DNA of 39,864 bases. Source: Actinomycetes bacterium (lineage in GTDB: Bacteria > Actinomycetota > Actinomycetes > Nanopelagicales > Nanopelagicaceae). The position numbers were made by a program, and so were the translations under genes. The stretch lies in contig CAKKQM010000094.1 in NCBI GenBank assembly GCA_919902125.1, positions 1 to 39,864 of the forward strand. Direction: 5' to 3'. Below are positions 1 through 39,864 of this stretch, in pieces (positions within the stretch are counted from its first letter, which is position 1; every line of letters starts with the position of its first letter). The notes under the pieces are model-generated. The model worked only from the letters and a program-made list of their open reading frames with translations, made no database searches and was not told where the DNA came from.

Positions 1-1
1 A

Positions 2-301
2 ATCAAGCCCGCCTCTGCCCAGGCACAGAAGCACTGGCTCCAGGCCTGTGAGCAAGAGCTTGATCTCATGTCAAAAGAGAAGGAAAGGCTTGAGAAAAGA
101 CCTCTTGAGCGGGGCGAAAACCCTAGGCGGACCCACAAGTTACGTGGAAAGTTGGCTGAGCGCAGTATCGCAGGCACCACCTATGACCAATGGCAATACG
201 AGATCACCTCGGCTGGACGTATTTGGTACTGCGTAGATCGTAGGAAGCGAATCGTCTGGATTACTCAAGTAAGCCTGGGCCGTCCTAAGAAAACTGAGTA
301 G
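2..301 (+). CDS. RelE/ParE-like toxin domain protein, 5' end cut by window
   Basis: The frame is open from the left edge, so the N-terminus is missing; an internal ATG lies at 68. The visible 99 residues contain basic helices followed by a strand-rich end with DQWQYEI, GRIWYCVD, IVWITQVS and a final GRPKKTE. This resembles the C-terminal pattern (LKG...W.YEIT..GRIWY.VD...V.L....GHPK.TE) of actinobacterial RelE/ParE-fold toxins, which usually cleave mRNA at the ribosome or inhibit gyrase. The His common in the final GHPK is Arg here. No antitoxin-like gene follows it; a partner could lie upstream, outside the window. Family assignment is by motif resemblance only, and toxic activity is not shown. 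Positions 302-529 downstream hold no gene I can support. Confidence 0.55.
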   Translation: MKPASAQAQKHWLQACEQELDLMSKEKERLEKRPLERGENPRRTHKLRGKLAERSIAGTTYDQWQYEITSAGRIWYCVDRRKRIVWITQVSLGRPKKTE

Positions 302-529
302 CGCTCTTGGCTCAGTTTCAAGTTTGAACAGTTTGAGAGAGCACTCTGAGTTATGCGTTAGAAAGCATTTGGACTCTTCACGACTCCACAAACGATGCAC
401 CCAACCAACTCTTCAAAGCGGGCATTTTTATATGAGACAACTCGGTCAGTATGCAATCTGGTTGTATTTGTTCTATTGTGGGCTCATCATTGAAAGCGAA
501 TGGCGAGAATGGTGAGAAAGGAGCGTAAA

Positions 530-886
530 ATGCCACTATCAGAGCACGAGCGCAAACTCTTGGCGCAGATGGAAGAAGCCTTCATCGCCGATGACCCCCG
601 CCTTGTATCCACGCTAACTGGGAATCGTCTCTACCCCGGGCGGAACCGTTTTATTCTTGGTCTTACGCTGGTTGCGGCAGGCTTGGCCACACTCTTTGGC
701 GGCCTCATTGCTCAGATAACCCCGATTGGGATCCTTGGATTTCTCATCTCCCTCATCGGCGTGACGCTGGCAATCTCCGCCCTTTCAGGTCTAAGCGGGC
801 TACGTGGCACTCCGCGCAAACGTGGCAGAAGCAACCTCAATTCACGGTTAGAGGATCGTTGGGAACGTCGTAACTTCGATAATTAA
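530..886 (+). CDS. DUF3040 family membrane protein
   Basis: This is a 118-residue protein of unknown function. The N-terminus MPLSEHERKLLAQME is the hallmark of the actinobacterial DUF3040 family. It is followed by two hydrophobic segments at about residues 40-60 and 64-84 and a short basic, Arg-rich tail, so a small two-pass inner-membrane protein is expected. The ATG at 530 is chosen over the in-frame ATG at 500 because AAGGAG (518-523) sits 6 nt before it and because family members begin exactly at MPLSEHE. DUF3040 genes commonly lie just upstream of mraZ in Actinobacteria, as here. A terminator follows at 908-931, so it is probably transcribed separately from the dcw cluster. Confidence 0.85.
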   Translation: MPLSEHERKLLAQMEEAFIADDPRLVSTLTGNRLYPGRNRFILGLTLVAAGLATLFGGLIAQITPIGILGFLISLIGVTLAISALSGLSGLRGTPRKRGRSNLNSRLEDRWERRNFDN

Positions 887-907
887 TTAGAGAGCATCCG
901 CATCTAG

Positions 908-931
908 GGCCCCTCCGTGGGGTCTTTTTTT
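908..931 (+). terminator. Rho-independent terminator after the DUF3040 gene
   Basis: GGCCCC (908-913) pairs with GGGGTC (919-924), including one G-T wobble, around a TCCGT loop, and is followed by seven T (925-931). It lies 21 nt past the DUF3040 stop and just before the MraZ-box region, separating the upstream gene from the dcw transcription unit. Confidence 0.8.
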
Positions 932-982
932 GTCCCCAAAATTTCCGCAAGAGTGGGCAGGAGGGAGCAAAGAGGGAAGGGA

Positions 983-1032
983 TGGAGGCAAGTGGTTGAA
1001 AATGGAGAGAAATGGAGTAAAGTGGGGAATTA
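983..1032 (+). promoter_or_regulatory. MraZ operator: five TGG repeats at 10-bp period
   Basis: TGG begins at 983, 993, 1003, 1013 and 1023, exactly 10 bp apart, with A/G-rich spacers; weaker GGG and AGG matches continue the phase at 963 and 973. MraZ proteins are known to bind tandem TGGGN-type direct repeats spaced by 5 nt (10-bp period) upstream of their own gene, contacting the same DNA face. Only the last copy here (TGGGG) fits TGGGN fully, but the spacing and the position 34 nt before the mraZ start match well. I infer an autoregulatory site controlling the dcw operon. Confidence 0.75.
996..1023 (+). promoter_or_regulatory. Candidate promoter for the dcw operon
   Basis: TTGAAA (996-1001) and TAAAGT (1018-1023) are separated by 16 bp and fit a sigma-70-type -35/-10 pair. 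Both lie inside the MraZ repeat array, which would let MraZ compete with RNA polymerase. This is a pattern match only; the purine-rich region makes chance matches likely. Confidence 0.3.
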
Positions 1033-1065
1033 TCAGCCTGGAACCTGGGGAAGGGAGCCAGAAAA

Positions 1066-1497
1066 ATGTTTCTCGGCACCCACGAGCCTCGCCTGGATGA
1101 GAAAGGCCGTCTCATCCTTCCCGCGAAATTTCGCGATGAATTAGCCCAAGGTCTTGTCATTACCAAAGGACAAGAGCGTTGTCTTTATGTTTTCCCTTCC
1201 GCGGAGTTTGCAACAATCACAGAGACGTTGAGAAAAGCGCCAGTTACTGCCAAATCCGCGCGCGATTACATGCGCGTGATGTTTGCCGGCGCGCACGATG
1301 AAATTCCCGATCGCCAAGGGCGTATCACTATTCCGCAAGGTCTTCGTACATACGCAGCTTTAGAAAAAGAGTGCGTCGTTATTGGCGCAAATACGCGCGT
1401 GGAAATTTGGGATGCAACTTCTTGGAACGAGTACCTAGCTGATCGCGAGAAGGGATTTGCCGATGTCTCAGAGGAGGTATTCCCAGGTCTGTTCTAA
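1066..1497 (+). CDS. mraZ: Transcriptional regulator MraZ
   Basis: MraZ is a DNA-binding regulator that forms a ring and controls transcription of the division/cell-wall operon it heads. The 143-residue protein has the expected two AbrB-like half-domains: [16 protein letters not shown] near the N-terminus and [13 protein letters not shown] near residue 85. Length matches the family (about 140-150). The ATG at 1066 has AAGGGAG (1051-1057) 8 nt upstream. The in-phase TGG repeats at 983-1032 are its likely binding sites. It is the first gene of the long + strand dcw run and is separated from rsmH by a structured 170-nt leader. Confidence 0.95.
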
Positions 1498-1520
1498 ATA
1501 AACGTTCTGGCTCTCTCTTG

Positions 1521-1597
1521 TGGCCACCGCCGACCTTATGAAGCGGCGCCCCTTCCCCGGCGCCGCTACAAAAAGTTCCGTCGGCCGGCGGTGACCA
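1521..1597 (+). promoter_or_regulatory. Structured leader before rsmH, candidate mraW RNA motif
   Basis: Two nested stems are visible. The inner one is a perfect 8-bp helix, GCGGCGCC (1543-1550) with GGCGCCGC (1559-1566), capped by an 8-nt loop. The outer one pairs TGG (1521-1523), CACCGCC (1525-1531) and GAC (1532-1534) with GTC (1580-1582), GGCGGTG (1587-1593) and CCA (1595-1597), leaving one C-A mismatch and a 4-nt bulge. A conserved structured RNA called the mraW motif has been described upstream of mraW (rsmH) in Actinobacteria; position and complexity fit, but I could not compare with its consensus. It probably acts in cis on rsmH and downstream genes. There is no U-run to suggest a terminator. 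Confidence 0.6.
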
Positions 1598-1601
1598 GAG
1601 G

Positions 1602-1627
1602 AGATAGACCCAACGCAGATAGACCCA
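1602..1627 (+). repeat. Tandem 11-nt repeat in the rsmH leader
   Basis: AGATAGACCCA occurs at 1602-1612 and again at 1617-1627 (15-nt period), directly after the structured element. The first copy overlaps an AGAGGAG (1597-1603) that looks like a ribosome binding site but has no start codon at a suitable distance. It may be part of the leader's conserved core or a protein-binding site. Confidence 0.6.
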
Positions 1628-1667
1628 GTGAGAAATCAATAACTACGAAGAAATGGGGGGGGAGAAG

Positions 1668-2612
1668 GTGGCAGAACATATATCTGTAATGCTCGATCGT
1701 TGCATTGCGCTACTTTCTCCAGCAATTGAGAAGACTGATAATCCCGTCGTTGTTGATGCAACGCTAGGACTGGGCGGACACACCGAAGCCTTATTAAAGA
1801 AATTCCCGCAACTCGTTGTCATCGGCATTGATCGCGATCGCGATGCGTTGGCACTTGCCACATCTCGTTTAGTGCAATTCGGTAGCCGTTTTCGAGCCTT
1901 CCATGCGGTGTATGACGAGATCGGCGAAGTCATTGAAAAGTCTGGCTTTACTAAAGTAAACGGAATTTTATTTGACCTGGGGATTTCATCAATGCAGATA
2001 GATGAAATTGAGCGGGGATTTTCTTATTCGCAAGATGCGCCACTTGATATGCGTATGGATCGTAGCGGCGGTCGGACCGCCGCAGATATTATTAACAACT
2101 ATAGTCGTGATGAGTTAATTGCAATCCTGCGCAACTATGGAGAAGAAAAATTCGCGCCTCGAATTGTCGATGCAATTATCCGTGAGCGAACTAAGGCGCC
2201 TTTGAATTCCACTGCTTATTTGGCTGCTCTTGTAAAAGAAAATATTCCAGCTGCCACTCGTCGAACCGGTGGCAATCCTGCAAAGCGCACTTTTCAGGCG
2301 TTACGTATTGCTGTTAACGATGAATTAGGCGCATTGGCCCGTGCCCTGCCTGCATCTCTTGATGCGCTCATGGTTGGCGGTCGTTTAGTTGTCATGTCAT
2401 TTCAGTCTCTGGAAGATCGAATTGTTAAAGAGTTTTTTGTCAAAGCCACAACTTCCGGAACTCCCCGTGAACTCCCAGTGGAACTGCCAGGGCTCGCAGC
2501 GAAGTTCTCGTTAGTTGTGAAAAGTAGCGAGACTGCGACAGAGAGAGAAATTGATGAGAATCCGCGATCGCAATCGGTGCGACTCCGTGCAATCGAACGG
2601 GTGGCGGCATAA
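1668..2612 (+). CDS. rsmH: 16S rRNA (cytosine(1402)-N(4))-methyltransferase RsmH (MraW)
   Basis: RsmH transfers a methyl group from S-adenosylmethionine to N4 of C1402 in the 16S rRNA decoding centre. Visible family motifs are HISVMLDRC at the N-terminus, the SAM-binding VDATLGLGGHTEALL, GIDRDRDALALA, GILFDLGISS, the signature FSYSQDAPLDMRMDR and NPAKRTFQALRIAVNDEL. Length is 314 residues, normal for the family. I place the start at GTG 1668: a G-rich stretch lies just upstream and family members begin near AEHISVML. The alternative ATG at 1653 has a poor ribosome binding site and would encode an eight-G run (1655-1662). The stop overlaps the ftsL start (TAATG). Confidence 0.95.
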   Translation: MAEHISVMLDRCIALLSPAIEKTDNPVVVDATLGLGGHTEALLKKFPQLVVIGIDRDRDALALATSRLVQFGSRFRAFHAVYDEIGEVIEKSGFTKVNGILFDLGISSMQIDEIERGFSYSQDAPLDMRMDRSGGRTAADIINNYSRDELIAILRNYGEEKFAPRIVDAIIRERTKAPLNSTAYLAALVKENIPAATRRTGGNPAKRTFQALRIAVNDELGALARALPASLDALMVGGRLVVMSFQSLEDRIVKEFFVKATTSGTPRELPVELPGLAAKFSLVVKSSETATEREIDENPRSQSVRLRAIERVAA

Positions 2613-3016
2613 TGGCTATAACTTCTCTTGCTCCAGCGGTTATCCGTTCTAAGCAGATCGTTGCAGAGAAATCTTCTCGTGTCGCACTACGTTTAGTACC
2701 TGACCTTGGAGGCGACAAACGAGTTGATCAGAAGTATTTCGTCACCTTTCTCTCTCTAGTTGGAGCACTAGGACTGCTCATGTTGCTCGTCATCAATACA
2801 TTGCTCGCCCAGGATGCTTTTGAGCTACGCCGTTTGCAGATGCAAGCGACGACACTTAGCGATCAACGTGAAGCGATAGTGAGAGAAATTGCGCGCGCAT
2901 CTTCGCCGGAAGAACTTGCTGCGCGCGCCCAAGCTCTTGGCATGGTTGCCTCGGAGAGTCCCCGGTTTCTTACTTTGGAAGCTGCCCCTATCGCTGATGC
3001 GAGAGCCAAAGGCTAG
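2612..3016 (+). CDS. ftsL: Cell division protein FtsL-like
   Basis: This is a 134-residue bitopic membrane protein in the ftsL position of the dcw cluster. A cytoplasmic N-terminus of about 45 residues precedes one hydrophobic span (about residues 46-70). A predicted coiled coil follows (FELRRLQMQATTLSDQREAI...), ending in ARAQALGMV, which resembles the conserved membrane-distal end of FtsL/FtsB-type proteins. FtsL joins FtsB and FtsQ in a complex that activates FtsW-FtsI at the septum. Sequence conservation in this family is low, so the call rests on topology and position. The start overlaps the rsmH stop by 1 nt; ftsI begins 2 nt after its stop. Confidence 0.85.
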   Translation: MAITSLAPAVIRSKQIVAEKSSRVALRLVPDLGGDKRVDQKYFVTFLSLVGALGLLMLLVINTLLAQDAFELRRLQMQATTLSDQREAIVREIARASSPEELAARAQALGMVASESPRFLTLEAAPIADARAKG

Positions 3017-3018
3017 TT

Positions 3019-4824
3019 ATGGGGAATTTTTTATTAGCACGCGACCGTATCCGTTGGCTGATCGCCAGCGCCTTAATTGTGCTTATGCTTTTTGGGCTAC
3101 GACTTATTGACATCCAAGCAGTTCAAGCCCAGTCTTACGCGTTACGTGCCGCGAGTGAAATGTCACGCACAACTATCATGCCTGCGCCACGCGGTGCTAT
3201 CACTGATATCAACGGAGTAGAATTCGCTCGTAGCGTTGCTGCCATAAATGTCGTGGTTGATCAGACGCTGATTCAGGACCCAGTTATGGCAGCGCAAATA
3301 GTTGCGCCGATCTTGTCTATGTCAGTAAGCGATGTTGAGAAGCAGATAACTGGAAAACGTCTTTGGAATATGGTTGCCCGTAATGTCACGCCAGCCCGAT
3401 GGAACGCTCTTAATTTGGCGCTTTCAAACTATAATCAGAGCTTGGATCGTAAGAGCGTGAGCAAGAGAATCTTTGGTTTTTTCGCGGAACGTGTTTATAC
3501 CCGCGAATATCCATCAGGCTCCCTGATTGCCTCCCTTGTTGGATTTGTTAATCAAGACGGGGTTGGTGCAGCAGGTTTGGAATCTAGTATGAACTCAAAG
3601 ATTTCGGGTATCGCTGGCAAATACATCTATGCCTATGGCTATGGTCCGCAAATTCCTGGATCTCAGCAGGAATTAATTACTGCAAAAACGGGAACAGCCG
3701 TGCGATTGACGATTGACCGCGATGTCCAATGGGTCGCCTCGGTAGCAATCTTTCAAGCAGTGAAAGCGGCTCGCGCTATCAGCGGCACTGTTATTGTCAT
3801 GGATCCTAAGACAGGAGAAATTCTTGCTCATGCAACTGTCCCAACTTTTGATCCGAATAACACAAGAAACATTTCATTGCAATCAATGAGGAACCCATCA
3901 GTGCAGGATGTCTATGAACCAGGCTCAACGGGTAAGGTCATGACTCTCTCCGCTGCTATAGAAGAAGAGAAAGTCGCCCCTTCGACAGTTTTCACAGTTC
4001 CTTATGCTCTTAAAGTTTCAAATACAATTTTTCGCGACCATGAAAAGCATCCAGTGGAACGTTTAACTACTACTGGGATTCTGGCCGCATCAAGCAATAC
4101 CGGTGCGATCCAGGTGGGAGAGAAGTTAAATAACAAGGTGCTGTACAGCTACCTCAGGAAATTTGGGGTTGGTAGCAATACTGGCTCTGGGTTGCCTGGC
4201 GAATCAGCAGGCGTCTTGCCTGATCTCGCCAACTGGACGGGGACCACAGCTCCAACAGTTGCTTTCGGACAGGGTTATTCTTTGACAGCGATGCAAGCAA
4301 CAAGTATTTTTGCAACGATCGCAAATGATGGCGTACGTGTCTCGCCAACTGTGATTGCTGGCACTAGTGATGCCGATGGCCACTTCACACCGGCGCCTTC
4401 GCGCGAGGGTGTCAGAGTTATCAGCGCAGCCACTGCCAACCAGATGCGATTGATGATGGAGAGCGTTGTTTCTGCTAAAGGGACTGCGCCAGAAGCAGCG
4501 ATTCCCGGTTATCGTGTAGCTGGTAAAACTGGTACTGCGATGCGCGTTGATGACACATGTGGTTGCTATCGTGGCTACACCGCTTCATTTATCGGCTTCG
4601 CTCCCGCTGACAAGCCGCGTTATGTCATCAGCGTCACTATTCAAGATCCGCAAGGAGTTTATTATGGTGGAACACTCGGCGGGCCAGTATTTAAAAAAGT
4701 AATGTCGTTTGTTCTTCAAGCTCGCCGCGTCTCGCCAACGCAAACTCAGGTGATTCCTTATCCGCTCAATGAGATGCAAGCCAAGAAGGCCGCAACGGTA
4801 GCACTGGCAAAAGGTAAGAATTGA
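3019..4824 (+). CDS. ftsI: Septal peptidoglycan transpeptidase FtsI (PBP3)
   Basis: This class B penicillin-binding protein cross-links septal peptidoglycan with its periplasmic transpeptidase domain. It has 601 residues: a short cytoplasmic N-terminus, one membrane anchor (about 11-30), a PBP dimerisation domain beginning near PAPRGAITDING, and the catalytic domain. The three active-site motifs are present: STGK at 303-306 (nucleophile Ser303), SSN at 358-360 and KTG at 503-505. It partners FtsW, encoded five genes downstream. The gene begins 2 nt after ftsL, and its TGA overlaps the murE start (TGATG), so translational coupling is likely. Nothing is missing compared with the family. Confidence 0.97.
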   Translation: MGNFLLARDRIRWLIASALIVLMLFGLRLIDIQAVQAQSYALRAASEMSRTTIMPAPRGAITDINGVEFARSVAAINVVVDQTLIQDPVMAAQIVAPILSMSVSDVEKQITGKRLWNMVARNVTPARWNALNLALSNYNQSLDRKSVSKRIFGFFAERVYTREYPSGSLIASLVGFVNQDGVGAAGLESSMNSKISGIAGKYIYAYGYGPQIPGSQQELITAKTGTAVRLTIDRDVQWVASVAIFQAVKAARAISGTVIVMDPKTGEILAHATVPTFDPNNTRNISLQSMRNPSVQDVYEPGSTGKVMTLSAAIEEEKVAPSTVFTVPYALKVSNTIFRDHEKHPVERLTTTGILAASSNTGAIQVGEKLNNKVLYSYLRKFGVGSNTGSGLPGESAGVLPDLANWTGTTAPTVAFGQGYSLTAMQATSIFATIANDGVRVSPTVIAGTSDADGHFTPAPSREGVRVISAATANQMRLMMESVVSAKGTAPEAAIPGYRVAGKTGTAMRVDDTCGCYRGYTASFIGFAPADKPRYVISVTIQDPQGVYYGGTLGGPVFKKVMSFVLQARRVSPTQTQVIPYPLNEMQAKKAATVALAKGKN

Positions 4825-6308
4825 TGGAACGTCCAATATCGCCATCGATGAAGTCGCTCTGCGCGATTGCGCGACTCGTGGGTGCAACGGTGCCAGATGT
4901 AGATGTGGATATCACAGGTATCACGCACAACAGTACTGAAATTAAAGAAGGAGATCTCTTTCTCGCGTTTGCTGGAGCACGGGTACATGGTGCGAGCTTT
5001 TCTGCTGCTGCACGGATGCGAGGTGCACGTGCAGTATTAACCGACGCAGATGGTGCGACTCAGGTGGTTACCGATTTGCCAACAATCGTCGTTAGCGATC
5101 CGCGTCGCTCTGCGGGAATCTTGAGTGCTTGGTTTTATGACGAACCAATGCGTGACATCTTCTCTGTCGGGATTACTGGAACAAATGGAAAGACGACGAC
5201 AACTACTTTGCTTTACCAGATATGGAGCCACGCTGGCCGCGAAAGTGGGCTAATCGGCACGGTTGAAACTCGCATAGGCAAGGAAGTTATTGCGAGCAAG
5301 AGAACCACTCCTGAAAGTTGCGATCTACAGGCACTTGTGGCAACGATGCGCGAACGTCATGTCCGCAATTTTGCTATGGAGGTATCAAGTCACGCAGTTT
5401 CATTAGAGCGAATTCGTGGATCTCATTTCTCTGTTGTGGGATTTACCAATCTAAGTCAAGATCATCTCGATTTCCATCACACGATGGAAGAGTACTTTCA
5501 GGCCAAGTCAGCGCTCTTCACTTTTGAATATGCCGATCTTGCAGTAATTAATATTGACGATTCATATGGCCAGCGTTTGGCAGAACTTATCGAAATGCCA
5601 ACTCTGCGATTATCTCGACATGATGTGCGAGCGGATTGGAGTTACGAATCAATTCGCTCGCATCTACAGGGCAACGAGGTGGCCATTCGCGGCACAGGTG
5701 GCATCTTGATTGAGGGGCTACTGCCACTGCATGGCGATTACAACCTCGACAATGCTCTGATGGCGATCGCGATTGCATGTGAAAGCGGCGTTGACCCTAT
5801 TGCTATTCAAGCTTTATTGTCGAAACTTACCGGCGCCGAAGGCCGATTAGAGAGCATCAGTGTCGGTCAAGATTTTGGAGCCTTTGTCGATTATGCGCAT
5901 TCGGCTGATGCGGTGGGTCGCGTTTTGGAAGCTTGCCGCCAGATGACGCAGGGGAAAGTTATCGCTGTTTTGGGCTGCGGAGGGGATCGCGATTGGACGA
6001 AGCGGCCCTTGATGGGACGAGCCTTAGCCGATGGGTCCGATCTTGCCGTCTTTACAAGTGACAATCCTCGTTCGGAAGATCCTGCGGCGATCTTGAATGA
6101 GATGACACGCTCGCTTCAGGTAAATTCTCCGAACGCCGTAATCGTTGATCGTACAAATGCTATTAAATATGCGGTAGCCCAGGCTCGTACCGGGGATATC
6201 GTTGTAGTTCTTGGTAAAGGCCATGAAACTGGTCAGGAAGTTGCTGGCGTTGTGTATCCATTTGATGATCGTTTGGTGCTTGCCGCAGCGATCGAAGGCC
6301 GAGCATGA
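4824..6308 (+). CDS. murE: UDP-N-acetylmuramoyl-L-alanyl-D-glutamate--2,6-diaminopimelate ligase MurE
   Basis: MurE is the cytoplasmic ATP-dependent ligase that adds the third residue to the peptidoglycan stem peptide. The 494-residue protein has the ATP-binding loop GITGTNGKTT at about 117-126 and the substrate signature TTPESCDLQ. DNPR at 413-416, within SDNPRSEDP, is the motif that selects meso-diaminopimelate over lysine, so the cell wall is predicted to be of the A1gamma (mDAP) type. The ATG at 4824 overlaps the ftsI stop; an in-frame TTG at 4821 is the less likely alternative. The stop overlaps the murF start as ATGA. Confidence 0.97.
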   Translation: MERPISPSMKSLCAIARLVGATVPDVDVDITGITHNSTEIKEGDLFLAFAGARVHGASFSAAARMRGARAVLTDADGATQVVTDLPTIVVSDPRRSAGILSAWFYDEPMRDIFSVGITGTNGKTTTTTLLYQIWSHAGRESGLIGTVETRIGKEVIASKRTTPESCDLQALVATMRERHVRNFAMEVSSHAVSLERIRGSHFSVVGFTNLSQDHLDFHHTMEEYFQAKSALFTFEYADLAVINIDDSYGQRLAELIEMPTLRLSRHDVRADWSYESIRSHLQGNEVAIRGTGGILIEGLLPLHGDYNLDNALMAIAIACESGVDPIAIQALLSKLTGAEGRLESISVGQDFGAFVDYAHSADAVGRVLEACRQMTQGKVIAVLGCGGDRDWTKRPLMGRALADGSDLAVFTSDNPRSEDPAAILNEMTRSLQVNSPNAVIVDRTNAIKYAVAQARTGDIVVVLGKGHETGQEVAGVVYPFDDRLVLAAAIEGRA

Positions 6309-7690
6309 TTAAACTGACTGCTGGGCAGATTGCCGATATCGTGCATGGAGAATTAAATGCTCCGCCAGACCTTTTGGTAACACAAGCGCCTGTTTTTGAT
6401 TCACGCGATGTACTTTCGGGATGTATCTTCTTGGCACTAAAGGGTGAACACCGAGACGGTCATGACTTTGCCCAGGCTGCATTGGCGCAAGGAGCGGCCC
6501 TTGTAATTTCAACGCGCCTGATCGCCGGGCCTTGCATTGTCGTTGACGATGTTCTTATAGCTCTTGGTCTGTTGGCACGGCACATTCGTCGAGCATTGCC
6601 CAACTTGATCGTGATTGGCATTACTGGCTCACAGGGCAAGACGACTACCAAGGATTTACTTGCTTGGATTTTAGGCATGCAGGGCGAAACAATTGCAGCA
6701 CATAGTTCTTTTAATAATGAGTTGGGCATGCCGCTGACATTGATGCGTTGCACCCAATCGACTCGTTATTGCATTCTGGAAATGGGCGCCAGCCATCCTG
6801 GCGAGATCACAACCTTGTGCTCCATTGCTACCCCAGATATTGGGGTCGTCCTCAAAGTGGGAAGTGCCCATCTGGGTGAATTTGGATCGCGCGAAGCCAT
6901 AGCGTCAACCAAAGCGGAGTTGATCCAAGCGCTAGGCGAGAACGGCATTGCAATTTTGGGTCTCTATGACAATTTCACGCCAACAATGGCAGATGGACGC
7001 AGACTTTCAGTTCTTACCTTCGGGCAGACGCACCAGGCGCAGATAAGGGCGACAGATATAGATATTCGGGAAGGCCGTGCTCATTTTGATCTCGTGACGC
7101 CAGATGGCCGGGCCGCAGTCGGGATGCGATTAATCGGAGCGCACCAAATTCCTAATGCGCTGGCAGCAGCAGCAGTTGCAACAGCGCTGCACATTCCACT
7201 TGATGTCATTGCCAGTGGGCTTTCCACCGCTGAAATTGCCAGCAAATGGCGTATGGAGCTTCATGAACTAAACAATCTTCTCGTCATTAACGACGCGTAT
7301 AACGCGAATCCAGAATCTACTGTCGCAGCGTTGCGGACGCTCTCGCTCTTTGCGCAAGAACGAGGCGGTCAGTCCTGGGCGTTCTTAGGAAAGATGCGCG
7401 AACTCGGCGAGTCAGCTAGCCAAGAGCATGCATTAATCGGCACTCTTGCCGAGGAAATGGGAATTGACCACTTAGTCTGCGTAGATGCTCCTGAGTATGG
7501 GCTGAATATTTTAGCCAAGAGCGATATGCGTGTTCACTATTGTCGCACGCAATCAGAGGCTCGGGAGTTGGTGGATCACTTTACTTTCGGGGATGTAGTC
7601 CTAATCAAAGCCTCACGTGCAGAGAAGATGGAAGAATTAGCGCAGGAGATTGTACGTATCTGGAATCAGAGAGCAGGTCTGCCAGAATGA
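6305..7690 (+). CDS. murF: UDP-N-acetylmuramoyl-tripeptide--D-alanyl-D-alanine ligase MurF
   Basis: MurF joins the D-Ala-D-Ala dipeptide to the UDP-MurNAc-tripeptide, using ATP, to complete the cytoplasmic precursor. The 461-residue protein shows the Mur ligase P-loop GITGSQGKT at 105-113, an FNNELGMPLTL block, EMGASHPGEI and the C-terminal NDAYNANPESTVAALRTL signature. Length is usual for the family. It overlaps murE upstream and mraY downstream, each by an ATGA. No D-Ala-D-Ala ligase gene (ddl) is in this cluster, so its substrate must come from a gene elsewhere. Confidence 0.97.
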   Translation: MIKLTAGQIADIVHGELNAPPDLLVTQAPVFDSRDVLSGCIFLALKGEHRDGHDFAQAALAQGAALVISTRLIAGPCIVVDDVLIALGLLARHIRRALPNLIVIGITGSQGKTTTKDLLAWILGMQGETIAAHSSFNNELGMPLTLMRCTQSTRYCILEMGASHPGEITTLCSIATPDIGVVLKVGSAHLGEFGSREAIASTKAELIQALGENGIAILGLYDNFTPTMADGRRLSVLTFGQTHQAQIRATDIDIREGRAHFDLVTPDGRAAVGMRLIGAHQIPNALAAAAVATALHIPLDVIASGLSTAEIASKWRMELHELNNLLVINDAYNANPESTVAALRTLSLFAQERGGQSWAFLGKMRELGESASQEHALIGTLAEEMGIDHLVCVDAPEYGLNILAKSDMRVHYCRTQSEARELVDHFTFGDVVLIKASRAEKMEELAQEIVRIWNQRAGLPE

Positions 7691-8745
7691 GAGAAATCCT
7701 GATTGCTGGCGCGTTCGCGCTTTTGATAAGTCTTTTCGGTACGCCAATTATTATCCGTTGACTCACTCGTCGTGGTTATGGACAGATCATCCGTGATGAC
7801 GGACCAAGTAGTCATCACACCAAACGTGGAACACCCACTATGGGCGGCATCATCATTATTTTGGCATCCTTTATTGGTTTTCTCTTAAGTCATGCATTAA
7901 CTCGCGTAGCGATCAGTATCTCTGCTCTGCTTGTCATGGGATTAGTTTTTTCACTGGGATTTGTAGGCTTTCTTGATGATTGGCTTAAAGTTTCACGGCA
8001 ACGTTCTTTAGGTTTGACTGCGCGACAAAAGATTATCGGACAGACACTTTTCGCTGCCATCTTTGGCGCGCTGGGGATTCATTTCCCCGATCGTGATGGC
8101 TTAACGCCACTCTCATTGCATTTATCGACAGTTCGGGATACATCTTTCAAATTGGGTGCAATTCTTGTAGTCATCTGGATTGTTGTCATGGTGATTGGCA
8201 CAAGCAATGCCGTAAACCTCACCGATGGCTTGGACGGCCTAGCAACCGGTGCATCGGTTATGACATTTCTGGCATTTGTTTTGATCGGCGTCTGGGAGTT
8301 CGGCGAAGGATGTGCCGTTACTCCTGGCATCAACTGCTATCAAGTAAGAGATCCTTTGGATTTAGCTGTGCTGGCTGCATCCCTTGCCGGGGCATGTACT
8401 GGCTTTTTGTGGTGGAATGCTTCACCAGCCAAGATCTTCATGGGGGACACCGGATCACTTGCCCTTGGCGGCGCACTTGCAGGTTTAGCCGCGACGCTAC
8501 GTACTCAGTTGCTGCTGGTCCCACTTGGCGGTCTCTTTGTCATCATTACCATGTCAGTCATTATTCAACGCCTCTATTTTAAGATATCGGGCGGCAAACG
8601 CGTTTTTAAGATGGCTCCGCTACAACATCATTTTGAACTTGTCGGTTGGGGCGAAGTAACTATTGTGCTTCGCTTCTGGATTATCGCTGGGCTATCAGTT
8701 GCATTAGGTCTTGGTCTTTTCTATGCCCAATGGGTGGCGGGATAG
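7687..8745 (+). CDS. mraY: Phospho-N-acetylmuramoyl-pentapeptide transferase MraY, interrupted by in-frame TGA
   Basis: MraY moves phospho-MurNAc-pentapeptide onto undecaprenyl phosphate, forming lipid I, and is an essential polytopic membrane enzyme. Read through, the frame has 352 codons (usual length about 340-370) and keeps the family signatures: [18 protein letters not shown] (Lys46, Thr49), the Asp pair in FLDDWLK (97-98), [22 protein letters not shown] and [11 protein letters not shown]. Codon 25 (7759-7761) is TGA, in TM1/loop1 between IIIR and LTRRGYGQ. The first canonical downstream start, ATG 7840 (codon 52), would lose TM1 and the KRGTPTM loop, so a shortened enzyme should be inactive. 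A single base change from TTA (Leu) or TGG (Trp) would explain it. The start overlaps the murF stop as ATGA. It could be an error, a pseudogene or readthrough. Confidence 0.85.
7759..7761 (+). other. In-frame TGA stop codon inside mraY
   Basis: TGA is in the mraY frame at codon 25 with the context CGT TGA CTC. Conserved MraY sequence continues on both sides in the same frame, so this is a substitution, not a frameshift. TGA serves as the normal stop of many neighbours (ftsI, murE, murF, murD, murG, dnaE, hisD), so a genome-wide UGA reassignment is unlikely. Confidence 0.95.
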
Positions 8746-8747
8746 CA

Positions 8748-10127
8748 GTGAGATATTTTGAGCTTTCACAGGCAAAGGTGTTGATTCTGGGTGGTGGAAT
8801 TACCGGCGCTGCAGTATCACGAGTATTGCGAAGTCGCGGCATGGAAGTCTCTATAGTTGATGAGAATGAGAGTTTGGCAGCAGGTGGAGCTGGATATATT
8901 TCAATGGAAATTGCAACTGATGCAACTTGGAGTTTCGCCGTTGTCTCGCCAGGATGGCGCACAGACCATCCATTTATAAAAAGGTTGCGCGCCAAAGGTG
9001 TTCCTTTAGTGAGCGAGATTGATCTTGCTTGGCAGTTACGTGATGAACTCGCACCTGGGCAAAAATGGCTTGCGATCACAGGTACCAATGGCAAGACCAC
9101 AACAGTTGAGATGGTAACTGCTATGTTGCAGGCGGATGGTCGTAAAGCAGCGGCGTGTGGCAATGTTGGCGAGACTGTTATTGAAGCGGTAGCGGGCGAG
9201 ATAATGTACGACTATCTCGTCCTTGAACTCTCCTCTTTCCAATTGCAATGGAGCGATTTGCCAGAGTTTTATGCATGCGCAATTCTTAATATTGCAGATG
9301 ATCACGTTGATTGGCACGGCAGTTTTGCTGAATATGTTTACGCCAAGTTGCGCATCCTGAAACGTTCCCAGATGGCGATCCTCAACGCCGATGATGGCAC
9401 AATCGTTACCGCAACACAGCATTGGCATGGTCGCAAAGTTTTCTTTTCTCTGGATACGCCCTCTCCAGGGGAATTGGGAGTAGTGGAGAATTTATTGGTT
9501 GATCGCGCTTTTATTGCTGATCCCCAAGAAGCGGTACTCATTGCAGAACTAGTTGACGTCCATCCGAGTGCACCGCATAACGTCTCCAACGCTTTGGCCG
9601 CTGCGGGATTGGCATGCAGCGTTGGAGTTTCACATGAAGTTATTCGCGGTGCATTGCAAGCATTTCGACCAGGGCGACATCGGATTGAAACTATTTTGGA
9701 GTCCAACGGGATTACCTGGATTAATGATTCCAAGGCAACCAATCCTCATGCTGCGGCAGCATCTTTGATGTCACAATTCTCTGTTATCTGGATTGCCGGA
9801 GGGCTAGCAAAAGGCGCAGCGATGGAGAGTTTGATCGCCAGAACCAAGGGGCGTATCAAGGCGGCGATATTGATTGGAACGGATAGAGAATTAATTGCAA
9901 CTGCGTTGGCGACCCAAACTCCAGAAGTGAAGGTGGTCCGTATTGATGCAGACGCTGGGGCCACTGACTCGTTGATGGAACGGGTAGTCCTTGCAGCAAA
10001 AGATCTAGCTACGTCGGGGGATGTGGTATTACTCGCACCAGCCTGTGCTTCCATGGATCAATTCATTTCCTATGCCGATCGTGGCGATCAATTTACTGCT
10101 GCTGTGAAGAAGTTGGCACAGTCCTGA
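8748..10127 (+). CDS. murD: UDP-N-acetylmuramoyl-L-alanine--D-glutamate ligase MurD
   Basis: MurD adds D-glutamate to UDP-MurNAc-L-Ala in the cytoplasm, using ATP. The 459-residue protein begins with a dinucleotide-like fold (AKVLILGGGITGAAVSRVL). It carries the Mur ligase P-loop ITGTNGKTT at about 110-118, NIADDHVDWHGSF, the HNVSNALAAAGLA block, FRPGRHRIE and NDSKATNPHAA. I start at GTG 8748, 2 nt after the mraY stop and with GGCGGGA upstream; an in-frame ATG at 8730 inside mraY is possible. A longer in-frame extension to 8646 lies entirely inside mraY and is not conserved-looking. The stop overlaps the ftsW start (TGATG). Confidence 0.96.
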   Translation: MRYFELSQAKVLILGGGITGAAVSRVLRSRGMEVSIVDENESLAAGGAGYISMEIATDATWSFAVVSPGWRTDHPFIKRLRAKGVPLVSEIDLAWQLRDELAPGQKWLAITGTNGKTTTVEMVTAMLQADGRKAAACGNVGETVIEAVAGEIMYDYLVLELSSFQLQWSDLPEFYACAILNIADDHVDWHGSFAEYVYAKLRILKRSQMAILNADDGTIVTATQHWHGRKVFFSLDTPSPGELGVVENLLVDRAFIADPQEAVLIAELVDVHPSAPHNVSNALAAAGLACSVGVSHEVIRGALQAFRPGRHRIETILESNGITWINDSKATNPHAAAASLMSQFSVIWIAGGLAKGAAMESLIARTKGRIKAAILIGTDRELIATALATQTPEVKVVRIDADAGATDSLMERVVLAAKDLATSGDVVLLAPACASMDQFISYADRGDQFTAAVKKLAQS

Positions 10128-11275
10128 TGCGCCCGCAAAGTTTCCTCTCCAAACCAATTAGTTCTTATTACCTTTTACTTGGCAGTACCGCTGCTCTGAC
10201 AGTTCTGGGTTTGGTGATGGTGCTGTCGGCTTCGTCCATCCATTCTTTGGAGACAAGCGGTTCATCCTTCGCCATCGTGTTGCGTCAATTCCTCTTTCTC
10301 ATTCTGGCAGTTCCCTTGGGGTTCCTCGCTTCTCGGTTGCCCCTTGCTAGATGGCGATCGGTGGCTAAATATTCATTACTTGGCTCAGTAGCGATCTTGC
10401 TGGTGGTCCAGATCCCCAGTGTGGGACATACGGTCAATGGCAATCGAAACTGGATCGGCGTGGGTTCAGCAATGATTCAACCGAGTGAGTTTGCAAAATT
10501 CTTTATGATTTTATGGGCAGGCTACATATTGTCCAAGCGAGAACGTAATGGTGAAACGCACACGAATGTCATTGCACTACTTGTTCCGTCTTTCGTGGTG
10601 GTCATGGTCCTAATCATGCTCGGTAGTGATCTTGGTACAACGGTGGTATTCGCAGCAATTCTTGTGGGACTGCTCTTTGTTTCAGGCATTCCTTTCCGAC
10701 ATATTGTTTTTGCCTCCATCGTGGGGTTGGCCTTTGTTGCAACAATGATCGTGACGGTGCCTAACCGGATGAGACGATTGCTGGTAGTTCTCCACCCTTT
10801 TTCACCTGAGTACTATAAATTTACTGGTTGGCAGCCCGCGCATAGCATCATGGGATTAGCTAGCGGAGGTTTTTTCGGAGTTGGTCTGGGTGCTAGTCGA
10901 CAGAAGTGGGGCAATCTCGCTGAGGCGCACACAGATTTTATTTTTTCGGTGATCGGCGAAGAGTTAGGACTCTTTGGAACGTTAGGAGTTCTTCTTCTCT
11001 TAGCTGCGCTGATTTTTTCAATTTTTCGGATTGCAATTCGCGCGCCAGATCCCATGGTCCGTTACACCTGTGCAGGGATCGGATGCTGGATTGCGGTGCA
11101 AACAGTCTTAAATCTCGGTTCAGCCACTAGCGTGTTACCTGTGGTTGGTGTGACGTTACCGCTCGTATCGTATGGAGGCTCTTCACTCCTTGCAACTTTC
11201 TTGGCTTTAGGTTTTGTTTTAGGAGCCGCACTTCGTGATCCCGCCATCGCGCCAGCGGTTAAGCGAGCACGCTAA
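10127..11275 (+). CDS. ftsW: Septal peptidoglycan glycosyltransferase FtsW (SEDS family)
   Basis: FtsW is the multi-pass SEDS polymerase that makes septal glycan strands from lipid II together with FtsI. The 382-residue protein consists mainly of hydrophobic spans (about ten). It shows the family blocks GLVMVLSASS, NGNRNWIGVG, QPSEFAKF, ASGGFFGVGLGASRQKWGN, EAHTDFIFSVIGEELGL and the late SYGGSSLLATF. Its place between murD and murG argues for FtsW over the elongation paralogue RodA. Unlike many actinobacterial FtsW proteins it has almost no C-terminal cytoplasmic tail (ends PAIAPAVKRAR), consistent with a reduced genome. The stop overlaps the murG start (TAATG). Confidence 0.95.
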   Translation: MRPQSFLSKPISSYYLLLGSTAALTVLGLVMVLSASSIHSLETSGSSFAIVLRQFLFLILAVPLGFLASRLPLARWRSVAKYSLLGSVAILLVVQIPSVGHTVNGNRNWIGVGSAMIQPSEFAKFFMILWAGYILSKRERNGETHTNVIALLVPSFVVVMVLIMLGSDLGTTVVFAAILVGLLFVSGIPFRHIVFASIVGLAFVATMIVTVPNRMRRLLVVLHPFSPEYYKFTGWQPAHSIMGLASGGFFGVGLGASRQKWGNLAEAHTDFIFSVIGEELGLFGTLGVLLLLAALIFSIFRIAIRAPDPMVRYTCAGIGCWIAVQTVLNLGSATSVLPVVGVTLPLVSYGGSSLLATFLALGFVLGAALRDPAIAPAVKRAR

Positions 11276-12375
11276 TGAGTTCTGATATCTCTCGCACCAT
11301 AGTTTTTGCAGGTGGCGGTACAGCTGGACATGTTGAACCTGCTTTAGCTGTTGCGCGGGAGTGGAGAGATCGTCACCCTAATGACCGATGCATCTTTATT
11401 GGCACTCCAGAAGGACTAGAGAACTCACTTGTTCCCGCTGCTGGATTTGAACTTCAGTCTATTCCCAAGGTGGTAATGCCACGTTCCTTTAACACCAATC
11501 TCTTGCGATTGCCATGGCAATTGCTACGAGCAGTCCAATGTGCGCGCGCCATTATTTCTCAATCTACTTTGGTCATTGGTTTTGGTGGATATGTTTCGGC
11601 ACCTGCCTATCTTGCTGCCCGAATTGAAAAAGTTCCGATTGTGATCCATGAGGCAAATGCAAAAATTGGTTGGGCTAACCGCCTAGGCGCGCATTTCACC
11701 AAGTACTTGGCGATCGCTCACCCCGTTGACAGAGGTAAATTTGCGAATGCCAAAAAAACTGGTTTACCCCTAAGGGCAGATGTACAAGCAGCTGTTCGGG
11801 AAGCTGCTCCCAATTGGGACCAGGCGCGAGAGCAGGCTAAGCATCGTCTGGGTTGGAACTTGAATCAGCCGACCCTGCTTATTCTTGGCGGGTCACAAGG
11901 TTCGGTTTCCATCAATGCACAAATTGCAGCGGCGATGCCTGCGCTGACTTCACGAGGTATACAAATCTTGCATTCTGTCGGAGCTAAAAATGTCTTGCCA
12001 CAGAGTACATCGAGTTACAGAGCAACGCCCTACATCAGCGATATGGCAACTGCCTACCTTGGTGCCGATCTAATCATCGCGAGAAGCGGCGCGGTTACTT
12101 GCGCGGAAGTTGGTGCGCTCGGGCGGATGGCAATTTTCATCCCATTACCAATTGGAAATGGAGAGCAAGCCAGAAATGCCGACTACTTAGTTGCTGCTGG
12201 GCGTGCGATCGTCGTGTCGCAACGAGAGTTCACCGCAGATTGGCTTAGTGCAAACCTTGATGCGATCTTGCTCCGATCGGCCAAGACTTCTTCGCAAGGC
12301 TTGACGGATGATCTTGCTGCGGCAAAGAAAATTGTTGAGCTTATAGAGAGCGCACTTACGGGGGTGGGTATTTGA
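11275..12375 (+). CDS. murG: UDP-GlcNAc--lipid I N-acetylglucosaminyltransferase MurG
   Basis: MurG transfers GlcNAc from UDP-GlcNAc to lipid I on the inner face of the membrane, producing lipid II. It is a GT-B fold enzyme of 366 residues. The N-terminal glycine-rich loop GGGTAGHVEPALAVA normally binds the lipid-linked phosphate; VIHEANAKIGWANR is the usual acceptor region; ILGGSQGSVSIN and SGAVTCAEVGALGRMAIFIPLP form the donor-nucleotide site. Length is normal. The start overlaps the ftsW stop, and its TGA overlaps the TTG start of murC. Confidence 0.96.
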   Translation: MSSDISRTIVFAGGGTAGHVEPALAVAREWRDRHPNDRCIFIGTPEGLENSLVPAAGFELQSIPKVVMPRSFNTNLLRLPWQLLRAVQCARAIISQSTLVIGFGGYVSAPAYLAARIEKVPIVIHEANAKIGWANRLGAHFTKYLAIAHPVDRGKFANAKKTGLPLRADVQAAVREAAPNWDQAREQAKHRLGWNLNQPTLLILGGSQGSVSINAQIAAAMPALTSRGIQILHSVGAKNVLPQSTSSYRATPYISDMATAYLGADLIIARSGAVTCAEVGALGRMAIFIPLPIGNGEQARNADYLVAAGRAIVVSQREFTADWLSANLDAILLRSAKTSSQGLTDDLAAAKKIVELIESALTGVGI

Positions 12376-13760
12376 AGTATTCATTGAATGATCTTGCTGG
12401 CAAGCGCGTTCATTTCGTGGGCATCGGTGGCGCAGGCATGAGTGGCTTGGCACGCATCATGGCATCCGACGGAATCACCGTCACTGGTTCGGATGTTAAA
12501 GAATCCTCTGTTCTCTCTGGCCTGCGCGCCATCGGTGCACTAATTGCCATAGGTCATCGCTCCGAGAACATTGTCGGTGCCGATTACCTGGTTTATTCAA
12601 GCGCTATCTCTGCAGATAACCCAGAACTGATTCATGCGACGCAATTAAACATTCCGAAATTGTCGCGTGCTCAAGCGCTAGCGGTTTTAATGTCAGGCTC
12701 CAAGAGCATTGCGGTAGCCGGTACTCACGGTAAGACCACTACTACCTCCATGCTCACTGTTGCTATGCAAAATTGTGGTGAAGATCCTTCTTTTGCAATT
12801 GGTGGCACGCTTACGATCTCTGGATCCAATGCCCACAGGGGTGCAGGTGATTTCTTTATTGCAGAGGCCGATGAATCTGATGGTTCTTTCATTGAATATC
12901 ACCCATATGGCGCGATCATCACCAATATCGAACATGATCATGTTGATTATTTCGCCACTCTGCAATCCGTGGTTGATGCTTTTAGTGCATTCGCCACGAC
13001 AATTTCACCGGAAGGTTTTTTGGTCTACTGCGCCGATGATGAGAGAACTCAGGTCTTGGGTTCGCGCATTACGCATTGCGCCAAAGTTTCGTATGGAACT
13101 CACGATCTTGCTGATCTCCATATTGACCAAATCGAACTGCAACCTGGTGGTTCAAGAGCTCGGGCACTATGGCATGGTCGAGCAATTGGCAATATTGAAC
13201 TCCAAGTACCAGGTCACCACAATCTTTTAAATGCATCGGCTGCCTTAGCCACCGGACTTGTGCTAGGACTTTCTGCTCCACAACTTCTGGCTGGATTAGC
13301 AACTTTCCGCGGGACCGGACGACGTTTTGAACTCAAAGGTCAAGTACAAGGAATTCGCGTAATTGATGATTACGGTCATCACCCAACTGAGATATTGGCA
13401 ACCCTAAGCGCTGCGCGGCGTTACGCAACTGATGGACGGATCCTTGTCATCTTTCAACCACATCGATATTCCCGAACTCGCGCATTTACCAATCGGTTTG
13501 CTGCCGCACTCGACCTGGCTGACCATGCCTGGGTATTAGAGGTTTATGGCGCAAGCGAAAAACCCATACCAGGGGTAACGGGGATGTCTATTACGAAATT
13601 GATGAAACATGGAACCTTCGAGCCAAATTTCATGGCTGTCACAGAGGCAATTGTGGAAGAGGCTAGGCCGGGCGATGTCATTCTGACTCTCGGCGCAGGA
13701 GATGTAAGTTCATTGGCACCGCTCATTGTAGAAGCCCTGGGTAAGAAATATCAGGAATAA
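12372..13760 (+). CDS. murC: UDP-N-acetylmuramate--L-alanine ligase MurC
   Basis: MurC adds L-alanine to UDP-MurNAc, the first amino-acid ligation of the peptidoglycan precursor. The 462-residue protein has the N-terminal HFVGIGGAGMSGLA, the P-loop AGTHGKTTT at about 116-124, EADESDGSF, NIEHDHVDYF and the C-terminal DDYGHHPTEI and FQPHRYSRT blocks. The start is a TTG at 12372 that overlaps the murG stop (TTGA), with a GGGGGTGGG stretch upstream as a possible ribosome binding site; no ATG or GTG is available before the conserved N-terminus. It is followed 5 nt later by ftsQ. murB, often next in line in other phyla, is absent here. Confidence 0.96.
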   Translation: MKYSLNDLAGKRVHFVGIGGAGMSGLARIMASDGITVTGSDVKESSVLSGLRAIGALIAIGHRSENIVGADYLVYSSAISADNPELIHATQLNIPKLSRAQALAVLMSGSKSIAVAGTHGKTTTTSMLTVAMQNCGEDPSFAIGGTLTISGSNAHRGAGDFFIAEADESDGSFIEYHPYGAIITNIEHDHVDYFATLQSVVDAFSAFATTISPEGFLVYCADDERTQVLGSRITHCAKVSYGTHDLADLHIDQIELQPGGSRARALWHGRAIGNIELQVPGHHNLLNASAALATGLVLGLSAPQLLAGLATFRGTGRRFELKGQVQGIRVIDDYGHHPTEILATLSAARRYATDGRILVIFQPHRYSRTRAFTNRFAAALDLADHAWVLEVYGASEKPIPGVTGMSITKLMKHGTFEPNFMAVTEAIVEEARPGDVILTLGAGDVSSLAPLIVEALGKKYQE

Positions 13761-13765
13761 GGATT

Positions 13766-14461
13766 GTGGCTAAAGTAGGGATCGCCGGTTTTAAAATAAA
13801 GATCGTCATTGCTTTTATTGTGATCTTGATTGCTTCTGCTGTTTATCTTTTAGGCTGGTCTTCGTTTTTCACCGTTAAAGAGATCACGGTGGTAGGGGCG
13901 CCAACAACGGTTGCAGCCAGAATTATCGAACAGACTTCGCAGATTACAAAAGGTGAAAGGTTAGCTCGGCTGGAGCCTCCCGCCGTACGCTCTTTGCTTG
14001 AGAATATTTCTTGGTTGGATCATTCAACGCTGAATCGCAATTGGTTTCATGGATCGGTTCTGATCCAAGTCTGGCCTCGAAGACCGATCGCTACTTATCA
14101 GGGGCAATTTGTTGATCGCGCAGGGGTTGTTTTTGATCTGCCGAATATCAACGTAGGAGATCTTCCACTTATTAGTGCAAGTGATAGTTCGTCCCTGCAG
14201 TTTGCTGTCTCACTTTTGACGCAGTTGCCTGCGACCTTGCGATCGCAACTTGTGGAGCTGAAAACTCGTGGCTCGAATTCGGCAACTCTCACCCTTAACG
14301 ATTTCTCACGGGGCAGTGCCAGTGTTTTGCAAGTCATCTGGGGCGATCGCAGCGAGATGGCCCTAAAAGTGAAGGTATATCAAGCACTTATCGCATTGCC
14401 TGAGAATGCAAAGATTTCACGAATAGATCTATCTGCACCGCATGCAGTAATTGTTAAATAA
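13766..14461 (+). CDS. ftsQ: Cell division protein FtsQ
   Basis: FtsQ is a bitopic divisome protein that bridges FtsL/FtsB and the early ring. The 231-residue protein has a very short cytoplasmic segment, one membrane span (about residues 8-30) and an external POTRA-like domain starting at FFTVKEITVVGAPTT, followed by the FtsQ beta domain with WPRRPIATY. Actinobacterial homologues often carry a long charged N-terminal tail; it is missing here. The GTG at 13766 follows an AGGAATAAGG stretch that can serve as the ribosome binding site. It lies between murC and ftsZ as expected, with 118 nt of leader before ftsZ. Confidence 0.9.
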   Translation: MAKVGIAGFKIKIVIAFIVILIASAVYLLGWSSFFTVKEITVVGAPTTVAARIIEQTSQITKGERLARLEPPAVRSLLENISWLDHSTLNRNWFHGSVLIQVWPRRPIATYQGQFVDRAGVVFDLPNINVGDLPLISASDSSSLQFAVSLLTQLPATLRSQLVELKTRGSNSATLTLNDFSRGSASVLQVIWGDRSEMALKVKVYQALIALPENAKISRIDLSAPHAVIVK

Positions 14462-14482
14462 ACGAACTCATCGTGTCGGTGA

Positions 14483-14511
14483 TTGCTTACCTCTGCGACT
14501 CGCCCTACGGT
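14483..14511 (+). promoter_or_regulatory. Candidate ftsZ promoter
   Basis: TTGCTT (14483-14488) and TACGGT (14506-14511) are exactly 17 bp apart, and the latter fits the TANNNT -10 pattern common in Actinobacteria. It lies in the only sizeable gap between ftsQ and ftsZ, where dedicated ftsZ promoters are known in other actinobacteria. Pattern match only. Confidence 0.3.
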
Positions 14512-14528
14512 CACCTCACAAAGAAATA

Positions 14529-14561
14529 AAACCATAATTCTCAACTTGAGGTTTATGGTTT
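14529..14561 (+). promoter_or_regulatory. Dyad/hairpin directly upstream of the ftsZ ribosome binding site
   Basis: AAACCATAA (14529-14537) pairs perfectly with TTATGGTTT (14553-14561), and the interval holds a second dyad, CTCAA-C-TTGAG (14540-14550). The element ends 2 nt before the GAGGAGG ribosome binding site (14564-14570). It could be an operator for a dimeric regulator or an mRNA hairpin that tunes ftsZ translation. There is no U-run, so it is not a terminator. Confidence 0.55.
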
Positions 14562-14579
14562 ATGAGGAGGATATATATC

Positions 14580-15713
14580 GTGGCTTCACCGCAGAATTAT
14601 TTAGCTGTCATCAAAGTAGTCGGCATTGGTGGCGGTGGAGTTAATGCTGTTAATCGGATGATTGATGTTGGACTCAAAGGTGTTGAGTTCATCGCAATCA
14701 ATACCGATGCCCAGCATCTATTGATGAGTGATGCAGATGTGAAATTGGATATCGGGCGCAAATTAACCCGTGGACTTGGTGCTGGGGCGTCACCTGAAAA
14801 AGGTCGCGAAGCAGTTCTTGATCACGTTGATGAAATTGAAGAAGTATTGCGTGGCGCAGATATGGTTTTCATTACTGCCGGCGAAGGTGGTGGCACCGGT
14901 ACAGGTGGCGCACCGATCGTTGCAAAGATCGCTCGTGAACAAGGAGCGCTTACTATCGGCGTAGTTACGCGTCCATTTTCTTTTGAAGGAAAAATTCGTG
15001 CCAAACAAGCTGACGAAGGCATCGACGCTCTTCGTGGCGAAGTAGATACGCTGATTATTATTCCTAATGATCGTTTGCTTGCAATCTCTGATCGTTCCAT
15101 TACGGCGGTAGAAGCTTTTAAGAGCGCTGACCAAGTTCTTCTTTCAGGCGTGCAAGGAATCACTGAAATAATTACTCAACCTGGTCTGATTAATCTTGAT
15201 TTTGCCGATGTGAAGAGCATAATGACTGGCGCTGGTTCTGCCCTTATGGGCATTGGTTCGGCTCGTGGCGAAAATCGCGCGCTCCGTGCAGCGGAGTTGG
15301 CTATTTCTAGTCCATTACTTGAGGCTTCGATTGATGGCGCTATGGGCGTTCTTCTCTCTGTTGCTGGTGGTTCTGATCTTGGTCTATTCGAAATTAACGA
15401 AGCATGCGAATTGGTACAGGCGGCCGCGCATACCGATGCCAAGATTATTTTTGGTACAACTATTGATGACGCACTGGGCGATGAGGTCCGCATTACAGTG
15501 ATTGCAGCAGGTTTTGATGGTGGAGTTCCTAAAAAGGTCTCAATGCCAGTGATCGATGTAGCCGTTTTAAACGGATACGCTGATCCAATCCCTAACAATG
15601 ATCCTTTAGTTGTAGCTCTGGAACTGCCTGACGAGAACGCTTCTCGTCGTCGGGTCACTTTCGAGGAACTCATCGCTGAAGACGAGATCGATGTTCCTGA
15701 TTTCATGAAGTAG
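14580..15713 (+). CDS. ftsZ: Cell division GTPase FtsZ
   Basis: FtsZ is the tubulin homologue that polymerises with GTP into the Z-ring. The 377-residue protein begins [26 protein letters not shown], has the tubulin signature GGGTGTG at 103-109, [11 protein letters not shown] and the GTPase-activating loop region. It ends in [10 protein letters not shown], the conserved C-terminal peptide that binds partners such as SepF. GTG 14580 is chosen because a near-perfect GAGGAGG (14564-14570) lies 9 nt before it and homologues begin at this point; an upstream in-frame ATG at 14562 would place that ribosome binding site inside the gene. The linker before the tail is short. Confidence 0.98.
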
Positions 15714-15718
15714 ACCTT

Positions 15719-16390
15719 TTGGTTTCTACCCGATTTACCGACCGTAACGGTGGTGTTAGCCAGGCGCCATACTCTAGTTTTAATTTGGCTTTGCATGTTG
15801 GCGATGATGCGGATGCAGTGTACGAAAATCGGAAACGCTTGGCTCAGACGGTTGGTCCGAGCGCTTTCATGAATCAAGTTCATGGCAACTCTGTGATGGT
15901 CGTGGATGGAATTTCATCTGGTGATCCGATTGCAGATGCTCTCGTTACTGCCGAATCAGGAATTGCACTTGTTGTTCTTGTCGCAGATTGCATACCGCTT
16001 TTACTCTGGGATGAATCTGTAGGATGTATTGCAGCGGTTCATGTGGGAAGACGTGGTTTAGTTAATGGAATTACTGCAAAAGTTCTGGCAGTTATGGGTG
16101 CTATGGGAGCAACTGATATCCACGCCCAACTTGGCCCGTCCATCTGCGGTAAATGTTATGAAGTAGGGAGCGAAATTTACGATGAGGTCAGCAGTGTGTA
16201 TCCATATGCCCGTTCACGGACCAGCGATGGCGCTCTTGCATTAGATCTATCGGGTGCCCTCTCGCGCGAGCTCATTGATATCGGGATTCGTGTTTCGAGA
16301 TCTGATCTGTGCACTGTGGAAGATGCGAAGTATTTTTCTTATCGGCGTGATGGAATAACAGGACGACAAGCGGGAGTGATCTGGTTATGA
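15719..16390 (+). CDS. pgeF: Peptidoglycan editing factor PgeF (YfiH/laccase-domain family)
   Basis: PgeF homologues remove wrongly incorporated L-Ser from UDP-MurNAc-linked precursors; relatives were once called multicopper laccases. The 223-residue protein shows FTDRNGGVS at the N-terminus, the putative metal/catalytic set in NQVHGNSV (His), VADCIPLLL (Cys) and AAVHVGRRGL (His), and LGPSICGKCYEVG. The usual HAGWRG block reads HVGRRG here. The start is a TTG 5 nt after the ftsZ stop; no ATG or GTG is available upstream of the conserved N-terminus. The stop overlaps the yggS start (ATGA). Position after ftsZ is standard in Actinobacteria. Confidence 0.9.
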   Translation: MVSTRFTDRNGGVSQAPYSSFNLALHVGDDADAVYENRKRLAQTVGPSAFMNQVHGNSVMVVDGISSGDPIADALVTAESGIALVVLVADCIPLLLWDESVGCIAAVHVGRRGLVNGITAKVLAVMGAMGATDIHAQLGPSICGKCYEVGSEIYDEVSSVYPYARSRTSDGALALDLSGALSRELIDIGIRVSRSDLCTVEDAKYFSYRRDGITGRQAGVIWL

Positions 16391-17070
16391 CTACCCGCCA
16401 TGATGAGATCGCAAACGCTTTAGAAAATGTACAAGATCGCGTCTTGGTCGCAGCAAGGAACGCAGGACGCAGAGTTGACGAGATCACACTTATTGCTGTT
16501 ACTAAAACTTACCCAGTATCGGACGTTGCAATTCTTCGCCAACTTGGGGTGGAAAATTTTGCTGAAAACCGAGATGCAGAGGGAGCGATGAAATCCAAGG
16601 AAGTGCCTGGCACGTGGCATTTTCAAGGTCAGATTCAGAGCAACAAACTCAACTCAATCGCTACCTGGGCAGATGTGGTTCATTCCCTTGATGACATGCG
16701 CCATGTTCTGCGTCTTGATCGAGCAGTTCCCAAAGGGAAAAAGATCTCGGTATTTATTCAAGTTAGTTTAGATGAATCCCCGCACCGCGGGGGAGTGGAG
16801 GCATTGGGGCTTGCGCCACTGGCGCAATCAATCCTCGAATCAACCAATCTGCAACTAAAGGGGTTGATGGCGGTTGCGCCGCTAGGTGAGAACCCAGAGA
16901 GTGCTTTCGCACGATTAGCTTTAATTCATAGTGATTTTTGCCAGCAATTCCCACAATCGACATCTCTCTCGGCCGGCATGAGCAATGACTTTGAAACGGC
17001 CATTGCTTACGGTGCGACACATCTACGGATAGGCAGTTCAATCCTCGGTTCTCGTATGGATCTCCTGTAA
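16387..17070 (+). CDS. yggS: YggS/PROSC-family pyridoxal phosphate homeostasis protein
   Basis: Members of this family are cytoplasmic single-domain PLP-binding barrels (alanine-racemase N-terminal fold) that maintain pyridoxal phosphate homeostasis; no enzyme activity is established. The 227-residue protein has the PLP-lysine motif AVTKTYP (Lys40), a glycine-poor FAENRDAEG segment, WHFQGQIQSNKL and the C-terminal SAGMSNDFETAI and HLRIGSSILG phosphate-binding segments. The usual IGENY sequence is FAENR here. It overlaps pgeF by 4 nt and sits before sepF, the normal order in this cluster. Confidence 0.93.
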   Translation: MTTRHDEIANALENVQDRVLVAARNAGRRVDEITLIAVTKTYPVSDVAILRQLGVENFAENRDAEGAMKSKEVPGTWHFQGQIQSNKLNSIATWADVVHSLDDMRHVLRLDRAVPKGKKISVFIQVSLDESPHRGGVEALGLAPLAQSILESTNLQLKGLMAVAPLGENPESAFARLALIHSDFCQQFPQSTSLSAGMSNDFETAIAYGATHLRIGSSILGSRMDLL

Positions 17071-17080
17071 CCTCTTTGTT

Positions 17081-17557
17081 ATGGCTAACGCATTGCGCAA
17101 AGTAGCGAACTACCTAGGACTCATGGACGACCCCGAGGTGGACTCTGCTCAAGAACTCGGAAATAGAGAACCACACGTTCGTCTCCCGGATGTAAGAATC
17201 AAAACCCGAGAAGCACGCACATCAGCGCTTTCAGTTGCGACTACCTCGTCGGCGCCGATGCAGCTTGATCTTCCAGTTCTTGATCGCATCGTGACTTTGC
17301 ATCCTCGCTTTTACAATGAGGCCCGCACTTTGGGCGAACATTATCGCCAAGGTAATCCAGTCATCATGAATTTGAGTGACATGGAGGAGAGCGAGCGCAA
17401 GCGCCTTGTCGATTTTGCAAGTGGACTTGTTTTCGGTCATCACGGAACGATTGAACGAGTCACATCAAAGGTTTTCTTGCTATCACCAGCAAATCTACGA
17501 GTGAGCAGTGAAGATAAGACAGCCGCTGCTGAAGCAAGTTTCTTCAATCAGAGTTGA
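17081..17557 (+). CDS. sepF: Cell division protein SepF
   Basis: SepF anchors FtsZ to the membrane and is essential for division in actinobacteria, which lack FtsA. The 158-residue protein begins with an amphipathic segment (MANALRKVANYLGL) typical of its membrane-binding helix. A variable linker and the SepF core follow: FYNEARTLGEHYRQGNPVIMNLS, then RLVDFASGLVFGHHGTIERV and VFLLSP. No clear Shine-Dalgarno sequence precedes ATG 17081, only 10 nt after the yggS stop, so coupling to upstream translation is likely. yggT starts 2 nt after its stop. Confidence 0.95.
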   Translation: MANALRKVANYLGLMDDPEVDSAQELGNREPHVRLPDVRIKTREARTSALSVATTSSAPMQLDLPVLDRIVTLHPRFYNEARTLGEHYRQGNPVIMNLSDMEESERKRLVDFASGLVFGHHGTIERVTSKVFLLSPANLRVSSEDKTAAAEASFFNQS

Positions 17558-17559
17558 CA

Positions 17560-17844
17560 ATGCTGCGTTTAGGTGGCGTGCTCGTCACAGTTCTCCAACT
17601 ATTCCTTTTTGCCCTCTTGGGGCGTTTGATTTTGGATTATGTCCGCCTTTTTTCGCGTTCATGGCGTCCCCGCGGAGTGATGCTCTATCTGGTTGAAGCA
17701 ATCTATGCAATCACAGATAAACCCATGAATTTCGTCCGACGCTTTGTTCCACCGTTACGCCTGGGATCGGTAAGTCTAGATCTTTCATTTTTAGTTCTCT
17801 TTTTTGCTGTGCAGTTACTAATTCCTTTAGTAAGCCGACTTTAA
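17560..17844 (+). CDS. yggT: YggT family membrane protein
   Basis: This 94-residue protein has two hydrophobic spans, near the N-terminus and at the C-terminus. Between them lies the YggT-family pattern: LGRLILDYVRLF, a basic segment with RPRG, AIYAITDKPMNFVRRFVPP, then LDLSFLVLFFAVQLL. The family is linked to cell division or osmotic stress by gene context only. ATG 17560 is preferred over an in-frame TTG at 17554. Its TAA (17842-17844) interlocks with the ileS stop on the other strand. In most actinobacteria divIVA comes next; here the cluster ends. Confidence 0.92.
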   Translation: MLRLGGVLVTVLQLFLFALLGRLILDYVRLFSRSWRPRGVMLYLVEAIYAITDKPMNFVRRFVPPLRLGSVSLDLSFLVLFFAVQLLIPLVSRL

Positions 17845-20800
17845 GCGTTGCGAGTTTTTTCCAACTTTGCGCAGAACCCTAATTCATTATCACCAAGCGT
17901 TAAAGTGCTATCTCGCACCATTGATAGAGCCAGAATCTCACGCGCAATATTTTCTAACGCAGATTCGATTGCAGGTATAACTTCTGGGTGGGCGCTCCAG
18001 AGCACATTGATTCGATCGCTAATTTCAAAGCCTTCGTTCTTACGCCCCTCTTGCAGGAATCTGATCACTTCGCGTACCTGACCGGCACCAATGAGTTCGG
18101 GAGATAGCGCTAGATCTAGCGCAACACTTTCTCCGTCATGGCTTGCAACCGTCCATCCAGTCTTGGGTTGTTCGGTGATTATTAAATCCTCCAATTCAAT
18201 TTTCCATGATCCGGTAGTGGTAGTCAGAGTCGTTGCACCGTTGCTTCGTATTTTTCCTACTAATTGCGGAGCAGGTGTGTGCGCAATCGCTTGAGCAATT
18301 TCTTGAACGACTGCTCCATATTTCATACCAAGTGTGCGGAAGTTGGCCTTAACGCTGACATCAACGAGGTCATCATTGGCATTGGCAATATCTTCCAGAT
18401 CCAGAACATTGAGTTCATCGGCGATCTGTTCTTTCATCGCTGTGGGAAGCTCACTCCAACCAGCTGCAGCAATGAGCGCCCGCTGCAGCGGTTGACGCAC
18501 CTTGACTGCCGATTCAGCGCGAGCGGCGCGACCAAGTTCCACGATGCGACGAGTCTGAGCAACCTGGGAAGAGAGTTTCTTATTGATCGCCGAACCATCA
18601 GGAAAAGGGAAATCAGCTAGGTGCACCGACTCTGGTGCATCGGCTTCCACCGGGCGGATGAGTTCTTGCCAGACATGTTCTGCGATAAAAGGGACCATGG
18701 GTGCCAGTAGTAGCGTCAGAGTTCGTAGTGCCTCATGCAGAGTTGCCAGGGCTGCCAGATCGCCATCCCAGAAACGCCGACGTGAACGACGGACATACCA
18801 ATTCGATAAGTCATCGATAAAAGCAGCTAGGGCTTTACCAGCGCGTTGGGAATCAAAATCGGTGAGTGCCTCATCGACCTCGATGATGAGTTGTTGTAAG
18901 TCAGAATAAATCCAGCGATCCATTAAGGAGCGCTCTGCCAGAGCGGGTGCTGACCCGGGCTGAAAGTTAGAGGCTTTGGCATAGAGTGCAAGGAAAGAAA
19001 CTGTGTTCCAGTACGTGAGAAGTGTTTTACGGACAACGTCATTGATTGCGTCGTGACCAACTCGACGAGCTGTCCAAGGTGAACCAGCCGCAAGCATGAA
19101 CCAGCGCACAGCATCGGCACCGTGTTGGTCCATCAAAGAGATGGGTTCGAGAATATTGCCAAGATGCTTGCTCATTTTGCGACCATCTTTATCTACGATG
19201 TGACCCAAACAAAGGACGGTCTTGTAGGAACTTTTGTCAAAGACTAAAGTTCCGATGGCCATCAATGTATAGAACCATCCGCGGGTCTGGTCGATTGCCT
19301 CACAGATAAAATCAGCGGGATAGGCTGCCGCAAATTTCTCTTTTGATCCTTCCTTGTGCGGGTATCCCCATTGCGCAAATGGCATTGCGCCAGAGTCATA
19401 CCAGCCATCAATAACTTCATTGACACGAACCATCGTGCTATTGCATTGGGTGCAGGCCCATTGAATATCGTCAACATACGGGCGATGCGGATCTAAGGTG
19501 CTTAACTCGGTACCCGCATATTCGCCGAGTTCCTTAAGGGACCCAACACATACATCATGACCATTGTCACATCGCCAGATCGGCAGTGGGGTCCCCCAAT
19601 ATCGATTACGTGAAAGCGCCCAATCGACATTGTTATTAAGCCAATCGCCATAACGGCCATTTTTAATCGTTTCTGGATGCCAATCTGTCTTGGCATTTTC
19701 ACGAAGTAGCTCCGATTTGATTGACGTTGTGCGGATGTACCATGAAGGTTGAGCATAATAAATTAGGGCAGTGTGGCAGCGCCAGCAATGCGGATATTGA
19801 TGCTCATAAGGCTCATGTTTGTAAAGTGCGCCACTCTTCTTTAATTCTTTGACGAGAACTTTGTCGGCGTCTTTAAAAAACATGCCACCAATGAGCTCGA
19901 CGTCGGGCAGGAATGTTCCATCTGATGCGATTGGGTTTACTACCGGCAGTCCGTATGAACGAGACACCTGTAGATCATCGGCGCCAAAGGCGGGGGATTG
20001 ATGAACTAAACCCGTGCCATCTTCGGTGGTGACGTAGTTCGCGAGTACAACGAAATGCGAGTCAGGAATCTCAACATAATTAAATGGGCGAAGATACTGC
20101 GTCCGCTCAAGATCCTTGCCCAAGATCTTCTGTAAAATTGTGATCTCGCCCTTCAAGAAACCTACAAGAGGTTCGGCAATGACAAGAACTTCGCGTTCCT
20201 CTGGGGTGCGCTCTTCAACAACCAGGTAGGTCACCTGCGGATGTACTGCGATCGCAGTATTGGAAACCAGAGTCCACGGAGTTGTTGTCCAGACCAAGAG
20301 GGAGGCGCCTAATTGGGCAAGGGGGCCTGAGGTAATGGGGAAACGAACATAGACAGATGGGTCAGTGACCGTTTCATACCCCAGGGCGAGCTCATGATCG
20401 GATAAACCTGTCCCGCATCGTGGACAGTACGGAGCGACTCGATGGTCTTGAACTAGCAAGCCTTTCTTCCATATCTGCTTCAGACTCCACCAGACGCTCT
20501 GGATGTATTCAGGGGACATCGTCCAGTAGGCCTCGTCAAAATCCACCCAGAAACCCATGCGACGGGTCATCTCGGTAAAGGCACCTACGTGGCGTTGGAC
20601 AGATTCGCGGCACTTTTCATTAAAGGGGGCAATTCCGAATTTTTCGATGTCGCCTTTACCGGTAAATTCCAATTCTTTTTCTACCGCAATTTCTACCGGT
20701 AGGCCGTGGCAATCCCAGCCTGCCTTGCGGAGGACATATTTGCCCTTCATAGTGTGAAAGCGCGGGAAGACATCCTTAAAGACGCGGGCTTCAATGTGGT

Positions 20801-20975
20801 GGGTGCCGGGTGCTCCATTTGCGGTGGGCGGGCCTTCATAGAAAGTCCAGGAGGGTGCGCCTTCGCGTGCTTTCAGGGACTTTCTAAAAATGGAGTGCTC
20901 TTGCCAGAAGGCGAGAATTTCATGCTCCATGGCAGGCAAATCCACTTGCGAGGAAATCGGGCGGTAGGTACTCAT
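17841..20975 (-). CDS. ileS: Isoleucyl-tRNA synthetase (type 2)
   Basis: IleRS charges tRNA-Ile with isoleucine and edits mischarged valine. The 1044-residue protein has the class I signature region GTHHIEARVFKDVF (HIGH equivalent about residues 57-60), the zinc-type CPRCGTGLSDHELA, a CP1 editing insert, the VDKDGRKMSKHLGN loop with KMSK at 600-603, and a C-terminal anticodon-binding domain. Length and sequence are of the eukaryote-like type 2, often mupirocin-insensitive in other organisms; that trait is inference. ATG 20975 has GGAG 6 nt upstream; the ATG at 20987 has its GGAG too close. The 119-nt gap to the divergent dksA-like gene shows no T-box. Confidence 0.96.
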   Translation of the reverse strand: MSTYRPISSQVDLPAMEHEILAFWQEHSIFRKSLKAREGAPSWTFYEGPPTANGAPGTHHIEARVFKDVFPRFHTMKGKYVLRKAGWDCHGLPVEIAVEKELEFTGKGDIEKFGIAPFNEKCRESVQRHVGAFTEMTRRMGFWVDFDEAYWTMSPEYIQSVWWSLKQIWKKGLLVQDHRVAPYCPRCGTGLSDHELALGYETVTDPSVYVRFPITSGPLAQLGASLLVWTTTPWTLVSNTAIAVHPQVTYLVVEERTPEEREVLVIAEPLVGFLKGEITILQKILGKDLERTQYLRPFNYVEIPDSHFVVLANYVTTEDGTGLVHQSPAFGADDLQVSRSYGLPVVNPIASDGTFLPDVELIGGMFFKDADKVLVKELKKSGALYKHEPYEHQYPHCWRCHTALIYYAQPSWYIRTTSIKSELLRENAKTDWHPETIKNGRYGDWLNNNVDWALSRNRYWGTPLPIWRCDNGHDVCVGSLKELGEYAGTELSTLDPHRPYVDDIQWACTQCNSTMVRVNEVIDGWYDSGAMPFAQWGYPHKEGSKEKFAAAYPADFICEAIDQTRGWFYTLMAIGTLVFDKSSYKTVLCLGHIVDKDGRKMSKHLGNILEPISLMDQHGADAVRWFMLAAGSPWTARRVGHDAINDVVRKTLLTYWNTVSFLALYAKASNFQPGSAPALAERSLMDRWIYSDLQQLIIEVDEALTDFDSQRAGKALAAFIDDLSNWYVRRSRRRFWDGDLAALATLHEALRTLTLLLAPMVPFIAEHVWQELIRPVEADAPESVHLADFPFPDGSAINKKLSSQVAQTRRIVELGRAARAESAVKVRQPLQRALIAAAGWSELPTAMKEQIADELNVLDLEDIANANDDLVDVSVKANFRTLGMKYGAVVQEIAQAIAHTPAPQLVGKIRSNGATTLTTTTGSWKIELEDLIITEQPKTGWTVASHDGESVALDLALSPELIGAGQVREVIRFLQEGRKNEGFEISDRINVLWSAHPEVIPAIESALENIAREILALSMVRDSTLTLGDNELGFCAKLEKTRNA

Positions 20976-21094
20976 CAACGTCTCCATCTCCTACCAACTC
21001 GAAAGGCGGCGCCCTGTCGTGAAGGCCTTACTCTAATCCATCGTGGCGGAAGTGGCATTTACCTCCATATCCGCATAGGGTGCGCGCCGTGGCA

Positions 21095-21829
21095 ATGAAA
21101 TTAAAGAAAAGTGCAGCGGCCAAGAAGACGGCCAAGAAGGCCCCTGTCAAAAAGACGGCCAAGAAGGCGCTAGCCAAGAAAGCTCCGGCTAAGAAAAAAG
21201 TTGTTGCCAAGAAAACTACAATCAAAAAGGTTCCGACCAAGAAAACATCAGCTAAGAAAGCACCGGGTCGTCCATTCCCATCAAAGGCTGCGCTGACACC
21301 AACACCAGTTACGTCGGTCGCCCCAACCGTCCTCACCCCTGTTGTCGAGGAACGTCGTTTGGTAATGCCTCCACCACCGCGGCCGGTAAAGAGTGGGAAA
21401 AAGGTTGCTCCGCTCAAGCCAATCAAAGTTGCGCCGACTCCCGTGGTTGTTTCTGAAAGTGAAACACCATGGAACGCAAGTGAACTTAAGGCGGTCCGAT
21501 CTGATTTAGCAAAAGATCTGGTCAGGCTCAAGAATGAATTAGTAGCTGCCGAGATTGAAATGGATGTGCTGATCCGCGAATCAGGAGAAGGTGCCGGTGA
21601 TGATCAAGTAGATGCTGGCACGAAGACTTTTGAACGCGAACACGAGATGTCACTTGTGATTAATGCACGCGACATGGTCTTGCAGACCGAACGCGCCCTT
21701 GCACGTATCGATGTTAAGACATATGGCCTCTGCGAAGAATGTGGAAATTCCATTGGTAAAGCTCGTTTGCAAGTCTTCCCTCGTGCGACATTGTGCATGG
21801 TCTGTAAAGCGAAGGAAGAACGGCGCTGA
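21095..21829 (+). CDS. DksA/TraR C4 zinc-finger protein with lysine-rich N-terminus
   Basis: DksA/TraR proteins bind the secondary channel of RNA polymerase. This 244-residue protein has three parts: a strongly basic N-terminal tail (about residues 1-60) built from AKK, KKTAKK and PAKK repeats; a Pro/Val-rich linker; and a C-terminal domain with a helical region (LAKDLVRLKNELVAAEIEMD) and a four-cysteine zinc finger, CEEC at 213-216 and CMVC at 234-237. The tail resembles histone H1-like or HupB tails and may bind DNA or RNA. ATG 21095 is used; in-frame GTGs at 21080 and 21089 are possible. lspA follows after 2 nt. The DxxDxA tip of classical DksA is not evident, so regulator activity is uncertain. 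Confidence 0.85.
   Translation: MKLKKSAAAKKTAKKAPVKKTAKKALAKKAPAKKKVVAKKTTIKKVPTKKTSAKKAPGRPFPSKAALTPTPVTSVAPTVLTPVVEERRLVMPPPPRPVKSGKKVAPLKPIKVAPTPVVVSESETPWNASELKAVRSDLAKDLVRLKNELVAAEIEMDVLIRESGEGAGDDQVDAGTKTFEREHEMSLVINARDMVLQTERALARIDVKTYGLCEECGNSIGKARLQVFPRATLCMVCKAKEERR
21107..21265 (+). repeat. AAG-rich coding repeats encoding the lysine-rich tail
   Basis: Short degenerate direct repeats of the type GCCAAGAAG and ACGGCCAAGAAGG recur at irregular 18-30 nt intervals inside the dksA-like gene and encode A-K-K units. Such tracts often vary in length between strains through slippage or recombination. Confidence 0.7.
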
Positions 21830-21831
21830 TT

Positions 21832-22344
21832 TTGCGCTATAAGCAGCCGATCTGGAGCAGCGTTCTCTTATCTGCTTGGTTTGTCTGGCTTGCCGATGTG
21901 GGGAGTAAGACCTGGGCGCTGATTTACCTAGAAGGCAGAGAGCCTGTCAAAATTATCGGAACCTTTCTCCAACTCGCTCTTACCAAAAACTCTGGCGCTG
22001 CATTCAGTTTTGCAACTAATGGCACTGTTTTTCTTACGACCTTTGGACTCCTAGTCGTTGTTCTGATTGGCTTTTGGACCAGGCGTATCACCTCTCGCCC
22101 TTGGGCGATTGCGCTAGGACTTGTTTTAGGCGGCACCTTGGGCAATCTGACTGATCGCACCTTTCGTAGCGGTCATGGGGCATTTCGAGGCGAAGTAATT
22201 GATTGGATTGCACTGCCGCATTGGCCAACTTTTAATGTTGCTGATTCGGCTATTGTGATTGCAGCAGTTGTTGCAATGATCCTTTCATTCCGCAATATCG
22301 CGCCGATTTCGCCAAAAAGCAAGGAGGGCCCCAATGGTGCGTGA
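21832..22344 (+). CDS. lspA: Lipoprotein signal peptidase LspA
   Basis: LspA is the membrane aspartic protease that cleaves signal peptides from prolipoproteins after Lgt has lipidated them (lgt is at 37920). The 170-residue protein has four hydrophobic spans. It shows TKNSGAAFSF, GGTLGNLTDRTF with the first catalytic Asp at about 108, GEVIDWI, and FNVADSAIV with the second catalytic Asp at about 138. The TTG at 21832 lies 2 nt after the dksA-like stop, with GAAGGAAG upstream. rluD starts 11 nt before the lspA stop. The dksA-like/lspA/rluD order is common in Actinobacteria. Confidence 0.95.
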   Translation: MRYKQPIWSSVLLSAWFVWLADVGSKTWALIYLEGREPVKIIGTFLQLALTKNSGAAFSFATNGTVFLTTFGLLVVVLIGFWTRRITSRPWAIALGLVLGGTLGNLTDRTFRSGHGAFRGEVIDWIALPHWPTFNVADSAIVIAAVVAMILSFRNIAPISPKSKEGPNGA

Positions 22345-23272
22345 ACTTCGCACTCTCATTGTTCCGGAAGGCGTTGCGGGGGAGCGAGTGGATAGTGCAC
22401 TTACCCGAGTTTTGGGCTTATCCCGTACTTCTATTGTCCGTCTGTTAGATGAAGGAGAAATTCGATCAAGCGGGATTGCGATGGGGAAATCAGATCGCGT
22501 CACCGCCGGTCAGATGATTGAAATTCTTTTACCTGATACTGCAGTACGAGAACCAATCCCGCTTACGCCACTTGCCGGATTAACCGTGGTCTACGACGAT
22601 GACGCAATAGTCGTCATAGATAAACCAGTGGGCTGTGCCGCGCACCCAAGTCCAGGCTGGACTGGGCCAACTGTTGTCGGAGCTTTATCTGCAGCCGGGT
22701 ATTCCATCTCAACGAGTGGTGCTGCAGAAAGAGCTGGCATTGTGCACCGTCTTGATGTTGGTACTAGCGGATTGATGATTGTTGCCAAAACAGATCGCGC
22801 ATATACGGTGCTGAAAGATGCATTTAGAAATCGTGAGGTAGAGAAGATTTACCACGCACTTGTACAAGGACATATGGATCCGTCCACGGGCACAATTGAT
22901 GCTCCCATTGATCGCCACCCAAAAGAAGATTATCGATTTGCGGTTGTCGCCGATGGCAAGACCAGCATTACGCACTATGAGGTAATCGAGTACTACCGCG
23001 CTGTGTCATTGGTCAAGGTGGAATTGGAAACGGGTCGCACCCATCAGATCCGCGTTCATTTCTCTGCGCTCCGACACCCCCTTGTGGGTGATCTCACCTA
23101 TGGCGCCGACCCCACCTTGGCCGAGCGTTTGGGGATCTCTCGCCCTTGGTTACATGCGCTCGAACTGCGCTTTCGCCACCCGATCACCAATGAACCTCTC
23201 GACTTGCGCGCACCCTATCCAGCAGACCTGGTTGGAGCATTGGCGTTGCTTAACTCATCTGTTCTTCCTTAA
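22334..23272 (+). CDS. RluA/RluD-family pseudouridine synthase
   Basis: This enzyme isomerises specific uridines of RNA, most likely of 23S rRNA, to pseudouridine. The 312-residue protein has an N-terminal S4 RNA-binding domain (about residues 11-70: RVDSALTRVLGLSRTSIVRLL) and the catalytic domain with HRLDVGTSGLM (Asp141), IYHALVQGH, ETGRTHQIRVH and HPLVGDLTYG. It is closest in layout to RluD, but the exact target cannot be read from the sequence. ATG 22334 lies inside lspA, overlapping it by 11 nt, with AAGGAG just upstream. dnaE starts 18 nt after its stop. Confidence 0.93.
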   Translation: MVRELRTLIVPEGVAGERVDSALTRVLGLSRTSIVRLLDEGEIRSSGIAMGKSDRVTAGQMIEILLPDTAVREPIPLTPLAGLTVVYDDDAIVVIDKPVGCAAHPSPGWTGPTVVGALSAAGYSISTSGAAERAGIVHRLDVGTSGLMIVAKTDRAYTVLKDAFRNREVEKIYHALVQGHMDPSTGTIDAPIDRHPKEDYRFAVVADGKTSITHYEVIEYYRAVSLVKVELETGRTHQIRVHFSALRHPLVGDLTYGADPTLAERLGISRPWLHALELRFRHPITNEPLDLRAPYPADLVGALALLNSSVLP

Positions 23273-23290
23273 GGGCTAGTCTCACCAGTC

Positions 23291-26200
23291 GTGACCTCTT
23301 TTGTTCATCTCCACGTACACACCGAGTATTCGATGCTGGATGGCGCTGCGCGGGTGGGAGATTTAGTCGCCGAGGTAGCCCAACAAAAAATGCCCGCAAT
23401 CGCCATGACCGATCACGGAAATGTTTTTGGTGCTTTTGATTTTTATAAACAAGCCAGAAAGGCTGGCGTAAAACCAATTATCGGCATTGAGGCGTATGTC
23501 GCCCCTGAATCGCGTTTTGATAAACGACGAGTGAAATGGGCGCAAGGCGGCGAGGATGATGTCTCTGGTGGTGGGGCATATACCCACATGACGCTGTTGG
23601 CTGAAAATAATGAAGGACTGGCCAATCTTTTTCGACTTTCATCACTAGCCTCTCTTGAGGGTTACTACTACAAACCTCGGATGGATCGCGAGCTTCTGGC
23701 CAAGTATGGCAAAGGTCTTATCGCTACGACTGGTTGTCCAGGTGGGGAAATTCAAACTCGATTACGTATGGGCGCCTACCAAGATGCGGTACGTGCAGCT
23801 AGCGAACTGCGCGACATTTTTGGCGCGCAGAATTTCTATCTTGAGATTATGAATCATGGCATTGAGGTCGAATCTCGGGTAAAAGCTGATCTCCTGAAAC
23901 TGGGTAAAGAGTTGGCGTTGCCTCTTCTTGCCACAAATGACTTGCACTACACCTCCAAAGAAGATGCTGCTGCACATGAAGTCTTGCTCTGCGTGCAGTC
24001 GGGTTCAACTCTGGCAGATCCAAAACGGTTTAAATTTGATAACAACGAGTTTTATCTTAAGAGCGCGGCCGAGATGCGAGAACTTTTTAAGGAGATACCA
24101 GAGAGTTGCGATAACACTCTGCTGGTTGCCGAGCGTTGCAATGTGACGCTGCGCGAAGGGGAAAACTTACTTCCCAAGTTCACGGTCCCTGCAGGCGAGA
24201 ATGAAGATTCATGGCTGCGTAAAGAGGCAGAGCGCGGATTGAGCGCAAGAATGAGTGGACAGATTCCATCCGCTTACCTTGAACGTATGCACTACGAACT
24301 TGATGTCATGATCAAGATGGGTTTTCCGGGTTACTTCCTCGTTGTAGCCGACCTCGTTGCTCACGCTAAACGCGAAGGCATCCGGGTGGGGCCTGGCCGT
24401 GGGTCTGCAGCGGGATCGCTCGTCTCTTATGCGCTTGGAATTACCGCACTTGATCCAATAGAACATGGTCTCTTGTTTGAACGTTTTCTCAATCCAGAGC
24501 GTATCTCTATGCCCGACATTGATTTGGATTTCGACGAACGTCGCCGTAGCGAAATGATCCGTTACGCAACGCAGAAATACGGTGAAGATCGCGTAGCCCA
24601 GATAATCACCTACGGAACGATCAAATCCAAGCAAGCCATCAAGGATTCCACTCGCGTCCTTGGCTATCCATATGCCATCGGCGACAGACTGACAAAAGCA
24701 CTGCCGCCGGCAATTATGGGTAAAGATATTTCTCTTTCTGGCGTTTTTGATTCCGACAATGATCGCTATGTGGAAGCGAGTGAATTTCGCGCACTATACG
24801 AATCTGATCCCGATTCCAAGCGTGTCGTCGATACTGCCCGTGGACTGGAAGGCTTAAAGCGTCAATGGGGAGTGCACGCTGCCGGCGTCATTCTTTCGCG
24901 CGAACCACTCCTAGATGTCATACCTATCCATCGTCGTGAAGCAGATGGCGCAATCATTACCCAATTTGATATGGGCGCGTGCGAAGCAACTGGGCTGTTA
25001 AAAATGGATTTCTTGGGGCTTCGAAATCTTTCAGTCCTTGATGATTGCTTACTCAACATCAAAGCCAATCGCGGCGCAGATGTAGTTCTTGAAACACTGA
25101 CTCTGGATGATCCTAAAACATTCGAACTTCTTGCACGGGGTGACACTTTGGGTGTTTTTCAGCTCGATGGTGGACCGATGCGGGCTTTATTGCGCTCAAT
25201 GTCTCCAGATTCGTTTGCCGATATCTCAGCGGTTATTGCTCTCTATCGTCCAGGGCCGATGGGTGAAAATGCTCATAATAACTACGCCGATCGTAAGAAT
25301 GGTCGCAAGCCAGTTGAACCAATTCACCCTGAACTCTCTGAGCCGTTACAAGAAATTCTGGGCGACACTTACGGCTTAATCGTCTACCAAGAACAGGTAA
25401 TGGCAATTGCCCAGAAAGTGGCGGGCTTTTCGCTCGGACGCGCAGATTTACTCCGTAAGGCAATGGGCAAGAAGGATCGCGTGATCCTTGATAAAGAGTA
25501 TGTGCATTTCGAAGCAGGGATGAAGAAAAATGGTTTTGGAGATGTTGCCATTGCAGAACTCTGGAAAACCCTGATCCCATTCTCGGATTACGCATTTAAC
25601 CGAGCGCACAGCGCTGGTTATGGCGTTGTTTCTTATTGGACCGCCTATCTCAAAGCCAACTATCCCACTGAGTACATGGCAGCTTTATTAACGAGCGTGC
25701 GGGATGATAAAGATAAATCCGCACTTTATTTAAGTGAATGCCGACGGATGGGTATTCAAGTTCTCCCACCGGATGTTAATGAGTCTGATGCGGAGTACAC
25801 ACCACGTGGAACTGATATTCGATTTGGGCTTGTTGCGATACGGAATGTTGGTGATGGCGTTGTGGCCACAATCAAGAACTCGCGTGAGACAAAGGGTCGC
25901 TTCACCTCGTTCGGGGATTTTCTTTCCAAAGTAGATGCGCAAGTATGTAACAAGAAGACAATTGAATCGTTGATTAAAGCCGGTGCATTCGATTCCTTTG
26001 ACGTTTCCCGCAAGGGGCTTATGGGCGTTCATCTAGCGGCCATCGATTCAATTATTGAGACTAAGCGGGCTGAGGCGATTGGGCAATTTGATCTCTTTAG
26101 CGACATAACGGTCTCGCAAGTATCAGGACTCGACCTAGATATTCCATTAGGAGAGTGGGATAAGTCGATCTTGCTGAGTTATGAGCGCGAAATGCTGGGT

Positions 26201-26782
26201 CTTTATGTTTCCGATCATCCGCTGCTGGGCATCGAGCATGTTTTAAGGTCAGCGACAGATGTATCGATTAGCCAACTTCTTGATGATGGCTCTATGCATG
26301 ATCAGATAGTCACAATCGGTGGATTGATCACGGCAATTCAGAGGAAAGTAACGCGGCAAGGCGCATCGTGGGCAATCGTGACCATAGAAGATTTGGAGGG
26401 TGCGATAGAAGCGCTTTTCTTCTCAAATACTTATACGCAATATGCGTTGATGCTTACTGAGGATCGGGTCGTGGTGATACGTGGACGGGTGGATCGTCGT
26501 GAAGATCAACTTCGATTCACCGCCTTGGAGATGTCGATTCCCGATGTTTCCCAGGGTCCAACCGGACCGCTCGTCATCACAATACCGATTCATCAATGCA
26601 CGCCGCCTATTGTCGATCGGATGAAAGAGATCTTGCGTACCCATCCTGGCAATCGCGAAGTGCATCTGCGGGTGGATGATCGTGGCAAAATTACCGTAAT
26701 GAAACTCGATGCCCGCGTTACCGCTTCACCAAGTCTGAGCGCTGATTTGAAATCAATTCTGGGCGCGGCCTGTTTGAACTGA
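23291..26782 (+). CDS. dnaE: DNA polymerase III alpha subunit DnaE (replicative type)
   Basis: DnaE is the catalytic subunit of the chromosomal replicase. The 1163-residue protein starts with a PHP domain (HLHVHTEYSMLDG, MTDHGNVFGAFDF), which in actinobacterial DnaE1 supplies metal-dependent proofreading. The polymerase palm follows with GPGRGSAAGSLVSY and the catalytic PDIDLDFDERRR (Asp409, Asp411), then the fingers, with YQEQVMAIAQ and FNRAHSAGYG, a helix-hairpin-helix region and a C-terminal OB domain (VTIGGLITAIQRKV). Length fits DnaE1 and not the shorter, error-prone DnaE2. The start is GTG 23291, where homologues begin. The 88 nt after it hold no clear terminator. Confidence 0.97.
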   Translation: MTSFVHLHVHTEYSMLDGAARVGDLVAEVAQQKMPAIAMTDHGNVFGAFDFYKQARKAGVKPIIGIEAYVAPESRFDKRRVKWAQGGEDDVSGGGAYTHMTLLAENNEGLANLFRLSSLASLEGYYYKPRMDRELLAKYGKGLIATTGCPGGEIQTRLRMGAYQDAVRAASELRDIFGAQNFYLEIMNHGIEVESRVKADLLKLGKELALPLLATNDLHYTSKEDAAAHEVLLCVQSGSTLADPKRFKFDNNEFYLKSAAEMRELFKEIPESCDNTLLVAERCNVTLREGENLLPKFTVPAGENEDSWLRKEAERGLSARMSGQIPSAYLERMHYELDVMIKMGFPGYFLVVADLVAHAKREGIRVGPGRGSAAGSLVSYALGITALDPIEHGLLFERFLNPERISMPDIDLDFDERRRSEMIRYATQKYGEDRVAQIITYGTIKSKQAIKDSTRVLGYPYAIGDRLTKALPPAIMGKDISLSGVFDSDNDRYVEASEFRALYESDPDSKRVVDTARGLEGLKRQWGVHAAGVILSREPLLDVIPIHRREADGAIITQFDMGACEATGLLKMDFLGLRNLSVLDDCLLNIKANRGADVVLETLTLDDPKTFELLARGDTLGVFQLDGGPMRALLRSMSPDSFADISAVIALYRPGPMGENAHNNYADRKNGRKPVEPIHPELSEPLQEILGDTYGLIVYQEQVMAIAQKVAGFSLGRADLLRKAMGKKDRVILDKEYVHFEAGMKKNGFGDVAIAELWKTLIPFSDYAFNRAHSAGYGVVSYWTAYLKANYPTEYMAALLTSVRDDKDKSALYLSECRRMGIQVLPPDVNESDAEYTPRGTDIRFGLVAIRNVGDGVVATIKNSRETKGRFTSFGDFLSKVDAQVCNKKTIESLIKAGAFDSFDVSRKGLMGVHLAAIDSIIETKRAEAIGQFDLFSDITVSQVSGLDLDIPLGEWDKSILLSYEREMLGLYVSDHPLLGIEHVLRSATDVSISQLLDDGSMHDQIVTIGGLITAIQRKVTRQGASWAIVTIEDLEGAIEALFFSNTYTQYALMLTEDRVVVIRGRVDRREDQLRFTALEMSIPDVSQGPTGPLVITIPIHQCTPPIVDRMKEILRTHPGNREVHLRVDDRGKITVMKLDARVTASPSLSADLKSILGAACLN

Positions 26783-26830
26783 GCTGGTCGGCGTTATTTA
26801 ATCACTCGCCATGTGCACGAAGGCTCTAGA

Positions 26831-26842
26831 CTTGATGTCAAG
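26831..26842. promoter_or_regulatory. 12-bp palindrome upstream of hisD
   Basis: CTTGATGTCAAG has perfect 5-bp arms (CTTGA/TCAAG) around TG and lies 28 nt before the hisD start in the only gap (26783-26870) that could hold the promoter of the his-trp run. It contains TTGATG, a possible -35 box, but no convincing -10 follows at 16-18 bp. It may be an operator; a chance palindrome is also possible. Confidence 0.3.
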
Positions 26843-26870
26843 AATCCCTTTCAAGAGATAGGCATTAGCG

Positions 26871-28178
26871 ATGATCCGTACCGTTGATTTTCGCGGTCGT
26901 GTGCTTACGAAGGCCCAATACAAGAGCGAACTGCCCAGGGCGACACTTGATGTGAGCCAAGCTATGACTCTTATCGCGCCAATCCTTGATCGCGTTGCAC
27001 ACGGTGATGAGGAGGATCTCTTCGAACTGGCCCAAGAATTTGATGGAGTGCGCCCGCCATCTATCCGTGTTCCTGAATCTGCTCTCAGCGATGCGTTAGC
27101 GAACCTTGCGCCGGAAATTCGTACCGCACTTGAACTTTCCATTGATCGCATCCGATTGGTACACATGAACCAAATCCGGAGTGGAAAAATTACCGATGTT
27201 GCCCCTGGTGGGACCGTTACCGAGAAATGGATCCCTGTTGATCGGGTTGGTCTCTATGTTCCAGGTGGGCGAGCTGTTTATCCCAGTAGCGTCATGATGA
27301 ATGTCATTCCGGCACAGATTGCACAAGTCAAGAGCATTGCAGTTGCTTCGCCGCCGCAGAAAGATTTTGGGGGACTCCCACACCCAATAATTTTGGCAAC
27401 CTGTGCCTTACTAGGCATTACCGAGGTTTACGCGATTGGGGGAGCCCAAGCTATCGCCCTCTTTGCCTATGGGATGGAGAACGTCTGCGAAAAGGCCGAT
27501 ATGGTCACGGGCCCAGGAAATATTTATGTTGCCGCCGCTAAGCGCGCCTTGCGGGGAATTGTCGGTATTGATTCCGAGGCCGGCCCTACCGAAATTGCAA
27601 TTCTTGCTGATGAGAGTGCAATCGCTGCAGATGTTGCGGCGGACCTTATTAGTCAAGCTGAGCATGACACAATCGCCGCTGCCGTACTTGTGACGACTTC
27701 ACCAAAATTGGCGCAAGCGGTAGAAGCAGAACTGAAAAAACGAGTTCCCAGGACGAAACATTCGCAGCGAATTACCACAGCACTTTCGGGTGTGCAATCT
27801 GCTATAGCTCTGGTTGATTCGCTTGCCCAGGGAATAGATGTTGTGAATGCTTATGCAGCAGAACATTTAGAAATTCAGACTCAGAATGCGCGTCGTGATG
27901 CAGAGCAGATTCGTAATGCAGGCGCGGTATTCGTTGGGCGATTCTCCCCGGTTTCGTTGGGTGATTATTCGGCTGGTTCAAACCATGTTCTGCCAACAGG
28001 TGGTTGTGCCTGTCATTCCAGCGGTTTATCTGTACAGACATTCTTACGTGGGCTGCACTTTATTGAATACAACGAGGCAGCCTTTCGCGAGATCATTCCA
28101 ACGGTGATCACTCTGGCCAACGCTGAGGATCTGCCTGCACATGGCGAAGCGATGTCGGTCCGTCTGGAACTTCCGTGA
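26871..28178 (+). CDS. hisD: Histidinol dehydrogenase HisD
   Basis: HisD is a zinc enzyme that oxidises L-histidinol in two NAD-dependent steps to L-histidine, the end of the pathway. The 435-residue protein carries the family blocks [77 protein letters not shown] and SNHVLPTGG. Length is normal. ATG 26871 has only a weak ribosome binding site (AGATAGG), so the transcript may be leaderless or short-leadered. hisC starts 4 nt inside its end (GTGA). It heads a run of at least 17 co-directional genes. Confidence 0.97.
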
Positions 28179-29272
28179 ACCAATCACGTTGGCCGCAATG
28201 GCTTCCACTCCGAGAGGATTTGCAAGAACTCGTCCCCTATGGCGCTCCGCAACTGCCTTCACTGGCTCAACTCAATACCAATGAAAACCCATATCCACCT
28301 TCGCGTGAGTTAGTTCAAGCAATTGCCAAACGCGTTGAAGAAGTTGCCGGCTCTCTTAACCGCTATCCAGATCGCGAAGCGATCGATCTGCGCAGCGCCC
28401 TTGCCAATTTTCTCAATGAATTATCTGGTCTGCACTTATCTGCGAAGCAGATCTGGGCGGCCAACGGGAGTAATGAAGTTATTCAGTCTCTTTTCCTAGC
28501 TTTTGGCGGTCGTGGCGCACTTGGTTTTACTCCCTCTTATTCGATGCATCCTTTGATCGCACGTGTTACAGGAACGTCATGGATTAATGGGGAGCGACGA
28601 GAAGATTTCACAATCGATGCCATTGCAGCGAGTGCGCAGATCCTCTCAACGCGAGCCAGCCTCATCTTTGTGACAACTCCAAATAATCCTACGGGTACTG
28701 CAATCTCTCTGACTGATCTGGAAATTATGGCCAAAGCAGCGGGCAGTGTTGGAGGTTTATTGGTTGTTGATGAGGCATATGCTGAGTTTTCACAAGAGCA
28801 TTCTGCTCTCGACTTGCTTGAGAAATATCCCCACCTTGTTGTTATTCGTACGATGAGCAAAGCTTTCGCATTTGCTGGAGCGCGAGTGGGTTATCTGGCT
28901 GGCGATGAGGAGGTTGTTAATGCAATGCAGATCGTCAGGTTGCCTTATCATTTGAGTGCTCTCACCCAAGCAGTTGCCTTAGTCGCGTTGGAGCATCGCA
29001 AGGAGTTGCTCTCTGCGGTAGAGACCCTCATTGCATCGCGCCAATGGGTAAGCAGGCAATTGGAATCCCTCGGCGTGAAAGTTGTTCCTAGCAGCGCCAA
29101 CTTCCTGCTTTTCACTGTTCCATCCTCGCAAGAGATTTGGCAATCACTCCTAGATCAAGGTGTACTCGTCCGTGATGTGGGATTATCAGGATATCTGCGA
29201 GTAACGATCGGCAATGAAGCCGAAAACGAAAGATTTATCTCCGCCCTGCGGAACTCACTAGGAGGCAAATAA
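28175..29272 (+). CDS. hisC: Histidinol-phosphate aminotransferase HisC
   Basis: HisC is a PLP-dependent fold-type I transaminase that converts imidazole acetol phosphate and glutamate to histidinol phosphate. The 365-residue protein shows [44 protein letters not shown] and the PLP-lysine motif [16 protein letters not shown] (Lys229). Some actinobacterial HisC-like enzymes act on phenylalanine instead; placement between hisD and hisB supports the histidine role. The start is GTG 28175, overlapping the hisD stop; the stop overlaps the hisB start (TAATG). Confidence 0.95.
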
Positions 29273-29856
29273 TGAGGACAGCTCGAGTTGAAAGAAAGAC
29301 AAAAGAGTCGCAGGTTATGGTCGAACTTGATCTGGATGGAAATGGAACCATCGATGTCTCAACTGGGGTTCCGTTCTTCGATCATATGCTGGGACAACTC
29401 GGAAAGCATTCGGGATTCAATCTCACTGTCAGAACGAGCGGCGATGTCGACGTCGATTCACATCACACTGTGGAAGATACATCTCTAGCATTTGGTCAAG
29501 CATTACGCGAAGCCCTCGGCGACAAAGTAGGTATCCGTCGCTTTGGCGATGCCATGGTTCCACTTGATGAGGTGTTAGTCCAAGCTGCAGTAGATCTCTC
29601 TGGTCGTCCATATTTAGTACACCGTCAACCTGAGATTGTGGAATTAATCGGCACTTTTGATACCACTTTAGGCAAACACATCTGGGAGTCCATCGTTGCA
29701 GAGGCGCACATCGCTCTTCATGTCCGGGTTCTTGAAGGACGAAACGCACACCATGTCCTGGAAGCTCAATTTAAAGCCGTTGCACGCGCGCTACATGACG
29801 CGGTTTCATTGGATGGTCGCGTAACCGGAATTCCTTCCACCAAGGGCACTCTTTGA
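29272..29856 (+). CDS. hisB: Imidazoleglycerol-phosphate dehydratase HisB
   Basis: HisB removes water from imidazole glycerol phosphate to give imidazole acetol phosphate, using a manganese site. The 194-residue protein is the monofunctional dehydratase, without the phosphatase domain fused in enterobacteria. Metal-binding motifs FFDHMLGQLGKHSGF, DSHHTVED and RNAHHVLEAQFKA are all present. Histidinol phosphatase (hisN-type) is therefore encoded elsewhere. The start overlaps hisC, and the stop overlaps the TTG start of hisH (TTGA). Confidence 0.97.
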   Translation: MRTARVERKTKESQVMVELDLDGNGTIDVSTGVPFFDHMLGQLGKHSGFNLTVRTSGDVDVDSHHTVEDTSLAFGQALREALGDKVGIRRFGDAMVPLDEVLVQAAVDLSGRPYLVHRQPEIVELIGTFDTTLGKHIWESIVAEAHIALHVRVLEGRNAHHVLEAQFKAVARALHDAVSLDGRVTGIPSTKGTL

Positions 29857-30461
29857 TAGCGATTCTTGATTACGGTTCAGGGAATTTACGTTCTGCGCAA
29901 CGCGCTTTTGCGACAACGGGTGAAGTTGTTGAGGTGACGTCGGATCTTGCCGTCTGTCTAGAAGCAGACGGGCTGGTGGTGCCGGGGGTGGGTGCATTTC
30001 AATCATGCATGAGTGGGTTGCTGGCAACTCATGGGGACGAGATCATCCGCGCACGTTTGGCAAAAGATCGGCCCACTCTTGGTATCTGCATCGGTATGCA
30101 AATTCTTTTTGAAACGGGGCTTGAGCCATCGCGCGCCAGTGGAGGTAGTACCGCTGGAGTTGGAATTTGGCCTGGCTCTATTAGCAAACTAACGGCTCCC
30201 ATCTTGCCCCATATGGGATGGAATACCGTTAAACCAGACGAGGGATCCATGCTCTTTCGGGGTATTGAAGATCAATCTTTTTATTTTGTTCATTCATATG
30301 CCGCAACAGAGAGTGTGGGTTCGTTTCAAGCCTGGACGGAGTATGGACAGAGATTTTTGGCAGCAGTAGAGGACGGCGCACTATGTGCAACGCAATTTCA
30401 TCCTGAAAAATCAGGGGCAGTTGGGTTGCGATTGATTAAGAATTGGGTGGCAACGTTATGA
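29853..30461 (+). CDS. hisH: Imidazole glycerol phosphate synthase, glutaminase subunit HisH
   Basis: HisH releases ammonia from glutamine and passes it to the cyclase HisF, encoded two genes downstream. The 202-residue class I amidotransferase begins [13 protein letters not shown]. It has the nucleophile Cys79 in [11 protein letters not shown] and the His/Glu pair in FHPEKSG. The start is a TTG that overlaps the hisB stop; there is no alternative start before the conserved first strand. The 3' end overlaps priA by 4 nt (ATGA). Confidence 0.96.
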
Positions 30462-31189
30462 GTGCGCAATATCTAGAACTTTTGCCTGCTGTCGACGTGA
30501 AAGATGGACAGGCCGTTCGATTGGTCCAGGGTGAATTAAGTCGCGAAACGGTATACGGAAACCCATTGGAAGTGGCCCTGGAATTCCAATTGGCAGGGGC
30601 GGAGTGGGTTCACTTAGTTGATCTCGACGCTGCATTTGGACGGGGGGAGAATTCAGAACTTCTAGCCCGTGTTGTTGGTCAACTCGATATTGCGGTGGAA
30701 CTTTCTGGCGGAATTCGGGATGATGATTCTTTGGCACGCGCACTTGCTACCGGGTGTCGACGTATCAACTTAGGCACTGCTGCGTTAGAAAACCCCGACT
30801 GGACATCTCGCGTGATTGCCGAGCATGGTGATCGCATTGCTGTCGGTCTGGATGTTCGTGGTCGCACTTTAGCCGCACGCGGATGGACGCAAGCCGGTGG
30901 AGACCTCTATGAAACTTTAGAACGACTTGATCGAGATGGCTGTGCTCGTTATGTTCTCACTGATGTTGCACGCGATGGCACGTTAACGGGTCCTAATCTG
31001 GAATTGCTTAAATCAGTCTGTGCGGCAACTCGTAAGCCGGTAATTGCTAGCGGAGGCATCTCATCCCTTGCAGACATTGCCGCTCTTGTAGATCTCCACG
31101 CCATGGGCGTGGAGGGAGCAATCGTCGGCAAAGCTCTCTATGCAGGAGCATTTACTTTAGAGCAGGCACTTGAGGTTACCCGGCGATGA
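30458..31189 (+). CDS. priA: Phosphoribosyl isomerase A PriA (bifunctional HisA/TrpF)
   Basis: This TIM-barrel Amadori isomerase acts on ProFAR in histidine synthesis. The 243-residue protein is very similar along its length to actinobacterial PriA, which also replaces TrpF in tryptophan synthesis. Catalytic Asp13 (LLPAVDV) and Asp169 ([10 protein letters not shown]) are present, as is the RGW loop (Arg141, Trp143) that in mycobacterial PriA contacts the tryptophan-pathway substrate. No trpF lies in the adjoining trp cluster, consistent with dual function. ATG 30458 overlaps the hisH stop; an in-frame TTG at 30443 is less likely. Confidence 0.93.
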
Positions 31190-31959
31190 CTCTGTCGGTC
31201 CGAATCATCCCTTGCCTTGATGTCACCGATGGTCGAGTTGTTAAAGGAATTAACTTTACCAATCTGGTCGATGCCGGAGATCCGGTAGAGATGGCTGCGC
31301 TTTATGATCTTGAAGGTGCCGATGAACTCACTTTTCTTGATATCTCCGCCAGTAGTTCTGGGCGCGAAACTACTCTGGATATTGTTCGCAAAACTGCAGA
31401 ACAAGTTTTTATTCCACTTACAGTTGGCGGAGGAATTCGTAGCGTTGGCGATGTGGATCAACTTTTGCGAGCAGGTGCTGACAAGATATCAATCAATACT
31501 GCGGCAATTGCGCGCCCAGAATTGATTGCTGAAATTGCAGATAAATTTGGGTCGCAAGTCTTGGTTTTGTCGGTGGACGCAAGACAAGCCAATACGGATT
31601 CTGGCTTTGAAGTCACAACTCATGGTGGGCGTGAAGGAACTGGGATAGATGCATTGCACTGGGTTGAGAAGGCCTGCCAACTGGGCGTGGGAGAAATATT
31701 GCTTAACTCTATGGATGCAGATGGAACACGCGCTGGCTATGACATCGGAATGATTCGTGCAATTCGCCCCGTAGCATCGGTTCCATTGATCGCCAGTGGT
31801 GGAGCCGGAACATTGGCAGATTTTGCCTCTGCCCTGGATGCTGGAGCAGATGCACTTCTTGCTGCGAGCGTCTTTCACTTTGGTATTCATCGAATTGGCG
31901 ATGTCAAGGGCTATTTAAAGGGTGCGGGATATTCCATTCGCGAGGCGAGTATTCAATAG
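31186..31959 (+). CDS. hisF: Imidazole glycerol phosphate synthase, cyclase subunit HisF
   Basis: HisF is the TIM-barrel partner of HisH. It uses ammonia to cyclise PRFAR into imidazole glycerol phosphate and AICAR. The 257-residue protein starts [20 protein letters not shown] (catalytic Asp in CLDV). It contains [25 protein letters not shown] (second catalytic Asp), [20 protein letters not shown] and [10 protein letters not shown]. It overlaps priA by an ATGA and is followed by hisI after 14 nt that contain AATAAGGG. Confidence 0.97.
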
Positions 31960-31973
31960 GGCAGAATAAGGGC

Positions 31974-32330
31974 ATGGATGAGGCAGATGTGCGTGAATTG
32001 TCTGCCGCCGTCCGAGATCTGCTGAAGAACCCGACAGATCTGATTCCTGTTATCGCGCAAGATGCTCAAAGTGGCGAAGTGTTGATGCTCGCCTGGATGA
32101 ATCAAGAATCACTTGCGTTAACTATTGCTACAGGTCAGGCAACGTACTGGAGCAGAAGTCGGAATGAACTTTGGATCAAAGGTGCAACCTCAGGACATAC
32201 ACAGAGTGTGCAATCAATCGCTTTGGATTGCGATGGGGACGCGCTGTTGTTGCGCGTTGCGCAGGTCGGTGGAGCATGTCATACAGGTGCCAGAAGTTGT
32301 TTCCATCAACCGATTGAATTAAGTAACTGA
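31974..32330 (+). CDS. hisI: Phosphoribosyl-AMP cyclohydrolase HisI
   Basis: HisI opens the adenine ring of PR-AMP, using zinc and magnesium. The 118-residue protein has [38 protein letters not shown], the Asp-rich [10 protein letters not shown] (magnesium site) and the zinc cysteines in [12 protein letters not shown]. The pyrophosphohydrolase HisE is not fused and not present nearby, as is usual in Actinobacteria, where it pairs with hisG elsewhere. The stop overlaps the trpE start (TGATG), directly linking the his and trp genes. Confidence 0.96.
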
Positions 32331-33814
32331 TGAAAATTGAGGAGTTTCGCGGGTACGCCAAGAATTTCAATGTCATTCCTGTATCGCGCAAACTATTAGC
32401 AGATAGCGAAACGCCACTGGGCGTCTATCGCAAACTTGCTAAGAACGCCCCTGGGACATTCCTCTTGGAGTCAGCCGAACATGGCGGGGTCTGGTCACGT
32501 TACTCCTTCATCGGCGTGCGCAGCGAAGCAACTCTGACTGAAAAAAACGGAAAAGCGGTCTGGGAAGGAGCTGCGCCGGCGGGGGCACCGACCAACATGC
32601 CGCCACTTGAAGCGCTAAGAATCTCTGCTCAACATCTACGCTCGCCAAAGATTCCAGGCCTACCGCCTTTAACTGGTGGGTTAGTTGGTTATATGGGTTA
32701 TGACTGTGTCCGATCATTGGAGAGATTGCCGAATCTTTCAAAGAAAGATCTTCCTATTCCTGAGCTTGCTTTTATGTTGACGAGCGATCTGGCTGTACTT
32801 GATCACAGCGACGGCACAATTACTCTGATTGCCAATGCGATCAATTGGGACGGTAGCGATGCTCGCATTGATGAAGCTTGGGACTTTGCGCAAGAGCGTT
32901 TGGATCGAATGCAGAGTGATTTGCTCACATCATTGCCTGGAGATATTGCAACTCTTGAAGCTTACCCAAATCCGGTCTATGAACGGAACATGCAAGAAGG
33001 TGATTACTGCGAGCGTGTTCTGCGCGCCAAGAGTGAGATTATTTCAGGTGAAGCTTTCCAGATAGTTCTCTCGCAACGTTTTTCTATGGATTGTCCTGCT
33101 GATGCTCTTGATGTGTATCGGATGTTACGGCTAAATAATCCCAGCCCGTATATGTATCTTCTCCGGCTGCGCGATGGCATTGATGTTGTCGGATCTAGTC
33201 CTGAAGCATTAGTTAAGGTCACTGATCGTGAAGTTATGATCCATCCTATTGCTGGAACACGGTGGCGTTCGTCTTCACCTGAAGAGGATCATCGATTGGG
33301 TGAAGAGTTACTTGCTGATCCCAAAGAGCGCGCAGAGCATCTGATGTTGGTTGACTTAGGACGCAATGATCTTGGCCGAGTCTGCGCTCCAGGAAGCGTT
33401 GAAGTTATTGAATTTATGGAGATTGAGCGTTTTTCCCATGTCATGCATATCGTCTCAACGGTGACGGGCTCATTGGCGGATTCATCAACTCCCATAGATG
33501 CGCTCTTTTCAACCTTCCCTGCCGGCACATTGTCCGGAGCTCCTAAGCCTCGCGCAATGGAGATCATCGAATCGCTCGAACCGACCCGGCGCGGGATTTA
33601 TGGTGGAGCAGTCGGATACATTGATTTCACGGGCAACATCGATACCTGTATCGCTATCCGCACAGCAGTTCTTTATGAAAATAGAGCGTATGTTCAAGCT
33701 GGTGCCGGTATCGTTGCCGATTCTGATCCGGAGTCAGAGAATCAAGAGACCATGAATAAAGCAGCTGCTGTTTTAAATGCAATAGTTGCTGCCAGCCGAT
33801 TGCGAACTCTGTGA
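32330..33814 (+). CDS. trpE: Anthranilate synthase component I TrpE
   Basis: TrpE converts chorismate to anthranilate with ammonia supplied by TrpG. The 494-residue protein has an N-terminal regulatory region with LLES at 45-48, the motif that binds tryptophan for feedback inhibition. It has the chorismate-binding domain with FQIVLSQRF, PIAGTRWRS, EHLMLVDLGRNDLGRV, FPAGTLSGAPKPRAMEII and YGGAVGY. trpG and trpD are not in this window. It overlaps hisI by 1 nt, and its TGA overlaps the ATG of the 56-codon ORF by 1 nt. I see no leader peptide or attenuator, which fits its internal operon position. Confidence 0.97.
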   Translation: MKIEEFRGYAKNFNVIPVSRKLLADSETPLGVYRKLAKNAPGTFLLESAEHGGVWSRYSFIGVRSEATLTEKNGKAVWEGAAPAGAPTNMPPLEALRISAQHLRSPKIPGLPPLTGGLVGYMGYDCVRSLERLPNLSKKDLPIPELAFMLTSDLAVLDHSDGTITLIANAINWDGSDARIDEAWDFAQERLDRMQSDLLTSLPGDIATLEAYPNPVYERNMQEGDYCERVLRAKSEIISGEAFQIVLSQRFSMDCPADALDVYRMLRLNNPSPYMYLLRLRDGIDVVGSSPEALVKVTDREVMIHPIAGTRWRSSSPEEDHRLGEELLADPKERAEHLMLVDLGRNDLGRVCAPGSVEVIEFMEIERFSHVMHIVSTVTGSLADSSTPIDALFSTFPAGTLSGAPKPRAMEIIESLEPTRRGIYGGAVGYIDFTGNIDTCIAIRTAVLYENRAYVQAGAGIVADSDPESENQETMNKAAAVLNAIVAASRLRTL

Positions 33815-33984
33815 TGATGCGCCTGGGTCTTGTAACCGTTGCGTTAACTTTGGTTGTCTTTTTTGTAATTTATCGCATCATTAAACTCCCATCACGATAT
33901 GACCGTAAGCCACAGACACTCTCTCCATGGAGCGCACTTGACCACGGAATTGATCCATCCACTGTAAATGGTGAAGAGTCATGA
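33814..33984 (+). CDS. Small single-span membrane protein between trpE and trpC
   Basis: This 56-codon frame is supported by its fit. ATG 33814 overlaps the trpE TGA by 1 nt (TGATG) and its TGA overlaps the trpC ATG by 4 nt (ATGA). The product has one hydrophobic span (about residues 4-24: LGLVTVALTLVVFFVIY), a basic patch (RIIKLPSRYDRK) and a polar tail with PWSALDHGIDPS. Many actinobacteria encode a larger Trp-associated membrane protein in this position; I recall W-ALxxGxDPT-like tails in such proteins. The small protein may be a shortened relative that keeps the last span and tail. That link is inference and its function is unknown. Confidence 0.75.
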   Translation: MMRLGLVTVALTLVVFFVIYRIIKLPSRYDRKPQTLSPWSALDHGIDPSTVNGEES

Positions 33985-34754
33985 CAGTACTGAATGAAAT
34001 TATTGCCGGAGTGCGCGAAGACCTTGCAGAACGAAGAGTTTCATTAGCTCAGATACATGACATGGTGGCTTCAGCTAGTCCTGTACGCGACGCACTATTA
34101 GTTCTCAGTAGTGAGGGCATTTCGATAATTGCAGAAGTCAAACGATCTTCACCGAGCAAGGGTGCCCTTGCCGAGATCTCCGATCCAGCAGCGCTGGCAA
34201 AAATCTATCAAGATGCGGGCGCATCCGTGGTGAGTGTGCTTACGGAAAAACGTAGGTTCGGAGGATCCCTTGATGATTTAGTTGCAGTCAGAAATGCGAT
34301 CACGATCCCTGTTTTACGCAAAGACTTTATGGTTGACGAGTATCAATTTTATGAAGCGCGCGCGCACGGCGCTGATATGGTCCTGCTCATTGTGGCTGCG
34401 CTCTCTGTTAGCCAACTCCGCGATTTCGCCGCACTCACGCGCGAATTAGGAATGCAATCGTTAGTTGAAGTACATACAGAAGACGAGCTAGTGCGCGCAC
34501 TAGAGATATCACCCCAAATCGTGGGAGTTAATTCGCGCAACCTTAAGACACTCGAGGTGGATCAAGAAGTTTTTGCCTCGTTGATCCCGCAGATCCCCAA
34601 TCACATTATTTGCGTCGCTGAGTCAGGGATAACCACCCGCTCTGATGTTGAATTTGCGCAAAAAAGTGGTGCCAATGTCATATTGGTGGGTGAAGCCCTG
34701 GTCCGCGGCAGTGACCCCGCTGCCACAATGCGAGCGCTCTTAGGTCAAGGGTAG
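33981..34754 (+). CDS. trpC: Indole-3-glycerol phosphate synthase TrpC
   Basis: TrpC closes the ring of CdRP to indole-3-glycerol phosphate, releasing CO2. The 257-residue TIM barrel has [13 protein letters not shown] (catalytic Lys), [51 protein letters not shown] and VAESGI. It is monofunctional, not fused to TrpF. ATG 33981 overlaps the preceding small ORF by an ATGA. trpB follows after 13 nt. Confidence 0.97.
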
Positions 34755-34767
34755 AGTTGGCTCCCTT

Positions 34768-35952
34768 ATGAGTGAAATCCTTGGACACTTTGAATCCTAT
34801 GGTGGTCGCTTTGTTCCGGAGGCGCTTATTGGAGCGCTGGATGAATTGGAAGAAGCGCACAATTTGGCGCTGGTCGATCCAGAATTTCAACGCGAACTCA
34901 AGCATTTACATCTGACCTACACGGGTCGCCCCAGTATTTTGACGGAAGTTAAGCGATTTGCAGTCCACGCTGGTGGTGCGCAGATTCTGCTGAAGCGAGA
35001 AGATCTTAATCACACGGGCAGCCATAAAATTAATAATGTTTTAGGGCAAGCACTTCTCACTAAGCGTATGGGGAAGAAACGCATCATTGCCGAAACGGGT
35101 GCGGGCCAACACGGTGTTGCCGCCGCAACTGCTGCCGCGCTCTTTGGACTTGAGTGCGTTATCTATATGGGCGAGGAAGATACGAAACGCCAATCGCTCA
35201 ATGTTGCGCGTATGAAATTACTGGGTGCCGAAGTTATTCCAGTTAGTGCGGGATCTCGTACATTGAAAGATGCCATCAATGAAGCGATGCGTGATTGGGT
35301 CACCAACGTTGATACGACCCATTACTTATTGGGCACAGTAGCCGGGCCACATCCATTTCCCACCATGGTCCGTGACTTTCAGAAAATTATTGGTGAAGAA
35401 GCGCGAGAGCAAGTACTTGAATTAACCAGTCGACTTCCGGATGCCGTATTGGCTTGTATCGGGGGAGGTTCTAATGCAATCGGAATTTTTCATGCATTCA
35501 TTCCAGATAAGCAAGTGCGCTTAATTGGGTTAGAGGCTGGTGGCGATGGAATTGAAACAGGGCGCCATGCAGCCACGATCACTGGTGGATCTGTCGGAGT
35601 TCTGCATGGTACCCGCTCTTATGTATTGCAAGATGAAAATGGTCAGACAGTAGAGTCGCATTCGATTTCTGCTGGCCTTGATTATCCGGGAGTTGGTCCA
35701 GAGCACGCTTACCTGCATGACATTGGCCGCGCCGAATATCGCGCCATCACAGATGATCAAGCAATGGCGGCGTTTGCGCTTTTGTCGAAAACTGAAGGAA
35801 TTATTCCTGCGATTGAAAGTGCACATGCGCTGGCTGGTGCAATCAATGTGGGGAAAGAACTTGGGCCTGATGCCATCTTGTTGATCAACCTCTCCGGACG
35901 TGGAGATAAGGATGTTCAGACCGCCGCCACATATTTTGGGATTGAACTGTAG
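34768..35952 (+). CDS. trpB: Tryptophan synthase beta subunit TrpB
   Basis: TrpB condenses indole with serine on PLP to give tryptophan. The 394-residue protein is of the TrpB1 type that pairs with TrpA. It has [51 protein letters not shown] with the PLP Lys87, [10 protein letters not shown] (catalytic Glu), the phosphate-binding GGGSNAIG, and [16 protein letters not shown] 34768 has an AAGGG further upstream than ideal. The trpA ATG follows its stop directly with no gap. Confidence 0.97.
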
Positions 35953-36756
35953 ATGGCTACTTCTTTAGAAGCTCTCTTTATTAAAACCCGTAGCGAAAAT
36001 CGGGCGGCGCTCATCGCTTACATTCCAGCTGGTTTTCCCTCACAGCAGGGGTGTAAGAATGCAATTTCTGCTTTAGCAAGAGCGGGCGTTGATGCAGTAG
36101 AAATTGGTTTCCCTTATAGCGACCCAGTTATGGATGGGCCAACGATTCAAGCGGCGGCAAATATCTCCCTCCAAGGGGGCACGGGCGCGGCCGAAGTTTT
36201 TTCTACGTTGAACTTTGCCAACCAAGCAGGATTGCCTGCAGTTGTTATGACATATTGGAATCCCATTGAGCGATATGGGGTGGATCGTTTTGCGCAAGAG
36301 ATTGCTCGCAACGGTGGGTCTGGAGTTGTCACTCCTGATCTCACGATCGAAGAATCTGATGGATGGAAACTTGCTACCCAAGCGGCTGGAATTAACTCCA
36401 TTTACGTCGTTGCACCAAGTACTACAGATGATCGACTTGCCCGAGTGACCCAGCGTTGTTCTGGTTTTGTCTATGCAGCATCTTTGATGGGCGTGACAGG
36501 AACTCGCACCACAATTTCATCTGGCGCGCAGAGCCTGGTTGATCGCATCCGCAAAACCACATCTTTGCCGATTGCCGTTGGCTTGGGAGTTTCGACGCGT
36601 GAACAAGTGCGTGACGTTGCTGGTTTTGCCGATGGCGTCATTGTTGGATCAGCATTTATCAAAATTTTGCTCCAAGCGCGCGATGAAGAAGCAGGCCTTG
36701 AATCATTGAGCGCGCTGGCGCAAGACTTGGTTGCTGGAGTAAGGCAGGGCAGATGA
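35953..36756 (+). CDS. trpA: Tryptophan synthase alpha subunit TrpA
   Basis: TrpA cleaves indole-3-glycerol phosphate and channels indole to TrpB. The 267-residue TIM barrel has AYIPAGFP, VEIGFPYSDPVMDGPTIQ with catalytic Glu50 and Asp61, VVMTYWNPI, GVVTPDLT, FVYAASLMGVTGTR and VGLGVSTREQV. It starts immediately after the trpB stop and overlaps the next gene by an ATGA, so the trp genes are not clearly terminated here. Confidence 0.97.
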   Translation: MATSLEALFIKTRSENRAALIAYIPAGFPSQQGCKNAISALARAGVDAVEIGFPYSDPVMDGPTIQAAANISLQGGTGAAEVFSTLNFANQAGLPAVVMTYWNPIERYGVDRFAQEIARNGGSGVVTPDLTIEESDGWKLATQAAGINSIYVVAPSTTDDRLARVTQRCSGFVYAASLMGVTGTRTTISSGAQSLVDRIRKTTSLPIAVGLGVSTREQVRDVAGFADGVIVGSAFIKILLQARDEEAGLESLSALAQDLVAGVRQGR

Positions 36757-37238
36757 GACGTTTGAAACCATGGCTTGGCCTGTTTGCTCGCCTGGTACTT
36801 GGTGGCGTTTTAGTTACCGCCGGCTATCTCAAAGCCTTTAATCTCAGTCAAGCCAAGATGGCGGTCCGTGCTTATGAAATGTTTCCGATCCCAGTAGCAA
36901 ATATTTTTGGCCTGGCACTGCCATGGCTGGAAATAGGTGCTGGCTTATTGCTCTTGATCGGGATATCCGTTCGATACGCCGCTGCCTTTGCGGGCGCCCT
37001 CATGTTCTTTTTTATTCTTGCTATTTCTCAGGCATGGGCTCGTGGCTTGTCAATTGATTGTGGGTGTTTTGGTGGGGGCGGGCAAATTGATCCCAGTCAG
37101 ACTAGGTATTTATCTGAGATTGTGCGTGATGCTGGCTTAGTGCTTATTTCTTTCTATTTATTTCGGTACCCTACGAGTCGTTTCGCCCTTGAAAAATTGC
37201 CCGAGAACATGATCAACGTTGAGAAGAGAGAAGGATAA
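36753..37238 (+). CDS. MauE/DoxX-like redox membrane protein
   Basis: This 161-residue protein has about four hydrophobic spans and the MauE-type pattern FARLVLGGVLVTAGYLKAF at the start, then FPLPW-like PIPVANIFGLALPWLEIGAG. A CGC pair (Cys103, Cys105) lies in DCGCFGGG near an outer membrane face. MauE-type proteins are thought to pass electrons to extracytoplasmic disulfide oxidoreductases. The next gene encodes a DsbA-like protein 3 nt away, so they probably form a disulfide-forming pair, with this protein reoxidising it. It overlaps trpA by 4 nt. Functional assignment is by motif and context. Confidence 0.8.
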   Translation: MRRLKPWLGLFARLVLGGVLVTAGYLKAFNLSQAKMAVRAYEMFPIPVANIFGLALPWLEIGAGLLLLIGISVRYAAAFAGALMFFFILAISQAWARGLSIDCGCFGGGGQIDPSQTRYLSEIVRDAGLVLISFYLFRYPTSRFALEKLPENMINVEKREG

Positions 37239-37241
37239 ATA

Positions 37242-37907
37242 GTGGCTACGCAATCTGGCAGAGACAAAATCACACGGAACATCGTGATCGGAATGGTCAT
37301 TTTTGTTGTGGCCATCGGAGTGATCTTTTCTTTCATCGGCAATAAATCAAGCGTTGATGCTGTTATTCCGTCCAATGTTTCCAAGAGCGATGGGTATGGC
37401 ATTGTCCTCAATGGCGACCTGGAAGGTAAGCCCGTTATCGACCTCTGGGAAGATTTTCAATGCCCAAGTTGCGCGCGTTTTGAAGCGATAAATGGCGCAT
37501 ATATTCAGCAACTCGTAACAGAGAAGAAAGCCAAAGTGATTTTTCACTTACTTTCATTTATTGGGCCAGAATCAATTCTGGCGGCCAACGCTGCAGCCTG
37601 TTCATCGGATGAGGGCAAGTACTTACAATTTCATTCATACCTTTATGCCAACCAACCAACTGAAAATTCAGGAAAGTGGACAAGCGTCGGGTTGTTGGAA
37701 GCAGGCGCTGCAGTTGGTCTGACTTCCTCTAAGTTCAAGAGTTGTGTGAATGCTGTTACTTACAACGGTTGGGTAACTAATGTTGCCAACGATGGTGCGT
37801 CAAAAAATATTAACTCAACGCCAACGGTCCTTGTCAATGGCAAAGAAATTGATCGCAACACTCAATACACTGATCTAACTGCATTTAAGAGCGCAGTTGA
37901 AGGTTAG
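37242..37907 (+). CDS. DsbA-like membrane-anchored disulfide oxidoreductase
   Basis: This 221-residue protein has one N-terminal membrane anchor (about residues 13-33) and an external thioredoxin-fold domain. The active site is CPSC at 74-77 within EDFQCPSCARFE. The cis-proline loop reads STPTVLVNG. Two further cysteines (in AAACSSDEG and FKSCVNAV) could form a second disulfide. It belongs to the Thioredoxin_4/DsbA-like group common in Actinobacteria, which introduce disulfides into secreted proteins. The start is GTG 37242, 3 nt after the mauE-like gene. lgt begins 12 nt after its stop. Confidence 0.88.
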   Translation: MATQSGRDKITRNIVIGMVIFVVAIGVIFSFIGNKSSVDAVIPSNVSKSDGYGIVLNGDLEGKPVIDLWEDFQCPSCARFEAINGAYIQQLVTEKKAKVIFHLLSFIGPESILAANAAACSSDEGKYLQFHSYLYANQPTENSGKWTSVGLLEAGAAVGLTSSKFKSCVNAVTYNGWVTNVANDGASKNINSTPTVLVNGKEIDRNTQYTDLTAFKSAVEG

Positions 37908-37919
37908 AAGAAACCCTTG

Positions 37920-38759
37920 ATGATTCGATCGATCCCGACACCAAGCATCTCTGCCTTCAGTCTGGGACCACTCACCGTTCATTTTTACGCTCTCTGTATT
38001 ATTTTGGGAATTGCGATCGCAATATGGCTCGGGGATAGGCGTTATCGACAAGCTGGCGGCGGCAGAAACATTGTGGCTGATGTTGCAATCGTTGCGGTTC
38101 CCTTCGGAATCATCGGTGGTCGTCTTTATCATCTCATTACCTCCCCTGATGCATATTTTGGTGCGCACGGTAGGCCCCTTAACGCGTTCAAAATTTGGGA
38201 AGGCGGTTTAGGGATTTGGGGGGCAGTCGCCCTCGGAACGCTGGCTGCATGGATCTATCACGAACGTTTGAGAGGCAAGGGCCGCGAAGGATTGCTCTCC
38301 TTTTCTTCTTTTGCTGATGCGCTTGCCCCTGGCCTTCTTCTGGCACAAGCAATTGGAAGATTTGGAAATTGGTTCAATGGTGAACTCTTTGGTCGGCCAA
38401 CAAAATTGCCATGGGGTTTAGAGATTCCGGTCGCACTCCGCCCACAAGGCTACGAAAGTTTCGCAACTTTCCATCCGACTTTTCTCTATGAATCCATCTG
38501 GTGTGTCCTTGTTGCAATTCTTTTGATGAAATTGGAACGCACCTTTAAACCTGGACAGAGCTTCCTCTTTTACATCGCTGCTTATTGCGTGGGTAGGTTC
38601 TTCATTGAATCTCTGCGGATTGATACAGCACATGCATTCCTTGGATTGCGAGTCAATGAGTGGGTAAGCTTGGCTATTGTTCTCTGGGCAACTCTGCAAT
38701 TTCGCCGTACTGGACGAGGCGCCAGCTCAGCACCTTCGGATGAATCAGGTACTCTCTAA
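37920..38759 (+). CDS. lgt: Prolipoprotein diacylglyceryl transferase Lgt
   Basis: Lgt moves diacylglycerol from phosphatidylglycerol to the lipobox cysteine of prolipoproteins, the step before LspA. The 279-residue polytopic protein begins with IRSIPTPSISAFSLGPLTVH-like family sequence. It has the essential HFYALCI His region, GGRLYHLI, WEGGLGIWGAV, and the signature AIGRFGNWFNGELFGRPT, followed by HPTFLYES. ATG 37920 is preferred over an adjacent TTG at 37917. lgt after trpA is a common actinobacterial arrangement. Confidence 0.96.
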   Translation: MIRSIPTPSISAFSLGPLTVHFYALCIILGIAIAIWLGDRRYRQAGGGRNIVADVAIVAVPFGIIGGRLYHLITSPDAYFGAHGRPLNAFKIWEGGLGIWGAVALGTLAAWIYHERLRGKGREGLLSFSSFADALAPGLLLAQAIGRFGNWFNGELFGRPTKLPWGLEIPVALRPQGYESFATFHPTFLYESIWCVLVAILLMKLERTFKPGQSFLFYIAAYCVGRFFIESLRIDTAHAFLGLRVNEWVSLAIVLWATLQFRRTGRGASSAPSDESGTL

Positions 38760-38761
38760 CC

Positions 38762-39469
38762 ATGTCCCTTGAGGCGGTCTATCAACGCAATTTGCACCAC
38801 CGCACACATCGCGCGGGATGGTTACGTGCTGCGGTGCTTGGAGCAAATGATGGACTGGTTTCAACCGCCAGTTTAATGATTGGCGTATCTGCTGCTAAAG
38901 CGGAGGGTTTCCTTATCACCGCCGGTGTTGCTGGCATTGTGGCTGGAGCAATGTCGATGGCAGTGGGCGAATATGTTTCGGTCCGATCTCAAAGTGATAT
39001 TGAAGAATCAGATCGCCTTTTGGAAATTGAACATCTAGCAGTTGACCCCGAGGCCGAACTTCTCGAACTCGTCCATATTTACATTGATCGTGGCTTAAGT
39101 TCTGAGTTAGCTCAAAAAGTTGCCGAAGCCATGCATGAGAAGGATGCGTTAGCGGCGCACTTACGCGACGAATTGGGCCAGCACCCCCACTCCAAAGCGC
39201 GACCTGTGCAAGCTGCAATTGCTTCAGCAGCAAGCTTCACTCTGGGAGGTCTCATTCCATTTCTGGGAGCTTTTGCCCCTACTGCTGGGGCGAAAGCGTG
39301 GAGCATCGTCGTTTTTACTATGGTTGGACTCTTTGGAACTGGAATAGTGAGTGCGCGAGCTGCAGGCTCCGGGGTCCTGCGTCCCACAATCCGTGTTCTT
39401 CTAGGTGGCGCGCTTGGCATGACTATCACTGCTGGAATCGGCTACCTGGTACATCTGAGCGGCATCTAA
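38762..39469 (+). CDS. VIT1/CCC1-family transporter
   Basis: VIT1/CCC1 proteins are membrane carriers that move Fe2+ or Mn2+ out of the cytoplasm. The 235-residue protein has the family start GWLRAAVLGANDGLVSTASLMIGV and GAMSMAVGEYVSVRSQSDIE. A charged cytoplasmic region with metal-binding-type acidic residues (about 85-145) follows, then three C-terminal spans. ATG 38762 lies 2 nt after the lgt stop, so it is probably the last gene of the his-trp-lgt run. Substrate is inferred from the family only. The 67 nt after it contain no clear terminator. Confidence 0.9.
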   Translation: MSLEAVYQRNLHHRTHRAGWLRAAVLGANDGLVSTASLMIGVSAAKAEGFLITAGVAGIVAGAMSMAVGEYVSVRSQSDIEESDRLLEIEHLAVDPEAELLELVHIYIDRGLSSELAQKVAEAMHEKDALAAHLRDELGQHPHSKARPVQAAIASAASFTLGGLIPFLGAFAPTAGAKAWSIVVFTMVGLFGTGIVSARAAGSGVLRPTIRVLLGGALGMTITAGIGYLVHLSGI

Positions 39470-39536
39470 CGAATCCTTGAATCAGATGTTCGGCAAGAAA
39501 TTCATTCCCCAACTCCGAAATTAATCACACTCCTCT

Positions 39537-39864
39537 TCATATTAAAAGGTCTCGATTGGCCTCACGTCGGCGAAGATATATTTCAGTGCCTAAGAGAGCA
39601 GTGCCAATGAGCAAAACCACAATTGCAAGATTAAACATAGGAGTTGTCACCGAACCGATCACTTTCGGAAGTATGTCAATAAGAAGAGAAGAGCCCGAAG
39701 AACTCTTTATAATTAACCCCGCAACGAAGGGTGTGCCAAACTTCAGTATCAGTATTAGAACACCAATTGAAAGCAACTGCCTGCCTGCTGTCTTCAAAAC
39801 TGCGCGTCCCTTGAGATAAGACAGTGCACCCAAGAGAAGCCCCCAGGCGACCCAAAGTAGCATT
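39537..39864 (-). CDS. Membrane protein of unknown family, 5' end cut by window
   Basis: The frame runs to the right edge; an ATG at 39863 may be only an internal Met. The visible 108 residues hold about three hydrophobic segments (LLWVAWGLLLGALSYL, LLSIGVLILILKFG, FNLAIVVLLIGTALLGTEIYL) separated by a basic loop and a Ser-rich stretch, with a short basic C-terminal tail (RRREANRDLLI). I do not recognise the family. It is convergent with the VIT1-family gene. Base composition is A/T-richer than in the neighbouring genes. Confidence 0.55.
   Translation of the reverse strand, partial: MLLWVAWGLLLGALSYLKGRAVLKTAGRQLLSIGVLILILKFGTPFVAGLIIKSSSGSSLLIDILPKVIGSVTTPMFNLAIVVLLIGTALLGTEIYLRRREANRDLLI

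Follow-up and report, generated by a model that had tools for sequence, protein, structure and literature searches.

Here, we describe a structured RNA element lying directly behind mraZ in 39,864 nucleotides of DNA from a member of the Nanopelagicaceae (contig CAKKQM010000094.1; this whole stretch is referred to below as the window). We propose that the element may serve as an anti-Shine-Dalgarno hairpin in the mraZ 3′ UTR, limiting MraZ synthesis through pairing of its loop with the mraZ start, a reading which, on the comparative data, we judge to have an even chance of being right. Comparison of sequences shows that the structure covaries, that its loop is invariant, that the element is linked to mraZ, and that the complementarity of the mraZ start region to the loop is unusual in the order Nanopelagicales. 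The features of the region are collected in Table 1.

Table 1. Coordinates of the features around mraZ and rsmH in the window
Feature	Position	Strand	Basis or remark
Promoter-like stretch: TTGAAA (996-1001), 16-nt spacer, TAAAGT (1018-1023)	996-1023	+	Sequence; same hexamers and spacer in 19/19 genus loci
Possible small hairpin, CUGG (1038-1041)/CCAG (1058-1061), G-rich loop	1038-1061	+	By eye on relatives
GGGGAAG in the mraZ Shine-Dalgarno stretch	1047-1053	+	Sequence; exact complement of loop 1552-1558
mraZ	1066-1497	+	ORF; aligned with 12 MraZ proteins
mraW RNA element, divergent RF01746 relative, read as mraZ 3′ UTR	1505-1617	+	Covariance-model match
Outer helix, 5′ strand	1512-1531	+	16 pairs, 14 with changes on both sides
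Inner helix, 5′ strand	1542-1550	+	8 pairs, 5 with changes on both sides
Invariant loop CUUCCCC, anti-Shine-Dalgarno-like	1552-1558	+	Invariant columns of alignment A3
Inner helix, 3′ strand	1559-1567	+	Covariation alignment
Outer helix, 3′ strand, contains AGAGGAG (1597-1603)	1587-1606	+	Covariation alignment
Two AGATAGACCCA copies, 15 nt apart	1602-1612, 1617-1627	+	Private to own genome; outside the conserved element
GGGGGAG in the rsmH Shine-Dalgarno region	1658-1664	+	7 bp with loop, one G-U; possible second target
rsmH (mraW)	1668-2612	+	ORF 1653-2612; GTG 1668 inferred from relatives' ATG at the same place

The closest named relatives of the window MraZ (80 to 94% identical) come from Nanopelagicales and other actinobacterial MAGs, many of them titled as being from lakes. 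Downstream of rsmH are further ORFs which we take to belong to the division cluster, the gene names being given by likeness except for that of MraZ, which was aligned. Transcription would start at about position 1030, upstream of mraZ. The motifs TGGAG and GTGGGG, which are about 10 nt apart (window 985-1025) and cover the spacer of TTGAAA-16-TAAAGT, are presumably MraZ-type boxes overlapping the promoter-like stretch at 996-1023; MraZ bound there would occlude the promoter of its own gene and so repress it.

An earlier reading of this DNA, made from the letters alone, had placed an 8-bp inner helix within a long outer helix, and this architecture is borne out. The 8 bp are 1543-1550/1559-1566, a ninth pair (A-U) joins 1542 to 1567, and the long, interrupted outer helix (1512-1531/1587-1606) encloses both. 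The fold of positions 1500 to 1680 has a minimum free energy of −68.6 kcal/mol (z, −3.20), a stability equaled by none of 200 shuffled sequences. In an alignment (A3) of 45 diverse Nanopelagicales sequences, picked from 101 distinct ones, the structure comprises 24 pairs with 96.3% of cells paired, and its covariation score is 0.354, compared with 0.137 ± 0.009 for shuffled alignments (0/500 reach the observed value) and at most 0.105 for slid versions. From this covariation, we conclude that the element is a conserved RNA, and its structure is, by comparison of sequences, firmly supported.

The same reading had assigned the element to the mraW RNA motif, and here, too, it has held up: the window element is homologous to mraW RNA, of which it is a divergent, sub-threshold relative. 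The Rfam model RF01746 matches 1505-1617 over its full length (model positions 1 to 107 of 107) with 38.0 bits and an E value of 8.6e-7, a score short of the gathering score of 50 bits; no Rfam family reached gathering level anywhere in the window, and the runner-up by bit score was a plant microRNA family on the opposite strand (E, 0.098). The preliminary description had named a covariance score below threshold and a lack of compensatory changes as observations that would speak against it; the score is indeed below threshold, whereas both sides change in 19 of the 24 aligned pairs. The shortfall recurs among relatives, since at an E value of ≤1 the model finds the element in all 21 genomes of the genus (own included), none of them over the cut-off, and at ≤0.1 with stricter filters in 99 of 151 Nanopelagicales genomes, again none over the cut-off. 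Across a phylum sample of 396 genomes, 36 have a match at an E value of ≤0.01 and 24 are past the cut-off. Of 20 diverse loci from the class, all of which carry the CUUCCCC loop, only 4 attain the gathering score, and the curated RF01746 therefore misses much of the class. A model built from A3 alone recognized, at an E value of ≤1, 49 of the 71 loci taken from the rest of the class (many weakly or in the inner hairpin only) and 2 of 65 controls, both in a family that lacks mraZ; the controls comprised 40 mraZ loci from other classes, 15 rsmH loci from that mraZ-less family and 10 background stretches. The mraW RNA family was described from Actinomycetales; on record since 2010 with no function assigned, it has a question mark in one column of its table row (PMC2864571). 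The window element resembles that family in its full-length match, its position between mraZ and rsmH and its loop, CUUCCCC being present also in the family consensus; it differs in falling below the cut-off and in being read here as an mraZ 3′ UTR, not as an rsmH leader.

Two other parts of the preliminary description fared less well. The 15-nt-period repeat exists insofar as there are two AGATAGACCCA copies, but it is not conserved: two copies were found in 1 of 84 order loci, that of the genome itself, and we rejected the repeat as a part of the element. Similarly, AGAGGAG does lie 64 nt before the GTG at 1668, but it is a helix strand, its partner being the 5′ arm of the outer helix (alignment columns 142 to 146), and not a free ribosome-binding site. 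The exact heptamer is present in 18 of the 84 loci and a start 5 to 13 nt after AGGAG in 3 of the 84, and the idea of an orphan ribosome-binding site serving a tiny ORF was likewise discarded; neither the repeat nor the orphan site is a feature. The loop CUUCCCC at 1552-1558 and its complement GGGGAAG at 1047-1053 were absent from that description.

In the window, GGGGAAGGG (1047-1055) is complementary to 1550-1558 at 9 of 9 positions (predicted duplex, −17.8 kcal/mol), and the stretch 1652-1666 before rsmH would form a duplex of −15.1 kcal/mol with the loop. For the comparison between genomes, we scanned for GGGGRRG, which gives 7 bp with the loop when G-U is allowed, up to 30 nt from the start in mraZ leaders and background genes and from −30 to +9 nt around candidate starts for rsmH (these stretches may exceed the 39-nt background). 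Within Nanopelagicales, the motif was present in 87 of 101 mraZ leaders and 72 of 83 rsmH start regions, compared with 3 of 331 background genes of four genomes of the order (30 nt and 39 nt alike), a background that rises to 6/331 when starts anywhere in the first 25% of the ORF are admitted. Among the 21 arrangements of five C and two U, CUUCCCC ranks first for mraZ by both count and duplex energy; for rsmH, it is first by count and 5th to 6th by duplex energy. Sites in order loci are concentrated at the mraZ start (−30 to −1, 88/91) and the rsmH start (79/91), with fewer at −120 to −31 (17/90) and −250 to −121 (17/88) relative to mraZ, and none within the mraZ coding region (0/91), from the mraZ stop to the loop (0/91), from the loop to rsmH (0/90) or in the first 300 nt of rsmH (n = 91). 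Loci with identical sequences were collapsed to one before sites, closing pairs and leaders were counted, and two loci (L048 and L051) were dropped, as their orientation was undeterminable. Fisher values treat related genomes as independent and were set aside as evidence (mraZ-bearing n = 92, i.e., 80 + 12). Elsewhere on the contig, other GGGGAAG or GGGGAGG sites lie a few bases before possible starts at 35070 and 35462 (+) and 38130 (−); these are candidate targets should the element act in trans.

Outside the order, the complementarity lends weaker support to the pairing. There, the 7-mer occurs in 11 of 74 mraZ and 14 of 76 rsmH regions of the class (background, 4/262, or 6/262 at 39 nt), and CUUCCCC ranks, of the 21 arrangements, 9th by count and 10th to 15th by energy for mraZ and 10th by count and 15th to 19th by energy for rsmH. 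We therefore abandoned the notion of a universal 7-bp pairing with the mraZ start, which fails on these figures, and restrict the claim to the order. Class mraZ leaders with a strong Shine-Dalgarno sequence do carry a 6-mer in 45 of 67 cases (background, 9/69), mostly GGGAGG, and 8 of 12 parsed leaders of the sister families f79 and f80 have a 6-mer (7-mer, 0/12; three of the 15 loci were unparsed). However, GGGAGG is an ordinary strong site, and the 6-mer enrichment could also be plain Shine-Dalgarno strength.

In the window, the computed local fold favors a pairing other than the CUGG/CCAG hairpin seen by eye, and the predicted unpaired probabilities of the seven bases of GGGGAAG are 0.25, 0.02, 0.12, 0.62, 0.90, 0.99 and 0.0; the heptamer is thus predicted to be only partly exposed, compared with an element loop that is fully unpaired (probability 1.0 in the predicted fold of the isolated element). 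Among 106 distinct Nanopelagicales leaders with a −10-like TAAAGT, GGGGAAG is found near the start in 66 and is absent in 40. A GGGG loop on a stem of 6 bp or more is present in 33 of the 40 leaders that lack GGGGAAG and in 8 of the 66 that have it, such that leaders without the exact complement usually present four exposed Gs instead. Thirty GGGG hairpins were found, of which one (L126, a 4-bp match unlike the hairpin) was excluded; 6 further leaders were without one. The 29 aligned hairpins have 97.0% of cells paired, 60 double-change cells and an invariant C-GGGG-G loop, and their covariation (0.865) exceeds that of shuffled (0.259; 0/500 reach it) and slid (≤0.233) versions. This alignment of GGGG-loop hairpins alone supersedes a first swap/shuffle test, in which the two leader architectures had been mixed and the signal was modest (own mean, 11.5; shuffled, 9.0; swapped, 9.8). 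The covarying C-GGGG-G hairpin lies at the 5′ end of the leader in other genera of the order (for example, L102, 303-326; L120, 272-295; and L123, 331-354). The GGGG-leader pattern follows clades and may therefore reflect just one or two events.

The GGGG of these leaders may kiss the CCCC of the element loop. Extended to the class, this would mean that throughout Actinomycetes the "mraW RNA" is an mraZ 3′ UTR whose loop kisses an exposed G-rich leader loop and so sets the repressor dose, and that in freshwater Nanopelagicales it can also reach the rsmH start, choosing between two start sites; we offer this wider version tentatively and think it unlikely to hold in full.

The loop itself is conserved well beyond the order. 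All 80 named mraZ loci that were collected from the class, through the MraZ protein alone, have CTTCCCC within 400 nt past the mraZ stop (shuffle expectation, 0.028 per locus), and in 79 of them the loop is carried on a stem of 5 pairs or more when one mismatch is tolerated. The base 5′ of the loop (1551 in the window) varies (C in 41, T in 17, A in 14 and G in 8 of the 80), and in genomes that we assign by inference to Mycobacterium-like and Corynebacterium-like groups the closing pairs differ while the heptamer is identical. In other classes of the phylum, CTTCCCC was found behind mraZ in 0 of 40 mraZ loci (one of which, L291, stops short of rsmH). Four loci (L175, L197, L199 and L403) have a second CTTCCCC between mraZ and rsmH, apparently as a second hairpin in L199, and four others (L179, L189, L202 and L203) have an extra CTTCCTC-like stretch in the 3′ arm, between the inner and outer helices. 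Since the loop is constant wherever mraZ is present, no covariation between loop and target can be demonstrated.

Such constancy is also what a protein-binding site would produce. The stem-held CUUCCCC could be bound by an RNA-binding protein, possibly MraZ itself in an autoregulatory loop, with the order's start complementarity being secondary; invariance of all seven bases across the class goes beyond what class-wide pairing would demand, and the reverse complement of the loop, GGGGAAG, resembles by eye the GTGGGGAA of the upstream MraZ boxes. The linkage to mraZ and the decay of the loop where mraZ is missing (see below) are predicted equally by an MraZ site. MraZ boxes are repeated at a spacing of about 10 bp, however, and the loop holds one box at most. 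Moreover, the occurrence of complementary sites in 87/101 and 72/83 start regions against 3/331 would then be coincidence. On balance, we consider a protein site a rather unlikely explanation.

Whether the element belongs to mraZ or to rsmH can be addressed in genomes in which the two genes have come apart. In one genus (g260), the loop-bearing element is directly behind mraZ in 3 of 3 genomes, and none of the 3 has CTTCCCC in the 700 nt preceding rsmH; the distance from mraZ to rsmH is about 10 kb in two of these (7,468,655 to 7,479,116 in G558 and 3,012 to 12,684 in G557), and the two genes are on different contigs in the third (G560). The usually contiguous division cluster is broken between mraZ and rsmH in this genus (L348, L349, L350 and L404 to L406). 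The opposite situation is found in an order in which rsmH is present in 197 of 197 genomes and MraZ in 15, all from families f79 and f80. In these two families, the loop is present in 15 of 15. In their sister family f3, which has no MraZ, the stretch before rsmH retains the loop CUUCCCC in 18 of 59 genomes, retains the helices with another loop (UUCC, UUUU, UUCG and others) in 23, holds partial traces of the element in 13 and has none in 5. The 59 are 65 loci (L301 to L315 and L351 to L400) less six same-genome repeats, and the 18 comprise 14 identified by script and four weaker-stem loci added by hand. The family appears to have caught a decaying element at several stages, with helices still before rsmH in many genomes and the loop drifting. 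Loss of the loop together with mraZ as an all-or-none event, which the first 15 genomes of f3 had suggested, was not upheld by this wider sample.

Published transcription start sites bear on the same question. In Corynebacterium glutamicum, the motif is at 2,267,021-2,266,916 on the minus strand and the rsmH start site listed is 2,266,932 (PMC3890552), so that all but the last 17 nt of the motif precede the rsmH transcript; for C. diphtheriae, a table footnote puts the motif upstream of the mraW start site (PMC5784534). Taken together, the linkage and the start sites indicate that the filing of the element as an rsmH leader, which the preliminary description had shared, is probably wrong, or else incomplete, as part of f3 still has the helices although mraZ is gone. 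The comparative evidence instead ties the element to mraZ, as its 3′ UTR, and the earlier leader reading was half right. That the element tracks mraZ rather than rsmH is, as far as genome comparison goes, strongly supported; a second role may nonetheless exist, given that the loop survives in 18 of the 59 loci without mraZ and the helices in most of them.

A classical rsmH leader, in which the loop would form a pseudoknot with the rsmH Shine-Dalgarno sequence some 100 nt downstream and gate RsmH synthesis, would accord with the Rfam name and "Cis-reg" type, the position before rsmH, the 72 of 83 complementary rsmH start regions of the order and the helices retained before rsmH in many mraZ-less genomes. 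Yet in the genus where some 10 kb separate the two genes, the element is found behind mraZ and is missing in front of rsmH, the rsmH start site is at or after the motif in the two corynebacteria for which the sources above give one, and the loop's complementarity to rsmH is at 5th to 6th rank of 21 by energy in the order and at 14/76 outside it; we regard this explanation as improbable. Least probable of all is a role purely in processing or stability, in which RNase III would cut the long helix, or the helix would shield the mraZ 3′ end, with no pairing of the loop; this would suit the long covarying helices and the reported action of RNase III on C. glutamicum mraZ mRNA but leaves an invariant heptamer with a varying 5′ neighbor and varying closing pairs unexplained.

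We return to the anti-Shine-Dalgarno hairpin as the most likely explanation. Once mraZ has been transcribed, the two nested helices of its 3′ UTR would display the seven-base loop, which would pair with GGGGAAG, or a G-U variant of it, in the start region of that very message or of another copy and block ribosome loading on mraZ. MraZ, the repressor heading the division cluster, would be kept scarce because ribosomes load poorly on the paired start, and in Nanopelagicales the rsmH start could compete for the loop. Long duplexes may also be cut by RNase III. The pairing of loop and start in the cell, the lowering of MraZ by it and any part for RNase III are what we would predict from the comparisons described above. 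The cut made by RNase III in C. glutamicum reportedly lies, by the title of the study concerned, in the mraZ coding region, and so neither supports nor excludes the model. Cleavage of that mRNA is reported to be needed there for efficient division (Maeda 2016, as cited in PMC8247434 and PMC6705760).

A message whose 3′ end acts on its own start has a precedent in icaR of Staphylococcus aureus, where, in the account given in PMC3868564, a 3′-UTR UCCCCUG pairs with UAGGGGG of the message's own Shine-Dalgarno region, RNase III cuts, and compensatory mutations restored complex formation. The likeness lies in a C-rich 3′-UTR motif opposite a G-rich Shine-Dalgarno sequence of the same message, which in both cases codes for a repressor. 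We claim no shared structure or ancestry, and the motif described here, known from sequence comparison, forms the loop of a long hairpin with covarying stems that sits immediately behind the stop codon. Complementarity of this type between a 3′-UTR motif and its own Shine-Dalgarno sequence is found in Nanopelagicales and is unspecific outside the order. UpsM of Rhodobacter, as described in PMC5089854, is comparable in that it, too, is a structured RNA joined to mraZ where the division cluster begins; it is, however, an unrelated 5′-leader sRNA of Alphaproteobacteria, located before mraZ and made by termination. No title or abstract among the open-access PMC papers found by our searches connected the loop of mraW RNA with mraZ or with a Shine-Dalgarno sequence.

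Re-assignment of mraW RNA to mraZ makes the question of the motif's function directly testable. If the proposal is true, the element would be a structurally elaborate addition to those bacterial mRNAs in which the 3′ end silences the start of the same molecule. Regulation of the division cluster would then also operate after transcription in Actinomycetes, the class to which Mycobacterium and Corynebacterium belong.
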